Shown: positions 1 through 64,000 of the stretch, piece by piece
How the letters are laid out: each line of letters opens with the position of its first letter
How positions within the stretch are numbered: the stretch's first letter is position 1
Assembly: GCA_001950395.1 (NCBI GenBank)
Contig: BDLO01000001.1
Coordinates: forward strand, 1-64,000
Length of the DNA stretch: 64,000 nucleotides
From: Coriobacteriaceae bacterium EMTCatB1
GTDB taxonomy: Bacteria > Actinomycetota > Coriobacteriia > Anaerosomatales > Anaerosomataceae
Direction of reading: 5' to 3'
Translations under genes and position numbers: made by a program
The notes under the pieces: generated by a model
What the model was told of the DNA's origin: nothing
Databases searched by the model: none
The model's input: only the letters and a program-made list of their open reading frames with translations

Positions 1-87
1 GGCCAGCCCACCCGCGTCGGTCGGCGCCGCGAGGATGGCGTCCGGATCCGGGTGTGCAAGAAGTGCGGCAAGGACATCGACAAGTAG
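1..87 (+). CDS. rplX: Ribosomal protein L24, C-terminal end (cut by window start)
   Basis: Frame 1 is open from the first base and stops at 85-87, giving the last 28 residues of a protein. The end contains [19 protein letters not shown], typical of the C-terminus of bacterial L24, a 50S assembly-initiator protein. Position directly before rplE is the universal spc-operon order (rplN-rplX-rplE). The start lies outside the window, so nothing can be said about the N-terminal KOW domain. Confidence 0.9.
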
Positions 88-149
88 TCGATCGAGACGA
101 AAGTCCCGTCGGGTCGGAAATCCGCCGGGCGCAGGATCGGAGGAGACAA

Positions 150-692
150 GTGGCACCACGTTTGAAGGAGCGGTACCTGAACGAGATTGTGCCCGCGCTC
201 AAAGAGCGGCTCGGGTGCGAGAACGTGCATCAGGTGCCACGGCTGGAGAAGGTCGTCGTCAACATGGGCGTCGGCGCGGCGGTGCAGGATCCCAAGCAGC
301 TCGAGGCCGCGATGCAGGACCTTGCGCTGATCACGGGCCAGAAGCCTGCTGTGACGCGCGCCAAGAAGTCGATCGCCGGCTTCAAAGTGCGGCAAGGCAT
401 GGCGATCGGCGCGAAGGTGACGCTGCGCGGCGACCGCATGTGGGAGTTCGTCGACCGGCTACTGTCGACGGCGCTCCCACGGATCCGCGACTTCCGCGGC
501 ATCAGCGCGGATGCATTCGACGGTCGCGGCAACTACTCGCTCGGCATCACCGAGCAGCTGATATTCCCCGAGATCGACTACGACAAGGTCGATCGCATCA
601 GGGGCATGGACATCACGTTCGTCACGAGTGCGAAGACTGACGAGGAAGCCCGGGCCCTGCTCGACGAGCTCGGATTCCCGTTCAAGCGATAG
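150..692 (+). CDS. rplE: 50S ribosomal protein L5
   Basis: Predicted 180-residue L5, which binds 5S rRNA in the central protuberance of the 50S subunit. The start chosen is GTG at 150, because GGAGGA lies at 139-144 and the protein then begins [17 protein letters not shown], the normal L5 N-terminus. A longer open frame reaching back to 54 would overlap rplX and has no family support. The length matches the usual ~180 residues. Visible conserved segments include [13 protein letters not shown] and the SKIRDFRG-like stretch [10 protein letters not shown]. It sits in the spc operon between rplX and rpsZ. Confidence 0.97.
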
Positions 693-740
693 ACCAAGCG
701 GAGCCGCTTTCGCGGACCGACCGTTCGAGGAGGTCGAACT

Positions 741-926
741 GTGGCAAAGAAGTCGATGATCGCCAAGGCGAAGCGCAAGCCGAAGTTCGCGGTGCGCGCA
801 GTGAACCGGTGCGTGCGCTGCGGCCGTCCGCGCGGGTACTTCCGCCAGTTCGGGTTGTGCCGCATCTGCTTGCGCGAGCTAGCCAGCCGTGGCGAGCTCC
901 CTGGCGTCAAGAAGGCCAGCTGGTAG
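741..926 (+). CDS. rpsZ: 30S ribosomal protein S14 type Z (zinc-binding)
   Basis: 61-residue short S14 that lies in the head of the 30S subunit. Four cysteines (C24, C27, C40, C43 in a CxxC-x12-CxxC pattern) form the zinc ribbon that defines the type Z form, as opposed to the ~100-residue zinc-free S14. The start is GTG at 741 with AGGAGG at 728-733. The next gene, rpsH, begins 100 nt later, the largest gap inside this spc operon; I see no convincing regulatory element in it. Confidence 0.97.
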
Positions 927-1026
927 CAGGTCGGCTGGCCCTGCGTCGAGGGCCCGAAAGGCGCTGGGGCCATGGGCTGCAGCGAACCGGCGGGCCGTAC
1001 GAGTCCGATAACAGGAGGACGAACCA

Positions 1027-1425
1027 ATGAGCATGACAGATCCCATCGCAGACATGCTGACCCGGATCCGGAACGCCAATACGGCGTACCAGAGCACGGT
1101 AGAGATGCCCTCGTCCAAGAAGCTGGTCGAGATCGCGCGCATCTTGAAGGAAGAGGGCTACATCGCCGACTACGCGGTCAAGCCGAGCGAGCCGCGCGAC
1201 GTGCTGCAGATCACTCTGAAGTACGGCCCGAAGAAGCAGCGCGTGATCAGCGGCATCCGCCGCATCAGCAAGCCGGGCCTTCGCGTGTACGCGAAGAAGG
1301 ACGAGCTTCCCCGCGTGCTCGGTGGCCTCGGCATCGCGGTCATCTCGACCTCTCGCGGCGTCATGACCGACAAGCAGGCCCGCGCCGCAGGCGTCGGCGG
1401 CGAGGTCATCGCCTACATCTGGTGA
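1027..1425 (+). CDS. rpsH: 30S ribosomal protein S8
   Basis: 132-residue S8, a primary 16S rRNA-binding protein and, in E. coli, the translational repressor of the spc operon. The N-terminus [16 protein letters not shown] and the C-terminal [18 protein letters not shown] segment are diagnostic. ATG at 1027 follows an AGGAGGA Shine-Dalgarno at about 1014-1020. Whether S8 autoregulates this operon cannot be judged from sequence alone; no clear mimic of its rRNA site was recognised upstream. Confidence 0.97.
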
Positions 1426-1454
1426 GCGGACAGGACTGAAAGGAGCGAGGAGCT

Positions 1455-1991
1455 GTGTCTCGTATCGGCAAGCAGCCCATCCCGGTCCCGTCCGGGGTCG
1501 AGGTGGCCATCAATGGGAACGAGGTCACGGTGAAGGGCCCGAAGGGGACCCTCACGCAGACGTTCGACAAAGACATGATCATCGAGCACGAGGACGGTGC
1601 GATCGTCGTCAAGCGGCCGAGCGACGAGCGGCGCCACCGCTCGCTGCACGGTCTGACGCGCACGCTCATCGCCAACATGGTGACGGGCGTGTCCGAGGGC
1701 TTCCAGAAGGAGCTCGAGATCGTCGGTGTGGGCTACCGCGCGGCGCTGAAGGGTTCCGACCTCGATCTGAGCCTCGGCTTCAGCCACCCGGTCATCGTCA
1801 AGCCCGAAGAAGGCATCACGTTCGAGGTGCCTGCGCCGACGAAGATCGTGGTCAAGGGCATCGACAAGCAGCGCGTGGGTCAGGTCGCTGCAGAGATCCG
1901 CAAGATCCGCCCGCCGGAGCCGTACAAGGGCAAAGGCGTCCGGTACGCGGGCGAGCAGGTCAGGCGGAAGCTCGGCAAGGCAGCCAAGTAG
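1455..1991 (+). CDS. rplF: 50S ribosomal protein L6
   Basis: 178-residue L6, located near the GTPase-associated centre of the 50S subunit. The N-terminus [16 protein letters not shown] and the C-terminal [16 protein letters not shown] motif are characteristic, and the length is normal. The start codon is GTG at 1455 behind AGGAGCGAGGAG. It lies 29 nt after rpsH and 60 nt before rplR, in normal spc order. Confidence 0.97.
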
Positions 1992-2051
1992 CGATAGGCA
2001 TCGTGCCGGCGGTGGCCGGCGTGACGAATCGAGGAAGCAGGGTTCACAGAC

Positions 2052-2420
2052 ATGGACAAGACGAAAGCGAAGAGGACAGCGCTCGCCAGGCGCCAGCGCC
2101 GCGTCCGGGGCAAGGTCTCCGGCACCGCTGCGCGTCCGCGCCTGCGCATCACGCGCTCGAACGCGAACATCTATGCACAGATCATCGATGACGAGGCCGG
2201 TGTGACGCTCGTCGCGGCTTCGACGCTCGACCCCGAGCTCAAGTCGGTGCTCAAGAGCCGCTCGAGCATCGAGGCGGCGAAGGCGGTCGGCGAGCTCGTC
2301 GGTCGTCGAGCACTGGCGAAGGGTATCACGACGGTCGTGTTCGACCGCGGCGGCCGGCTGTACCACGGCCGCGTGAAGGCACTTGCAGATGGCGCCCGTG
2401 ACGCGGGCCTGTCGTTCTAG
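2052..2420 (+). CDS. rplR: 50S ribosomal protein L18
   Basis: 122-residue L18, which binds 5S rRNA together with L5. The family shows in the basic N-terminal stretch followed by [19 protein letters not shown] and the C-terminal [20 protein letters not shown] at 2052 has GAGGAAG upstream. The stop at 2418-2420 overlaps the Shine-Dalgarno of rpsE, so translation of the two is probably coupled. Confidence 0.97.
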
Positions 2421-2432
2421 GAGGGTGTGCTG

Positions 2433-2951
2433 ATGGCTCGCGATCACGAAGCGGCTCCGGTCTCGGAGCTTCAGGAGAAGGTCGTCTACATCAATCGTGT
2501 GGCGAAGGTCGTCAAGGGCGGTCGGCGCTTCTCGCTCACGGCGCTCGTCGTCGTCGGCGACGGCAACGGCCGTGTCGGCGTCGGTATGGGCAAGTCTGCC
2601 GAGGTGCCGGTGGCGATCAAGAAGGGCGTCGAGGACGCGAAGAAGAATATGTTCACCTTCCCGCTCTCCGGCACGACTATCCCTCACGAGGTCCTCGGCG
2701 AGTTCGGCGCCGGCAAGGTGCTGCTGAAGCCGGCAGCTCCCGGTACGGGCGTCATCGCCGGCGGCCCGGTGCGCGCCCTGCTCGAGCTCGGCGGCGTGAA
2801 GGACGTCCTGTCGAAGTCGCTCGGCAGCAACAACGCGCTCAACATGGTCAAGGCTGCGGCAGAGGGGCTCAAGCAGCTCAAGAGCCCTGAGGAAGTCGCC
2901 CGCAAGCGCGGGAAGACGGTCGCGGAAGTGTACGGTCTGGAGGTCAAGTGA
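2433..2951 (+). CDS. rpsE: 30S ribosomal protein S5
   Basis: 172-residue S5, part of the decoding-fidelity region of the 30S subunit. Seen: the dsRBD-like N-terminal half with [20 protein letters not shown] and the C-terminal half with [21 protein letters not shown] chose ATG at 2433, 8 nt after TAGGAGGG; an in-frame GTG at 2427 lies too close to that Shine-Dalgarno. The stop overlaps the rpmD start by one base (TGATG). Confidence 0.96.
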
Positions 2952-3148
2952 TGGCGAAGGCGACGAAGCCCGGCACGCTGAAAATCACGCTCGTCAAGAG
3001 CGTGATAGGCGCGCCGCAGGACCAGAAGGCCACCGTGCGTGCGCTCGGGCTCAAGCGGATGCACCACACCGTCGAGCAGCCCGACACTCCCGTCATCCGC
3101 GGCATGGTCTTCAAGGTCAAGCACCTCGTGAAGGTCGAGGAGCAGTAG
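2951..3148 (+). CDS. rpmD: 50S ribosomal protein L30
   Basis: 65-residue L30, slightly longer than the common 58-60. The core [23 protein letters not shown] and the [15 protein letters not shown] segment are typical. The start is taken as the ATG overlapping the rpsE stop by one base; a GTG one codon earlier is possible. Translation probably depends on coupling with rpsE, whose 3' end contains GGAGG just upstream. Confidence 0.95.
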
Positions 3149-3226
3149 AGCAAGGTGACGGAGTCAGCCGGCGGCGAGCGGCCGGCAACGGGCGATGCCC
3201 GTGAAGCGAAACGAAGGAGTGCACAC

Positions 3227-3673
3227 ATGCAGATCCACGATCTCTTCCCGGCCCCAGGGTCGCGCAAGGAGCGCAAGCGCGTCGGTCGCGGCCACGGGAG
3301 CGGCCACGGCGGCCGTTCGGGGCGCGGCAACAAGGGCCAGCTCTCGCGGTCCGGTGGCGGCAAGGGCCCCGGTTTCGAGGGCGGGCAGAACCCGCTGCAC
3401 ATGCGGCTGCCGAAGCTGCCGGGGTTCAAGAACCGCAACCGCGTCGAGTACGCGGTGGTCAACGTGTCCCGTCTTGATGCGTTGTACGAGGCCGGCGAGG
3501 TCGTCGATGTCGACTCGCTGTTCGCCAAGGGAGTCATCAAGTCGAAGACCGTGCCGGTGAAGGTTCTGGGCGACGGCGAGATCACGAAGGCTCTCACCGT
3601 CCGCGTCGACAAGGTCTCGGTGCCTGCGAAGGCGAAGATCGAGGCCGCAGGAGGGACGGTCGAGGAACGGTGA
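3227..3673 (+). CDS. rplO: 50S ribosomal protein L15
   Basis: 148-residue L15. The glycine- and basic-rich N-terminal half (RVGRGHGSGHGGRSGRGNKG) and the RLPKLPGFKN motif identify it. I chose ATG at 3227, preceded by AAGGAG at 3214-3219, although the frame is open upstream to 3155; L15 proteins start directly at M-x-IHDL. The 78-nt gap after rpmD holds a perfect small hairpin (ACGGGC at 3188-3193 with GCCCGT at 3197-3202). The stop overlaps the secY GTG by 4 nt. Confidence 0.96.
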   Translation: MQIHDLFPAPGSRKERKRVGRGHGSGHGGRSGRGNKGQLSRSGGGKGPGFEGGQNPLHMRLPKLPGFKNRNRVEYAVVNVSRLDALYEAGEVVDVDSLFAKGVIKSKTVPVKVLGDGEITKALTVRVDKVSVPAKAKIEAAGGTVEER

Positions 3674-4938
3674 TCGAGGCGCTCGCGAACGCATTCAGGA
3701 TCCCGGATCTCCGCAAGAAGATCCTGTTCACGCTGGGCATCATCGCGGTCTACCGCGTCGGTGCCCACATCCCTGTTCCGGGGGTGGACCCGGCCGCGAT
3801 CAAGGAGGTCGTGCAGTCGGGCGCCGCACTCGGTCTGCTGAACCTGTTCGCGGGCGGCGCGCTCGAGAACTTCGCGATTTTCGCGCTGGGCATCATGCCC
3901 TACATCACGGCCTCCATCATCATGCAGCTGCTGCAGGCGGTCATCCCGACCCTCGAGCAGTGGGCCAAGGAGGGAGAGGCCGGGCAGCGCAAGATCACGC
4001 AGGTGACGCGGTACCTGACGCTCGGCATCGGCTTCATGGAGTCCCTGGGCCTGCTCAGCATCTTCCAAGCAGATGTGTCTCAGGGCGGCATCGGTGTGCG
4101 GTTCGACTGGCTGACCCGCATCGTCATTGTGATCTCGCTGCTCGCAGGCACGGCGTTCATCATGTGGCTGGGAGAGCTCATCACTCAGCGAGGCATCGGC
4201 AACGGCATGTCGCTTCTGATCTTCGCCAACATCGTGGCCCGCTTCCCCGTCACCATCGTCAACGCGATGCAATTGAACGAGTGGTACCTGACGCTCTTCC
4301 TGCTCGTGGTGTTCGTGTTCGTCGTGGCTGCGGTCGTGTTCATGGAACGCGGTCAGCGGCGCATACCGGTGCAGTACGCGAAGCGCGTCATCGGACGGAA
4401 GGTGTACGGGGGCACGGGGACCTACATCCCGCTGAAGGTGAACGGCGCGAACGTCATCCCGATCATCTTCGCCTCCTCCGTGCTCATCTTCCCGGCTACG
4501 ATCGCGCGGTTCTTCCCCAACGTGAAGTGGCTCGCCGCGTTCGGCGATGCGCTGTCGCAAGGGTGGCTGCACATCGCGCTGTACGTCGTGTTCATCGTGT
4601 TCTTCACGTACTTCTACACCGCGCTCGTCTTCAACCCCATCGAGCTTGCGGACAACCTGCGCAAGAACGGCGGCTTCATCCCAGGCGTGCGCCCCGGGAA
4701 GCAGACGGCCCAGTACATCGAGAACGTCTTGAACCGCATCACGCTGCCGGGTGCGCTCTTCCTCGCTGCGATCGCGGTCGGGCCACAGCTCGTGTTCCAG
4801 TTCCAGTCCACGGCTTCACCGCTGCTGCGCGCGTTCGGCGGGACGTCGATCCTCATCATGGTGGGCGTGGCTCTCGAGACGATGACGCAGCTGGAAAGCC
4901 AGCTGAAGATGCGGCACTACGACGGGTTCTTCAAGTAG
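3670..4938 (+). CDS. secY: Preprotein translocase subunit SecY
   Basis: 422-residue integral membrane protein forming the protein-conducting channel of the Sec translocon with SecE and SecG. About ten hydrophobic segments are evident. Recognisable features are the N-terminal IPDLRKKILFTLGIIAVYRVGAHIPVPG region, the ITQRGIGNGMSLLIFANI signature, and the cytoplasmic RRIPVQYAKR loop that contacts SecA and the ribosome. GTG at 3670 overlaps the rplO stop (GTGA), the normal coupling in spc operons. Length is typical (420-440). Confidence 0.97.
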   Translation: MIEALANAFRIPDLRKKILFTLGIIAVYRVGAHIPVPGVDPAAIKEVVQSGAALGLLNLFAGGALENFAIFALGIMPYITASIIMQLLQAVIPTLEQWAKEGEAGQRKITQVTRYLTLGIGFMESLGLLSIFQADVSQGGIGVRFDWLTRIVIVISLLAGTAFIMWLGELITQRGIGNGMSLLIFANIVARFPVTIVNAMQLNEWYLTLFLLVVFVFVVAAVVFMERGQRRIPVQYAKRVIGRKVYGGTGTYIPLKVNGANVIPIIFASSVLIFPATIARFFPNVKWLAAFGDALSQGWLHIALYVVFIVFFTYFYTALVFNPIELADNLRKNGGFIPGVRPGKQTAQYIENVLNRITLPGALFLAAIAVGPQLVFQFQSTASPLLRAFGGTSILIMVGVALETMTQLESQLKMRHYDGFFK

Positions 4939-4951
4939 GGAAGGGGTAGGG

Positions 4952-5605
4952 ATGAACCTCATGCTCCTGGGCGCCCCCGGCGCCGGCAAGGGCACGCAAG
5001 CGGCCAAGCTCGTGGAGAAGTATGGCCTCGCCCACATCTCGACGGGCGACATCCTGCGTGCGGCGGTTGCTGCGGGTACGCCGCTCGGCATGACCGCCAA
5101 GTCGTACATGGACAAGGGCGAGCTCGTGCCGGACCTCGTCGTCATCGGACTGGTGAAGGCGCGTCTTCAGGAGCCGGACACCGCCGCGGGATTCATCCTT
5201 GACGGATTCCCGCGCACGGTTGCGCAGGCGGACGCGCTTGGCACGGAGCTTGAAGCGCTCGGAAAGCAGCTCGACGCGGTCATCAGCATCGAGGTCGACC
5301 GCGCTGCGCTCATCGACCGGCTGACCGCGCGTCGCACGTGCAAGCAGTGCGGAGCCATCTACAACGTGCTGGCGCAGCCCGAGACCGCAAGCGGCGTGTG
5401 CCCAGCGTGCGGCGGCGAGCTCTACCAGCGCGACGACGACACGGTCGAGACGGTGAGCAATCGTCTCGCGGTGTACGAGCGTTCCACTGCGCCGTTGATC
5501 GAGTACTACGGCAAGAAGGGTTTGCTCAGGCGCGTGGATGGCAACAAGGCGGTCGACGAGGTCTTCTCCCAGATCTGCGATATCGTGGAGGGCGCAGCGC
5601 GTTGA
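4952..5605 (+). CDS. adk: Adenylate kinase, zinc-containing LID form
   Basis: 217-residue adenylate kinase interconverting ATP + AMP and 2 ADP in the cytosol. The P-loop GAPGAGKGT is at residues 7-15, the AMP-binding stretch THISTGD-like HISTGDILR follows, and ILDGFPRT is present. The LID carries C130, C133, C150 and C153, a zinc site found in many Gram-positive enzymes and absent from E. coli. It lies 13 nt after secY and its stop overlaps the map start (TTGATG), giving secY-adk-map, a widely conserved order. Confidence 0.97.
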   Translation: MNLMLLGAPGAGKGTQAAKLVEKYGLAHISTGDILRAAVAAGTPLGMTAKSYMDKGELVPDLVVIGLVKARLQEPDTAAGFILDGFPRTVAQADALGTELEALGKQLDAVISIEVDRAALIDRLTARRTCKQCGAIYNVLAQPETASGVCPACGGELYQRDDDTVETVSNRLAVYERSTAPLIEYYGKKGLLRRVDGNKAVDEVFSQICDIVEGAAR

Positions 5606-6348
5606 TGCTGCTCAAGTCGCCGGCGGAGATCGCGGTTATGCGCGAGGCAGGGCGCATCACCGCGAGCACGCTTCGCGTGGTGGGCGAGGCTGTGGTCCCG
5701 GGGATCACCACCCAGGAGCTCGACGAGATCGCTTCGGAGCACATACGGCAGGCCGGCGGCAAGCCTGCATTCCTTGGCTACCACGGTTTTCCCGCGACGC
5801 TGTGCGTGTCGGTCAATGACGAGGTCGTGCACGGCATACCGGGGAAGCGTCGGCTGAAGGAAGGCGACATCGTATCAGTCGACTGCGGCGTCATCGTCGA
5901 TGGGTACTACGGCGACGCCGCGATGACGTTCCCAGTCGGGGCAGTGTCGGAAGAGGCTCGGAACCTTATGGACGTGACGCGGGCGTCTCTCGAGGCCGCC
6001 ATCGCTCGGTGCAGGCCCGGAATGCGGCTCGGCGACGTGGGCAATGCGGTGCAGGGCGTCGTCGAGCGAGCGGGTTACTCGGTCGTTCGAGAGTACGTCG
6101 GGCATGGCATCGGCCGCTCTATGCACGAAGAGCCGCAGGTGCCGAACTTCGGGCGGGCCGGCACTGGGCTGCAGCTCAGGCCTGGCATGGTGATCGCGGT
6201 CGAGCCCATGGTGAACGCCGGCGGCTACGCGGTGCGCTCGCTCGACGACGGGTGGACCGTCGTCACGGCTGATGGCAGCCTGTCGGCTCACTTCGAGCAC
6301 ACGGTGGCGATCACCGCTGACGGGCCCATGGTGCTGACGTTGGAGTAG
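5605..6348 (+). CDS. map: Methionine aminopeptidase, type I
   Basis: 247-residue enzyme that removes the initiator methionine from nascent proteins. All five metal ligands of the pita-bread fold can be placed: D93 (in DCGVIVDG), D104 (GDAAMTF), H167 (GHGIGRSMHEEP), E200 (VEPMVN) and E231 (FEHTVA). The start is ATG at 5605, overlapping the adk stop by one base; the protein then begins LLKSPAEIAVMREAGRI as expected. The same frame is open much further upstream inside adk, but that is a shadow. Confidence 0.97.
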   Translation: MLLKSPAEIAVMREAGRITASTLRVVGEAVVPGITTQELDEIASEHIRQAGGKPAFLGYHGFPATLCVSVNDEVVHGIPGKRRLKEGDIVSVDCGVIVDGYYGDAAMTFPVGAVSEEARNLMDVTRASLEAAIARCRPGMRLGDVGNAVQGVVERAGYSVVREYVGHGIGRSMHEEPQVPNFGRAGTGLQLRPGMVIAVEPMVNAGGYAVRSLDDGWTVVTADGSLSAHFEHTVAITADGPMVLTLE

Positions 6349-6366
6349 AGAGTCGCGAATCACGGG

Positions 6367-6396
6367 TGGACTGGCCGGTAGTGCGTGGGTTATACT
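6367..6396 (+). promoter_or_regulatory. Likely promoter of the infA-rpmJ-rpsM operon
   Basis: TGGACT at 6367-6372 and TATACT at 6391-6396 are separated by 18 bp, close to the vegetative sigma consensus. Transcription would start near 6403, leaving about 32 nt before infA. It lies in the only sizeable gap between map and infA, so the alpha operon may be transcribed separately from spc. Confidence 0.6.
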
Positions 6397-6434
6397 TCAC
6401 GTTTGCGACTTCTCGGCGATGAGGAGAGGATGAG

Positions 6435-6656
6435 TTGGCGAAGCGCGAAGACGCCATAGAGATGGAGGGCACGGTCATCGAGCCGCTCCCGAACGCGATG
6501 TTCAGGGTCGAGCTCGATAACGGCCACAAGGTTCTCGCTCACATCTCTGGCAAGATGCGCATGCATTACATCCGAATCCTCCCGGGAGATAGGGTCGTCG
6601 TCGAGCTTTCCCCGTACGACCTGACGCGTGGCAGGATCACGTATCGATACAAGTGA
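6435..6656 (+). CDS. infA: Translation initiation factor IF-1
   Basis: 73-residue OB-fold protein that binds the 30S A site during initiation. The sequence [19 protein letters not shown] and the later [13 protein letters not shown] and [15 protein letters not shown] are canonical. The start is a rare TTG at 6435; an ATG at 6430 is out of frame. GAGGAGAGGA at 6421-6430 gives ribosome binding. A TTG start may keep expression low. It opens the infA-rpmJ-rpsM-rpsK-rpsD-rpoA-rplQ operon. Confidence 0.95.
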
Positions 6657-6762
6657 TCGTGCCTGCTCGGCGGGCGCGAGACGCCCGGAACCGTGTTGAA
6701 GAAAACACTCACCAGCGGCTGGGTGTGGAGATAGAGACGAGCACGTCCCGAAAGGACCATCG

Positions 6763-6876
6763 ATGAAGGTACGGCCCTCAGTGAAGCGCATATGCGAGAA
6801 GTGCAAGGTCATCAAGCGGCACGGCCGCGTGTTGGTGATCTGCGAGAATCCTCGCCACAAGCAGCGCCAAGGTTAG
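6763..6876 (+). CDS. rpmJ: 50S ribosomal protein L36 (zinc-binding form)
   Basis: 37-residue L36, easily missed for its size. The protein begins [17 protein letters not shown] and carries the C11, C14, C27, H32 zinc site, so it is the zinc-dependent (C+) form. ATG at 6763 follows GAAAGGA. The 106-nt gap from infA contains two inverted repeats, CGGGCG (6672-6677) with CGCCCG (6683-6688), and a weaker GTGTT/AACAC pair, which could be attenuating hairpins. It lies 13 nt before rpsM. Confidence 0.96.
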
Positions 6877-6889
6877 GTAGGAGGACCAC

Positions 6890-7264
6890 GTGGCACGTAT
6901 AGCAGGTGTCGACCTCCCGCGTGAGAAGCGCGTCGAGATCGCGTTGACCTACATCTATGGGATCGGTCTCACGACGAGCCAGAAGATTCTGCGGGAGACC
7001 GGCGTCAATCCGGACACGCGCGTCCGGAACCTCACCGAAGGGGAGATCGTCCGGCTTCGCGAATACATCGACCGCAACCTCAAGGTCGAGGGCGATCTGC
7101 GTCGTGAGGTCGGACAGAACATCAAGCGCCTGATGGAGATCGGGTGCTACCGGGGGCTGCGGCACCGCAAGGGCCTGCCGGTGCGCGGGCAGCGGACGCA
7201 CACGAACGCGCGCACCCGCAAGGGTCCCCGGCGTCAGATCGGTGCGAAGAAGAAGGGCAAGTAG
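6890..7264 (+). CDS. rpsM: 30S ribosomal protein S13
   Basis: 124-residue S13 of the 30S head, which contacts the P-site tRNA and the B1 intersubunit bridges. [20 protein letters not shown] at the N-terminus and [19 protein letters not shown]-type C-terminal sequence identify it. GTG at 6890 follows TAGGAGGACC. Normal length; 3 nt before rpsK. Confidence 0.97.
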
Positions 7265-7267
7265 TCC

Positions 7268-7669
7268 ATGGTGGCCAAGAAGAAGAACGTCAAGGCCCGG
7301 CTGAAGCGCAGCGAGCGCAAGAACATCGCGGTCGGCCAGGCCCACATCAAGAGCACGTTCAACAACACGATCGTGAGCATCACGGACCCGCAAGGCAACG
7401 TCATCGCCTGGCAGTCCGCCGGCACGGTCGGGTTCAAGGGCTCCCGCAAGTCGACTCCGTTCGCCGCGCAGCTTGCCGCCGAGGCGTGCGCGAAGATCGC
7501 GCAGGAGCACGGCATGCGCAAGGTGTCGGTCTTCGTAAAGGGGCCGGGCTCCGGCCGCGAGACCGCGATCCGCTCGCTGCAGGCCGCTGGGCTCGAGATC
7601 GCCAGCATCCAGGACTGCACGCCTGTCCCGCACAACGGCTGCCGGCCGCGGAAGCGTCGGCGCGTCTGA
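7268..7669 (+). CDS. rpsK: 30S ribosomal protein S11
   Basis: 133-residue S11 of the 30S platform. The segments [20 protein letters not shown] and the C-terminal [18 protein letters not shown] are family signatures. ATG at 7268 lies only 3 nt after the rpsM stop, whose 3' end (AAGAAGAAGGGCAAG) supplies a purine-rich ribosome-binding region. Confidence 0.97.
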
Positions 7670-7690
7670 TAATCGGAAGGACCACGAGCT

Positions 7691-8317
7691 ATGGCACGTT
7701 ACTCAGGGGCGGACTGCAGGCTGTGCCGCCGCGAAGGCATCAAGCTCTTCTTGAAGGGCGACCGCTGCTACAGCGACAAGTGCGCCATGGAGCGCCGGCC
7801 GTATGCGCCGGGCATGGCGGGCAAGAAGCGCCCGCGTGACAGCGAATACCGTCTGCAGCTCCGCGAGAAGCAGAAGGCGAAGCGCATCTACGGGCTTCTC
7901 GAGAAGCAGTTCCGGAACTACTACAAGCTCGCCACCCGTATGCCGGGCATCACGGGCGAGAACCTGCTGCGCCTCCTGGAGACGCGGCTGGACAACGTCG
8001 TCTACCGGCTTGGGTTCGCCGCGTCGCGCGACGAGGCTCGTCAGATGGTTCGGCACGGCCATTTCCTGGTTGACGGCCGCCGAGTGGACATCCCGTCGTA
8101 TCGGGTGAAACCAGGCCAGACGATCGCCGTCTCGCCGAAGGCGAAGGATCTGAGCGTCATCAAGGCGGCGCTCATCTCGTCTTCGAAGATGGAGATCCCG
8201 GGCTGGCTCGAGGTGGACATGGAGAAGCTGCAGGGCAAGATCCTGTCGCTTCCGTCGCGCGAGCAGATCGATGCACCCGTCCGCGAGCAGCTCATCGTTG
8301 AGCTGTACTCGAAGTAA
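7691..8317 (+). CDS. rpsD: 30S ribosomal protein S4 (zinc-binding N-terminus)
   Basis: 208-residue S4, a primary 16S rRNA-binding assembly protein. The N-terminus has C9, C12, C26 and C31 (CRLC and CYSDKC), the zinc-knuckle version seen in many Gram-positive bacteria. The S4 RNA-binding domain is seen around [23 protein letters not shown] at 7691 follows GGAAGGACCACG. In many bacteria S4 represses the alpha operon; no pseudoknot target could be assigned here. Confidence 0.97.
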
Positions 8318-8348
8318 CGCCTTGATCGAAGCCAAGGAGGCTTAGTCA

Positions 8349-9287
8349 ATGACAGACTTCATGAGGCCCCAGGTGTCGGTCGACGTCATCGACGAGCGCA
8401 CCGCTCGTTACGTCGTCGAGCCGCTGGAGCGCGGGTACGGGTACACGCTCGGCAACTCGCTGCGCCGGGTGCTGTTGTCGTCGCTCCAGGGCGCCGCGGC
8501 GACGTCGATCCGCATCGAGGGCGTCCAGCACGAGTTCGCGACCATCGAGGGCGTGCGCGAGGACGTCACCGACATCGTCTTGAACATCAAGGGGCTCGTC
8601 TTCCGCTTGACCGGCATCGGCGAGGGCGAGGGTGTCGCCACGCTGGACGTCACAGGCCCGGCGACGGTCACCGGCGCCGACCTGAAGGTGCCCGCGGAGT
8701 TCGAGCTGGTGAACCCCGAGCATCCCATCGCGACCCTTGAGAAGGGCGCTCGCCTCGAAATGAGCATCCGTGTCGGAACCGGCAGGGGCTACGTGAGCGC
8801 TGACCGGAACAAGCGCGCCGACGACCCCATCGGCGTGATCACGGTCGACTCCCTGTTCAGTCCCGTCACGCGATGTGCGTACGTCGTGGAGAACACCCGC
8901 GTCGGGCAGAGGACCGACTACGACAAGCTCATCCTCGAGGTGGAGACGAACGGCGCCGTAAGTCCTGCGGATGCAGTCGCGAGCGCAGCGCGCATCGTGA
9001 CCGAGCACATGCTGCTGTTCGTCGAGCAGGCCAGCGGCGATCTGCCTGAGGAGGGCATCTTCTCGGCAGCGCGAGGCGAGTCTGACAGCAAGCTCGACCT
9101 GCCTATCGAATCGCTGGACCTCTCGATGCGCTCGTACAACTGCCTGAAGCGCCAGGGCGTGAACACCGTCGGCCAGCTCGTCGCATGCACGGAGGCCGAC
9201 CTTCTGAACATCAGGAACTTCGGTGCGAAGTCCATCGAGGAAGTCAAAGACAAGCTCCAGGCCATGGGCCTGAGCCTTGCCGGCTAG
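8349..9287 (+). CDS. rpoA: DNA-directed RNA polymerase subunit alpha
   Basis: 312-residue alpha subunit. The N-terminal assembly domain (about 1-230) carries [19 protein letters not shown]; the C-terminal domain (about 240-312) carries the helix-hairpin-helix region [15 protein letters not shown] that binds UP elements and activators. ATG at 8349 follows AAGGAGG at 8334-8340. Length is at the short end of the family. It lies between rpsD and rplQ, the standard alpha-operon position. Confidence 0.97.
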
Positions 9288-9300
9288 GAGTGACCAGGAC

Positions 9301-9654
9301 ATGAGACACGCGAAGAAGGGTCGGAAGCTCGGCACTGACGCCAGCCACACCGAAGCGATGCTGCGGAGCTTGGCCGCGGCCGTGCTGACGCACGAGCGGA
9401 TCAAGACTACCGAGGCGCGCGCGAAGGAGGTCCGCGAGCTCGTCGACCGCATCATCGGTTGGGGGAAGCGCGGGGATCTTCACGCACGCCGTTTGGCTTT
9501 GGCAGAGTTGAAGGATCGAGCGTTGGTGCACAAGGTGTTCGCGGAGATCGCTCCGCGGTATGCGGACCGTCCTGGCGGCTACACGCGCATCTATCGCATC
9601 GGTCCGCGCAAGGGCGACGCCGCTCCGATGGTGATCCTCGAGCTCGTCGACTGA
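9301..9654 (+). CDS. rplQ: 50S ribosomal protein L17
   Basis: 117-residue L17, near the exit tunnel of the 50S subunit. [20 protein letters not shown] is the standard N-terminus, so ATG at 9301 is chosen, 9 nt after the AGGAG that overlaps the rpoA stop. The upstream in-frame extension to 9277 overlaps rpoA and is not used. It is the last gene of the alpha operon; a strong hairpin follows at 9692. Confidence 0.97.
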
Positions 9655-9691
9655 GAGAGGTCAGCCCGGACCCACCGGGCACGCATGCGTC

Positions 9692-9723
9692 CCGAGGGTC
9701 TCGGCTCGATTCGAGACCCTCGG
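9692..9723 (+). terminator. Strong hairpin between rplQ and ecfA1
   Basis: A perfect 12-bp stem, CCGAGGGTCTCG at 9692-9703 with CGAGACCCTCGG at 9712-9723, closes an 8-nt loop. No U-tract follows, so it is either a terminator of the U-less kind common in high-GC bacteria or a read-through attenuator and mRNA-stabilising element for the downstream ecf genes. Confidence 0.65.
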
Positions 9724-9746
9724 CTGCGTATAGGGCAAGGAGCGTC

Positions 9747-10556
9747 GTGATCGTCTTCGAAGAAGTGTCCTTCGCGTACCGGGAGGGCGACCCGCCGGCC
9801 ATCTCGCACGTGAGTCTGCGCATAGCCGACGGCGAGCGAGTGGCTCTCGTGGGTCCGAACGGCTCTGGCAAGTCGACAATCGCGATGCTCACGAACGGCG
9901 TTCTCGTCCCGACCCGAGGTCGGGTCCTCGTCGACGGGCTGGACACTGCCGACAGGGGCTCCATCGACGAGGTGCGCTCGCGGGTCGGCCTGGTGCTCCA
10001 GAATCCCGACGACCAGATCGTGGGAGCCACTGTCGCGGAGGACGTGGCGTTCGGCCCTGAGAACCTCGCACTGCCGGCAGACGAGATCCAGCGCAGGGTC
10101 GTGTCCGCGATCAACGCCGTCGGGCTCTCAGGGTTGGAGCGGCGTGAGCCCCATACGCTCTCGGAGGGCCAGAAGCAGCGACTGGCGATCGCGGGCGCTC
10201 TCGCGATGGAGCCGCGCTGCCTGGTGATGGACGAGCCTACCGCCATGCTCGACCCAGCGGGCCGCGCAAGCGTGCTGACCGCGATAGCCGCTCTGCACGG
10301 CGGCGGCAGGTCGGTTGTGCACATCACGCACGACGCCTCCGAGATTCTGCTGTGCGATCGCGCTATCGGTCTTCGACAGGGTCGGGTCGTGTACGACGGC
10401 GACGTCCGTGCGCTTCTCCAGGACGAGGACGCCATGCGTGCGCTCGACGTGCAGCCTTCTCCGGTGCTCGAGGTTGCGCGTCTCCTCGCGCAAGCGGGCG
10501 TCCGAGTTCCCGTCGACGCTGACGCTTCGAGGCTGGTCGATGCCGTGTGGGCCTGA
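9747..10556 (+). CDS. ecfA1: ECF transporter ATPase component EcfA1
   Basis: 269-residue ABC ATPase of an energy-coupling factor vitamin/metal importer. It shows the Walker A GPNGSGKST, the Q-loop, the signature LSEGQKQRLAIA, Walker B CLVMDEPTAMLD and the H-loop HITHDA. GTG at 9747 is preceded by CAAGGAG at 9736-9742; the longer open frame upstream runs into rplQ. It overlaps ecfA2 by 10 nt. The EcfA1-EcfA2-EcfT module lacks an adjacent substrate-binding EcfS gene, so it is probably the shared group II module used by S components elsewhere in the genome. Confidence 0.93.
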   Translation: MIVFEEVSFAYREGDPPAISHVSLRIADGERVALVGPNGSGKSTIAMLTNGVLVPTRGRVLVDGLDTADRGSIDEVRSRVGLVLQNPDDQIVGATVAEDVAFGPENLALPADEIQRRVVSAINAVGLSGLERREPHTLSEGQKQRLAIAGALAMEPRCLVMDEPTAMLDPAGRASVLTAIAALHGGGRSVVHITHDASEILLCDRAIGLRQGRVVYDGDVRALLQDEDAMRALDVQPSPVLEVARLLAQAGVRVPVDADASRLVDAVWA

Positions 10557-11374
10557 CGGCTTCGGAGATATCCGTCACCTACAACCGCGGCACCGTTGCG
10601 CAGCAACGAGCGCTTGACGGGGTGAGCTTCTGCATTGAAGCGGGCGAGGTCGTGGTGGTCGTCGGGGTCACCGGCTCCGGGAAGTCGACGCTGCTCAAGT
10701 CTCTCGCTGGGCTCGTGAAACCTGACTCTGGGTCGGTCGCGGTCGACGGCGCGCCGCTGCCGGACCCCCCGGCCAGGGCGGTCGGCATCGTCTTCCAGAA
10801 CCCCGAACGGCAGCTGTTCGGCGAGACCGTGCTCGACGACGTCGCATTCGGTCCGCGAATGCTTGGCGACCCCGACCCGATATCGGCAGCAGAGCAGGCG
10901 CTCGCACGCGTCGGGCTCGATCCAGCGACGTTCGGTCAGCGTTCGCCGTTCTCGTTATCGGGCGGCGAGGCGAGGCGTGCAGCGATCGCAGGCATCCTCG
11001 CGCTAGGAGCCCGGTACGTGCTCCTCGACGAGCCCACCGTCGGTTTGGACGGTTCCGGCCGCCGCGCTGTGGTCGAGATCGTGCGCCGCGAGCGCGAGCG
11101 TTGCGGGATCGCGGTCGTCACGCATCACCCCGACCCCTTCTTGCCTGTGGCGAGCCGCATCGTTGCGCTGCGTGACGGTCGCGTCGTCTTCTCCGGGACC
11201 ACCGAAGACGCGGTGCGCCATCCCGAACAGTACGTGTCGGCAGGGCTGCAGCTGCCAGAGCTGCTCGAGATACAGGTCGAGGCGCTACGGCGCGGCGCGC
11301 CGCTTGCCCGAGTCGGCTCGACTGCCGAGGATGTGGCAAGCGTGCTGCTGGACGCGAGGCGGCGATCGTCGTGA
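10547..11374 (+). CDS. ecfA2: ECF transporter ATPase component EcfA2
   Basis: 275-residue second ATPase of the ECF module, which heterodimerises with EcfA1. Walker A GVTGSGKST, signature LSGGEARRAAIAG and Walker B YVLLDEPTVGLD are visible. The start used is GTG at 10547, inside the ecfA1 3' end. The unusual residues after the signature (EARRAAIA rather than QKQRVAIA) are still compatible with an active transporter ATPase. Its stop overlaps the ecfT GTG by 4 nt. Confidence 0.92.
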   Translation: MGLTASEISVTYNRGTVAQQRALDGVSFCIEAGEVVVVVGVTGSGKSTLLKSLAGLVKPDSGSVAVDGAPLPDPPARAVGIVFQNPERQLFGETVLDDVAFGPRMLGDPDPISAAEQALARVGLDPATFGQRSPFSLSGGEARRAAIAGILALGARYVLLDEPTVGLDGSGRRAVVEIVRRERERCGIAVVTHHPDPFLPVASRIVALRDGRVVFSGTTEDAVRHPEQYVSAGLQLPELLEIQVEALRRGAPLARVGSTAEDVASVLLDARRRSS

Positions 11375-12165
11375 GGGTGCTCAGCATCGGTCAGTACATC
11401 CCGACCGACTCTCCCGTGCACGGGCTCGACCCACGCACAAAGCTCGGTGTGGTCGCGCTCGTGACGGTGGCTCTATTCAGCGTGACTCGGTTCGAGGCGT
11501 TTGCGGTCCTCGCAGGACTCCTCGTGCTGGCTGTACGTCTCTCCAGGTTGCCCGTACGGTCAGTGCTGCGTGGCATTAAGGCGGTCGGCGTCATCCTCGC
11601 CATCACCCTGGCGGCTCATTCGCTGAGGTGGGGGAGCCCCCCGGCGGGCGTGCCGAGCGCGGGTTCTCTGTGGCTTGATCCGGCTGGAGCGATGACGGGA
11701 GTCTTCTTCGCGGTCCGAATAGTGCTGCTCGTTGTCACGACCTCGATGCTCACGTTGACGACGAGCCCGGTAGCTCTCGCAGACGGGTTGGAGCGGCTCA
11801 TGAGACCGCTTGCAGTGTTCGGAGTGCCGGTCGGAGACGTCGCGATGATGCTCACGGTCGCGCTTCGCTTCATCCCGACGACTGCGTATGAAGCAGAGCA
11901 AATCATGATGGCGCAGGCCGCCAGAGGGGCGCGCTTCGATCAAGGCGGGCCGATCAGGCGCGCGAAGGCGTTGGTGCCGGTGCTTGTGCCGCTGTTCGTG
12001 AACCTCTTTCGGCGCGCTGACGTGCTCGCCATCGCGATGGAGTCGCGCTGCTACGCGAGCGGCAGGCGGCGGACGCGGATGAAGGAGCTGGTCATGCGAG
12101 CGTCAGACTGGTTCGTACTCATCGGGTCCGCGGTGCTGTGCGTGGGTCTTGCGCTGGTCATGTGA
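11371..12165 (+). CDS. ecfT: ECF transporter transmembrane component EcfT
   Basis: 264-residue membrane scaffold protein linking the EcfA ATPases to S components. It begins with QYIPTDSPVHGLDPRTKL, typical of EcfT, has about five to six hydrophobic segments, and carries two Ala-Arg-Gly coupling-helix motifs: AARGARFDQGG and the related SRCYASGRRRTR. GTG at 11371 overlaps ecfA2 (GTGA). The rplQ-ecfA1-ecfA2-ecfT-truA order is shared with many Gram-positives. Confidence 0.93.
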   Translation: MRVLSIGQYIPTDSPVHGLDPRTKLGVVALVTVALFSVTRFEAFAVLAGLLVLAVRLSRLPVRSVLRGIKAVGVILAITLAAHSLRWGSPPAGVPSAGSLWLDPAGAMTGVFFAVRIVLLVVTTSMLTLTTSPVALADGLERLMRPLAVFGVPVGDVAMMLTVALRFIPTTAYEAEQIMMAQAARGARFDQGGPIRRAKALVPVLVPLFVNLFRRADVLAIAMESRCYASGRRRTRMKELVMRASDWFVLIGSAVLCVGLALVM

Positions 12166-12175
12166 GGTGAGAGCG

Positions 12176-12952
12176 GTGACGGATCGGACGGTCGTGCTGC
12201 ACGTCTCGTACGACGGGGCGGGCTTCAGCGGCTTTGCGCGTCAGCCGGGACTGAGAACGGTGCAAGGCGAGCTCGAACACGCCCTTGGCGTAGTCTTGCG
12301 GCAGCCGGTGGAGGTCGTCGGAGCCGGGCGCACAGACGCCGGCGTGCACGCGCTGGGGCAGGTCGTGAGCTTCCCGGCCACAGGCGCGGAGCCCCCGCTG
12401 GAGTCGCTTTCACGATCGCTCAACGCGTTGACAGGGGAGGACCTCGTCGTGGCGTCGGCGTCCTTTGCAGAGCCGGGTTTCAGCGCGCGCCGCTCCGCGC
12501 TTGCCCGCGAGTACCGTTACTTCCTGGTGCCCGGCCCGGTGCCGCCCTTGTTCACGCGCAAGACAGCGTGGTGGGTCAAACGCCCGCTCAATCTCGATGC
12601 GATGCGGCGGGCAGCGGAGCACCTGATCGGGGAGCACGACTTCGCCGCGTTCTGTGCGGCTGAGTCGCTGGGCAAGGGGTCGACGTTTCGCCGGCTGGAC
12701 CTTATCGAGATCGCGTCAGACCGTGAGATGGGCGAGCACGTCGTGGTCGTACGTGTCATCGGAAACGCGTTCCTCCACTCGATGGTGAGGATCATCGTTG
12801 GGTCTTTGGTCGAGGTCGGCCTCGGTCGAAAGGACGCTTCCTGGCTCGGCGAGGCCCTGCAGTCTCGCAAGCGTGAAGCGGCCGGGCCGACCGCCCCCGC
12901 GCACGGGCTCACCTTGTGGCACGTGGAGTATCCGGAGGAGTGCTGGCTCTAG
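12176..12952 (+). CDS. truA: tRNA pseudouridine(38-40) synthase TruA
   Basis: 258-residue enzyme forming pseudouridine at positions 38-40 of the tRNA anticodon arm. The catalytic aspartate is D54 in GAGRTDAGVHALGQV. The C-terminal NAFLHSMVRIIVGSLVEVG segment is also typical. GTG at 12176 follows GTGAGGTGAG; upstream in-frame TTG (12149) and GTG (12167) codons are less well spaced. It lies directly after ecfT and before the rplM promoter. Confidence 0.95.
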   Translation: MTDRTVVLHVSYDGAGFSGFARQPGLRTVQGELEHALGVVLRQPVEVVGAGRTDAGVHALGQVVSFPATGAEPPLESLSRSLNALTGEDLVVASASFAEPGFSARRSALAREYRYFLVPGPVPPLFTRKTAWWVKRPLNLDAMRRAAEHLIGEHDFAAFCAAESLGKGSTFRRLDLIEIASDREMGEHVVVVRVIGNAFLHSMVRIIVGSLVEVGLGRKDASWLGEALQSRKREAAGPTAPAHGLTLWHVEYPEECWL

Positions 12953-12984
12953 TGCATGCGGGTGGATACGCCCGGTGGCGTTTG

Positions 12985-13013
12985 TTGACACTGTCGCTGG
13001 CGGCGGATAAAGT
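12985..13013 (+). promoter_or_regulatory. Promoter of rplM-rpsI
   Basis: A perfect TTGACA at 12985-12990 and TAAAGT at 13008-13013 with a 17-bp spacer. This is the best vegetative promoter in the window. Transcription would begin near 13020, leaving a 5' leader of about 65 nt before rplM, which could hold r-protein autoregulation. Confidence 0.85.
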
Positions 13014-13085
13014 GTAAGGGTCCGCTTCATGAGCCCCGTGAATCTTGTGAAGAGGACTGCGCAGTCTAAGATCGTGGAGGACCAT

Positions 13086-13520
13086 GTGAAGACCTACTAC
13101 GCCAAGCCGGGCGAGGTCGAGCGCGAGTGGCTGGTCGTCGACGCCACTGACATCCCGCTCGGGCGGCTCGCCAGCGAAGTCGCCTCGATCCTGAGGGGCA
13201 AGCACAAGCCGCAGTACACGCCGCACGTCGACGTCGGCGACTTCGTCATCGTCGTCAATGCCGATAAGGTGCGGCTCACAGGCAAGAAGATGCAGGACAA
13301 GCGAGTGTTCCGGCACTCCGGCTACCCTGGTGGGCTGAAGTCCATCGCTATCGGGGAGATGCTGGCGAAGCGCCCCGAGCGCGTCGTCGAGCGGGCCGTG
13401 AAGGGCATGCTTCCGAAGAACACTCTCGGGCGGGCCATGGGCAAGAAGCTCAAGGTGTATGCCGGCCCAGACCACCCGCATCAGGCGCAGAAGCCGCGGC
13501 AGATCACCCTGGAGGTCTAA
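13086..13520 (+). CDS. rplM: 50S ribosomal protein L13
   Basis: 144-residue L13, an early 50S assembly protein. The start is GTG at 13086, 5 nt after GGAGG at 13076-13080, so the protein begins [20 protein letters not shown] as in relatives; an ATG at 13084 is out of frame. [20 protein letters not shown] and HPHQAQKPR are typical. It is cotranscribed with rpsI, 3 nt downstream. Confidence 0.96.
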
Positions 13521-13523
13521 CGA

Positions 13524-13922
13524 ATGGCTGAGAACAAGGCAGTCTATTGGGGCACGGGTCGTCGCAAGACGTCCGTGGCTCGCGTGCGGCTGATGCCGGG
13601 CACCGGCCGCATCGTCGTGAATGGCAAGGAGTTCGACGACTACTTCGGCCGGAAGACGCTGAAGACGTTCGTGCTCCAGCCGTTCAAGGTCACCGAGACG
13701 CTCGGCCGATTCGACGTCGTGGCCAACATCCAGGGCGGCGGAGTGAGCGGCCAGGTCGGTGCGCTCCGCCACGGCATCGCTCGTGCGCTCCTGGAGGCCG
13801 GCGACACCTATCGAGCCGAGCTGAAGCGCGCAGGGCTGCTGCGCCGCGACCCGCGCATGGTCGAGCGCAAGAAGTACGGCTTGAAGAAGGCACGCAAGCG
13901 CCCGCAGTTCTCGAAGCGTTAG
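13524..13922 (+). CDS. rpsI: 30S ribosomal protein S9
   Basis: 132-residue S9, whose C-terminal tail reaches the P-site t[21 protein letters not shown] at the N-terminus and the C-terminal [12 protein letters not shown] are diagnostic. It follows rplM by 3 nt in the universal rplM-rpsI pair and is followed by an intrinsic terminator. Confidence 0.97.
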
Positions 13923-13949
13923 AGCTGCGAGGCAGGATGCGCGAATCGG

Positions 13950-13974
13950 CAGGCCCGCCCTCGCGGCGGGCCTG
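13950..13974 (+). terminator. Intrinsic terminator after rpsI
   Basis: CAGGCCCGCC at 13950-13959 pairs perfectly with GGCGGGCCTG at 13965-13974 around a 5-nt loop, followed by TTCTC. The 10-bp GC stem and partial T-run fit a Rho-independent terminator closing the rplM-rpsI operon before glmM. Confidence 0.8.
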
Positions 13975-14003
13975 TTCTCATCACGGGCATCGAGGAGTCA
14001 TCC

Positions 14004-15341
14004 ATGGGACGATTGTTCGGGACTGACGGCGTGCGCGGCATCGCGAACGGCGACTTGACGCCAGAGCTGGCGTTCCGCATCGGCGAGGCGGCGAGCCGCT
14101 TCCTCGCGAAGAAGGGTTCGGGCAGCATCGTCGTGGGGACGGATACCCGGCGTAGCGCCGACATGCTCGAAGCCGCCGTCGTCGCAGGCATATGCGCGGG
14201 CGGAGCTGATGCGCTCCGGCTCGGCGTCATTCCAACACCTGCGGTGGCGTATCTGGCGAAGAACCTTGAGGCCGATGGGGGCGTCGTGATCTCCGCCTCG
14301 CACAACCCGGCCGAATACAACGGGATCAAGCTCTTCGACCGCGATGGGTTCAAGCTTCCGGACGAGATCGAGGACGAGATCGAGGAGTTCTTGGTCGCTG
14401 AGCCGGCGCTCTCTGCTCGTCCCACCGGTGCGCGGGTGGGTCGCGCCTACGTGGTGCCGGACGCTGCCGAAAGGTACGTCTCCCACGCCATCGACACGAT
14501 CGAAGGCGACCTCGTCGGTTTGACGATCGCGGTGGACTGCGGCCACGGTGCGGCCTCGTTCACCACAGTCAAGGCCCTTCGTGACCTCGGGGCGACCGTG
14601 CACGCCGTGAACTGCGACTCGAACGGGCTCGACATCAACGACGGCTGCGGTTCGACACATCTGGAAGTGATCAGCGAGCTTGTCCGTGCGCACGAGGTTG
14701 ACTTCGGGATCGCTCACGATGGCGATGCGGACCGGGTGCTGGCGGTCGACGAGAGCGGAGCGGTCGTCGACGGCGACCAGATCATGGCGATCGCCGCCGT
14801 GCACATGAAGCGGCAAGGCCGGCTCCACGGAGACATGCTCGTCGCGACCGTGATGAGCAACCTCGGGCTCGAGGTGGCGATGCGCGAGCACGGCATCACG
14901 GTGCTCAAGACGAAGGTGGGCGACCGCTACGTCATCGACCAGATGCGCGCTACGGGCGCGACGCTCGGAGGAGAGCAGTCCGGGCACATCATCTTCATGG
15001 AGCACGCCACCACCGGTGACGGTCTCGTGACGGCTTTGCAGCTCGCTTCCATCGTCAGGTCGACCGACACGCCGCTGTCGGAGCTGCGTACGGTCATGCG
15101 TCGGTATCCGCAGGTGCTGTTGAACGTGCCAGTGGAGGACAAGGCTCTGCTGTCGAGCAGCGCCAAGGTGCACGATGCCATCGCCGAAGCCGAGCGTCGT
15201 CTTGGCGAGCACGGCCGAGTCCTGGTGCGCGCTTCCGGCACCGAGCCGCTCGTTCGCGTGATGGTGGAGGCGGCCGAGGAGCAGGCCGCGAACGAGATAG
15301 CGGCCGCAATCGCGGCGGTCGTGCGAGCAGAGCTCGGCTGA
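14004..15341 (+). CDS. glmM: Phosphoglucosamine mutase
   Basis: 445-residue enzyme converting glucosamine-6-phosphate to glucosamine-1-phosphate for UDP-GlcNAc and peptidoglycan synthesis. The N-terminus GRLFGTDGVRGIAN is typical. The catalytic phosphoserine is S99 in ISASHNPAEYNGIK; the metal-binding loop DGDADR has D239, D241 and D243; the sugar loop GGEQSGH and the phosphate loop RASGTEPLVRVM are present. All four active-site elements are therefore intact. It is followed by glmS, the preceding step in the pathway. Confidence 0.97.
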   Translation: MGRLFGTDGVRGIANGDLTPELAFRIGEAASRFLAKKGSGSIVVGTDTRRSADMLEAAVVAGICAGGADALRLGVIPTPAVAYLAKNLEADGGVVISASHNPAEYNGIKLFDRDGFKLPDEIEDEIEEFLVAEPALSARPTGARVGRAYVVPDAAERYVSHAIDTIEGDLVGLTIAVDCGHGAASFTTVKALRDLGATVHAVNCDSNGLDINDGCGSTHLEVISELVRAHEVDFGIAHDGDADRVLAVDESGAVVDGDQIMAIAAVHMKRQGRLHGDMLVATVMSNLGLEVAMREHGITVLKTKVGDRYVIDQMRATGATLGGEQSGHIIFMEHATTGDGLVTALQLASIVRSTDTPLSELRTVMRRYPQVLLNVPVEDKALLSSSAKVHDAIAEAERRLGEHGRVLVRASGTEPLVRVMVEAAEEQAANEIAAAIAAVVRAELG

Positions 15342-15383
15342 TCTGTTGTCGCCAGGCCGTCACCCGGCCAGGGCGGAGGGCGC

Positions 15384-15392
15384 TGCTATAAT
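15384..15392 (+). promoter_or_regulatory. Extended -10 promoter of glmS
   Basis: TGCTATAAT at 15384-15392 is a perfect extended -10 element (TGn plus consensus TATAAT). No convincing -35 is present, as expected for this class. Transcription would start near 15399, giving a leader of about 65 nt before glmS. I saw nothing resembling the glmS ribozyme in it. Confidence 0.65.
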
Positions 15393-15463
15393 CCTCGCGT
15401 ATCCCTTGCCACGCGAGCGTGCGCCTCGGCTCGTGTTCACAACTCATCAAGGAAGGACAGCTG

Positions 15464-17290
<1,827 letters not shown>

Positions 17291-17292
17291 CC

Positions 17293-17787
17293 GTGGCCTC
17301 TGACGCGCCGGCGATAAGCGGACTCGGAGTCGACATCGTCGAGATCGACCGCATGCGTCGCGCTCTTGAGCGGCACCCACGGATGCGCGAGCGGCTGTTC
17401 TCACAGGAGGAGCGCGAGTACTGCGATTCGCGTGCACGGCCGGAGATCCACTACGCCATGCGCTTCGCAGCCAAAGAAGCGGTCCTCAAGGCGCTCGGCA
17501 TGGGCTTCTCGGGTGGGATCCGCTTCACCGACGTCGAGGTCGCTCGCGACGAGCGCGGCCGGCCTGTGCCGCGCCTGTCAGGTCGGGCGGCGGAGATCGC
17601 GCACGCAGCGGGCGTCGTGGAGATGCACCTCTCTCTCAGCTACACGCACCTGAATGCGGTCGCTTCTGCGGTTGCAGTGACCGAGCGCATGCGACCGCAA
17701 CACGAGGAGCGACCCGCGACGACGGTCGAACGTCTGGAGAACGCCTTCAAGGAGGTCCGCGGCGTGCTTGACGATATCGACGGCTGA
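17293..17787 (+). CDS. acpS: Holo-[acyl-carrier-protein] synthase with C-terminal extension
   Basis: Enzyme that transfers 4'-phosphopantetheine from CoA to acyl carrier protein. GLGVDIVEIDRM near the N-terminus and RFAAKEAVLKALGMG carry the conserved Mg-binding Asp and Glu. GTG at 17293 follows GGAGTGACC, 3 nt after glmS. The predicted length of 164 residues exceeds the usual ~125: about 35 charged residues follow the SLSYTHLNAVASAVA end of the catalytic fold. The extension might be functional or simply read-through tail. Confidence 0.92.
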   Translation: MASDAPAISGLGVDIVEIDRMRRALERHPRMRERLFSQEEREYCDSRARPEIHYAMRFAAKEAVLKALGMGFSGGIRFTDVEVARDERGRPVPRLSGRAAEIAHAAGVVEMHLSLSYTHLNAVASAVAVTERMRPQHEERPATTVERLENAFKEVRGVLDDIDG

Positions 17788-17795
17788 GAGGGAGG

Positions 17796-17819
17796 ATGAA
17801 GGCGCTCGCCTTCGCCTGA
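17796..17819 (+). other. Seven-codon leader-like ORF before nnr
   Basis: GGGAGG is followed by an ATG at 17796 and a 7-codon frame (MKALAFA) ending TGA at 17817-17819, 11 nt before the nnr start. The frame contains an inverted repeat, GAAGGC (17798-17803) with GCCTTC (17808-17813). It could be a leader peptide or translational-coupling element, or chance. No evidence of expression is available. Confidence 0.3.
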
Positions 17820-17830
17820 GAGGGGGCTTC

Positions 17831-19366
17831 GTGCGTCCGGTTCTCCTTGCGAAGGACGTCCGTGACCTCGAGCAGCATGCGGTCGCATCGGGCCAGTCGG
17901 ATCTTGCCACGTTGATGGAGCGCGCGGGGGCAGCCGTGGCCGATGTGGCGACCCGAATGGCTGCGGACGGCGCGATACTGGTCGTGTGCGGCGGGGGCAA
18001 CAACGGCGGAGACGGGTGGGTGGCCGCGAGGCTGCTTCACGCGCTGGGCCGTGACGTGGCAGTTGCTACGCTCGTCGACCCGGACACGCTTCCTGAACCC
18101 GCTCGCTCTGCCGCGATTGCGGCCTGCGATTCGGGGGTGTCGTGGACCGGACCCACCGACGCCGAGTCGACCCGCCGCCTTGCGCGAAAGGCATCGCTTG
18201 TCGTCGATGCGGTGCTCGGGATCGGGCTCAAAGGACCGGTGCGGGATGCGACTGCTGAGGTGCTGAGCGAGATCGCGGCGTGCGAACGTCCCGTTCTTGC
18301 GGTCGACGTGCCCTCAGGTGTCGATGCCGACACGGGCGCTTTGCTCGGGCCGGTTCCGCGAGCGTCCGCGACCGTCACGTTCACGGCCCTCAAGCCAGGG
18401 CTGCTGATGTATCCGGCAGCTGCGTACGCAGGCGAGATCCGCGTTGCGGACGTCGGGTTGCCCCTGCGTGGCAAGCGGTCGCCTCGCATCGAGGTCTGGG
18501 ATCCATGCGAGTATGCCGAGCTCGTCCCAGTCCCGCCGCCGGACGCGCACAAGGGCGACCGCGGCAGCGTGCTCGTGGTTGCGGGCTCGCGTCTGTATGC
18601 CGGAGCCGCCGTCTTGGCTGTGTCTGGAGCCACGCGGATGGGTGCAGGGTACGTGTTCGCAGCGGTGCCTGCATCCGTCGTGCCGGTGGTGCAATCTGCC
18701 CTTCCGCACGTGATAGCGATCGGTCTGGAAGAAACCGACGACGGGGTCGTGGCTGAGCAGGCTGCGGAGCACGTGGTGCGCCTCTCGCGAGACGTGGACG
18801 CATCGGTTCTCGGGCCAGGGCTTTCAACGCGAGGTCCTGCTGTCGCTGCGGTGCGTTCGATCGTGTCGAGCATCGAAGGTCCCGTCGTGCTCGACGCAGA
18901 CGCGCTCAACGCCCTGGGTCCTGACGATCTCGCGAGTGTGAAGTCCCGCCGTGCGCCGACAGTCCTCACCCCGCACCCCGGCGAGCTCGCCCGGCTCTTG
19001 GGCGTCTCGACTGCCGAGGTCCAAGCCGACAGGATCCGGATTGCTCTCGCCGCGGCCGGTCCGCGCTGTGCGTGCGTCTTGAAGGGGGCCCGGACGATCG
19101 TCGCGTGCGGAGATCGCGCCGTGATCACGATGGCCGGCAATCCGGGGATGGCCACCGCTGGCATGGGTGACGTGCTGGCGGGCATGACGGGGACGCTGCT
19201 TGCGCAGAGGCTCGGCCCGCTCGAGGCGGCTGCGCTCGCTGCACACGTGCATGCCCGTGCGGGCGACTTGGGTGCAGCTGAGCTTACAGAGGTCTGCTTG
19301 ACCTCGAAGGACCTTCCCGCCTTCCTTCCCGCGGCGGTTCGTGAGCTTCTGGCCAGCCGTGCCTAG
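17831..19366 (+). CDS. nnr: Bifunctional NAD(P)H-hydrate epimerase / ADP-dependent (S)-NAD(P)H-hydrate dehydratase
   Basis: 511-residue two-domain repair enzyme for damaged NAD(P)H hydrates. The N-terminal YjeF_N epimerase domain (about 1-210) shows CGGGNNGGDGW and DAVLGIGLKG; the C-terminal ribokinase-like dehydratase domain (about 230-510) shows VLTPHPGELARLLG and the NPGMATAGMGDVLAGMTG active-site segment, with a Met replacing the usual second Gly/Thr position before GDVLAG. GTG at 17831 behind a GAGGGGG run is chosen; an open frame extends to 17768 over the acpS end. Often found beside acpS and alr, as here. Confidence 0.94.
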   Translation: MRPVLLAKDVRDLEQHAVASGQSDLATLMERAGAAVADVATRMAADGAILVVCGGGNNGGDGWVAARLLHALGRDVAVATLVDPDTLPEPARSAAIAACDSGVSWTGPTDAESTRRLARKASLVVDAVLGIGLKGPVRDATAEVLSEIAACERPVLAVDVPSGVDADTGALLGPVPRASATVTFTALKPGLLMYPAAAYAGEIRVADVGLPLRGKRSPRIEVWDPCEYAELVPVPPPDAHKGDRGSVLVVAGSRLYAGAAVLAVSGATRMGAGYVFAAVPASVVPVVQSALPHVIAIGLEETDDGVVAEQAAEHVVRLSRDVDASVLGPGLSTRGPAVAAVRSIVSSIEGPVVLDADALNALGPDDLASVKSRRAPTVLTPHPGELARLLGVSTAEVQADRIRIALAAAGPRCACVLKGARTIVACGDRAVITMAGNPGMATAGMGDVLAGMTGTLLAQRLGPLEAAALAAHVHARAGDLGAAELTEVCLTSKDLPAFLPAAVRELLASRA

Positions 19367-19422
19367 TCACGCGGCTCGGGTAGAATCTACGTGAAGGTAC
19401 GCCTGACCGAGCGGAGGCCACG

Positions 19423-19881
19423 ATGGGCAAGACAGCTCGCGACATCATGACGCCGGATCCTGTGACTGTGACCGAGGACATGCCAGTGCGCGACGCAGCC
19501 AGGCTGATGGCGGAGCGTGGCGTCGGAGCCCTCCCGGTTCTCCGTGATGGCTCGCTGGTCGGGATCGTCACTGAGGGCGACCTCATCATGCAGGACGTAA
19601 GGGTCCAGTTCCCGACGTACATCCACCTGCTTGACGGCTTCATCATGTACCCTCCAGCGACAGCTCGATTCGAAACCGAGCTGAAGAAGGCGGTGGGCGC
19701 CACAGTCGGGGACGTGATGACGAGGAAGCCCGTGACCGTCTCCGCGGACGCTCCTGTCGAGGACGTCGCGACGCTCATGGTCGACAGGGACGTGAGCCGG
19801 CTGCCGGTGATGGACGGGGACAAGCTCGTCGGCATCGTGAGCAAGTCAGACATCGTGCGCTCACTTGCCTCCGAGGAGTAG
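19423..19881 (+). CDS. CBS-domain pair protein
   Basis: 152-residue cytosolic protein consisting of two CBS motifs (about residues 8-62 and 94-150), which bind adenosine nucleotides in related regulators. Seen: ARDIMTPDPVTVTEDMPVRD with GVGALPVLRDGSLVGIVTEGDL, and a second DVMTRKPVTV with RLPVMDGDKLVGIVSKSDIV. The ~30 residues between them (FPTYIHLLDGFIMYPP region) match a subgroup seen in many anaerobes. No catalytic domain. A TAGAAT at 19381-19386 could be a -10 box but has no clear -35. Its ligand and target are unknown. Confidence 0.85.
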   Translation: MGKTARDIMTPDPVTVTEDMPVRDAARLMAERGVGALPVLRDGSLVGIVTEGDLIMQDVRVQFPTYIHLLDGFIMYPPATARFETELKKAVGATVGDVMTRKPVTVSADAPVEDVATLMVDRDVSRLPVMDGDKLVGIVSKSDIVRSLASEE

Positions 19882-19888
19882 CCCCGTG

Positions 19889-21013
19889 ATGTCGGAACGG
19901 CGCTGGGCCTGGGTCGAGATCGACCCACAGGCAGTCACACACAATGTCAGGACGTTACGGCAGCTTGCGGGCACAGCCGCGCGGCTCATGGCGGTGGTCA
20001 AGGCGGACGGGTACGGCCACGGAGCCGCTACCGTCGCCCGAGCAGCGCTGGCAGGAGGAGCCGATCGGCTCGGCGTCGCGACGCTGGACGAGGCCATCGC
20101 CCTTCGAGAAGCAGGGTTCGAGGCGCCGATACACCTGCTGAGCGAAGCGCCTCCGGATGCTGCCTCCGAGGTCGTTGCAGCGCGGATCGTGCCGACCGTG
20201 TGCACGAAGGGCTTTGCGATCGCCCTCAGCCAGGCCGCTTCAGCGGCGGGAGTCACCGTTCCGTATCACCTGAAGATCGACACGGGGATGAATCGCATCG
20301 GTGTCCGCGCTGAGGAAGCTGCGGACTTTGCGCTCTGGCTCAGAGCGCTTCCCGGCGTGGAGATGGAAGGGGTGTTCACGCACTTCGCCACGGCAGACAC
20401 GCTCGGCGACTGGGAGTTCGAGCGGCAAGTCGAGCGGCTCAGCAACGCGCTCGGGAGGATGCGGACCGAGGGTGTGAAGCCCACGCTTGTCCATGCCGCT
20501 AACAGCGCGGCGACGGTGTTGCGGCCTGAGACGCGCCTCGACATGGTGCGGTGCGGCATCGCCATCTACGGCCTGCATGCCGCGCCGTCGACCTATGGCA
20601 AGATCGATCTCGTGCCAGCGATGCGCGTGGTTGCTCGGGTCTCGTTCGTCAAGAGGATCGGCCTTGGGGAAGGCGTCTCGTACGGGTTCACCTACCACGC
20701 GAGCGGACCGACCACGATTGCCACGTTGCCTCTCGGGTACGCTGACGGAGTGCCGCGGCTGGCATCGAACAAGATGGAAGTCCTGATCGGGGGCACGCGT
20801 TGCAGACAGGTCGGCAGGGTCTGCATGGATCAGCTCATGGTCGAAGTCCCCGATCATCTGCGAGTGGATGTCGGCGACGAGGCCGTCATCGTCGGATCCC
20901 AAGGTGGTGAGCGTATCGTCATGGACGAACTCGCCGACCACGCATCCACCATCAACTACGAGATCGCGTGCGCCTTCGGGCGGCGCTTGGAGCGCCGCCT
21001 GGCAGGCGTCTGA
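19889..21013 (+). CDS. alr: Alanine racemase
   Basis: 374-residue PLP enzyme supplying D-alanine for peptidoglycan. The PLP lysine is K38 in AVVKADGYGHG, and the catalytic tyrosine of the opposite subunit is Y265 in GVSYGFTY; GRVCMDQLMVE and SNKMEVLIGG are also conserved. ATG at 19889 follows GAGGAG at 19873-19878; a GTG one codon earlier is possible. It lies 7 nt after the CBS gene in the envelope cluster glmM-glmS-acpS-nnr-alr. Confidence 0.96.
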   Translation: MSERRWAWVEIDPQAVTHNVRTLRQLAGTAARLMAVVKADGYGHGAATVARAALAGGADRLGVATLDEAIALREAGFEAPIHLLSEAPPDAASEVVAARIVPTVCTKGFAIALSQAASAAGVTVPYHLKIDTGMNRIGVRAEEAADFALWLRALPGVEMEGVFTHFATADTLGDWEFERQVERLSNALGRMRTEGVKPTLVHAANSAATVLRPETRLDMVRCGIAIYGLHAAPSTYGKIDLVPAMRVVARVSFVKRIGLGEGVSYGFTYHASGPTTIATLPLGYADGVPRLASNKMEVLIGGTRCRQVGRVCMDQLMVEVPDHLRVDVGDEAVIVGSQGGERIVMDELADHASTINYEIACAFGRRLERRLAGV

Positions 21014-21142
21014 AAGTCCCGCCCTTCTTGCAGGAAACGCGAGAGCGAGCGCCGAAATGCACAGCAGCGGCACACGTCATGCGCCGCGATCGTGCGGGTC
21101 GACCCGGACGTCCGGGTCCCGAGCGGTGTGAGGAGCGGCTCC

Positions 21143-21511
21143 TTGGACGAGAAGGTTCTCGAAGAGATCAGGTTCCAGCAAGAAGTCGTCGACAAGGACA
21201 CGGACTCGCCCCTGTACCTCATCCGGCAGAAGGAGCTTGAGATCTCTGGCCGGGTGCTCGCGGCGCGGAGCCAGGCGGAGAAGATTGTCGCCGACGCCCG
21301 CAAGAAGGCGCAGGCGATTCTTCGTGATGCTGAGGCGGAAGCCGAGCGCCAGGTGAAGAAGCACACCGAGGAGGTCATCGCGGCCGCGGAGCGTGAGGCG
21401 GCTGAGATACGGGCGCGCATCCCCGAAGACGCAGCAGCGCTTCGGGCGAGTCTGGAGCCGAATATCGGCGAAGCGGTGGAATTCGTCGTCAGAGCGGTGA
21501 CGAGCGTCTGA
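21143..21511 (+). CDS. A/V-type ATPase subunit G/H-like stalk protein
   Basis: About 122 residues, dominated by a charged heptad-rich segment (around residues 35-95) predicted as a coiled coil, typical of the peripheral-stalk subunit called H or G in A/V-ATPases, which pairs with subunit E. TTG at 21143 is preceded by AGGAG at 21131-21135; in-frame GTG codons at 21128 and 21092 are alternatives, so the start is uncertain. It is first in the ATPase operon, as ahaH is in archaeal operons. Assignment rests on composition and position more than on motifs. Confidence 0.75.
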   Translation: MDEKVLEEIRFQQEVVDKDTDSPLYLIRQKELEISGRVLAARSQAEKIVADARKKAQAILRDAEAEAERQVKKHTEEVIAAAEREAAEIRARIPEDAAALRASLEPNIGEAVEFVVRAVTSV

Positions 21512-21557
21512 CGTCGGATAGTACGGCCACACCCGAGCATCGGGGGAGGGTTCGAGC

Positions 21558-23525
21558 ATGCTGGTTCCAATGGCAAAAGTCGAAGTGATAGGTCCCAAGA
21601 ACCTGTTCTTCGACGTCCTCAGCCTGCTCCACGAAGAAGGAACCCTGCACATCGAGGACCTGTCGAAGAAGATCCAGACCGGCGAGGTGCCGCTGCGGCC
21701 TATGGAGGTGGTCGCGGAGCAGGAACACGAGAAGCAGCGCATGGAGGACCTGCTGCTGCGCCTCCGCTCGATCCTCAAGGCGCTGCACCTGCCCGCAGAG
21801 GAGATCGACCCGGCCGAGCGCGACAAGATGTACGTCGAGCTCTGGAGCAAGGACAGCAAAGACCTGGCGCGCGAAGTCGCCGAAGTCATCGAGCAGGTCG
21901 AGGAACGGACGGCGAATCTCGCTCAGACGCAGGCCTCTATGGAGGCGGAGCTGGCGCTGCTCGCTCGGTACGAACCGATCCTGCAGAAGATCCAGCCGCT
22001 TGCGAAGCAGATCGTCACGACGGGCACCTACGATTCTGTCGCTCTCCTCGTGGAGCGGCGCTACAAGGCCGCCCTCGAAGACCTGAAGCGCGAGCTCGAC
22101 AAGATCACGGACTCGCAGTGCGAGATCGTGTCCACAGATGTCGACGAAGACACGACGGCGGTCATCGTCGTCTTCCCGAAGCGGGCGTCAGAAGCGGTGC
22201 ACAAGTTCCTGGCGATGGAGAACGTCAATCAGGTGCGTTTGCCCTCCGAGTTCCAGGACATGCCGTTCGACGTGGCGTACGACCGGTTGCGCGAGCGCCG
22301 GGCCCTGCTGCCGAAGCAGCTCGAAGAGGTGCGAGAAGGCCTGAGCGAGATGTCGCGGAAGTGGTACACGCGCCTCATCACCATCCGTGACGTTCTCACT
22401 GACAAGATCGACGAGCTCGCCGCGGTGCCGAAGTTCGGTCAGACGGAGTTCGCGTTCGTCATCACCGGATGGATCCCGGTGGACAAGCTCAAGGACCTCG
22501 AGCGGTCCATGGCGGAGCACTTCGGTCCCGACGTGATCGTGGAGCAGCTCGAGATCGACGAGCACGAGTACGAAGAGACGCCGGTCGCACTGCGCAACCC
22601 GAAGTGGGCCGCGCCGTTCGAGCCGCTCATGGGCTACCTGATGGGAGGCAAGCCCCAGTACGGTACGATCGACCCCACGATCGTGTTCGCTCTCAGCTAT
22701 CCGTTGATCTTCGGCATGATCGTCGGTGACATCGGCTACGGCGCGATCATGCTCGCAATCATCCTGTGGATGCGCTTCAAGTTCAAGGAGAACGCCGGAG
22801 TGCAGTTGGCAACGAGCATCCTTGGACCCGCAGCCACGAGCGCGACGCTGTTCGGCTTCTTCTACGGCGAGTTCTTCGGCGGCACGCTGTGGGAAGCCGG
22901 CGTGATCAGGCCCATCGAGCTCTTCGGCTTCACGATTCCGTACAACCGCGAGCACGACATCATGCCGTTGATCGGCATGGCTCTGGGTCTCGGCGTCATA
23001 CAGATACTCTTCGGACTCATTCTTGGCGTCGTGAACGCGATCAAGACGAAGCACATGAAGCACGCCTACGTGAAGGGCGGTCTCGTGGGGTTCATCGTAG
23101 GCGCGATCGTGCTGGTTGCAGCAGGCATGCTGCTATCGCCTGGGCTCAAGCCCGCAGCACAAATGCTCGGTGCGTTGATCATGCTGGCGGGCGTGTTCGC
23201 GGCGCTCGCGTTCGGCAGCATCATGGGCTTCGTCGAGGCTCTGGAGACCGTCTCCAACATCGCAAGCTACATCCGTATCATGGCCGTCGGCCTCTCAGAT
23301 GCGATCTTCGCGAGCGCCATCAACAAGCTCGGCGAGACCATGCCATTGCCCGTGACCATCGTCGTGCTCGTGCTCATGCACGGGTTGCATCTCATCTTGG
23401 CGGCGTTCACGCCGACCATCCACGCCTTGCGTCTCAACTTCCTGGAGTTCTTCGGGAAGTTCTACGAGGCGACCAAGAACGAGTACAAACCGTTCCAGAA
23501 AACCGGAGGTGAGAAGAGCGCATGA
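21558..23525 (+). CDS. ntpI: V/A-type ATP synthase subunit I (membrane stator, a-like)
   Basis: 655-residue two-part subunit. The cytosolic N-terminal half (to about 355) is rich in coiled coil and holds the collar and peripheral stalks; the C-terminal half has about seven to eight membrane segments forming the ion half-channels with the c ring. The essential channel arginine is probably R573 in NIASYIRIMAVGLSDAIF. ATG at 21558 follows GGGGGAGGG. The stop overlaps the ntpK ATG by 4 nt. Length is normal for subunit I. Confidence 0.94.
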   Translation: MLVPMAKVEVIGPKNLFFDVLSLLHEEGTLHIEDLSKKIQTGEVPLRPMEVVAEQEHEKQRMEDLLLRLRSILKALHLPAEEIDPAERDKMYVELWSKDSKDLAREVAEVIEQVEERTANLAQTQASMEAELALLARYEPILQKIQPLAKQIVTTGTYDSVALLVERRYKAALEDLKRELDKITDSQCEIVSTDVDEDTTAVIVVFPKRASEAVHKFLAMENVNQVRLPSEFQDMPFDVAYDRLRERRALLPKQLEEVREGLSEMSRKWYTRLITIRDVLTDKIDELAAVPKFGQTEFAFVITGWIPVDKLKDLERSMAEHFGPDVIVEQLEIDEHEYEETPVALRNPKWAAPFEPLMGYLMGGKPQYGTIDPTIVFALSYPLIFGMIVGDIGYGAIMLAIILWMRFKFKENAGVQLATSILGPAATSATLFGFFYGEFFGGTLWEAGVIRPIELFGFTIPYNREHDIMPLIGMALGLGVIQILFGLILGVVNAIKTKHMKHAYVKGGLVGFIVGAIVLVAAGMLLSPGLKPAAQMLGALIMLAGVFAALAFGSIMGFVEALETVSNIASYIRIMAVGLSDAIFASAINKLGETMPLPVTIVVLVLMHGLHLILAAFTPTIHALRLNFLEFFGKFYEATKNEYKPFQKTGGEKSA

Positions 23526-23851
23526 TCAAGAACAGGCTCGCAAAGTGGGTGTTTGGCAGCACGTTCTTCGCTGCCCTAGTGGTTCCGGCCATCGCGCTGG
23601 CCGCCGAGGGGGAGACAGCGGCTCCTGCGGCCGAGGATCCCAAGGTCGGCATCGCCAAGGCGGCTGCGGCCGCTGTCGCGATGAGCGTTTCAGCGTTCAG
23701 CGCGGCGTACGCTCAGGCGCGGATTGGCTCAGCCGGCGCCGGCACGCTCGCGGAGCGTCCCGAAGTCGGCACCAACATCATCGTCCTGCAGGCCCTTCCG
23801 GAGATCATCGTCCTGCTTGGCTTCGTCATCGCGTTCATGGTGATGCAGTAG
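23522..23851 (+). CDS. ntpK: V/A-type ATP synthase subunit K (c-ring proteolipid)
   Basis: 109-residue proteolipid. An N-terminal hydrophobic segment (about 10-28) ending in AIALAAEG looks like a cleavable signal peptide, leaving one two-helix hairpin: helix 1 about 42-68 with the polar loop QARIGSAGAG, helix 2 about 84-107. The ion-binding carboxylate is E94 in LPEIIVLLG. This is the single-hairpin type of c subunit, like the Thermus enzyme, not the duplicated four-helix type. Ion specificity cannot be proved; the residue after E94 is Ile instead of the Ser/Thr often seen in sodium rings, which mildly favours protons. Confidence 0.93.
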   Translation: MIKNRLAKWVFGSTFFAALVVPAIALAAEGETAAPAAEDPKVGIAKAAAAAVAMSVSAFSAAYAQARIGSAGAGTLAERPEVGTNIIVLQALPEIIVLLGFVIAFMVMQ

Positions 23852-23905
23852 GCATACGCGTTCGGGCACTGACGTGATCAGCATTACGCAACGGAAGGGA
23901 CCCGC

Positions 23906-24484
23906 ATGGCGATAGAGGACATCTTCCGAGCACTCGAGGAGCAGGCGGACAGCGAGTGCCGGGACATCCTGAACGCCGCTGACATCCAGGCCGCCTCGAT
24001 CGTGGAGGAGGCTCGCTCCGAGGCGGAGCGCATCCTGCAGCGCAAGCTCGACGCCGTCGAGGAAAGTGTGCGCGCGCGGGCCGGCAAGATCGTGAACGAC
24101 GCTCGGCTCGAGGCGAAACGTGCACTGGCTCAGGTTCGCGAGCAGCTCGTCAACGAAGTGTTCGACGCTGCGGCATCGAGGCTTCGCGCGCTGCGTGAGA
24201 CGGCCGAGTACGAACGGGTGTTCCGGGGGCTTGCTGAGGAGGCCCTGGCTGGGGCTGACGGTCCCTGCGTCGTGACGGTAGCTCCCCAAGATGCGGAGTT
24301 GGCGAAGAAGGTGCTCGGCGATCTCGGTGTCCAAGCCGAGGTGAAGACTGAGGATGGCATGTCTGGAGGGCTCATCGTCTCTCTGCATGGGGGGCGCGTG
24401 GTCCGTAAGAACACGTTCGAGTCCAGGCTTCTAAAGGTACGGACATCAGCGGAATCAGCGGTCGCGGAGATCCTGACGAGATGA
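23906..24484 (+). CDS. ntpE: V/A-type ATP synthase subunit E (peripheral stalk)
   Basis: 192-residue peripheral-stalk subunit. The N-terminal half (about 1-95) is a long charged helix with IFRALEEQADSECRDILNAA and repeated Ala/Glu/Arg, pairing with the G/H-like subunit; the C-terminal globular half binds the catalytic head. ATG at 23906 follows GGAAGGG. It lies 54 nt after ntpK and overlaps ntpC by 4 nt (ATGA). Confidence 0.9.
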   Translation: MAIEDIFRALEEQADSECRDILNAADIQAASIVEEARSEAERILQRKLDAVEESVRARAGKIVNDARLEAKRALAQVREQLVNEVFDAAASRLRALRETAEYERVFRGLAEEALAGADGPCVVTVAPQDAELAKKVLGDLGVQAEVKTEDGMSGGLIVSLHGGRVVRKNTFESRLLKVRTSAESAVAEILTR

Positions 24485-25572
24485 CGACGACGGTGAGGGC
24501 CGCACGGCCCCGTCCAACCGGCAAAGACTACGGGTACACCAACGCACGCATCCGCGGCATGCGGTCGCGGCTGCTCAAGAAGCCGTTCCTTGAAGATCTG
24601 ATGCGCTCTCCCGACCTGAACGCAGTGATCCAGAAGCTCATGGAGACGGACTACGCGCCGGATCTTGAAGAGCGGCTCCTGCAGGGCAGGACTGCGAACC
24701 AGGTCGACTTGGCGCTGCGTGACGGGATGGTGCGCGCGTACCGCAAAGTCTACGACCTCGCTAACGACGAGGGTCGTGAGCTTCTCGCCGTGCTCCTCGG
24801 GCGATGGGATCTCTTCAACGTGAAGACCGTCGTCCGCGGCAAGCACCATTCCTTGTCGCCGGAGGAGATACTCGACAGCGTCATGCCCGTGGGCCAGATG
24901 ACCAGAGTGGATCTCGAGGAGCTGGCTCGCCAGGACTCCGTAAAGGCGGTCGCCGACACGCTTGCGACGTGGCGTTTGCCGTTCGCGGAGCCGCTCAACG
25001 CGGTGATGCCCAAGTATGCGGAGACGCACAACCTCGCTCTTCTAGAGTTGGCTCTCGACCGCTACTACACGGAGTGGGCGAGCAAGCGTCTCAAGGGGCG
25101 TGGCGTCAACAAGGAGCTGGTCAAGCGCTTCATCGGAGCCCAGGTCGACACGATCGACCTCGTGACCGCGATCCGGCTCCTGTACGCTGATCTGGGCGAA
25201 CAGGATCCGATGTCCTTCTTCCTTCCAGGCGGCACGGTCGTCGACGAGAACCTCTTCAGGGACCTCGTCTCGAAGTCGGATGTGGACGAGATCTACGAGC
25301 GGCTCAAGCACACGCCGTACGGCCGTTCAGTCGAAGCGGTGGCGATCAAGTACGTGGAGACCGGCTCGGTGTCCGTCTTCGAGCGCGCGCTCGAAGACTA
25401 CCTCACGAAGCAGGCCTTCGCGATGGGCCGCGGCGACCCGCTCGGCGCGGGCGTGATGGTCAGTTACTTGTGGATGAAGGCGAACGAGGTCACGAACCTG
25501 CGGATCATCGTCAAGGGCGTCTCGGTCGGCATGCCAGTCGGGCGCATGGAGGAGGAGCTGATCGTTGTATAA
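24481..25572 (+). CDS. ntpC: V/A-type ATP synthase subunit C (central-stalk funnel, d-like)
   Basis: 363-residue subunit that sits on the c ring and receives the D/F rotor shaft. The repeated helical domain architecture is suggested by the N-terminal YTNARIRGMRSRLL and the C-terminal LGAGVMVSYLWMKANEVTNLRIIVKG, the latter strongly conserved in subunit C. It starts at ATG 24481 within the ntpE stop and overlaps ntpF by 8 nt. Length is normal. Confidence 0.93.
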   Translation: MTTTVRAARPRPTGKDYGYTNARIRGMRSRLLKKPFLEDLMRSPDLNAVIQKLMETDYAPDLEERLLQGRTANQVDLALRDGMVRAYRKVYDLANDEGRELLAVLLGRWDLFNVKTVVRGKHHSLSPEEILDSVMPVGQMTRVDLEELARQDSVKAVADTLATWRLPFAEPLNAVMPKYAETHNLALLELALDRYYTEWASKRLKGRGVNKELVKRFIGAQVDTIDLVTAIRLLYADLGEQDPMSFFLPGGTVVDENLFRDLVSKSDVDEIYERLKHTPYGRSVEAVAIKYVETGSVSVFERALEDYLTKQAFAMGRGDPLGAGVMVSYLWMKANEVTNLRIIVKGVSVGMPVGRMEEELIVV

Positions 25573-25897
25573 GCTCGTCGTCCTTACGGACAGCGACACG
25601 GGAGACGGCTTCCGTCTTGCGGGAGTCGACGTGGTCACCGTCGACTCGCCGGAGGAAGCACGCCGCCGCCTGAACGAGCTGATCGACGACGACTCGAGCG
25701 GCATCATCGCCGTGAACGAGGAGTACATGTCGCAGATCGACGAGCGGACGCAGCAGAAGATCAACTCGACGTATCGGCCGATCGTGATCTCGCTGCCGAT
25801 ACGCGAGAAGCTGGTATCGGAGGAAGACCACAGGGCGTATCTGTCACGCCTGATCCGACGGGCGATCGGATTCGACATCACACTGAGGCGAGGCTGA
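25565..25897 (+). CDS. ntpF: V/A-type ATP synthase subunit F
   Basis: 110-residue central-rotor subunit with a Rossmann-like fold, binding subunit D. It begins [20 protein letters not shown] and later has [10 protein letters not shown] and RPIVISLPI, all family features. The start is TTG at 25565, inside the ntpC 3' end, preceded by GGAGGAGGAG. Its stop overlaps the ntpA ATG by one base (TGATG), so rotor and catalytic subunits are translationally coupled. Confidence 0.93.
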
Positions 25898-27651
25898 TGA
25901 TTGTCGGAACATTGAGCAAGATCACCGGTCCGGTCGTCATCGCGCAGGGCATGACCGGCGTGAAGATGTACGACGTGGTGCGCGTCGGGGCGGCCGGGCT
26001 CATGGGCGAGGTCATCCGTCTAGAGGGGGATCTCGCAACCATCCAGGTTTACGAGGACACGTCCGGCCTGCGCGTCGGCGAGCCGGTCGAGTCCACTGAA
26101 GGACCGCTCATGCTGGAACTGGGCCCCGGCTTGCTGTCGTCGATCTACGACGGCATCCAGCGGCCGTTGCCGGTCATCGCGTCTCAGACAGGGAGCGACT
26201 TCATCGCGCGAGGCACGGTCGTCTCGCCGCTCGACAGGGAGCGGCTGTGGGACTTCACGCCTGCCGTCGAAGTCGGTCAGGAAGTGGTTGCAGGCGACGT
26301 CCTTGGAACCACGCCCGAGAGTCCGACGGTGACCCACAAGATCATGGTCCCGCCGGGGCTCAGGGGGCGTGTGACGAAGATCGTGCCGGAAGGGCAGTAC
26401 ACGATCGACGAGGTCGTGGCCGTGCTCGACGACCGGTACGAGATCACGATGACGCAGAAGTGGCCAGTCCGCACGGGTAGGCCATACCAGCGCAAACTGG
26501 ACCCGACTACCCCGTTCCTGACGGGGATGCGGATCCTGGACACGTTCTTCCCGATAGCTCTCGGAGGCAACGCGATCATTCCGGGCGGTTTCGGCACCGG
26601 GAAGACCGTCACGCAGCAGTCGCTCGCGAAGTGGGCCGACGTCGACATCATCGTCTACGTCGGCTGCGGCGAGCGAGGGAACGAGATGACCGAGGTGCTC
26701 AAAGAGTTCCCTGAGCTGGAGGACCCACGCACGGGCTCGAAGCTCATGGACCGGACGATCCTGGTCGCGAACACGTCGAACATGCCGGTCGCGGCGCGCG
26801 AAGCGTCCATCTACACCGGCGTGACGCTCGCCGAGTACTACCGCGACATGGGCTACAACGTCGCCATGATGGCCGACTCCACGTCGCGTTGGGGCGAGGC
26901 GCTGCGCGAGGTCTCTGGCCGGCTCGAGGAGATGCCGGGCGAAGAGGGCTACCCCGCATACCTCGCAACCCGGCTCGCCGCCTTCTACGAGCGCTCCGGA
27001 CGCGTCCTGGCGCTCGGCAGCGACGAGCGCGTCGGGTCAGTGACGATGGTCGGCGCAGTCTCACCTCCGGGCGGCGACATGTCGGAACCGATGACGCAGA
27101 ACTCGCTGCGCGTCACGGGCGCGTTCTGGGCGCTCGACACTTCGCTTGCGCACAGGCGGCACTTCCCGGCCATCTCGTGGACGAAGTCCTACACGCTGTT
27201 CTTGGGGCAGGTGCGCCCGTGGTTCGAAGAGAACGTCGCGGACGATTGGGCCGAAGTCCGCGAGCGAGCGATGTTCCTGCTCCAGAAGGAGACTGAGCTG
27301 CAAGAGATCGTGCAGCTTGTCGGCCCGGACGCCCTGCCGGAGACCGAGAAGATCATCCTCGAGGTCGCCCGGATGCTGCGCGAGGACTTCTTGCAGCAGT
27401 TCGCGTTCGACGCGGTGGACGCGTACTGCCCGCCGAAGAAGGCGTACTGGCTGCTCAAAGTGATCCTGGCGTTCTACGACGCGGCGACGCAGGCCATGTC
27501 CCGCGGCGTCTCGCTCCGCCAGGTGCTGCAGCTGCCGATACGCGACGAGATCGCCGGCCTCAAGACGACGCCGCACGATGAGGCGATCGCCCGCATGCAG
27601 GAGATGGTGACGCAGGTCGCCGACGACATCGCCGGAATCGAGGTGCTGTAG
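25897..27651 (+). CDS. ntpA: V/A-type ATP synthase catalytic subunit A
   Basis: 584-residue catalytic subunit. The P-loop GGFGTGKT is at residues 230-237; GCGERGNEM supplies the catalytic glutamate region; the A-type non-homologous insert (about 110-200) is present, distinguishing it from F-type beta. The later [23 protein letters not shown]-like stretch is also characteristic. It is directly followed by ntpB with no gap. Length is typical (578-600), so the subunit should be active. Confidence 0.97.
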
Positions 27652-29082
27652 ATGGCTCGCGAATCGCTGATCGAGCACTCGCTTCTGACGGTCGAGTACC
27701 AGACTGTCAACTACGTCACGGGCCCGCTCATCTTCGTCGAGAACGTTCACGGCGTCTCGTACAACGAGATGGTGGCGATCGTGATGCCCGACGGCAGCGA
27801 GCGCTCAGGGCAGGTGCTCGAGGTTTCTGGCGACACCGCCGTCATCCAGGTCTTCGAAGGGACGCAGGGCATCGACGTCGACACGACTCGAGTGCGCTTC
27901 TTGGAGGAAGTCGCGAAGGTCGGCGTCTCAGTCGACATGCTCGGGCGCATCCTGAACGGCGCCGGCAAGCCAATCGACGGCGGGGCGCCCATCATCCCCG
28001 AGAAGCGCCTCGAGATCACGGGCTCGCCGATCAACCCGTACATGCGCGAGCAGCCGGCAGACTTCATCGAGACGGGCATCTCGGCTATCGACGGGCTGAA
28101 CACGCTCGTCCGTGGCCAGAAGCTGCCGATCTTCTCCGGGTCTGGCTTGCCGGCGAACGAGCTTGCGGCTCAGATCATCCGCCAGGCGCGTGTCGTGTCC
28201 GGTGAGCAGTTCGCGATCGTGTTCGGCGCGATGGGCATCACCCATCGAGAGGCCGCGTACTTCATGCAGCAGTTCGAGACCACCGGAGCGCTCGAGCGCG
28301 TGGTGTTCTTCTTGAACCTTGCAGACGACCCGACGGTCGAGCGGCTCCTGACGCCACGTGCGGCGCTGACGGTCGCCGAGTACCTCGCTTTCGAGAAGGA
28401 CATGCAGGTGCTCGTGGTGCTCTCAGACATGACGAACTACTGCGAAGCGCTGCGCGAGGTCTCGACGGCGCGCGAAGAAGTGCCGGGTCGGCGCGGTTAC
28501 CCGGGCTACATGTACACCGACCTCTCGACAATCTACGAACGCGCCGGTCGCATCAAGGGCCGCACGGGATCGGTGACGCAGCTCCCGATCCTGTCGATGC
28601 CGGACGACGACATCACCCACCCGATCCCAGACCTCACCGGATACATCACCGAGGGCCAGATCGTGCTTTCGCGGCATCTGCACCGGCGCGGCGTGTACCC
28701 GCCGATCGACGTGTTGCCGTGCCTGTCGCGCCTCATGAACCTCGGCATCGGCGAAGGCAAGACGCGCGAAGACCATCGAGCGGTCGCGAACCAGCTGTAT
28801 GCGGCGTACGCGCAAGGCCGCGACCTGCGCCGGCTCGTCGCAATCGTGGGCGAGGAGGCGCTCTCGGACACCGACCGCCGCTACCTGCACTTCGCGGACG
28901 AGTTCGAGAAGCACATCATCGGCCAGGGTCAGGTGGGCCGCAGCATCGAAGAGACCCTCGACATCGGCTGGGAGCTCCTGAGCGAGCTGCCGATGAGCGA
29001 GCTCAAGCGCGTCCGTGAGTTCATCGACAAGTACCACCCCAAGGCGAAGGAGTCGGGCGCAAGCGAGATGGGCGACATCTGA
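27652..29082 (+). CDS. ntpB: V/A-type ATP synthase subunit B
   Basis: 476-residue non-catalytic nucleotide-binding subunit alternating with A in the head. The N-terminal [20 protein letters not shown], the [15 protein letters not shown] segment where the degenerate P-loop lies, and [15 protein letters not shown] are typical. ATG at 27652 directly abuts the ntpA stop. The end, [16 protein letters not shown], is usual. The absence of a canonical GxxxxGKT agrees with a regulatory role. Confidence 0.96.
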
Positions 29083-29112
29083 GCGCGAGCTGCGTGAGGA
29101 GGGAGGTGCGCG

Positions 29113-29760
29113 ATGGAAGAGGTACGGCCGACCCGGTCTGAGCTGCTCGAGCGCAAGCAGCAGATCACGCTCGCAGAGCAGGGCATGGATCTGCTCAAGC
29201 AGAAGCGGGATGCGTTGTTGATCGAGTTCATGTCGGTGATGGACGAGACGCTTCGGCTGTCGAGCGATCTTCAGCGCACCACCTCGGAGGCCCAGTACAG
29301 CCTGGCGATCGCCAAGTCGGTCGACGGTGTGGTGAGCGTTCGCTCCGCTGCGTTGGCGACGAAGGGATCGGTCACCATCGACATGACCGGCACGAAGATC
29401 ATGGGCGTGTCGGTGCCGGTGGTCACGAAGGGCGAGAGCCCGCTCAGGTCGCCGTTCACGCGCGGGTACGCGATCACAGGCGTCTCATCGCGCATCGACG
29501 AGACAGCGGACAAGTTCGAGCGGATCCTCGACGTCATCATCGAGTACGCGGACATCGAGACGCGGCTCAAGCGGCTCGGCGAGGAGATACAGAAGACGAA
29601 CCGTCGCGTGAACGCGCTGGAGCAAGTGACCATCCCGGCCCTGCGGGAGCAGGTCAACTACATCCGGCAGACGCTTGACGAGCGTTCGCGCGAGGACCTG
29701 TTCCGGCTGAAGAAGGTCAAGAAGAAGATCGAGCGCAGAGAGGCGGCCAAGCGGGCGTAG
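29113..29760 (+). CDS. ntpD: V/A-type ATP synthase subunit D (central rotor shaft)
   Basis: 215-residue rotor subunit, mostly two long antiparallel helices. RPTRSELLERKQQITLAEQG at the N-terminus and RRVNALEQVTIPALREQVNYI near the C-terminus are diagnostic. ATG at 29113 follows GGAGGGAGG. It is the last gene of the nine-gene operon and is followed by a long hairpin at 29785. All subunits of an A/V rotary ATPase are thus present in order G/H-I-K-E-C-F-A-B-D. Confidence 0.95.
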   Translation: MEEVRPTRSELLERKQQITLAEQGMDLLKQKRDALLIEFMSVMDETLRLSSDLQRTTSEAQYSLAIAKSVDGVVSVRSAALATKGSVTIDMTGTKIMGVSVPVVTKGESPLRSPFTRGYAITGVSSRIDETADKFERILDVIIEYADIETRLKRLGEEIQKTNRRVNALEQVTIPALREQVNYIRQTLDERSREDLFRLKKVKKKIERREAAKRA

Positions 29761-29784
29761 GCCGAGACACGCGCTCGTCATCTC

Positions 29785-29830
29785 GTGGGGCGTCGCCTCC
29801 GTCACCGGGGGGTCCGTGGCGACGCCCCAC
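29785..29830. terminator. Bidirectional terminator between ntpD and a converging small gene
   Basis: A perfect 13-bp inverted repeat, GTGGGGCGTCGCC at 29785-29797 with GGCGACGCCCCAC at 29818-29830, separated by 20 nt. It lies between two convergent genes (ntpD plus, the orphan at 29909 minus), so it can serve both. No U-tract is present on either side. Confidence 0.65.
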
Positions 29831-29908
29831 AAGCGTCTCACGGGTGTGTCGGTGCGGAGCGGGAGGCGCGCTCGGCGCGGACCACGGAATGGGTCGAGTC
29901 GGTCGGGC

Positions 29909-30253
29909 TCAGACGCTGCGGGCCCGGATGATGTCCCCGATGCGCTCGAGCGTCTCGACGGTGTTGTGGGGAGACTGGCGGAGCGTGCGAGCCATCTGCA
30001 GGATCGCCTGCACATCTTCTGCATTGAGCGCGCTGAAGTGGAGATCCTCCCAGTCCGCACGCTTCTCGAAAGCCCACAGCTCCCCGAAGACCCACGAGAG
30101 GTCGTCGAGGTCCTTGGTGGTGAGCATGGCCCAGTGGTGCTTGAGCCCCTGCCTCAGGCGCTCCATGGCGCGCTCGACGGCCTTGGCCTTGCGGACCTGG
30201 AACGCACGCAGTCCGATGTCCTCGTCGTTGAGCTCCGGGCGATTGGAATCCAT
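29909..30253 (-). CDS. Small uncharacterised protein, strong ribosome-binding site
   Basis: 114-residue protein of unknown function, encoded against the direction of its neighbours. The start is ATG at 30253 with a perfect AGGAGG at 30260-30265 (6-nt spacing), the main reason for believing it over the 178-codon frame on the opposite strand. The sequence is highly charged and probably helical, with two Trp-rich patches (LSWVFGELWAFEKRADWEDL) and a C-terminal QMARTLRQSPHNTVETLERI. No signal peptide, membrane segment or cysteine motif. I do not recognise a family. It ends facing the terminator shared with ntpD. Confidence 0.7.
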   Translation of the reverse strand: MDSNRPELNDEDIGLRAFQVRKAKAVERAMERLRQGLKHHWAMLTTKDLDDLSWVFGELWAFEKRADWEDLHFSALNAEDVQAILQMARTLRQSPHNTVETLERIGDIIRARSV

Positions 30254-30321
30254 GTCGCACCTCCTCGTCAGATATTTCTGCAGAGCGCGGCTGCCTCCTG
30301 CAAGGGCGGCAGGCGGTTCGG

Positions 30322-30350
30322 TTGTATGCGTCGCGGCGCGTCTCTAGAAT
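30322..30350 (+). promoter_or_regulatory. Possible promoter of the nitroreductase gene
   Basis: TTGTAT at 30322-30327 and TAGAAT at 30345-30350 are spaced 17 bp. Transcription would start near 30357, 33 nt before the ATG at 30390. The -35 matches consensus only partly, and the region also lies upstream of the divergent small gene at 29909-30253. Confidence 0.5.
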
Positions 30351-30389
30351 GAACGGGACCGCGCTGTCTTGCTCCTGAAAGGTCTCAGC

Positions 30390-30905
30390 ATGGAATTCTC
30401 GGAAGTCGTTTCGCGGCGTCGGAGCGTCCGCCACTTCAATACGAAGCTCAACGTGAGCGACGAGGACGTGCGGGCGCTGCTCGAAGCGGCGGTCTTGGCG
30501 CCCAGCGCCGGGAACATCCAGCCGTGGCGCTTCGTCGTGGTGCGCTCCTCGGAAGCGAGGAAGCGGCTGCAGGAGGCGCTGCATCAGCCGTGGGCGGCGG
30601 CCGCTCCAGTGGTCATCGTCGTATGCGTCGATCCGCGTCCGTGCGCGGCCCGCTACGGTGAGCGCGGCGAGTACCTGTACTCGATCCAGGACACAGCGGC
30701 TGCCACGGAGAACATCCTGCTCGCGGCAGTCGATCGCGGCTTGGCTTCGTGCTGGATCGGCGCGTTCGACGAGAAGGCGGTCGCTGCGGCCATCGGGGTG
30801 TCTTCGCCGATCACCCCCGTTGCGGTCCTGCCGATCGGCTACTCGGCGGAGTCGGCGCGGCGGCCATCTCGACGGTCTCTCGAAGAGGTAGCGACGTGGA
30901 TCTGA
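30390..30905 (+). CDS. Nitroreductase family protein
   Basis: 171-residue FMN-dependent oxidoreductase of the short, anaerobe-type nitroreductase group. Seen: the N-terminal FMN phosphate-binding RRRSVRHF, LAPSAGNIQPWRFVVV, and the later GLASCWIGAFDEKAV and LPIGY. The substrate cannot be predicted; members reduce nitro compounds, quinones or flavins. ATG at 30390 follows GAAAGG; the frame is open to 30369 but without a better ribosome site. Confidence 0.88.
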   Translation: MEFSEVVSRRRSVRHFNTKLNVSDEDVRALLEAAVLAPSAGNIQPWRFVVVRSSEARKRLQEALHQPWAAAAPVVIVVCVDPRPCAARYGERGEYLYSIQDTAAATENILLAAVDRGLASCWIGAFDEKAVAAAIGVSSPITPVAVLPIGYSAESARRPSRRSLEEVATWI

Positions 30906-30924
30906 TGAGCGCGTACGAGCACAG

Positions 30925-31602
30925 ATGAGCGATTCCGGGAACATGGGGTCGATCAAGCACGGCAGCCTCGACGAGCTCCGCGACTTCATCGGCGACTGCC
31001 AGCGGTGCCCGCTTGCTCGGACGAGGACGAATCTGGTGTTCGGCGTCGGGGATCCGCATGCTCGGCTCATGTTCATCGGCGAGGCGCCTGGCCGGAACGA
31101 GGACCTGCAGGGCGAGCCGTTCGTCGGAGCTGCAGGGAAGCTGCTCGACGAACTGCTCGCGAGCATCGGTCTCGTGCGTTCGGAGGTTTACATCGCGAAC
31201 GTGCTCAAGTGCAGGCCGCCGGGCAACCGGGACCCGCTGCCTGAGGAGATGGAGCAGTGCACGCCGTTTCTCGAGGAGCAGGTGCGTCTGATCGACCCTG
31301 AGGTCATCGCCACCCTTGGGAACTTCGCGACTCGCCACGTGCTGAAGACGCAGGCGGGCATCACGCGGCTCCGCGGGCGTCTGTTCCGCGTGGACGGACG
31401 CAAGGTGGTGCCGATCTACCATCCAGCCGCGGCGCTCTACGACCGGACGAAGCAAGACGTGCTGTTCGCGGACTTCCAGCGGCTGAAGGCCGTGCTTGAC
31501 TCCTTCGACGAGACCGGACGCGCGGTGCGAGGGGCGTCTGAAGGCGGCGGCCAAGGCGGTGGCGCCGACGAAAGCGGCATCGAGCAACCGACCTTGTTCT
31601 AG
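30925..31602 (+). CDS. Uracil-DNA glycosylase, family 4 (4Fe-4S)
   Basis: 225-residue base-excision repair enzyme removing uracil from DNA. The iron-sulfur cluster ligands are placed at C25, C28, C96 and C112; motif A is GEAPGRNEDLQGEPFVG and motif B contains HPAAALYDR; NVLKCRPPGNRDP is typical. The catalytic core ends near residue 195; a Gly-rich linker then leads to a terminal IEQPTLF, which fits the bacterial sliding-clamp-binding consensus QxxLF. ATG at 30925 is used, with a weak ribosome site; ATG at 30943 is the alternative. Confidence 0.93.
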   Translation: MSDSGNMGSIKHGSLDELRDFIGDCQRCPLARTRTNLVFGVGDPHARLMFIGEAPGRNEDLQGEPFVGAAGKLLDELLASIGLVRSEVYIANVLKCRPPGNRDPLPEEMEQCTPFLEEQVRLIDPEVIATLGNFATRHVLKTQAGITRLRGRLFRVDGRKVVPIYHPAAALYDRTKQDVLFADFQRLKAVLDSFDETGRAVRGASEGGGQGGGADESGIEQPTLF

Positions 31603-31610
31603 GAGTGCTG

Positions 31611-32093
31611 GTGGCGGACTTCTTCATCACGCGCTCGCCTGAGGAGACGGTGCGGGCGGGCGAGCTCCTCGCGAGCCTGCTCGAGCCTGGCGACGTGGTC
31701 GCACTCACCGGAGATCTCGGCGCAGGCAAGACGCACCTCGTCCAGGGGGTCGCGCGAGGGCTCGGCGTGCAGGAGCCGGTGTCGAGCCCGACCTTCAACT
31801 TGCTCGTGGTGCATCCTGGGCGGGTGCCGCTGTGCCACTTCGATCTCTACCGCCTCGAGCACTCAGCGGAGCTGGATGACATCGGCTTTGCGGAGATGCT
31901 CGAGTCCGGTGGCGTGTCCATGATCGAGTGGGGCGACAAGTTCCCTGAGGAGCTTCCAAGCGACCACCTTGCCGTGATCATCCGAGTGGGCGAGGGCGAT
32001 GAGCGCACGTTCGAGGTTCTGGCAGGCGGACCTCGCAGCACACAGATGGCGAGCGGTTGGTTGGCGGCGTGCGAGAAGGCGGGGTTTCGGTGA
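31611..32093 (+). CDS. tsaE: tRNA t6A37 biosynthesis ATPase TsaE
   Basis: 160-residue P-loop ATPase required for N6-threonylcarbamoyladenosine at tRNA position 37, acting with TsaB and TsaD. The Walker A is GDLGAGKTHLVQG; SSPTFNLLVVHPG, HFDLYRLE and IEWGDKFPE are family motifs. GTG at 31611 is 5 nt after AGGAG at 31601-31605, which overlaps the preceding stop; GTG at 31605 is less likely. Its stop overlaps the tsaB start (GTGA), giving a tsaE-tsaB-tsaD operon. Confidence 0.95.
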   Translation: MADFFITRSPEETVRAGELLASLLEPGDVVALTGDLGAGKTHLVQGVARGLGVQEPVSSPTFNLLVVHPGRVPLCHFDLYRLEHSAELDDIGFAEMLESGGVSMIEWGDKFPEELPSDHLAVIIRVGEGDERTFEVLAGGPRSTQMASGWLAACEKAGFR

Positions 32094-32905
32094 GGCCGTT
32101 CGTTGCGATAGACACCGCGACAGAGCAGGTCGCGGTCGGCATCGGCGACCTGGACGATCCGGGTTCGGTGATTGCCGAGCGTTCGTTCCTGGCGCCGCGA
32201 GCGGCGAACGAAGTGCTTGTGCGCACCGTGGAGGATCTGCTCGAAGAGGTCGGTGCACGCGCATCCGGCGTCGAGGCGGTCGCGTGCGGCAGGGGCCCGG
32301 GATCGTTCACGGGCGTGCGCATAGCGGTCGCGACTGCGAAAGGCATGGCGCACGGCCTGCGTGCTCCGCTCGTCGGATTCGGGACGTCGGAGGCGATCGC
32401 TCACCGGTGGACGCGCCCCGGCCTCGTGGGGGTCGTGACCGACGCGATGCGGGGCGAGGTGTACCCCGCGCTGTTCCGCGTCGAGGGCGACGGCGTCGTG
32501 AAGCGGCTCTCCTCCGATTGCGTCGCGACGCCGCAGGAGGTCGCGGCGGAGTGGGCCGGGCTGGGCGAGAGCGTGGTCCTCATCGGCACCGGGCTGCGCA
32601 AGCACAGGGCGATCTTCGAGCGAGAGATGGGCGACCGCGCCGTGTACGCCGAAGAGCGCCTCTGGGTGCCGGACGGGGCTTCCATCGTGCGTGCAGCGTG
32701 GGTGGCGGAGGGGGCAAGCACGCTTCGGGCGATCGCCGGGCTGAGCAGGGACGAAGCGTACGCTGCCGCTCACCCAGCAGTCCTGCTGCCCGTGTACACG
32801 AGGCTCTCCGACGCCGAGGAAGCGGAGCGCAAGCGGGCGGGCCTGTCGCGCGAGCCAGGCGCTACCGGCGTCGCGGGTCCTTCGGAAGGCGGTGACCGCT
32901 CGTGA
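32090..32905 (+). CDS. tsaB: tRNA t6A37 biosynthesis protein TsaB
   Basis: 271-residue ASKHA-fold partner of TsaD. It begins VRPFVAIDTATEQVAVG, typical of TsaB, and has AVACGRGPGSFTGVRI, the most conserved stretch of the family. GTG at 32090 overlaps tsaE by 4 nt, and the stop overlaps the next start by 4 nt. The C-terminal ~35 residues (EAERKRAGLSREPG...) are extra and low in complexity. Confidence 0.94.
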   Translation: MRPFVAIDTATEQVAVGIGDLDDPGSVIAERSFLAPRAANEVLVRTVEDLLEEVGARASGVEAVACGRGPGSFTGVRIAVATAKGMAHGLRAPLVGFGTSEAIAHRWTRPGLVGVVTDAMRGEVYPALFRVEGDGVVKRLSSDCVATPQEVAAEWAGLGESVVLIGTGLRKHRAIFEREMGDRAVYAEERLWVPDGASIVRAAWVAEGASTLRAIAGLSRDEAYAAAHPAVLLPVYTRLSDAEEAERKRAGLSREPGATGVAGPSEGGDRS

Positions 32906-34404
32906 GGATCCGCCCGATGCGGGCCGCTGACCTCAAGGCCGTCATGCGGATCGAGCAGGCGAGCTTCCTCGCCCCGTGGAGCGAGGCGCAGATCGCTGAG
33001 GAGATCGGGCGACCGGACCGTGCATGGCTGCTTGCCGAGGAGGACGACGGAAGCGTCGTCGGATTCGGCGGCGTGATGGTCGTGGGCACCGAAGCGCACG
33101 TCATGGACTTGGCGGTGGATCCAGCGTATCGGAGGCGCGGAATCGGCAGAGCGCTGCTCTGGGCGCTGGCTGACGAGGCGGACCGGCTCGGCGCGAGCCG
33201 GATGACGCTCGAGGTCGCAACCGGCAACGCCGCGGCGATCGACCTGTACTTGAGCTGCGGGTTCGACGTAGCGGGTCGCAGGACGTCGTACTACCCCGAG
33301 ACGGGCGAGGACGCGCTCGTCCTGTGGTCGAGGCCGATCCGTCCGCACCTCGCGGCGATGCGCGCCGCGCGCGAGGGCTCTGACGTCGTGCTTGCCATCG
33401 AGAGCTCGTGCGACGAGACCGCAGCAGCGGTGATGCGAGGCGGTCGCGAGCTGCTCTCAAGCGTGGTCGCCAGCCAGGTCGACTTCCACGCGAGGTTCGG
33501 CGGCGTGGTTCCGGAGATCGCGTCGAGGAAGCACACCGAGGCGATCGTGGGCGTCGTGGACGAGGCGCTCGAGCGCGCGAGCATCGGTCTCGGCGACCTG
33601 CACGCGGTGGCGGTGACGCAAGGCCCTGGGCTCGTGGGGGCGCTCGTCGTCGGGGTCGCCTACGCGAAGGGGCTCGCGTTTGTGAGAGACCTGCCGCTTG
33701 TCGGGGTGAACCACCTCGAAGGGCACCTCTACGCGGCGCGGCTGCACGACCCGCGTCTAGCACCGCCGTTCGTCGCCCTCATCGTCTCCGGTGGACACAC
33801 GATGCTCGTGCACGTGCCGGAGTGGGGACGGCACGAGGTGCTCGGCAGGACGCTCGACGACGCCGCAGGCGAGGCGTTCGACAAGGTGGCGAAGCTGCTG
33901 GGTCTCGGGTACCCAGGCGGACCGGTCATCTCTCGGCTCGCAGCGGAGGGGGATCCGGAGGCCATCCCATTCCCTCGCGCGATGCTGAGAAGCGGGGACT
34001 TGGACGTGTCGCTCTCGGGGCTGAAGACCGCCGTCCTGCAGTACGTCCAGCGCGAGCGCGCTGCGGGCAGGGAGCTCAACCTGCCGAACATCGCAGCGTC
34101 GTTCCAGGCGGCAGTGATCGACGTGCAGGTCGCAAAGACGCTTGCTGCGGTGTCGGAGCGCGGCGTGCGCTCGGTCGTGCTCGCGGGCGGCGTCGCCGCC
34201 AACGCGGCTCTGAGAGAGGCGCTTGCGCATGCGCTCGGTGAGCGAGGAGTGCGGCTCGTGGTACCGCCGATGCCGCTGTGCACGGACAACGCAGCGATGA
34301 TCGCCGCGGTGGCGCACGACGAGATCCTCCGTGGCCGGTTCCTCGGTCTGAGCGCTGAGGCATCCGCGGTGATGCACTTGAGGGGCGCTGACGCTAGAAT
34401 CTGA
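32902..34404 (+). CDS. tsaD: Fusion of RimI-type N-acetyltransferase and TsaD
   Basis: 500-residue fusion. Residues 1-~150 form a GNAT domain of the RimI family (N-terminal acetylation of ribosomal protein S18), with VMDLAVDPAYRRRGIGRALL as the acetyl-CoA-binding motif and YYPETGEDALVL near its end. Residues ~160-500 are TsaD, which transfers the threonylcarbamoyl group to A37 of tRNA; it begins VVLAIESSCDETAAAVM and has metal ligands H271 and H275 (NHLEGHLYA) plus CTDNAAMIA. In most bacteria rimI is a separate gene between tsaB and tsaD, so the order is conserved and the genes have simply fused. The reading frame is continuous with no sign of frameshift. Confidence 0.95.
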   Translation: MRIRPMRAADLKAVMRIEQASFLAPWSEAQIAEEIGRPDRAWLLAEEDDGSVVGFGGVMVVGTEAHVMDLAVDPAYRRRGIGRALLWALADEADRLGASRMTLEVATGNAAAIDLYLSCGFDVAGRRTSYYPETGEDALVLWSRPIRPHLAAMRAAREGSDVVLAIESSCDETAAAVMRGGRELLSSVVASQVDFHARFGGVVPEIASRKHTEAIVGVVDEALERASIGLGDLHAVAVTQGPGLVGALVVGVAYAKGLAFVRDLPLVGVNHLEGHLYAARLHDPRLAPPFVALIVSGGHTMLVHVPEWGRHEVLGRTLDDAAGEAFDKVAKLLGLGYPGGPVISRLAAEGDPEAIPFPRAMLRSGDLDVSLSGLKTAVLQYVQRERAAGRELNLPNIAASFQAAVIDVQVAKTLAAVSERGVRSVVLAGGVAANAALREALAHALGERGVRLVVPPMPLCTDNAAMIAAVAHDEILRGRFLGLSAEASAVMHLRGADARI

Positions 34405-34448
34405 GCGTAGCACACTCAAGTTTCTTGCTAGATCGCGCAAAAACCCGC

Positions 34449-34478
34449 TTGAAATCGGAGCAAGGTGGGTACTATCAT
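34449..34478 (+). promoter_or_regulatory. Promoter of groES-groEL
   Basis: TTGAAA at 34449-34454 and TATCAT at 34473-34478, spacer 18 bp. The CIRCE operator begins 6 bp downstream, covering the expected transcription start, the usual arrangement for HrcA repression. Confidence 0.8.
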
Positions 34479-34484
34479 GCGTCG

Positions 34485-34515
34485 TGCTAGCACTCGCGCC
34501 TCGTGAGTGCTAGCA
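34485..34515. promoter_or_regulatory. CIRCE operator (HrcA binding site)
   Basis: TGCTAGCACTC at 34485-34495 and GAGTGCTAGCA at 34505-34515 form a perfect 11-bp inverted repeat with a 9-nt spacer, matching the CIRCE consensus TTAGCACTC-N9-GAGTGCTAA. The heat-shock repressor HrcA binds this element. It places groES-groEL under HrcA control; hrcA itself is not in the window. Confidence 0.95.
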
Positions 34516-34601
34516 GTCTGGTAGAACAGCTGCTTGTGCTGCTTGCTGGCTCAAGCGGCAGAGTGCAGGGTCCGTCTTGGAAGGAGACAGGAGGGCAGAG
34601 C

Positions 34602-34895
34602 ATGAAACTGAAGCCGCTGTTCGACAACATCGTCGTCAAGCCGGCGAAGGCCGAGGAGCAGACCAAGTCCGGCCTGATCATCCCCGACACCGCCCAGGAG
34701 AAGCCGAAGCAGGGCGAGGTCATCGCCGTGGGCGACGGCCGCTGGGACGACGAGGGCGAGAAGCGCGTCCCGATGGACGTCAAGGTCGGCGACAAGGTCA
34801 TCTACAAGGAGTGGGGCAAGACCTCGGTCAAGATCGACGGCGAGGAGTACTTCATCATGTCGCAGGGCGACGTCCTCGCCATCATCGAGCAGTGA
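34602..34895 (+). CDS. groES: Co-chaperonin GroES
   Basis: 97-residue lid of the GroEL folding chamber. It begins [14 protein letters not shown] and has the mobile-loop region [18 protein letters not shown], later [24 protein letters not shown] at 34602 follows GGAGACAGGAGGG; the upstream open frame starts inside the CIRCE operator and is not coding. The common GDRVV after LKPL is here FDNIV, a mild divergence. groEL follows after 42 nt. Confidence 0.96.
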
Positions 34896-34919
34896 TCGCA
34901 GTCTGTCAGGAGAACGTGA

Positions 34920-36557
<1,638 letters not shown>

Positions 36558-36580
36558 GCCGCTCGTCGCATCGAGCGAAC

Positions 36581-36612
36581 GAGGCCCCGGAGGCGTGCGC
36601 CTTCGGGGCCTC
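36581..36612 (+). terminator. Intrinsic terminator after groEL
   Basis: GAGGCCCCGGAGGC at 36581-36594 pairs with GCCTTCGGGGCCTC at 36599-36612 (one G-T wobble) around a 4-nt loop, followed by TTGTGT. The stem is 14 bp and strongly GC-rich, fitting a Rho-independent terminator for groES-groEL. Confidence 0.85.
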
Positions 36613-36660
36613 TTGTGTCGCAGGGTGCGCTATCATGTGACGCGCGAGAGGAGCAGGGAG

Positions 36661-37008
36661 ATGAAGCGACAGTTCCTTGCCGAATGGCAGCGGCTCAAGA
36701 TCGAGCACACGCACGACCGCGACCAGCACAATAACTACGGCTGCTTCAACGTCGAGGCGTGCCGCAACTGCAACTACGTGTACAACTCACGTGCGGCGAT
36801 CAGCTGCCACAACTGCGACAGCCTCATCGAGTGCGTCCAGTGCGTGGACTGCCGGGACTGCGCATACTGCGTCGGGCTGAACGGGGCGCGGTTCCACATC
36901 CTGAACCGCGAGTACTCGGAGCAGGAGTACTACGAGAAGCTGCGCGAGCTGGGCATCGACTGGAACGTGCAGGCATTCGATCCGCTCGATCCGTACGCCT
37001 CGCTCTAG
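36661..37008 (+). CDS. Small cysteine-rich protein with a CxxC ladder
   Basis: 115-residue cytosolic protein with ten cysteines at 28, 34, 37, 49, 52, 58, 61, 64, 67 and 70. The last five are spaced exactly every three residues, so they could line one face of a solenoid or a metal site. It continues GLNGARFHILNREYSEQEYYEKL. I recall a similar C-terminal pattern (Cys repeats followed by N-K/R-x-Y-x-x-x-E-Y) from unannotated proteins of candidate phyla bacteria, but this is memory, not a search. ATG at 36661 follows GAGGAGCAGGGAG. TATCAT at 36631-36636 could be a -10 box. Function unknown; zinc or iron-sulfur binding is plausible. Confidence 0.8.
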   Translation: MKRQFLAEWQRLKIEHTHDRDQHNNYGCFNVEACRNCNYVYNSRAAISCHNCDSLIECVQCVDCRDCAYCVGLNGARFHILNREYSEQEYYEKLRELGIDWNVQAFDPLDPYASL

Positions 37009-37034
37009 GCCGTTCGCCGGGTCAGGAGGATCGA

Positions 37035-38099
37035 GTGTCGCTCTCTATCGGTATCGTCGGGCTTCCCAACGTGGGGAAGTCGACGCTGTTCACCGCGCTC
37101 ACGCGCAAGCAGGTCGACGCTGCGAACTACCCCTTCGCGACCATCGATCCCAACGTGGGCATCGTGCCGGTTCCGGACCGGCGGCTCGACCGGCTCGCTG
37201 AGATCGTCAAGCCCGAGCGTGTCGTGCCGGCCACCGTCGAGTTCTGGGACATCGCCGGACTTGTGCGAGGCGCAAGCGAGGGCGAGGGGCTCGGCAACCA
37301 GTTCCTCGCGAACATCCGCGAGACCGACGCGATCGTCGAGGTCGTGCGCTTCTTCTCGGACCCCAACGTCGTGCACGTCGCGGGCAAGGTGGACCCGCTC
37401 TCTGACGTCGAGACCATCCGTACGGAGCTCGTCCTCGCGGATCTCGGCACCGTCGAGCGCGCGCTGCCGCGCATCGAGAAGGACGCGAAGCGCGACGCGG
37501 CGTCCGCTGCCAAGCTGGCGACGGTGCGGCGCGTGTACGACCACCTGTCGCAGGGCCATCGCGCGCGCACGATGGCGATGACGGACGAGGAGCGCGAGCA
37601 CCTGCGCGACCTGCACCTGCTCACCATGAAGCCGATGCTGTACGTCGCGAACGTCGACGAGGAGCAGATCCACGAGCCGCTGCCCGAGATCGACGGGCTT
37701 ACGCCGATCCCGATCTGCGCGAAGATCGAGGCCGAGATGGCCGAGCTGGATCCGGGAGAGCTGGAGGAGTTCCTGGCCGTCGAGGGGCTTGAGGAGCCGG
37801 GGCTGAATGCGCTCATCCGCGAGGCGTACCGGCTGCTCGGGCTCATCAGCTTCTTCACCGCGGGCCCCAAGGAGGTGCGGGCGTGGACGGTGCGCGCCGG
37901 CGCCAAGGCGCCTGAGGCAGCGGGGGTCATCCACTCGGACTTCGAGCGCGGGTTCATCAAGGCGGAGGTCATCTCGTTCGCGGACTACGACGCGCTGGGC
38001 TCCGAGGCCGCCGTCAGGGCCGCTGGCAAGCTACGGATGGAGGGGAAGGAGTACGTCGTCCAAGACGGCGACGTGATGCACTTCCGCTTCAACGTGTGA
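37035..38099 (+). CDS. ychF: Redox-regulated ATPase YchF (Obg family)
   Basis: 354-residue P-loop NTPase that prefers ATP over GTP and binds ribosomes. G1 is GLPNVGKST (residues 9-17); the G4 position reads NVDE, the variant that gives ATP specificity in YchF; a TGS domain closes the protein with GPKEVRAWTVRAGAKAPEAAGVIH and RMEGKEYVVQDGDVMHFRF. GTG at 37035 is 4 nt after CAGGAGGA. The frame is open back into the preceding gene but that part is out of family. Length normal. Confidence 0.96.
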   Translation: MSLSIGIVGLPNVGKSTLFTALTRKQVDAANYPFATIDPNVGIVPVPDRRLDRLAEIVKPERVVPATVEFWDIAGLVRGASEGEGLGNQFLANIRETDAIVEVVRFFSDPNVVHVAGKVDPLSDVETIRTELVLADLGTVERALPRIEKDAKRDAASAAKLATVRRVYDHLSQGHRARTMAMTDEEREHLRDLHLLTMKPMLYVANVDEEQIHEPLPEIDGLTPIPICAKIEAEMAELDPGELEEFLAVEGLEEPGLNALIREAYRLLGLISFFTAGPKEVRAWTVRAGAKAPEAAGVIHSDFERGFIKAEVISFADYDALGSEAAVRAAGKLRMEGKEYVVQDGDVMHFRFNV

Positions 38100-38151
38100 G
38101 GAAGTCTCGAGCCGCCGAGCGAAAGGTGTTCCTTCGGCTCGCGGAAACCCC

Positions 38152-38296
38152 TAGAATACACAGAACCGAGGACCCCGGATCGTCTCCGGGCATCGTGGAC
38201 CAGATCGCAGCCGCTTCTCGGGCGTACCGGTCTGGTCCTTGTCGCACATAGGGGTCGTTATCAGGGATCTGTTGAGATAGAGGAGGCGCCGCCAGC
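38152..38296 (+). promoter_or_regulatory. guaB3 promoter and structured 5' leader RNA
   Basis: TAGAAT at 38152-38157 is a good -10 with a poor -35 (TTCCTT at 38129-38134, 17-bp spacer). A transcript from about 38164 has a leader of roughly 130 nt containing a hairpin CCCGGA/TCCGGG (38174-38179 with 38185-38190) and a larger stem pairing GGACCAGATCG at 38197-38207 with CGGTCTGGTCC at 38228-38238 (11 bp, one T-G) around a 20-nt loop. GAGGAGG follows at 38280-38286. It does not match the purine riboswitch core as I know it, and its function is open. Confidence 0.55.
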
Positions 38297-39469
38297 ATGG
38301 AGCTCGAGATCGGACGGGGCAAGACCGCGCGTCAGGCGTACGGGTTCGACGACATCGCCATCGTGCCCTCGCGCAGGACGCGTGACCCACGAGACGTGGA
38401 CATCCACTGGGAATTCTCGTTCCGGGGCAAGACCTACAGCTTCGAGCTGCCGGTGCTCGCCTCCGCGATGGACGGCGTCGTCGACCCGGCGTTCGCGGTC
38501 GAGATGGGCAGGCTCGGCGGGCTCGCGGTCCTCAACCTGGAGGGCATCCAGACGCGCTACGAAGACCCCGCGCCGCAGCTGGACGCCATCGCCTCGTTCC
38601 CGAAGGAAGAGGCCACGGCTCGCATGCAGGAGATCTACAAGGAGCCGGTCAAGCCCGAGCTCATCACTGAGCGCATCAAGCAGATCAAGGCCGGCGGCGT
38701 GCTCGCGGCTGCCTCGCTCACCCCGCAGAACGTGGAGCGCTACATCGAGCACGCGCTCGCGGGCGGGCTGGACATCCTCGTCATCCAGGGCACGGTCGTG
38801 AGCGCCGAGCACGTCTCGTCGTACGACAAGCCCCTCGACCTCAACGCGTTCGTGCGCGACCTCGACATCCCGTGCATCATCGGCGGCTGCTGCTCCTACC
38901 AGGGCGCGCTGCACCTAATGCGGACGGGCGCGGTGGGCGTGCTGGTGGGTGTCGGACCCGGCCACGCGTGCACCTCGCGTCGCGTGCTCGGCATCGGCGT
39001 GCCGCAGGCCACCGCGATCGCGGACGCTGCGGCGGCTCGCCTGCGCCACATCGACGAGACCGGGCAGTACTGCCACGTCATCGCGGACGGCGGCATGCGC
39101 ACGGGCGGTGACGTCGCGAAGGCGATCGCGTGCGGCGCGGATGCGGTGATGATCGGCTCGCCGCTCGCCGCCGCCGAGGAAGCGCCTGGCCGCGGGTACC
39201 ACTGGGGCATGGCGACCTTCCACCCCGACCTGCCGCGCGGCACGCGCGTCTACGCAGGACGGAAGGGCACGCTCAAGCAGATCCTCGTCGGTCCGGCCCA
39301 CGAGAACGACGGAACGCTCAACCTCTTCGGCGCGCTTCGGACCTCGATGGCCACCTGCGGCTACGAGAACCTCAAGTCGTTCCAGAAGGCGGAGGTCATG
39401 ATCGCCCCGGCGCTGCAGACCGAGGGCAAGGTCCTGCAGCAGACGCAGGGCGTCGGCATGGGCAAGTAG
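38297..39469 (+). CDS. guaB3: GuaB3-type IMP dehydrogenase family protein
   Basis: 390-residue TIM-barrel enzyme of the IMP dehydrogenase/GMP reductase superfamily without the CBS pair, matching the GuaB3 group of actinobacteria and cyanobacteria. The catalytic-loop cysteine is C225 in [20 protein letters not shown], and the monophosphate-binding [20 protein letters not shown] is intact. The likely reaction is IMP to XMP in guanine nucleotide synthesis, supported by guaA 12 nt downstream; GMP reductase activity cannot be excluded from sequence. ATG at 38297 follows GAGGAGG. Confidence 0.9.
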
Positions 39470-39481
39470 GCGGCCGCCGGG

Positions 39482-41029
39482 ATGACGGAGCACCTGTCGC
39501 AGCCAACGGTCCTCGTCCTCGACTTCGGCGCGCAGTACGCGCAGCTGATCGCGCGGCGCGTGCGCGAGGCGCGCGTGTTCAGCGAGATCGTGCCGTTCGA
39601 CATCAGCGCCGAGGAGGTCGAGCGCCGCAAGCCGGCTGCGATCATCCTCTCCGGCGGCCCTGCGAGCGTGTACGCAGAGGGCGCGCCGCACATGGACAAG
39701 CGCGTGCTCGAGCTCGGCATCCCCGTGCTCGGCTTCTGCTATGGCATCCAGGAGATGGCGACGCAGCTCGGCGGGACGGTGCCGCGCACGGACGTCGGCG
39801 AGTACGGGTTCGCGGAGCTGCGCGTGACCGAACCCGCGAGCGCCCTGTTCGAGGGCGTGCCGGAGGTCTCGCAGTGCTGGATGAGCCACCGCGACAGCGT
39901 GGGGGAGGTGCCGCCTGGGTTCCGCGTGACCGCTTCCACGCCCACGACGCGAGTGGCCGCGATGGAGGACCCTGAGCGGCGGCTGTACGCGACGCAGTTC
40001 CACCCCGAGGTGGCGCACACCCAGTTCGGGCAGCGCATCATCCGCAACTTCCTGTACGAGGTCGCGGGCATCCCGCCGACCTGGACGATGGTGAACATCA
40101 TCGACGAGTCGGTGGCCCGCATCCGCGAGCAGGTCGGCTCCGACCGGGTGATCTGCGGGCTTTCCGGCGGCGTCGATTCGAGCGTGGTGGCGGCGCTGCT
40201 GCACCGTGCGATCGGCGACCAGCTGACCTGCGTGTTCGTCGACCACGGGCTGCTTCGGCTCGACGAGGCCGAGCAGGTGGTGCGGACGTTCCGTGACGCC
40301 TTCCACGTCAACCTCGTGCACGTAGACGCATCCGAGCGCTTCTTGTCGCTTCTCGCCGGCGTGACGGACCCCGAGCAGAAGCGGCGCATCATCGGCGAGG
40401 AGTTCTGGAAGGTCTTCTTCGAGGAGGCCCAGAAGCTCGAAGGCGTGAAGTGGCTCGCGCAGGGCACGCTCTACCCCGACGTCATCGAGAGCGGCAGCAA
40501 GACCGCCGCGAAGATCAAGAGCCACCACAACCTCATCCCGTTCCCCGAGGGCGTGCACTTCGATCTGATCGAGCCGCTGAAGTGGCTGTTCAAAGACGAG
40601 GTGCGCGCGGTGGGCACCGAACTCGGGCTACCTGAGGAGATCGTGCACCGGCAGCCGTTCCCGGGACCGGGGCTCGCGGTGCGCATCATCGGTGAGGTGA
40701 CGCGCGAGAAGCTGGAGATCCTGCGGCGCGCCGACGCCATCGTGCGCGAGGAGATCGGCGCGTGGGACACCGGGCGCCAGGTGTGGCAGTACTTCGCGGT
40801 GCTGCCCGACATCCGCTCGGTGGGCGTGATGGGCGACGAGCGCACCTACGGGCACCCGATCATCGTGCGCGCGGTGGCCTCCGCCGACGCGATGACCGCC
40901 GACTGGGCGCGGCTTCCGCACGACCTGCTCGCCCGCATCTCGAACCGCATCGTGAACGAGGTGGAGGGCATCAACCGCGTCGCCTACGACATCACGAGCA
41001 AGCCGCCTGGCACGATCGAGTGGGAGTAG
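39482..41029 (+). CDS. guaA: GMP synthase (glutamine-hydrolysing)
   Basis: 515-residue enzyme converting XMP to GMP. The N-terminal class I glutaminase (about 1-195) has catalytic C86 (GFCYGIQ) with H174 and E176 (HPEV). The ATP pyrophosphatase domain has the P-loop [15 protein letters not shown], and the C-terminal dimerisation domain ends [18 protein letters not shown]. It forms a pair with guaB3. It is the last housekeeping gene before the defence island. Confidence 0.97.
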
Positions 41030-41092
41030 GGGGAGGGCGCATCAGTTCAGGCCGGGAGCGTCACCCATGAGCGTGCGAGTGAGGTGGAACCG

Positions 41093-42121
41093 ATGGCAGT
41101 GTGGTTGATTCGAGCGGGCTCACACGGTGAATACGAGCAGAAGTTCTTGATCGAAAGCCGTGTGTACGTCACATGGGAGCGCCTCGACGTAGACCTCTCG
41201 AAGCTGCCGAACCAGAAGGCGCTCCGGGACGCGATGGCGGTGCGTTACCCGGACGCGAAGGCCAAGACCATCATGAACTGGGCGAGCCAGGTCTGGCCGT
41301 TCGCGCATGAGATCAAAGAAGGCGACCTCGTGGTTCTCCCACTGAAGAGCCAGCGAGCCATCCAAGTCGGAGAAATCGTTGGACCGTATCACTTTGAGCC
41401 GAAGGGTCCAGAACCGTTCTATCACTGGCTTCCGGTGAAGTGGGTCTTCGACCCCGTGCCGCGTGCGCACTTTGGCAAGGACCTTCTGTACAGCTTCGGT
41501 GCGTTCATGACGATTTGTCGGATCACGCGCAACAACGCCGAGGCGCGGCTGGAAGCCATGCGCAAGAACGGGTGGAAACCCGAGGAGCTTGCTGGTGGTG
41601 CCGCTGCAAGAGACCTCGTGGACGAGGTGACTGCGAGCACGGATCTCGAGGAGCTTGCTCGCGACCAGATTGCGCAGCTCATCTCTGCGCGCTTCAAGGG
41701 ACACGAGTTGACCCGGCTCGTGGATGCGATTCTCCGAGCGCAAGGGTACACGACGTATCTCAGCCCTGCGGGTCCTGATGGCGGCGTCGACATCCTGGCG
41801 GGGGCAGGGCCGCTCGGCTTCGGGGAGCCGAGACTGTGTGTTGAAGTGAAGTCGGTAGAGTCGCCCACAGGCCGCGAAGCGGTAGACAAGCTCCTGGGTG
41901 CGGTAACGAAGTTCGGGGCAACCGAGGGGCTGTTCGTTGCCTGGGGTGGTTTCAAGGGACCTGTGCCGAAGGACATGGCTGCGAGCTTCTTCCGTGTGCG
42001 GCTGTGGACACAGAACGAGCTGCTCGAAGAGCTTTTTGAGCATTATGACCAGCTCGACGACGACATCAAGGCCGAGTTGCCCCTGAAGCGTATCTGGACG
42101 GTCGCGGCTCCAGAGGAGTGA
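41093..42121 (+). CDS. Mrr-like restriction endonuclease with N-terminal reader domain
   Basis: 342-residue predicted type IV-like endonuclease. Residues 1-~140 (VWLIRAGSHGEYEQKFL..., with GDLVVLPLKSQRAIQVGEI) look like a PUA/EVE-type modified-base reader. Residues ~200-310 are an Mrr-fold PD-(D/E)xK nuclease: LVDAILRAQGYTTYLSPAG, then D233 in GGVDILAG and E251-x-K253 in CVEVKS. Such proteins cut DNA carrying foreign modification. ATG at 41093 follows GAGGTGG; GTG at 41084 is an alternative. It opens the defence island right after guaA. Confidence 0.85.
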   Translation: MAVWLIRAGSHGEYEQKFLIESRVYVTWERLDVDLSKLPNQKALRDAMAVRYPDAKAKTIMNWASQVWPFAHEIKEGDLVVLPLKSQRAIQVGEIVGPYHFEPKGPEPFYHWLPVKWVFDPVPRAHFGKDLLYSFGAFMTICRITRNNAEARLEAMRKNGWKPEELAGGAAARDLVDEVTASTDLEELARDQIAQLISARFKGHELTRLVDAILRAQGYTTYLSPAGPDGGVDILAGAGPLGFGEPRLCVEVKSVESPTGREAVDKLLGAVTKFGATEGLFVAWGGFKGPVPKDMAASFFRVRLWTQNELLEELFEHYDQLDDDIKAELPLKRIWTVAAPEE

Positions 42122-42137
42122 GCCTTGAGGAGGGCCG

Positions 42138-42275
42138 GTGAGCCGCGCGATGTTCATCAAGACGGGCGGGCGGCTGGTGCGCATCAGTGAGGAGCCGTAC
42201 GAAATCGAGCACGACGTGCAGTCGTGGGTTGCCGAGCACCCCGATCTGTTGGCCGTCGGGCGGATTCCTCGGTGA
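42138..42275 (+). pseudogene. N-terminal remnant of a DUF-type nuclease-associated protein
   Basis: A 45-codon frame begins GTG at 42138 behind GAGGAGGG and reads SRAMFIKTGGRLVRISEEPY, then a segment ending WVAEHPDLLAVGRIPR before TGA. The pattern of a short leader, then acidic residues and a W/L-x-x-HPDLL motif, is the usual start of larger proteins carrying restriction-endonuclease-like domains. Here it stops right after that motif, so I read it as a truncated gene. The following 108 nt before hsdM have no frame continuing it but hold a small stem (GACACG at 42313-42318 with CGTGTC at 42324-42329). Confidence 0.55.
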
Positions 42276-42383
42276 GGGCAGCACGCGCCTTTCGGGTGTC
42301 CCGGCCTCGATGGACACGTCGTCCGTGTCAGGCCGATGCGCTAGGGTTCTTCCGGCGTCGGTGAAGAAACAGGGAAGGCGCAG

Positions 42384-43958
42384 GTGAGCATGGCACCTAC
42401 CACGAAGGAAGCTCAAAGAGCAGAACTGCACAAGACGATCTGGCGTATCGCCAACGATCTGCGCGGATCGGTGGACGGGTGGGATTTCAAGAGCTACGTG
42501 CTCGGGATGCTCTTCTACCGGTTCATCTCCGAGAACCTGTGCGCCTATCTCAACGAGCTGGAGCGCAAGGCTGGCAACCCTGACTTCGACTACGCAGCGC
42601 TGACGGATGAGCAGGCCGAGTTCGGCCGCGCGGAGACTGTGGCGGAGAAGGGCTTCTACATCCTGCCGAGCGAGCTCTTCCAGAACGTGCGCAAGCGCGC
42701 GCGCCACGATGAGAACCTCAACGAGACGCTCGAGCAGGTCTTCCGGAACATCGAAGGCTCGGCGGTCGGCACACCGAGCGAGGACGACCTCAAAGGACTC
42801 TTCGATGACTTCGATGTCAACAGTCCCAAGCTCGGGCCGACGGTGGCGAAGCGTAATGAGAAGCTCGTGAAGCTCATGGACGCGATCGGCGACCTCGACC
42901 TGGGGCGGTTCGAGGACCATACCATCGACGCCTTCGGAGATGCGTACGAGTACCTGATGACGATGTACGCATCGAGCGCGGGCAAGTCGGGCGGGGAGTT
43001 CTTCACGCCGCAGGAGGTCTCGAACCTGCTCGCGAGGATCACGGTGCTTGGCAAGACCGAGGTGAGCAAGGTCTACGACCCCGCATGCGGGTCAGGCTCC
43101 CTGTTGCTGCAGTTCGCCAAGGTGCTTGGCAAGGACAACGTGCGCCAGGGATTCTTCGGCCAGGAGATCAACCTGACCACCTACAACCTTGCGCGCATCA
43201 ACATGTTCCTGCACGACATCAACTACGAGAAGTTCGACATCGCGCACGGCGACACGCTGCTGGAACCCGCCCACTGGGACGACCAGCCGTTCGAGGCGAT
43301 CGTCTCCAATCCGCCGTACTCCATCAAGTGGGACGGCGACGCGAATCCGCTCCTCATCAACGACCCGCGCTTCGCGCCCGCTGGCGTGCTCGCACCCAAG
43401 TCCAAGGCCGACCTCGCCTTCACGATGCACATCCTGAGTTGGCTTAGCGTCGACGGCACGGCGGCCATCGTCGAGTTCCCCGGTGTGCTCTACCGCGGCG
43501 GCGCTGAGCGCAAGATCCGCAAGTACCTCATCGACAACAACTACGTCGACGCGGTCATCCAGCTGCCGCCGGACCTGTTCTTCGGCACCACCATCGCCAC
43601 GTGCGTGATCGTGCTGAAGAAGTCGAAGGCCGACAACGCCACGCTCTTCATCGACGCCTCAGCCGAGTTCGTGCGCGTGGGCAACAAGAACAAGCTCACC
43701 GAGGAGAACCGTCAGAGGATCCTGGACGCCTATGCGGAGCGTAAGGATGTGGAGCACTTTGCGCGTCTGGTGCCGAATGCCGAGATCGCTGAGAACGACT
43801 ACAACATCGCCGTGAGCTCGTACGTGGAGCAGCCCGACACGCGCGAGGAGATCGACATCACGGCGCTGAACGCCGAGATCGCGCGCATCGTGGCGCGGCA
43901 GGCCGAGCTGCGCGCGCAGATCGATGCGATCGTGGCGGAGCTGGAGGGCGGGAAGTGA
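42384..43958 (+). CDS. hsdM: Type I restriction-modification system methyltransferase HsdM
   Basis: 524-residue N6-adenine DNA methyltransferase subunit. Motif I is DPACGSGS (residues 232-239) and the catalytic motif IV is NPPY (309-312). The N-terminal helical domain ([31 protein letters not shown]) is typical of HsdM and contacts HsdS. GTG at 42384 follows AGGGAAGG; ATG at 42390 is an alternative. It overlaps hsdS by 4 nt (GTGA). Both modification and, with HsdR, restriction need this protein. Confidence 0.96.
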
Positions 43959-45211
43959 GCCGGATCGACAAGCTGATCGCCGAGCTGTGCCCGGACGGGG
44001 TGCCATATCGGCCGCTGGGCGAGGTATTCGAGACGAAGAATGGCTACACGCCTCCCAAGTCCGACCCGTCGAATTGGACCAATGGCACCGTGCCATGGTT
44101 CCGGATGGAAGATATCCGAGAGAACGGCGGGATTCTCGAGGACGCGATTCAGCACATCCCCGAATCGGCCGTCAAAGGCGGGCGCCTATTCCCGCCTGAC
44201 TCAATCATCGTCGCTACTTCGGCGACCGTGGGCGAACATGCGTTGATCCGAGTCCCGTTTCTGTCTAACCAGAGATTCACTGCCATGTGGCCGCGTCCGA
44301 AGTTCCGAGAGCGCCTCGACATGAAGTTCGTCTACTACTACTGCTTCATCCTCGACGACTGGTGCAAGAAGAACACCACCACTTCGAGTTTTGCTTCCGT
44401 GGACATGTGCGGATTCAAGAAGTTCAGAATCCCCGTCCCGCCGCTCGAAGTGCAGCGAGAGATCGTGCGTATACTGGACTTGTTCACGACGCTGGAAGCG
44501 GAGCTGGAAGCGGAGCTGGAAGCGGAGCTGGAAGCCCGGCGGCGTCAGTATGCCCATTACCGCGACTCGCTTCTGACCTTCCCCGAGGGCAGCGTCCGGT
44601 GGGCGACGCTGGGTGAGGTCGGCACTATCTTCGGTGGTCTCACTGGGAAGTCCAAGACCGACTTCGCTAATGGCAATGCGCGCTACGTTTCATACACGAA
44701 CGTGTTCAACCACATCGCTATTGACACGGTCCCGGACGACTTCGTGCGTGTGGCCTCAGGAGAACGCCAGCGCGCGTTGCGCCGTGGCGATGTGCTGTTC
44801 ACGGGTTCCTCAGAGTCTGCGGATGAAGTCGCGGTCTCCTCGGTCGTGACTGCGGCAATCGATGAGCCGTTGTACCTGAACAGCTTCTGCATTGGGTTTC
44901 GTCCGCATGATCCAGATCTTCTGTATCCCGACTTCGCAAAGCATTTGTTCCGATCCGCAGGCATGCGTAGGCAGCTTGTGAAGACGGCGAGCGGAGTCAC
45001 ACGATTCAACGTCTCGAAGCGCCGGTTGGCCCAGGTGCGATTCCCTGTCCCTTCGCTTGAAGAGCAGCGGCGCATCGCCGCCATCCTCGACAAGTTCGAC
45101 GCGCTCGTGAACGACCTCAGCTCTGGTCTGCCGGCCGAGATCGCTGCTCGCCGCCAGCAGTACGAGTACTACCGCGATAGGCTGCTCGTCTTCAAAGAAA
45201 CCGCGTCATGA
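43955..45211 (+). CDS. hsdS: Type I restriction-modification specificity subunit HsdS
   Basis: 418-residue DNA-recognition subunit with two target recognition domains. TRD1 (about 1-165) starts [21 protein letters not shown]2 (about 210-385) starts [16 protein letters not shown]. Each is followed by a conserved helical spacer: the first contains [15 protein letters not shown], the second [15 protein letters not shown], so the protein is an internal duplication. The central spacer carries tandem LEAE repeats encoded by 12-bp DNA repeats. The GC content of TRD1 is visibly lower than in neighbouring genes, as expected for exchangeable recognition domains. The target sequence cannot be predicted. 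Confidence 0.95.
44492..44536 (+). repeat. 12-bp tandem repeats in hsdS spacer
   Basis: CTGGAAGCGGAG occurs three times in exact tandem at 44492-44503, 44504-44515 and 44516-44527, followed by a partial copy CTGGAAGCC at 44528-44536. It encodes [15 protein letters not shown] in the helix joining the two recognition domains. In the EcoR124 family, change in the number of a 4-residue repeat at this place alters the spacer length of the recognised DNA sequence. Confidence 0.9.
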
Positions 45212-45255
45212 TCGGGTGTTGCCTAGACCAGGTAGCGGCGCCCACCTGACCTTCC

Positions 45256-45978
45256 TCAGACAACAACCGCCGGCGCAAGCGGCATCTCGTCCCATGTCCG
45301 GTCTTGGAGCCGTCGTCCGGCGGCCTTCTTCCGTACACCGCCCCACTGCTTGAAGAAGAACGGGATGCCGGCGTCAACGCAGCGATCCCGTATGTCGATG
45401 ACCCACTCCGCGCGCATGGGGCGCGCACCGGGTCCGGATTCCCCGCCGACGATTACCCAGTGGATCCCTGACAGTTGCAGGTCTGGGAGCGGTCCCAGGA
45501 GCGGTTCTACGGAGAGGAACCTCACGCGTGCCGGGACGGTGAGCAGGTGGGACACGCGGCTCAGGCGCTCGTTGTCCTCCACGGTGACACCCATCCAGAC
45601 GTTGTCAGGCCAGGTAAGGTGCTGCGCCAATGCAGACAGCCGCTCGGCGCGCTTGGTGAGCACTTGGTAGGTGTGTCGAGGGGTGTTGCGCATCACGTCA
45701 AAGACCCGCTCGATGAACTCGGTGGGCACATCCTCGTGGAAGAGGTCACCCATGGAGTTGACGAATACACGGCGCGGGCTTGACCACGTGTATGGGGTCG
45801 CGAGCATATGCTCGTGGGTCCGCACGGCGAACCCGTCGCGGTAATTCGGGTGGCCCATGGCCCGGAGGCGCCGCGCCATTCGCTCGGCATAGCAGTGCGC
45901 GCATCCAGGAGAGACCTTGGAGCATCCGGTCACAGGGTTCCACGTGGCTTCCGTCCACTCGATCTTGGTTGAGCTCAT
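45256..45978 (-). CDS. Three-Cys-motif DUF5131 / phage Gp37-Gp68 family protein
   Basis: 240-residue protein of the family annotated as phage Gp37/Gp68 or DUF5131, distantly related to radical SAM enzymes. Near the N-terminus is the defining three-cysteine motif C19-x6-C26-x2-C29 (GCSKVSPGCAHCYAERMA), which could hold a 4Fe-4S cluster. Further family features are WNPVTGC, FVNSMGDLFHEDVP, TKRAERL and WVIVGGESGPGARPM. ATG at 45978 overlaps the stop of the TcmP gene by 4 nt, so the two are translated as a pair. The catalysed reaction is unknown. It faces hsdS across a 44-nt gap. Confidence 0.9.
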   Translation of the reverse strand: MSSTKIEWTEATWNPVTGCSKVSPGCAHCYAERMARRLRAMGHPNYRDGFAVRTHEHMLATPYTWSSPRRVFVNSMGDLFHEDVPTEFIERVFDVMRNTPRHTYQVLTKRAERLSALAQHLTWPDNVWMGVTVEDNERLSRVSHLLTVPARVRFLSVEPLLGPLPDLQLSGIHWVIVGGESGPGARPMRAEWVIDIRDRCVDAGIPFFFKQWGGVRKKAAGRRLQDRTWDEMPLAPAVVV

Positions 45979-46886
45979 AGCCGGTTCAGGCCTTTCACCA
46001 AGTGGTTCGCGATTCGAAGTGCGGCAGCCTGTGCTTTCGGGCTGGGGTTCGACACGCCCAGGACCAGAGCGAACAGGGGCGCCCCTTTGCTGTTCCGGAG
46101 AACCGCGGCACTTGACACGGCTGCGAAGACATCGCCCAACCTGCGCCGGATGTAGGCGACCACGTGCTCGGTGGTCGCATCCTTGGTGAGTATCTCATCA
46201 CCTGGCCCGAACAGCGATTGTTGTGGGCTGGGCTTGTAGAACTCGTCGTACCAATCATGGGAGCCGAACAGCTTGTCGAGGCGCGACGACCAGGCATCAG
46301 GGAGATCGCCGTCGTTCTTCATCATCCGGATGACGCCGCCGAGTGGGAAGAGATACCAGACATCACATGCCTTGGTGTCAGCGAGCTTGCAGATCAGGTC
46401 CCACTCGACTTCAAGTCCGTACGGGTCGAGGAACACGAGCGAGCGAGTGGTGTTCCAGTCCGCAGCGCCAACGTACCGCTTCAGAGCAGCGTTCGCGTCA
46501 TCGCAGACGATGTTGACGGCGGGCATGAGTGTTGGGTATTCGGAAGCGACGCGGGACCGGAGTTCATCGCATGAATCGCGGTCCGCATCGATGAACGTGA
46601 AGCGGTCGAACGGTCGTCTTGCCTGCGACGAAGCTCTCAGGACGCGAAGTGCCGAGCCGATCAGAAACTCCTCGGTGTCCGTGCGCTCGGACTCATCACC
46701 GAAGAACGAGCACATGTCCGTCGATACGCCCCGTGTTCTGACGGTCTGCGTCCCGCGACCAGCGAAGGCATCCACGTACTCGAGCGTGTACCGTGGCTGC
46801 TTCTGCATCACCTTCAGGTATGCACGGGCGTACTCCTCGACGCAGTCGAGCTTCAATTTACTCCATGTGCCTCCAAAAGCATGCAC
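45975..46886 (-). CDS. tcmP: Three-Cys-motif partner protein TcmP
   Basis: 303-residue protein of the TcmP family, defined by co-occurrence with the three-Cys protein encoded next to it. It has a Rossmann methyltransferase-like core resembling RlmJ-type enzymes: YVDAFAGRG (motif I, 37-45), FIDADRDS (98-105) and FLDPYGLEVEW (152-162, at the catalytic motif position). The N-terminal FGGTWSKLKLDCVEEYARAYL is strongly conserved in the family. The start is GTG at 46886, preceded by GGAGGGTGAC on this strand. It is the first gene of a two-gene minus-strand operon. Methylation of nucleic acid is inferred from fold, not known. Confidence 0.9.
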   Translation of the reverse strand: MHAFGGTWSKLKLDCVEEYARAYLKVMQKQPRYTLEYVDAFAGRGTQTVRTRGVSTDMCSFFGDESERTDTEEFLIGSALRVLRASSQARRPFDRFTFIDADRDSCDELRSRVASEYPTLMPAVNIVCDDANAALKRYVGAADWNTTRSLVFLDPYGLEVEWDLICKLADTKACDVWYLFPLGGVIRMMKNDGDLPDAWSSRLDKLFGSHDWYDEFYKPSPQQSLFGPGDEILTKDATTEHVVAYIRRRLGDVFAAVSSAAVLRNSKGAPLFALVLGVSNPSPKAQAAALRIANHLVKGLNRL

Positions 46887-46916
46887 GTCACCCTCCCTGC
46901 TGCTATGTCGGTCCCA

Positions 46917-46944
46917 ATCTTAATAGCGATACGGCCTGACGCAA
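46917..46944 (-). promoter_or_regulatory. Possible promoter of tcmP-DUF5131
   Basis: On the minus strand, TTGCGT (46944-46939) and TAAGAT (46922-46917) are spaced 16 bp. Transcription would start near 46910, about 24 nt before the GTG. The gap 46887-47078 is otherwise featureless and relatively AT-rich. Confidence 0.45.
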
Positions 46945-47078
46945 GTTCGCCGGGCTTCGGGCAACGAGCGGTGATTGGGCTCGTCAGTCACATGTAGAGG
47001 GTGCTTGCCGGGAAAGCAGGGGCACTGGGTGCTCTGGTCACGAGGTGCCACGTGGTACGGGCTTCCGGAGCCTAACAC

Positions 47079-47107
47079 TTGGATTGCATACTAACATTGC
47101 CTATGTT
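47079..47107 (+). promoter_or_regulatory. Promoter of the regulator-nucleotidyltransferase-hsdR operon
   Basis: TTGGAT at 47079-47084 and TATGTT at 47102-47107 are separated by 17 bp. The spacer and -10 lie inside the large palindrome at 47085-47115, so a protein bound there would block RNA polymerase. Confidence 0.65.
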
Positions 47108-47115
47108 AGTATGCA
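47085..47115. promoter_or_regulatory. Perfect 13-bp inverted repeat, probable operator
   Basis: TGCATACTAACAT at 47085-47097 and ATGTTAGTATGCA at 47103-47115 are perfect inverted copies separated by 5 nt (TGCCT). The site is AT-rich in a GC-rich genome and overlaps a promoter. It is the obvious target for the winged-helix regulator encoded 15 nt downstream. Confidence 0.8.
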
Positions 47116-47129
47116 TTGCGGTGTTATCA

Positions 47130-48152
47130 ATGAGCGAGGAACGCGACAGTCACCACGATATCGTCTTGGCGACGAAGACATACATCGCCAAGACGCTTCA
47201 CGCCCAGGTCGACATGCGTCCGTGGCCGGGGACTGGTGCCTTGCCGCGGTACCTGTCGAATGCGTACCTGATGCTGCACGGTGAGCTGGGCGGGGAACCC
47301 ACGCTGTGGTTGTTCGCGCGCGAGCAATCGACGCCTGCCGTGGTCGAAAGGCATCTGGTCGTTCTCGGTGAGCACTGGCCTGGCGCGATGATCGTCGTGT
47401 TCGATCAGCTGCCATCGTATGCGCGGCAACGCCTAATCGAGAAAGGGATCTCTTTCGTGGTGCCGGGCGCGCAGCTCTATGCGCCAGGACACGGCATCGA
47501 CTTCAGGTCGAGGGCTCGTCGGCCGACGCCGATGCGCGAGGTGCTGCGCCCGTCATCACAGGCGACCCTGCTCTATCTGCTCCTCCATTCCGATGCTGTG
47601 GGATGCGCTCGGTCCGCGACCGAACTCGCGCCCATCTTGGGACAGAGCCTGATGACCGCGAGCAGGTCTCTGGCGGAACTCGAAGCGCACGGGCTGGCGA
47701 AAAGGCAGAAGACGGGGCGCACCAAAGAGGTCTGTCTCGCTCACGACCCCCGCGAAGTCTGGCGCCTCGCGCAGGACCGGCTGCGGACCCCGGTGCTTAG
47801 AAGGGTGACGCTTCTCAGCGGGATGCCCATCGATGCTCAGTGCTGGTACGTGGCAGGGCTGAGCGCGCTGTCACGCCGCACGATGCTCGCGGAGCCGATC
47901 GCTCAAACGTACGCCGTGAGTCGCGAGGCGGTCCGTGAGCTGGAAGCTGCGGGCGGCACGGTCGTACCGGACGCGTCTGTGCTCGCCGGAGAAGCGGACG
48001 CCGTGACGATGGAGGTCTGGTCGTACGACCCTGCACCGCTGTCCCAAGACGGCGTCGTCGATCCGCTCTCGCTGTTCCTCTCGCTGCGTGACGATCCCGA
48101 TGAGCGAGTGCAAGGAGCCTTGCGGCGGATGCTGGAGGGGCTGCCGTGGTGA
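47130..48152 (+). CDS. AbiEi-like winged-helix transcriptional regulator
   Basis: 340-residue regulator. The N-terminal ~140 residues form a domain I do not recognise (with FVVPGAQLYAPG, common in AbiEi-like proteins). A winged helix-turn-helix follows at about 145-205: SATELAPILGQSLMTASRSL and LEAHGLAKRQKTGRTKEV. The C-terminal domain has LSALSRRTMLAEPIAQTYAV. The gene is paired with an AbiEii-like nucleotidyltransferase, the arrangement of type IV AbiE toxin-antitoxin systems, where this gene is the antitoxin and autorepressor. ATG at 47130 is chosen; upstream in-frame codons lie inside the palindrome. The ribosome site is poor. Confidence 0.8.
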   Translation: MSEERDSHHDIVLATKTYIAKTLHAQVDMRPWPGTGALPRYLSNAYLMLHGELGGEPTLWLFAREQSTPAVVERHLVVLGEHWPGAMIVVFDQLPSYARQRLIEKGISFVVPGAQLYAPGHGIDFRSRARRPTPMREVLRPSSQATLLYLLLHSDAVGCARSATELAPILGQSLMTASRSLAELEAHGLAKRQKTGRTKEVCLAHDPREVWRLAQDRLRTPVLRRVTLLSGMPIDAQCWYVAGLSALSRRTMLAEPIAQTYAVSREAVRELEAAGGTVVPDASVLAGEADAVTMEVWSYDPAPLSQDGVVDPLSLFLSLRDDPDERVQGALRRMLEGLPW

Positions 48153-48916
48153 GAGGCATCGAGCGCTTCCGCGACCACTTCAGCGCGTTCAGCGACCGCT
48201 ACGTACTGATCGGCGGCGCCGCGGTGGATCTGCTGTTGTCGCGAGCAGGGATCGACTACCGGGTGACCAAGGACCTGGACGTGGTGCTGCTCGTCGAATC
48301 TCTCGATGCCGCGTTCGGAGCGGCTTTCTGGAAGTTCATCGATGCGGGCGGATACGAGCATCGGCACAGGAGCAGCGGGAAGCCCTCCTTCTACCGGTTC
48401 CATTCGCCCACCGATGACAGCTTCCCGTACATGATCGAGTTGTTCGCTCGGCGAGCCGGGTTGATCGGCCAGCCTGCGGATGCTGTGATCGGCCGTCTTC
48501 CCATCGCGGAGGAGGTTTCGAGCCTTTCGGCGATCATGCTCGATGACGACTACTACGATTTCGTGCGCTCGGGAGTGACTCTGGTGGACGGTGTGCCGCT
48601 GCTGGGTGCATTGCACCTGATCCCGCTCAAGGCGCGCGCCTGGGTGGACCTTGCTGACCGTCGCGCGCGGGGCGAGGAGGTGAGCAGCGACGACATCCGC
48701 AAGCATCGGGCAGATGTCGTGCGTCTCTTCCAGCTGCTCTCAGCAGATGAACGCCTGGTGCTCCCGAAGCGCATCGCTGCAGACTTCGGGGAGTTCCTTG
48801 AACGCGCATTCAGTGGCGGGTACGACCCGGCGACCGTCGGGATTCCTCGCACCTCAATCGAAGAGATCATCGCCGCGCTGCGCATGACGTACGCCCTCGG
48901 AGAGGACACCGCATGA
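48149..48916 (+). CDS. AbiEii-like nucleotidyltransferase (putative toxin)
   Basis: 255-residue protein with a minimal nucleotidyltransferase fold: G22-G23 in LIGGAAVDLLL and the metal-binding D42-x-D44 in VTKDLDVVLL, with E97 in YMIELFARR as a candidate third acid. In AbiE systems such enzymes are growth-arresting toxins; related proteins act on tRNA. GTG at 48149 overlaps the regulator stop (GTGA), 8 nt after GGAGGGG; GTG at 48146 is possible. Its own stop overlaps the hsdR ATG by 4 nt, so toxin and restriction subunit are coupled. The lysine-rich AbiEii core is otherwise only loosely conserved, so toxicity is inferred. Confidence 0.8.
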   Translation: MRGIERFRDHFSAFSDRYVLIGGAAVDLLLSRAGIDYRVTKDLDVVLLVESLDAAFGAAFWKFIDAGGYEHRHRSSGKPSFYRFHSPTDDSFPYMIELFARRAGLIGQPADAVIGRLPIAEEVSSLSAIMLDDDYYDFVRSGVTLVDGVPLLGALHLIPLKARAWVDLADRRARGEEVSSDDIRKHRADVVRLFQLLSADERLVLPKRIAADFGEFLERAFSGGYDPATVGIPRTSIEEIIAALRMTYALGEDTA

Positions 48917-51900
48917 TTGACGCGCGAACGACACGCTACGACCCCATCGCAGTGAGCGCGGAGAACACTGTCGTCGCCGAGTACTTCCCGGAGGCGGCCG
49001 AGGAGACCGCGTACCAGTCCGAGGCGGCGCTTGAGCGCGAGTTCATCCGGATCCTGCAGGCCCAGGCGTACGAATACCTGGAGATCCGCACCGAAGCCGA
49101 CCTCATCGCGAACCTGCGCCGCCAGCTCGAGGCGCTGAACGGGATGACCTTCAGCGACGCCGAGTGGGGGCGGTTCTTCAGGCAGAACATCGCGGGTGCG
49201 GACGAAGGCCCGGTCGAGAAGACCGTGCGCATCCAGGAAGACTACGTCCAGGTGCTCAAGCGGGACGACGGGTCGAGCCGCAACGTCAAGCTCATCGACA
49301 AGACGGACATCCACAACAACCGGTTGCAGGTCATCAACCAGTACGAAGTGACGGCGGGCGAGGGAGGCGCCGCCCGGACCAATCGCTACGACGTCACCAT
49401 CCTCGTCAACGGCCTGCCGCTTGTGCACGTGGAGCTCAAACGGCGGGGCGTGGATCTGCGCGAGGCGTTCAACCAGATCGAACGCTACGAACGGGAGAGC
49501 TTCTGGGCTGGCTCGGGCTTGTTCGACTACGTCCAGGTCTTCGTGATCAGCAACGGCACGCTCACGAAGTACTACTCGAACACGACGCGCCGGCAGCACA
49601 TCGAGGAGCGGGCCGGTACGGCGCGCACGCGCAAGACCTCCAACACCTACGAGTTCACCTCGTGGTGGGCTGATGCCCGAAACGAGCCGATCCTCGACTT
49701 GATGTCGTTCGCGAGGACCTTCTTCGCGAAGCACACGCTCCTCAACATCCTGACGAAGTACTGCGTCCTGACTGTCGACCGGACGCTGCTTGTGATGCGG
49801 CCGTACCAGATCGCTGCGACCGAGCGCATCCTGCAGAAGATCGAGATCTCCACGAATCACCGCTTCCTCGGCACGCGCGCTGCCGGCGGGTACGTGTGGC
49901 ACACTACCGGCTCGGGCAAGACGCTCACGAGCTTCAAGACCGCTCAGCTCGCAAGCCGCCTACCGAGCGTGGACAAGGTGCTGTTCGTTGTGGACCGCAA
50001 GGACCTCGACTACCAGACGATGCGCGAGTACGACCGGTTCGAGAAGGGGGCGGCCAACTCCAACACCTCAACCGCGGTGCTCAAGCGCCAGCTTGAAGAC
50101 CCCCAAGCGCGCATCATCATCACCACTATCCAGAAACTCTCGCGGTTCGTGGCGGCGAACAAAGGCCACCGCATCTACGACGGCCACGTGGTGATCATCT
50201 TCGACGAATGTCACCGCTCGCAGTTCGGCGAGATGCACAAGGCCATCACCAAGGCGTTCAAGCGATACAACCTCTTCGGCTTCACCGGAACGCCGATCTT
50301 CGCCGCGAATGTCTCGGGTGGCGCCGATCCGACACTGCTCACGACCGACCAGGTCTTCGGCGAGCGGCTGCACACCTACACGATCGTCGACGCAATCAGA
50401 GACAAGAACGTGCTGCCGTTCCGCATCGACTACGTGAACACGGTCAGGATGGCGGACGACATCCAAGACGCGCGCGTGTCGGCCATAGACACCAAGCGCG
50501 TGCTGCTTGCCCCGGAGCGCATCTCCGAAATCGTCGGCTACGTGCTCGAGCACTTCGACCAGAAGACCAAACGAGCGGAATGGTACTCGATCAAGGGCAA
50601 GCGCCTGCGCGGGTTCAATGCTCTGTTCGCCACCGCGTCGATCGAGGCTGCGAAGCGCTACTACACGGAGTTCAAGCGTCAGCAGCAGGACCTTCCACCG
50701 GACAAGCGTCTTAAGGTCGGCATCATCTACTCCTACGGCGCGAACGAGGAGGTTGGCGACTACATCGACGAGGAGGGCTTCGAGACCGATCTGCTCGACC
50801 AATCCTCCCGCGACTTCCTGGAAGCTGCGATCGCGGACTACAACGCGATGTTCGGGACGAGCTACGACACTTCGTCTGACAAGTTTGAGAACTACTACAA
50901 AGACTTGTCACGCCGCATCAAGGATCGCGAGATCGACCTTGTCATCGTCGTCAACATGTTCCTGACCGGCTTCGACGCGACCACGCTCAATACGCTGTTC
51001 GTCGACAAGAACCTGCGAGCCCACGGGCTGCTCCAGGCGTACTCCCGCACCAACCGCATCCTGAACTCGGTCAAGACATTCGGCAACATCGTCTGCTTCC
51101 GCGACCTCGAGCAGGCCACCAACGACGCGATCGCCCTGTTCGGCGACAAGGATGCGCGCGGCATCGTGCTGCTCAAGCCCTACGCAGACTACTACGCAGA
51201 GTACACGCGGCACGTACAGGATCTCCTGGAGCGATTCCCGCTCGGGCAGCCGATTGTGGGGGAGGCTGCCCAGAAGGAGTTCATCGCACGGTTCGGTTCT
51301 ATATTGAGGCTCGAGAACATCCTGACCGCGTTCGACGAGTTCGCTGGGGACGAGCTGCTGTCCGAGCGACAGAAGCAGGACTACCGCAGCGTCTACCTGG
51401 ACCTGTACGCCGAGTACCGTGGTAGGGCTGACGCGGACAAGGAGCAGGTCAACGACGACATCATCTTTGAGATCGAGCTTGTCAAACAGGTCGAGATCAA
51501 CGTCGACTACATCCTCATGCTCGTGGAGCGCTGGCGACGGTCGCGGGGCGACGGGGAGGACGTGGAGATCCGCGCCTCGATCGACCGAGCCGTGGGCGCG
51601 AGCCCCACGCTGCGCAGCAAGAAGGACCTCATCGAGGCCTTCATCGAGCACATCAACGTGACGAATCCGGACGACGTAGGACAGGCATGGGAGGAGTTCG
51701 TTCGCCGCAAGCGTGACGAGGAGCTCGAGCGAATAATCGAGGCGGAGGGGCTCAACGCCGAGGCGACCCGCAGGTTCATTGAGGCAGCCTTCCGGGATGG
51801 GGCGGTGCAGACCACCGGCACTGCAATCACTCAGGTGCTGCCGCCTGTCTCCCGGTTCGACCCTGCGGGAGGGCACGCCGAGAAGAAGCGGCGCGTGCTT

Positions 51901-51951
51901 GCGCTGCTTATCGAGTTCTTCGAGCGGTTCTTCGGACTGGGAGCGCAGTGA
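48913..51951 (+). CDS. hsdR: Type I restriction enzyme subunit HsdR
   Basis: 1012-residue restriction and translocation subunit. The N-terminal nuclease has a PD-(D/E)xK site, D160 with E174-x-K176 in VHVELKRRG. The SF2 motor has Walker A TTGSGKT (residues 331-337), motif II DECH (431-434) and GFTGTPIF; FLTGFDATTLNTLFVDKNL is motif V-VI territory. All catalytic elements are intact, so the enzyme should cut. ATG at 48913 overlaps the nucleotidyltransferase stop. It is separated from hsdM-hsdS by about 3.7 kb holding the TcmP pair and the AbiE-like pair, instead of lying in the usual hsdRMS operon. Confidence 0.96.
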   Translation: MIDARTTRYDPIAVSAENTVVAEYFPEAAEETAYQSEAALEREFIRILQAQAYEYLEIRTEADLIANLRRQLEALNGMTFSDAEWGRFFRQNIAGADEGPVEKTVRIQEDYVQVLKRDDGSSRNVKLIDKTDIHNNRLQVINQYEVTAGEGGAARTNRYDVTILVNGLPLVHVELKRRGVDLREAFNQIERYERESFWAGSGLFDYVQVFVISNGTLTKYYSNTTRRQHIEERAGTARTRKTSNTYEFTSWWADARNEPILDLMSFARTFFAKHTLLNILTKYCVLTVDRTLLVMRPYQIAATERILQKIEISTNHRFLGTRAAGGYVWHTTGSGKTLTSFKTAQLASRLPSVDKVLFVVDRKDLDYQTMREYDRFEKGAANSNTSTAVLKRQLEDPQARIIITTIQKLSRFVAANKGHRIYDGHVVIIFDECHRSQFGEMHKAITKAFKRYNLFGFTGTPIFAANVSGGADPTLLTTDQVFGERLHTYTIVDAIRDKNVLPFRIDYVNTVRMADDIQDARVSAIDTKRVLLAPERISEIVGYVLEHFDQKTKRAEWYSIKGKRLRGFNALFATASIEAAKRYYTEFKRQQQDLPPDKRLKVGIIYSYGANEEVGDYIDEEGFETDLLDQSSRDFLEAAIADYNAMFGTSYDTSSDKFENYYKDLSRRIKDREIDLVIVVNMFLTGFDATTLNTLFVDKNLRAHGLLQAYSRTNRILNSVKTFGNIVCFRDLEQATNDAIALFGDKDARGIVLLKPYADYYAEYTRHVQDLLERFPLGQPIVGEAAQKEFIARFGSILRLENILTAFDEFAGDELLSERQKQDYRSVYLDLYAEYRGRADADKEQVNDDIIFEIELVKQVEINVDYILMLVERWRRSRGDGEDVEIRASIDRAVGASPTLRSKKDLIEAFIEHINVTNPDDVGQAWEEFVRRKRDEELERIIEAEGLNAEATRRFIEAAFRDGAVQTTGTAITQVLPPVSRFDPAGGHAEKKRRVLALLIEFFERFFGLGAQ

Positions 51952-51954
51952 AGG

Positions 51955-51982
51955 GCACCGCGCCGTGTGCTCGCCGCGGTGC
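51955..51982 (+). terminator. Possible terminator after hsdR
   Basis: GCACCGCG at 51955-51962 pairs perfectly with CGCGGTGC at 51975-51982 around a 12-nt loop, starting 4 nt after the hsdR stop. No U-tract follows. It marks the right edge of the defence island. Confidence 0.45.
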
Positions 51983-52074
51983 GCTGGCGAGAGGGCTTGC
52001 TCGTCGGCTTCCCGTTCTGTCGCCTTCTTTGGTGCCCAGGTGACGAATGCGCCGCGCAAGGGAATCACATAGCC

Positions 52075-52725
52075 ATGCGCGAGCGGCTCACACGGCTCTA
52101 TGCGGCGGCACTGACGGTTGCGGTGTGCCTGGCGGTGCTCACTTCCTGTTCTCCGCGCGGCACCGCGTCGGGTAACCGCACGTCCGCTCGGCCCTCGGCG
52201 AGCATGGACTCCACCGCCACCACCTCCACCGCGGGCCCCGGTGCGCCCGCCGACGCCATCCCCTTCGCCGCCCTCGACCTGGACATCGTCTTTACGCAGG
52301 TGCAGTCGATGGACGCAGGCGGCATCCCCATCGAGAACACCCTCGAAGCGCGCGGATCCGTGCGCCTCGCCGTCGACACCTCGGTCTCCCCGGCCACGGT
52401 GCGCGGCGAAGGCACGCTCCCGATCTCCGGGGGCGGCCGCGTGGGCGGGGTCGCCTTCACGAACTCCGGAACGCTCTCGTACCGCTTCTCGGGCACCCTT
52501 GTCCGAGGCGCAGGCGGCCGGCTCGAACTCCGCCTGGGCGGGCAGCGCTCGATGACCGTGACCTCCCGGCCGGTCGGGCCGAGCGCGTCGACGCCCTTCG
52601 AGCCGTTCGAGCGGCAGGTCTTCCCGGCCGAGGACGGCTACGTGCACCGGTGGAGCTGGCAGCAGTCCGGCGCGGGCGTGAGCGGTAGTGAGAGTTGGAC
52701 CCTGCGGGTGCCCGCGGGGAAGTGA
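52075..52725 (+). CDS. Predicted lipoprotein of unknown function
   Basis: 216-residue secreted lipoprotein. The N-terminus has basic residues, a hydrophobic stretch and a lipobox AVLTSC near residues 20-25, so it should be lipid-anchored outside the membrane after processing. A Ser/Thr/Ala/Pro-rich linker follows (about 26-60), then a ~150-residue domain probably of beta strands (RGSVRLAVDT, GTLPISGGG, GTLSYRFSGTL). I do not recognise the domain. ATG at 52075 gives the signal peptide its proper start; the frame is open further upstream to 51967. It stands alone between the defence island and the aromatic genes. Confidence 0.75.
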   Translation: MRERLTRLYAAALTVAVCLAVLTSCSPRGTASGNRTSARPSASMDSTATTSTAGPGAPADAIPFAALDLDIVFTQVQSMDAGGIPIENTLEARGSVRLAVDTSVSPATVRGEGTLPISGGGRVGGVAFTNSGTLSYRFSGTLVRGAGGRLELRLGGQRSMTVTSRPVGPSASTPFEPFERQVFPAEDGYVHRWSWQQSGAGVSGSESWTLRVPAGK

Positions 52726-52796
52726 GCGCGTCCGGCCACCGCGTTCTCGCTACCGCTCGGCCGTTCGCCGCGCGTCACGCGGTCCCATGAGCCCGG

Positions 52797-52827
52797 GGCA
52801 CGGCGTACAATACTCGCACGCCGTGCC
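52797..52827 (+). promoter_or_regulatory. Inverted repeat around a -10 box before chorismate mutase
   Basis: GGCACGGCGT at 52797-52806 and ACGCCGTGCC at 52818-52827 are perfect 10-bp arms around an 11-nt loop. The last base of the left arm and the first bases of the loop form TACAAT (52806-52811), a plausible -10. The element is thus either an operator over the promoter of the chorismate mutase-DAHP synthase pair or a terminator of the lipoprotein gene. Confidence 0.5.
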
Positions 52828-52862
52828 GGGCGGCCGCCGGCACCGACGCGAAGGAGCCCAGC

Positions 52863-53147
52863 ATGACAGACGACCTCTCCGCTGAAGCGCAAGCGAGGAT
52901 CGCCGACTTGCGGCAGCGCATCGACGCGATCGACTGCCAGATCGTACGGCTCCTGAACGAGCGCGCGCGTCTGGCGCTGGAGATCCGCCACCTCAAGCCG
53001 CAGGTGCACTGGGGGCTGTACGACCCGAAGCGCGAGGAGGAGATCTTCGCGAACCTCGCCCTGTGCAACGAAGGTCCTCTGTACGCGGAGAACCTGAGGG
53101 AGATCTACGAGGCGATCCTCCACGTCATGAAGGAGCTGAGGGACTGA
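52863..53147 (+). CDS. aroQ: Chorismate mutase, AroQ class
   Basis: 94-residue all-helical enzyme converting chorismate to prephenate for Phe/Tyr synthesis. The catalytic residues align with the E. coli domain: R17, R34, K45 and E58, with the same mutual spacing as R11, R28, K39 and E52 there. ATG at 52863 follows AAGGAG at 52851-52856. It overlaps the DAHP synthase gene by one base (TGATG). A free-standing mutase encoded with DAHP synthase often forms a complex that transmits feedback inhibition. Confidence 0.93.
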
Positions 53148-53944
53148 TGGCGCCCGACGCAGCCCGAGCGGCAGAAGCCGTCGTGCGCGACGGCCCGGTC
53201 ACGCTCATCGCCGGGCCGTGCTCGGTGGAGAGCCGCGAGCAGATGATGGAGGTCGCCGCCGTGCTGTCCGAGCTCGGCGTGCGCGTCATGCGCGGTGGCG
53301 CGTACAAGCCGCGGACCTCTCCGTTCTCGTTCCAGGGGCTCGAGGAGAAGGGGCTGGAACTGCTGCGCGAAGCGGCCGACGCCTACGGGCTCATGATCGT
53401 CACCGAGGTCGTCGACTCCGCGCACGTGGAGCTCGTCGACGCGTACTCGGACATCTTGCAGGTCGGCACGCGCAACATGGCCAACTACAGCCTGCTCAAG
53501 CGCATCGGCGCGGTGACCGCCGAGTCGCGCAAGCCGGTGGTGTTCAAGCGCGGCATGGCCGCCACCATCGAGGAGTGGCTCCAGGCGAGCAACTACATCA
53601 CCATGCAGGGCAACGAGAACGTCATCTTGTGCGAGCGCGGCATCCGCACGTTCGAGACGGCGACGCGCTTCACGCTGGACATCAGCGCGGTGCCGGTCGT
53701 CAAGAAGCTGTCGCTCCTGCCGATCATCGTCGACGTCTCGCATCCCACAGGTCAGGCCGACCTCGTGCCAGCGTGCGCCCGTGCCGCCGTGGCCGTTGGC
53801 GCCGATGGCGTGATGGTGGAGGTGCATCCGAATCCGCGCGAGGCGCTCTGCGATGGCCCGCAATCGCTCGACCTTGCAGGATTACGGAACCTTTATGCCG
53901 AACTGGAACCTGTGGCACGCGCTATCGGTCGGACACTCGCGTAA
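53147..53944 (+). CDS. aroF: 3-deoxy-7-phosphoheptulonate (DAHP) synthase, type I-beta
   Basis: 265-residue TIM-barrel enzyme joining phosphoenolpyruvate and erythrose-4-phosphate, the first step of the shikimate pathway. Motifs: [35 protein letters not shown] and [12 protein letters not shown], all with metal and substrate ligands in place. It lacks the N-terminal ferredoxin-like regulatory domain of the Thermotoga enzyme (total length there ~338). That makes it likely that control comes from the coupled chorismate mutase. ATG at 53147 overlaps the aroQ stop. Confidence 0.95.
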
Positions 53945-53989
53945 CGCACCCGCAAACGCCCCCTCGCGACACGACCGGAGACGTCACGG

Positions 53990-54196
53990 GTGACGGAGCA
54001 GCCCATAAGCAGGATATGCTCGCACTGCGGCTCGGTAGGCGAAGAGCGCCTCGGGCACTGCGACGAGTGCGGTTTGCCGGTGTGCGTGAAGTGCGGGAAC
54101 GTCCACTACGTGCGCGGCGAGCGCAAGGTGCTCCACGACGACTGCCTGAAAGACAACCCGGGTGCTCACTTCAGCATGATCAAGTTCGTGAAGTGA
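53990..54196 (+). CDS. Small zinc-ribbon protein
   Basis: 68-residue protein with CSHC near residue 10, then C-x2-C twice (CDEC, CVKC) and a further HDDC, giving one or two treble-clef or zinc-ribbon sites. The rest is short and polar. GTG at 53990 has GGAG 9 nt upstream. No family recognised beyond the zinc fold. It lies 45 nt after aroF and 43 nt before the helicase gene; a role with nucleic acid is only a guess from the fold. Confidence 0.65.
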   Translation: MTEQPISRICSHCGSVGEERLGHCDECGLPVCVKCGNVHYVRGERKVLHDDCLKDNPGAHFSMIKFVK

Positions 54197-54224
54197 AGCC
54201 GTGGCGGCGCACGTGCGCTTGGGG

Positions 54225-54230
54225 TACACT
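54225..54230 (+). promoter_or_regulatory. -10 element suggesting a leaderless pcrA transcript
   Basis: TACACT at 54225-54230 ends 9 nt before the ATG at 54240. A start site 7-10 nt downstream of the hexamer would fall at or next to the ATG, and there is no Shine-Dalgarno, so the mRNA may be leaderless. No clear -35 is visible. Confidence 0.4.
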
Positions 54231-54239
54231 GAGCGCCCT

Positions 54240-56486
54240 ATGAGCGACCTCCTCGACGGACTCAATCCTGCCCAGCGCGACGCGGTCACCACCACCGAAG
54301 GCCCGCTTCTCGTGCTCGCCGGCGCCGGCTCAGGCAAGACGCGCGTGCTCACGCATCGCATCGCGTACCTCGTGAGCGAGCGGGGCGTCTCGCCTACGGA
54401 GATTCTCGCTATCACCTTCACGAACAAGGCTGCAAACGAGATGCGGGAGCGTCTCGAGCGGCTCGTCGGTCCAGCCGCGCGCGTCATGTGGGTGATGACG
54501 TTCCACGCCTTCTGCGTGCGGCTGCTGCGAGCGGAGGCGTACCGGCTGGGCATGTCGCGGCAGTTCACGATCTACGACGAGGACGACTCTCGGCGGATGC
54601 TCACGACGATCGCGACGGACTCGGAGCTCGATCCCAAGCGGTATCCAGCCAAGATGCTCGCCGCGAGGATCTCGACGCTCAAGAACGAGCTGGTGTTGCC
54701 AGACGAAGCCGCAGAGAGGGCCACGCTTCCGTTCGAGAAGGTCGTAGCGAAGGTGTACGCTGCCTACCAGGCGCGCCTTGCGCACGCGAACGCGATGGAC
54801 TTCGACGACCTGCTCGTCAACGCATGGCTCGTTCTCTCACGGCACGAGGACGCGCGAGCGTTCTACCAGCGCAGGTTCCGCTACATCCTCGTCGACGAGT
54901 ACCAGGACACGAACCACGCCCAGTACGAGATCGTGAACCTGCTCGCTGCGCAGCACCGCAACCTGATGGTGGTCGGCGACGACGACCAGTCCATCTATTC
55001 GTGGCGCGGCGCCGACATCCGCAACATCCTCGACTTCGAGAAGGACTATCCCGAGGCGACGGTGGTGCGCCTCGAGCAGAACTACCGCTCGACGCAGACG
55101 ATCCTCGCCGCTGCCAACGCCGTGGTGGCGAACAACCTGGGGCGCAAGCCCAAGACCCTGTGGACCGCCAATGTCGGCGGCGAAGCGATCGTCCGCTACG
55201 TCGCGCAGGACGAGCGTGACGAGGCGCGATTCGTGGCCCAGGAGATCGAACGGCTGCGCGCGAGCGAGTCGAGGGCGTACGCGGACTTTGCGGTCTTCTA
55301 CCGCACGAACGCCCAATCCCGCGTGGTCGAGGACATGTTCTTGCGCGCCGGCGTCCCGTATCGGCTCGTCGGCGGGACCCGGTTCTTCGACCGGGCGGAG
55401 GTCCGCGACGTCATGGCGTGGCTCAAGGCAGTCGTCAATCCGTCCGACGTGCAGTCTCACAAGCGGCTGATGGGGGCGTGGCCTGGCGTCGGGCGCACGA
55501 CGATCGACGCGGTCGAGGCGCGCGCAGTGGCGACCGGCGTCCCCATCGGCGAGGCGGTGCGCAGCGCGGTCGACGAGGGCTGGGTGAGCGGCGCTGCGCG
55601 CAACCGCCTCGCGGCTCTGCGCGAGGCGCTCGAAGCTGCTGAGGCAGCTGCTCGGGCGGAAGGCCCGCTTCGGGAGCGCGTCGAGGCCATCGTGGCGGCC
55701 GCGGGCATCGTCTCGCGCTTGCAGGCGGAAGGCACCGAGGAGGCGCGAGGGCGCGCCGAGAACGTCGCCGAGCTGCTCGGCGTCGTCGAGGAGTACGACG
55801 CCGTCCACGAGGAGCCGGAGATGCGCACGCTCGAGGCGTTCCTCGAGTGGGCGGCTCTGCGCACCGACCTCGACCAGATCGACGAGGGCGACGACGCCGT
55901 CACGCTCATGACGCTCCACACCGCGAAGGGGCTCGAGTTCCCGGTGGTGTTCGTGGTGGGGCTCGAAGACGGCATCTTCCCGCATGTCAACTCGATGTAC
56001 GACCCGCAGCGCCTCGAGGAGGAGCGGCGGCTCATGTACGTGGGTGTGACGCGCGCGCGGGAGCGGTTGTACATCACGCACGCTCACACCCGAGCGCTGT
56101 ATGGGAGCAGCCACCAGAACCCGCCAAGCCGCTTCATCGAGGAGATTCCCGACGAGTGCGTGCGCGTGGAAGGCGTCGGCTCCTCCGGCTTCGGCGCTGC
56201 GGCGCGTGGCCGGGGACGGGGAGACCGCGGCGGTTCCGTCCGCTGGGCGTCCGAGCCCGCTGGGTCGCGAGACGCGGGCGGGCGGGTGTTCGGGTCTGGC
56301 CAGCAGCGGCGCGAGCGCGAGCACGAGCCGCTCGTGCTCTCGGCTGGCGATCGCATCGAGCACAAGACCTTCGGCAAAGGCACGGTGCGTGAGGTGCAGG
56401 GAGACGCCGTAGTGGTCGAGTTCCCTGGGCTCGGGACAAAGAAGCTGCTTCTCGGGTACGCTCCCATCAGGAAGATCGACGGCTGA
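54240..56486 (+). CDS. pcrA: ATP-dependent DNA helicase PcrA/UvrD
   Basis: 748-residue SF1A 3'-5' helicase acting in nucleotide-excision and mismatch repair and in clearing recombination intermediates. Motif I is GAGSGKT (28-34); motif Ia ITFTNKAANEMRERL; motif II LVDEYQDTN; motif IV-VI include VTLMTLHTAKGLEFPVVFVVG and YVGVTRARERLYI. The C-terminal tail (about 640-748) is Gly/Arg-rich, then ends in a DRIEHKTFGKGTVREVQG segment, a Tudor-like module shared with PcrA of Gram-positives that binds RNA polymerase. ATG at 54240 is used; the frame to 54201 has no support. Confidence 0.95.
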   Translation: MSDLLDGLNPAQRDAVTTTEGPLLVLAGAGSGKTRVLTHRIAYLVSERGVSPTEILAITFTNKAANEMRERLERLVGPAARVMWVMTFHAFCVRLLRAEAYRLGMSRQFTIYDEDDSRRMLTTIATDSELDPKRYPAKMLAARISTLKNELVLPDEAAERATLPFEKVVAKVYAAYQARLAHANAMDFDDLLVNAWLVLSRHEDARAFYQRRFRYILVDEYQDTNHAQYEIVNLLAAQHRNLMVVGDDDQSIYSWRGADIRNILDFEKDYPEATVVRLEQNYRSTQTILAAANAVVANNLGRKPKTLWTANVGGEAIVRYVAQDERDEARFVAQEIERLRASESRAYADFAVFYRTNAQSRVVEDMFLRAGVPYRLVGGTRFFDRAEVRDVMAWLKAVVNPSDVQSHKRLMGAWPGVGRTTIDAVEARAVATGVPIGEAVRSAVDEGWVSGAARNRLAALREALEAAEAAARAEGPLRERVEAIVAAAGIVSRLQAEGTEEARGRAENVAELLGVVEEYDAVHEEPEMRTLEAFLEWAALRTDLDQIDEGDDAVTLMTLHTAKGLEFPVVFVVGLEDGIFPHVNSMYDPQRLEEERRLMYVGVTRARERLYITHAHTRALYGSSHQNPPSRFIEEIPDECVRVEGVGSSGFGAAARGRGRGDRGGSVRWASEPAGSRDAGGRVFGSGQQRREREHEPLVLSAGDRIEHKTFGKGTVREVQGDAVVVEFPGLGTKKLLLGYAPIRKIDG

Positions 56487-56509
56487 CGCGCGGCGACAGG
56501 AGGCGTCCA

Positions 56510-58135
56510 GTGGGTCCCATCCTCGTATTCGGCCACCGCAACCCGGACAACGACTCGATCTGCTCTGCGGTCGCGTACGCGCACCTGAAGAACAGGACCG
56601 ATGCCGACAACGTCTACCTCCCTGTCCGGCTCGGGCCGGTGCCGCCGGAGACGGCGTGGGTCTTCGAGCGGTTCGGGATCGATCTTCCCGAGGAGGTGGC
56701 GCACGTCAAGACGCGCGTCCGCGACGTGATGACGGCAGACCCGGTCGCAGTCTCGCGTGACGCTTCGGTGCTCGAGGCAGGCCGTCTGATGCGGGAGCAC
56801 GGGGTGCGCGCCCTGCCCGTGGTTCGGGACGGCGCGGTCGAGGGCATCGTGAGCGCCGCCACGCTCGCAGAGCGCTACGTGCAGGAGACGAACGTCCGCG
56901 GGTTCGCCGAAAGCCCGGTGCGGCTGCGGAGCCTGGCGGCCGTGGTTGACGGCGACCTCGTCGAGGGCGATCCCGACGCGACTGTCTCCGGCGACGTGCT
57001 CGTCGGGGCGATGGAGCTGGAGACGATGATCGGCTACCTCAAGCCGGGGGACGTGCTGATCGTCGGAGACCGACGTCGGACGCAGCCGATGGCTCTCGAG
57101 GCGGGCGTGGCGTGCCTCGTGGTGACGGGTGGGAAGACGCCCGCTCGCGACGTGCTCGCTTTGGCACGGGAGCGCGGGGCGGCCGTGATCGTCACGCCGC
57201 ACGACACGTTCGCGGCAGCGCGTCTCGCCGACCTCGCGCGCCCGGTGCACACGGTCCTCGACGTGACGGTGCCGCTCGTCGGCCCAGAAGATCTCGTCGA
57301 GGAGATCGCCGAGGACATGGTGGCGTCTCCGCACCGCGAGGCCGTCGTCGTCGATCACGACGGCGCGCTTCTCGGCGTCGTCACGAGGACCGACCTCGTT
57401 CGCGGCCGCCGTCGCCGGGTGGTGCTCGTCGACCACAACGAGACGGCGCAATCGGCGCTCGGCATCGAGCAGGCGCAGGTGCTCGAGGTCATCGACCACC
57501 ACCGCATCGGCGACGTGCAGACGAGCCAGCCGGCGCTCTTTCTCAACCTCCCCGTCGGCGCCACCGCGACCATCGTCGCCGGCCGCTATCGAGAGCTCGG
57601 CGTCGAGGTCCCGGAGCCGATGGCGGGGATCCTGCTTTCGGCGATCCTTACGGACACCGTGCTCTTGAAGTCCCCGACGACCACCGCGCGAGACGTGGCG
57701 ACGGCCCAAGAGCTCGCGGCTCGCATCGGCGTTGCGCCCGTGGAGTTCGGCCTGGAGATGTTCGACGCGCGAGCGCGTGCCGAAGACGACGACGTCGAGC
57801 GGGCGGCGCTGCGCGATTTGAAGGAGTACCGCGTCGGAGACGCGGTCGTGGCGATCGGCCAGATCGAGACGGTCGACGCCGGCAAGACCATCGAGCGCTT
57901 CGGTGACGTGCGCAGTGCTCTCGAAGCGCTGCGTGCTGCGCGCGGGTACGACCTGCTCGTCCTGATGGTGACCGACGTGCTCAGAGAGGGCAGCGTGCTG
58001 TGCGCCGCCGGCAAGACGCGGATGCTCGAGCGCGCGCTGGGGACCCAGCTTGCAGACGGGCAGACGTGGGTCGACGGCATGCTGTCGCGCAAGAAGCAGC
58101 TTGCGCCGCTGCTCATCGAGGCCTCCACGCGGTGA
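56510..58135 (+). CDS. ppaC: CBS-DRTGG-containing manganese-dependent inorganic pyrophosphatase (family II)
   Basis: 541-residue DHH-family pyrophosphatase. The N-terminal half of the DHH domain has GHRNPDNDS with H9, D13 and D15; an insert follows with CBS1 (about 65-125), a DRTGG domain (about 130-245) and CBS2 (about 245-300). The DHH domain then resumes with VLVDHNE and VIDHHRIGD and ends in the DHHA2 domain with SRKKQ near the C-terminus. In this family AMP and ADP inhibit and ATP or diadenosine polyphosphates activate through the CBS pair. GTG at 56510 follows CAGGAGGCG. Length and order match known regulated enzymes. Confidence 0.95.
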   Translation: MGPILVFGHRNPDNDSICSAVAYAHLKNRTDADNVYLPVRLGPVPPETAWVFERFGIDLPEEVAHVKTRVRDVMTADPVAVSRDASVLEAGRLMREHGVRALPVVRDGAVEGIVSAATLAERYVQETNVRGFAESPVRLRSLAAVVDGDLVEGDPDATVSGDVLVGAMELETMIGYLKPGDVLIVGDRRRTQPMALEAGVACLVVTGGKTPARDVLALARERGAAVIVTPHDTFAAARLADLARPVHTVLDVTVPLVGPEDLVEEIAEDMVASPHREAVVVDHDGALLGVVTRTDLVRGRRRRVVLVDHNETAQSALGIEQAQVLEVIDHHRIGDVQTSQPALFLNLPVGATATIVAGRYRELGVEVPEPMAGILLSAILTDTVLLKSPTTTARDVATAQELAARIGVAPVEFGLEMFDARARAEDDDVERAALRDLKEYRVGDAVVAIGQIETVDAGKTIERFGDVRSALEALRAARGYDLLVLMVTDVLREGSVLCAAGKTRMLERALGTQLADGQTWVDGMLSRKKQLAPLLIEASTR

Positions 58136-58141
58136 CGGCGC

Positions 58142-58814
58142 GTGGGTGAGCTCGGCTTCCGGAGCGGTGGCGCCGTACGGCGCATGTCGCTGGCGGCGGC
58201 TGTGTTCGCGGCCCTGTTCGCGATGATGGCGGTCGGCGCCGTGCTCGCGCCGGGGGCGTGGCCGATCGACGCCTGGGCGGATGACGCCGTCTCGGGGCTG
58301 CGGTCGCTGGCTCTGGACCGCGCCTCTCTCGCGCTTGCTGCGATCGGGGACACCGCAGGTATGAGCGGCGTGACGCTGGCGAGCGTGCTGCTGCTCCTGG
58401 CGGCTCGCCGCCGCCGCGAGGGCGTCTTCGTGGCCGTCAACGTCGCTTCCGGCGTTGCGGCGAGCACGCTCGTCAAGTCGCTGGTCGCGCGACCCCGCCC
58501 GGTCGCGCCGCACCTCGGTGCGCCTCTCGCGAGCGCGAGCTTCCCGTCTGGTCACGTCGTCGCCGCGGTGTGCTTCGCGGGCGGCATCGCCGTCCTCATC
58601 GCACTCGCCCCACGCGCGTCGAGGGCAGCGAAAGTCGCCGCCGCAGTCGCCGCGAGCGCGTGGGGCGGCTCGATGGCGGCGTCGCGAGTCTACCTCGGCG
58701 TCCACTACCTGAGCGACGTCGTCGGCGGCGTGTTGCTGGGGGCGTCGGTCGTGGCGGCGTCAAGCGCGGCGTTCGCCGTCCGCGCTGGCGACGCGCCCGC
58801 ACGGCACCGGCGTC

Positions 58815-58834
<20 letters not shown>
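58142..58834 (+). CDS. PAP2-family membrane phosphatase
   Basis: 230-residue membrane protein with about five to six hydrophobic segments. The three phosphatase motifs are complete: K112-x6-RP (119-120), PSGH (135-138) and SR-x5-H188-x3-D192. Members dephosphorylate undecaprenyl pyrophosphate, phosphatidic acid or similar lipids; the choice cannot be made from sequence. GTG at 58142 lies 6 nt after the pyrophosphatase stop with a weak ribosome site; ATG at 58184 is an alternative. The 3' end overlaps the convergent phoR gene by 20 nt. Confidence 0.88.
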
Positions 58835-60572
<1,738 letters not shown>

Positions 60573-60573
60573 G

Positions 60574-61287
60574 TCAGTCCTGACCGGGCATCTCGGACTT
60601 GAGTCGAGGCTCGAAGCGGTACCCGACGCCGTGGACGGTGTGGATGTAGCGGTAGCGAGACGGCTCCTCGATAGCCTGCCTCAGCCGGCGGATGTGGACG
60701 TCGATCGTGCGAGAGGACGAGACGAACTCATAGCCCCAGACTTCCCGCGAGAGGCGTTCGCGAGACATGAGCGCGCCAGGGTTCGACGCGAGCGCGACGA
60801 GCAGCTGGAACTCCTTCAGCCGAAGCTTGGCAGGCTGGCCGTCGACCGTGGCGACGAGGTCGTTCGGTCGTATGACCAGATCTCCGACCTCTATCGTCTT
60901 CGCATTCTCCAGCACCTTCCGTTCACGGACTCTCCTCAGGTTGGCTCGGATGCGCGCGAGGAGCTCGTCCATGGAGAACGGCTTCGTGACGTAGTCATCG
61001 GCTCCAGCGTCCAGTCCTCGGATCTTGTCACGCGGCTGATCGAGCGCCGTCACCATGATGATCGCCACGTCCCGGTCGGCTTGACGGATCTGCTCGGCGA
61101 AGCGGTAGCCGTCGAGGCCGGGCAGCATCAAGTCGAGCAACACGAGGTCAGGATGCATCTCTCGCGCGAGATCCAGCCCGTGTTGGCCGTCCTCGGCAGT
61201 CAGCGTGTCGAAACCGGCGCGCTTGAGCGCGTACTCGACGGTGGTCCTGATGATGGGATCGTCCTCGACGACGAGGATCAGCGACAC
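60574..61287 (-). CDS. phoB: Phosphate-regulon type response regulator
   Basis: 237-residue OmpR/PhoB-family regulator. The receiver domain has the acidic pair D9 and D10, phosphoacceptor D52 and K102; the C-terminal winged helix (about 140-232) has SSSRTIDVHIRRLRQAIEE and VHGVGYRFEP. GTG at 61287 follows AAGGAGG on this strand, so the 27 extra codons upstream are not used. It is cotranscribed with phoR and divergent from pstS, with Pho-box-like repeats in the shared intergenic region. Confidence 0.93.
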   Translation of the reverse strand: MSLILVVEDDPIIRTTVEYALKRAGFDTLTAEDGQHGLDLAREMHPDLVLLDLMLPGLDGYRFAEQIRQADRDVAIIMVTALDQPRDKIRGLDAGADDYVTKPFSMDELLARIRANLRRVRERKVLENAKTIEVGDLVIRPNDLVATVDGQPAKLRLKEFQLLVALASNPGALMSRERLSREVWGYEFVSSSRTIDVHIRRLRQAIEEPSRYRYIHTVHGVGYRFEPRLKSEMPGQD

Positions 61288-61383
61288 GGCGAAACCTCCT
61301 TGCAGGTCCTTGCGCTGATTCTCGCAGCCCGCAGCACCTTTGCGGTACCCATGAAACAAACATTTCACAATCGTGCCTCGTTT

Positions 61384-61426
61384 CTAACACTCGTGTAACC
61401 ACTCGACGCCGCGGCAGGGCTAGCCT
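61384..61426 (+). promoter_or_regulatory. Candidate Pho box and pstS promoter
   Basis: CTAACA at 61384-61389 and GTAACC at 61395-61400 are direct repeats with 11-bp period, the helical spacing used by PhoB/PhoP-type regulators. They take the place of a -35 element, and TAGCCT at 61421-61426 is a possible -10. A further TTTCAC at 61363-61368 and the TGAAA-N6-TTTCA pair at 61352-61367 are less regular. Confidence 0.5.
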
Positions 61427-61486
61427 CGTCCTAGACCGGCGCAGAGCCGGAGAAGCCCCGTCGCATGAAGGAGTGGATAACAAGCG

Positions 61487-62356
61487 ATGAAGAAGATTGC
61501 AGTTCTTGCGCTCGCGCTCGCGCTCGCTGCGTCCGTCGGTCTGGCCGGCTGCGGGCAGAAGCAGGAGCCGGCCGCCGAGCCGGCCGCACCGGAGACGCCG
61601 GCGCTGTCAGGGACCATCAACATCCAGGGATCGGATACGATGGTCAACCTGGCCACTGCGTGGGCAGAGAAGTTCATGGACGAGAACCCCGACGTGGAGG
61701 TCTCGGTGCAGGGCGGCGGCTCTGGCACCGGCATCGCGGCGCTCATCAACGGCACGGTGGACTTCGCGGACGCGTCGCGCGAGATGAAGGAAGAGGAAAT
61801 TGCGGAGGCCAAGAGCAAGGGCATCCAGCCGGTGGAGCACAAAGTCGCGATCGACGGGATCGCCGTCATCGTGAACAAAGCCAACCCGGTCGAGGGGCTC
61901 ACGCACGAGCAGCTCGGCAAGATCTTCCGCGGCGAGATCACGAACTGGAAGGACGTCGGCGGTCCGGACAAGCCGATCGTGCTGCTGTCGCGGGACAGCT
62001 CGTCGGGCACGTACGAGTACTTCAAAGAGGCCGTGGTCGGCAAGGACAAGGAGTACGCGAAGACTGCCAAGCTCCTGCCGTCCAACCAGGCGATCGTCGA
62101 CGAGGTCAAGGCGAACGACGCTGGCATCGGCTACGTGGGTCTCGGCTACGTGAGCGACGACGTCAAGGTGGTCGCGGTCGACGGCGTGAAAGCGTCGGTC
62201 GAGACTGCCAAGGACGGCAGCTACCCGATCGCCCGGTACCTGTACATGTACAGCAATGGCGAGGTGAGCGGTCTCCTCAAGGCATACCTCGACTGGGTCA
62301 CGGGCTCGGAGGGTCAGGCGCTCGTCGCCGACGAGGGATTCGTCCCGCTGCAGTGA
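61487..62356 (+). CDS. pstS: Phosphate ABC transporter substrate-binding lipoprotein PstS
   Basis: 289-residue phosphate-binding protein. The signal MKKIAVLALALALAASVGLA ends at the lipobox cysteine of LAGC, so it should be a lipoprotein. The phosphate-binding residues lie in INIQGSDTMVNL, VQGGGSGTGIAAL and SRDSSSGTYEYFKE. ATG at 61487 has AAGGAG at 61468-61473, a long spacing. It heads pstS-pstC-pstA and is probably induced by phosphate starvation through the divergent phoB-phoR pair. Confidence 0.95.
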   Translation: MKKIAVLALALALAASVGLAGCGQKQEPAAEPAAPETPALSGTINIQGSDTMVNLATAWAEKFMDENPDVEVSVQGGGSGTGIAALINGTVDFADASREMKEEEIAEAKSKGIQPVEHKVAIDGIAVIVNKANPVEGLTHEQLGKIFRGEITNWKDVGGPDKPIVLLSRDSSSGTYEYFKEAVVGKDKEYAKTAKLLPSNQAIVDEVKANDAGIGYVGLGYVSDDVKVVAVDGVKASVETAKDGSYPIARYLYMYSNGEVSGLLKAYLDWVTGSEGQALVADEGFVPLQ

Positions 62357-62360
62357 TCCG

Positions 62361-63290
62361 ATGACAGACACGCTCCGTCCATCTGATTCGCGGTCGCGCG
62401 GCCGCACGGCGCTCAGCCGTGCGGCCGAGACCTTCGCCAAGGGGTTCATCACGGCCACGGGCTGGCTGGCGATCGTCGTTCTGGCCGCGATAGCCGCGTT
62501 CCTCGTATGGAACTCGCTGCGCGCGCTTGGCGAGGCGGGTCTTGGCCGCATCGTCACCGGAACGGACTGGTATCCGACGTCGAGCCCAGGGAAGTTCGGA
62601 GCCGCACCCTTGATCGTCGGCTCTTTGATCGTCACACTCGTCGCTCTCGTCGTGGCCGTCCCGGTCGGACTGGCTGCGGCCGTGTACCTGAGCGAGTTCG
62701 CCGGTCGCCGCCTCAAGGAGGTCTCGAAGGCCGTCATCGAGTTCATGGCAGCCATCCCGTCGGTCGTGTACGGCCTCGTCGGCGTGGCGCTCGTCGTTCC
62801 TGCGGTGAAGCGAGCATTCGCCCTGGACAGCGGGCTGACCGCGCTGTCAGGCGGGATCGTGCTCGGCGTGATGGCGTTGCCGACGATCGTCTCGATCTCC
62901 GAAGATGCGCTGCACGCCGTGCCCTCGTCGTTGCGGCACGCGTCGCTCGCTCTGGGCAACACGCGGTGGCAGACGACGTACAAGGTGACCGTACCTGCAG
63001 CGAGCTCAGGCATATTCGCTGCGGTGATGCTTGGCGTCGGCCGAGCTATCGGCGAGACGATGGCCGTCTTGATGCTCACTGGTAACGCAGCAGTCATGCC
63101 GCGCTCGCTTCTTGAGTCCGTGAGGACCATGACCGGGACGATCGCCGCGGAGATGGGCGAGGTCGTGCAGGGCGGCACGCACTACTCCGTGTTGTTCGTG
63201 GTGGGCCTTGTTCTGTTCGCGGCCACCTTCTCGATCAATCTGGCGGCCGATCTGGTGCTGGAGAAGCAGCGGAAGCGGTGGGGTGTATGA
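62361..63290 (+). CDS. pstC: Phosphate ABC transporter permease PstC
   Basis: 309-residue membrane permease with about six helices. VPVGLAAAVYLSEFA, the family hallmark FMAAIPSVVYGLVG, and the EAA loop DALHAVPSSLRHASLALGNTRW that contacts the PstB ATPase are visible. ATG at 62361 lies 4 nt after pstS, and the stop overlaps pstA by 4 nt (ATGA). Confidence 0.95.
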   Translation: MTDTLRPSDSRSRGRTALSRAAETFAKGFITATGWLAIVVLAAIAAFLVWNSLRALGEAGLGRIVTGTDWYPTSSPGKFGAAPLIVGSLIVTLVALVVAVPVGLAAAVYLSEFAGRRLKEVSKAVIEFMAAIPSVVYGLVGVALVVPAVKRAFALDSGLTALSGGIVLGVMALPTIVSISEDALHAVPSSLRHASLALGNTRWQTTYKVTVPAASSGIFAAVMLGVGRAIGETMAVLMLTGNAAVMPRSLLESVRTMTGTIAAEMGEVVQGGTHYSVLFVVGLVLFAATFSINLAADLVLEKQRKRWGV

Positions 63291-64000
63291 GGCTCACGAG
63301 AGTGAAGCGCGCTCGCGCCGCAGAGGCGGTCGCCCGAGCGATCCTCGGGGCGTCGGCGCTGCTCGTCGTCGCTGCCGCAGCATTCCTCGTGCTCTACATC
63401 GCGAAGAAAGGGCTTCCCGGTCTGAGCTGGGAGTTCCTGACCGAAGTCCCGAAAAACCGGGGGCGTGAAGGCGGCATCTACCCGGCGCTCGTCGGGACGT
63501 TGTACGTCGTGGCTTGCACGGGATTGTTCGCTGTCCCGCTGGGCGTCCTTGGCGGGGTGTACCTGTCCGAGTACGCGCCGAAGAAGAGATCCACGCGGAT
63601 CATACGGCTTGCGGTGGCCAACATGGCGGGAGTCCCCTCGATCGTCTACGGCCTGTTCGGCCTGGCTGCTTTCGTGCTGGCTGCGGGCTTTGGGCGGTCG
63701 ATCATCGCAGCCTCGCTCACGCTCACCTGCATGACGCTCCCGGTGATCGTCACGGCGACCGAGGAGGCGCTGCGGCAGGTGCCGGCGGACCTTCGGCACG
63801 CCGCGCTCGCGCTTGGAGCGAGCAAGATACGCACCGTCCTCTCGGTGGTCTTGCCGGCCGCAGCGCCCGGCATCGTGACGGGGGTCGTGCTCGGGCTCGC
63901 GCGCGCCGCCGGAGAGACCGCCCCGATCCTGTTCACGGGGGCGGTATTCCAGATGCGCCGTCTTCCTGACGGCCTCGGGTCGCAGTTCATGGCGCTGCCG
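63287..64000 (+). CDS. pstA: Phosphate ABC transporter permease PstA, cut by window end
   Basis: The first 238 codons of PstA; the frame stays open to the last base. It pairs with PstC to form the membrane channel. Seen: VPLGVLGGVYLSEYAPKKR, NMAGVPSIVYGLFGLAAFV, the EAA loop EALRQVPADLRHAALALGASK and the conserved RAAGETAPILFTGAVF. About 50 residues should follow outside the window, probably then pstB and phoU. Confidence 0.94.
   Translation, partial: MRLTRVKRARAAEAVARAILGASALLVVAAAAFLVLYIAKKGLPGLSWEFLTEVPKNRGREGGIYPALVGTLYVVACTGLFAVPLGVLGGVYLSEYAPKKRSTRIIRLAVANMAGVPSIVYGLFGLAAFVLAAGFGRSIIAASLTLTCMTLPVIVTATEEALRQVPADLRHAALALGASKIRTVLSVVLPAAAPGIVTGVVLGLARAAGETAPILFTGAVFQMRRLPDGLGSQFMALP

Follow-up and report, generated by a model that had tools for sequence, protein, structure and literature searches.

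An apparently undescribed, conserved leader RNA ahead of guaB3-guaA in one order of the Coriobacteriia

How is GTP kept in bounds in a lineage whose only enzyme of the IMP dehydrogenase (IMPDH) family appears to be GuaB3, a protein without the CBS module? The question is raised by a locus in the window (the whole 64,000-nucleotide stretch of DNA analysed here, taken from a genome of 1.84 Mb in a single contig), where the gene order is ychF (TIGR00092), a leader, guaB3 (TIGR01304) and guaA (NF000848). The features of the locus discussed below all lie on the forward strand. The guaB3 gene (38297-39469) matches TIGR01304 with 536.5 bits (cut-off 342.1), and in Pfam terms its product has the IMPDH domain and lacks the CBS domain. 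It is followed by guaA (39482-41029; NF000848 at 792 bits, cut-off 400), coding for a glutamine-hydrolysing GMP synthase. By eye, a restriction-like reading frame (41084-42121) and, shortly downstream of guaA, adjacent frames resembling the methylase and specificity subunits of a type I restriction-modification system (42384-45211) were also noted, and at 47085-47115 a perfect palindrome (TGCATACTAACAT-TGCCT-ATGTTAGTATGCA) lies at the start of a regulator-like reading frame.

GuaB3 appears to be the sole IMPDH family enzyme throughout the order. Of 69 genomes belonging to it, not one has a canonical IMPDH above the TIGR01302 cut-off, against 11 of 14 control genomes; in the window's genome, GuaB3 itself gives the best TIGR01302 match. 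A second guaB3-like match in that genome was rejected, its translation being that of a glutamate-synthase-like protein and not of an IMPDH. The listed genomes of the same class that had no match at E <= 1e-100 in the phylum sample all belong to other orders. Because this GuaB3 is alone and next to guaA, it presumably has IMPDH activity. The cyanobacterial GuaB3 is likewise devoid of CBS pairs and that of Synechococcus is treated as the organism's IMPDH (PMC13273366); in M. tuberculosis an active IMPDH has been demonstrated for only guaB2 of three genes (PMC10912719). According to the latter source, inhibition of IMPDH by GDP and GTP proceeds through their binding to the Bateman (CBS) domain. 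With GuaB3 lacking this inhibition module, control at the level of expression would make sense.

The leader is preceded by a presumed promoter, whose -10 element TAGAAT (38152-38157) had been correctly recognised in the initial annotation and sits just outside the leader start given there (38158). Relatives carry TAGAAT, TAGCAT or TACAAT at this place, some of them with a perfect TTGACA 17 nt further upstream (L010 and L025), and transcription would be expected to start near 38164. Downstream of this point comes a 5' element, CCGAGGA (38166-38172), which pattern matches and complementarity suggest as a candidate pseudoknot partner of a loop further on, and then P0, a 6-bp hairpin with a 5-nt loop (CCCGGA, 38174-38179, with UCCGGG, 38185-38190) read from the sequence and an alignment of the genus. 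Two alignments, A1 and A2, place an upstream box in the following linker (38191-38196), which reads GCAGCA-N4-AUC in most relatives and is degenerate in the window's genus. The next hairpin, P1-P2 (38197-38238), is indicated by covariation and fold z-scores; it consists of P1, an 11-bp stem with one G-U pair (GGACCAGAUCG, 38197-38207, with CGGUCUGGUCC, 38228-38238), closing a 20-nt loop in which 3 bp of P2 (38212-38214 with 38222-38224) can be read from the window sequence around a 7-nt loop, UUCUCGG (38215-38221). A conserved, U-enriched tail, UUGUCGCACAUA (38239-38250; YUUGUCGUAUC in most relatives), leads towards the ribosome-binding site GAGGAGG (38280-38286) and the ATG of guaB3 at 38297. 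The 6-bp hairpin, the 11-bp stem with its 20-nt loop and the GAGGAGG of the initial annotation are thus all present where it had put them.

Does this arrangement amount to more than chance? By the window sequence alone it does not; by comparison with relatives it does. The 143-nt leader stretch folds no better than its dinucleotide shuffles (z -0.11; 90 of 200 shuffles do as well). Long stems are not rare in this GC-rich window either: 18 separate places hold one of 11 bp or more with a loop of no more than 25 nt, and long-stem rows, nested ones included, number 33 there and 11, 16, 10 and 5 in four Markov controls. Comparison brings out an order-wide core in which the GCAGCA-N4-AUC-like box comes first, then P1 (RGACCAGG...CCUGGUCY), enclosing a helix or loop where CUCGG is frequent, and last a tail of the type UUGUCGUAUC.

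A covariance model of this core with 8 P1 pairs (R1) found matches in 54 of the 69 genomes of the window's order, and in all 54 the best match ends 36-97 nt ahead of guaB3 on the same strand, which bears out the earlier proposal of a structured leader RNA in front of guaB3-guaA. In the order, the leader sits between a promoter-like conserved element and the gene, and is found only ahead of guaB3. The gene itself is present in 64 of the 69 genomes, and the five without it are also without the motif. Another 10 of the 64 have no R1 match; all 10 were inspected and none has such a core, most showing a recognisable -10 element and a short leader. In genus g28 the motif is present in three members and absent from one. 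The -10 element is retained by most relatives lacking the leader motif, and the motif is absent as a unit from several lineages that have kept the promoter.

Outside the order, R1 matches gave no further instance among those inspected. In the class sample 55 of 296 genomes match, and the single one outside the order (G196, locus L156) is a chance match overlapping a long reading frame and not located ahead of guaB3. The nine matching genomes of the phylum sample (296 genomes) comprise three of the window's genus and six with weak matches, the two best of which lie inside long reading frames away from guaB3; the weak rows of G365, G527, G524 and G506 and a second row of G559 fall outside the inspected set. 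The discarded matches include those at L162 and L163 and the second match of G006 (L174, in a transporter gene), all overlapping long reading frames and none ahead of guaB3, and a minus-strand match in G048 that overlaps this genome's own P1 hairpin. As modelled by R1, the motif is specific to one order, and we consider it very probably a conserved regulatory leader RNA.

The evidence for an RNA structure comes from the way P1 and P0 vary. Conservation of the stems in relatives had been put forward at the outset as one observation on which the proposal would stand or fall, and both P1 and P0 turned out to be kept with compensatory changes. Among 38 aligned cores (alignment A1, drawn from 41 by omitting near-identical ones), 98.4% of P1 cells pair. 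At the outermost pair, 19 cores have A-U, 14 have G-C and 4 have G-U; at the innermost one, 29 have G-C and 7 have A-U; and the central pairs are identical in 37 or 38 of the 38. The P1 covariation score was reached by none of 500 shuffles; pairs changed on both sides number two, a figure attained in 215 of 500 shuffles. A leader outside the A1 set, L151, provides a further compensatory P1 pair, with A-U where other leaders show G-C or G-U. For P0, changes on both sides were read by eye at 2 of the 6 pairs in an alignment of three genomes from the window's genus; in many relatives, not all, hairpins of other sequence take its place (mean z -0.46 for the segments as cut). Folding was assessed in 48 non-redundant leaders, that is, the 52 retrieved by pattern without L009, L011, L012 and L022 (L148 and L151 carry the motif but escaped the pattern and so are absent from the 52). 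The P1-P2 hairpin beats its dinucleotide shuffles in 48/48 (mean z -3.9, all below -1), and the P2 region taken alone has a mean z of -0.89.

An almost invariant six-base inverted repeat, GACCAG-N-CTGGTC, could also be a widely spaced repressor site acting as DNA. This is a very improbable reading, as the spacer between the halves ranges from 19 to 49 nt with no fixed step and tends to fold (24 of 48 spacers fall below z -1), the flanking boxes are asymmetrical, covariation preserves pairing at the ends of P1, and the repeat lies downstream of the promoter. Nor does a translated leader peptide seem credible: the window does have a GTG-started frame of 18 codons spanning the hairpin, and GTG, TTG or ATG precedes GACCAG in some leaders, but in many leaders no start codon occupies this place, and loop lengths are spread over all three frames (20, 17 and 11 of the 48). 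This frame distribution refutes an upstream open reading frame as a conserved feature.

Beyond the nested helices, the P2 loop UUCUCGG of the window is complementary over all 7 nt to CCGAGGA at the 5' end of the leader (38166-38172). A CCGRG-type 5' element was recognised by pattern in 31 of the 52 leaders, and the two putative partners are concordant in 40 of the 52 (both present in 21, neither in 19) with 12 exceptions, the pattern being liable to match accidentally outside the intended register, as happened in L152. In L157 the pairing is stretched to 9 bp, and in L019 its 7 bp are maintained through two changes; permuting the loops among 40 sequences gave p 0.028. In alignment A2 (33 leaders out of 40 non-redundant ones in which a -10 element was recognised), 75.1% of the pseudoknot cells pair as against 97.3% for P1, a count biased in favour of the pseudoknot because the set was chosen for the 5' element, leaving out L007, L010, L017, L020, L025, L029 and L147, which have no CCGRG-type element. 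The pairing is absent in several clades, and an ACC near the leader start persists where the P2 loop is gone. On these sequence comparisons we lean slightly towards a genuine pseudoknot between the 5' end and the P2 loop. The upstream box and the tail were also considered as pairing partners and rejected: a mutual-information scan ranked a P1 pair first, and most of its remaining high-ranking positions are not pairable.

Is this leader one of the known RNA families? It had initially been assigned to no recognised class, and the comparison with Rfam 15 (4227 models, membership requiring that the gathering score of the family be reached) upholds this: no gathering-level match was obtained for the window, and no family matches the window or 14 relatives. 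At E <= 10, the interval 38060-38420 gave nothing relevant and two unrelated weak rows, and the 14 relatives at E <= 1 gave nothing relevant and one unrelated weak row. Motif-less and distant loci (15 searched) had nothing at the gathering level; at E <= 1, 15 distant loci returned 12 rows, all below it. The purine riboswitch, which could not be recognised in the original reading of the sequence, is indeed absent from the Rfam scan rows. Genes that make GMP might lead one to expect a diverged relative of some purine-related class already known (guanine, PRPP, ppGpp, xanthine and so on), and guaA is mentioned many times in a paper on analogues of the ligands of guanine riboswitches (PMC2858708). 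The lack of any relevant Rfam match in the window, the interval around the leader or the 14 relatives, together with an architecture unlike that of the known classes, makes such membership extremely unlikely. Our literature search found no description of a guaB3 leader RNA, the 2017 collection of 224 motifs being covered only through Rfam. Passages of PMC7247131, PMC8632094, PMC13273366 and PMC10912719 describe none, and what look like guaA mentions in those of PMC7247131 are the tetranucleotide GUAA. The structured guaB3-guaA leader RNA is real and apparently undescribed.

What the leader does may be approached through its tail. This averages 3.4 U in 8 positions, where about 1.4 would be expected at a background U frequency of 0.17. 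A stable hairpin between promoter and gene, as in an intrinsic-terminator attenuator, is present in the form of P1-P2, with a -10-like element upstream in most leaders. On a classical terminator score (threshold 0), 7 of the 48 leaders lie above the threshold and 41 below, the window included (-0.6), and no antiterminator complementary to P1 was noticed by eye upstream of it in the leaders. A strong terminator-like hairpin downstream of groEL (36581-36612) scores 40; its tail, TTGTGTCG, resembles that of the guaB3 leader and shows the form of a terminator tail in this genome. Ahead of groES, the same window holds a perfect inverted repeat, TGCTAGCACTC-N9-GAGTGCTAGCA (34485-34515), which we take to resemble the CIRCE operator for HrcA.

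These observations would best fit a cis-acting leader RNA controlling guaB3-guaA by transcription attenuation, the mechanism with most support among those considered and a model that, taken as a whole, we hold at even odds. The P1-P2 hairpin and its U-enriched tail would act as an intrinsic terminator, weak and subject to regulation, or as a pause hairpin. The sensing part would be made up of the 5' element, P0 and the pseudoknot from loop to 5' end, and would strengthen or weaken the hairpin according to the guanine nucleotide state, read directly or via a protein. The outcome would be feedback on GMP synthesis where the sole IMPDH family enzyme has no allosteric CBS module. Whether attenuation operates and not translational control is a matter on which we are evenly divided, and a small molecule may be the partner just as readily as a protein.

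Control of translation can be judged from the region between tail and start codon, which varies from 52 to 113 nt in the 48 leaders and whose part up to the ribosome-binding site is unstructured on average (mean z -0.08, from folding alone, to which state-specific pairing is invisible). With so variable a distance and no structure on average, there is no evident sign that the ribosome-binding site is blocked directly. A riboswitch with an expression platform covering that site could draw on the strong GAGGAGG, to whose GAGGAG the CUUCUC of the window's loop could pair; this 6-bp match is not kept in other loops, and with the variable, unstructured stretch it leaves such a riboswitch improbable. 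The same stretch speaks against a protein-binding leader, in which GuaB3, GuaA or a dedicated regulator would bind P1 and the boxes and either repress translation or expose the mRNA to decay. Here the near-identity of the central P1 pairs, kept in sequence and not just in pairing, and the single site per genome ahead of one operon, as in autoregulation, are in favour, and we regard this explanation as somewhat unlikely.

Also in favour of attenuation are guaB3 leaders of other lineages. Among the 69 such leaders scanned, 55 were readable, some being the same contig twice, and canonical terminators were found in several (L069, L072, L090, L093, L105, L180, L181, L185, L190 and L195), lying between the gene and a promoter-like element, with CCAG/CUGG at the base of the hairpin and a run of U after it. 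Many other distant leaders, mainly GC-rich, have no such terminator, and R1 has no match in the terminator-type leaders on which it was run. We infer that an old attenuator may have been kept in the window's order in the form of a weaker hairpin, rich in GC and constrained in sequence. In L105, L072 and L071 the terminator hairpin is overlapped by short ATG frames, which are probably due to chance because their peptides are unlike each other. Four loci of another deep actinobacterial lineage (L181, L185, L190 and L195) display a second strongly conserved guaB3 leader, comprising a TTGACA/TATAAT promoter, the conserved sequence AAAATTTTACCCATGAA, a hairpin of the type AACCARUU-N4-AAUUGGUU and, ahead of a U run, a terminator hairpin in which GCUAAGCCC...GGGACAAAUAGC is conserved. 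It has no Rfam match at the gathering level.

Carried to its furthest point, the proposal would be of a new riboswitch class sensing GMP, GTP or ppGpp, built on a pseudoknot in which the loop of an invariant hairpin pairs with the transcript's 5' end, and derived from an earlier attenuator of the terminator type that other deep actinobacterial lineages still display. This we put forward as a speculation, and a rather doubtful one. If true, the RNA would supply the feedback that canonical IMP dehydrogenase gets from its CBS module. More generally, a conserved leader at the one operon of the branch offers a concrete, testable answer to the question of how GTP is kept in bounds, and it is an orphan RNA candidate whose pathway is unusually clear.

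Among known systems, terminator-type attenuators and riboswitch leaders share with the guaB3 leader a structured RNA between the promoter and the first biosynthetic gene, a hairpin followed by a U-enriched tail, and loss or retention as a module. The guaB3 leader differs from them in a U tract that is weak in most members, its nearly invariant hairpin sequence and the fact that no competing antiterminator was found by eye. Guanine (purine), PRPP and ppGpp riboswitches stand before purine genes and thus have pathway and position in common with it, but their layouts are unlike that of the guaB3 leader, which is one invariant hairpin with flanking boxes. SAM-II and preQ1 aptamers are pseudoknots of the H-type or loop-loop kind, and would share with it the pairing of a loop to a single strand, which is a candidate feature of the guaB3 leader; its partner strand would be the start of the transcript, which precedes the hairpin and is separated from it by a further hairpin. 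Closest in gene context are the distant terminator-type guaB3 leaders, which have the same gene, a CCAG/CUGG base, an inner helix and a U-rich tail often followed by AUA, and which differ by true U runs, lower GC content and other flanks.
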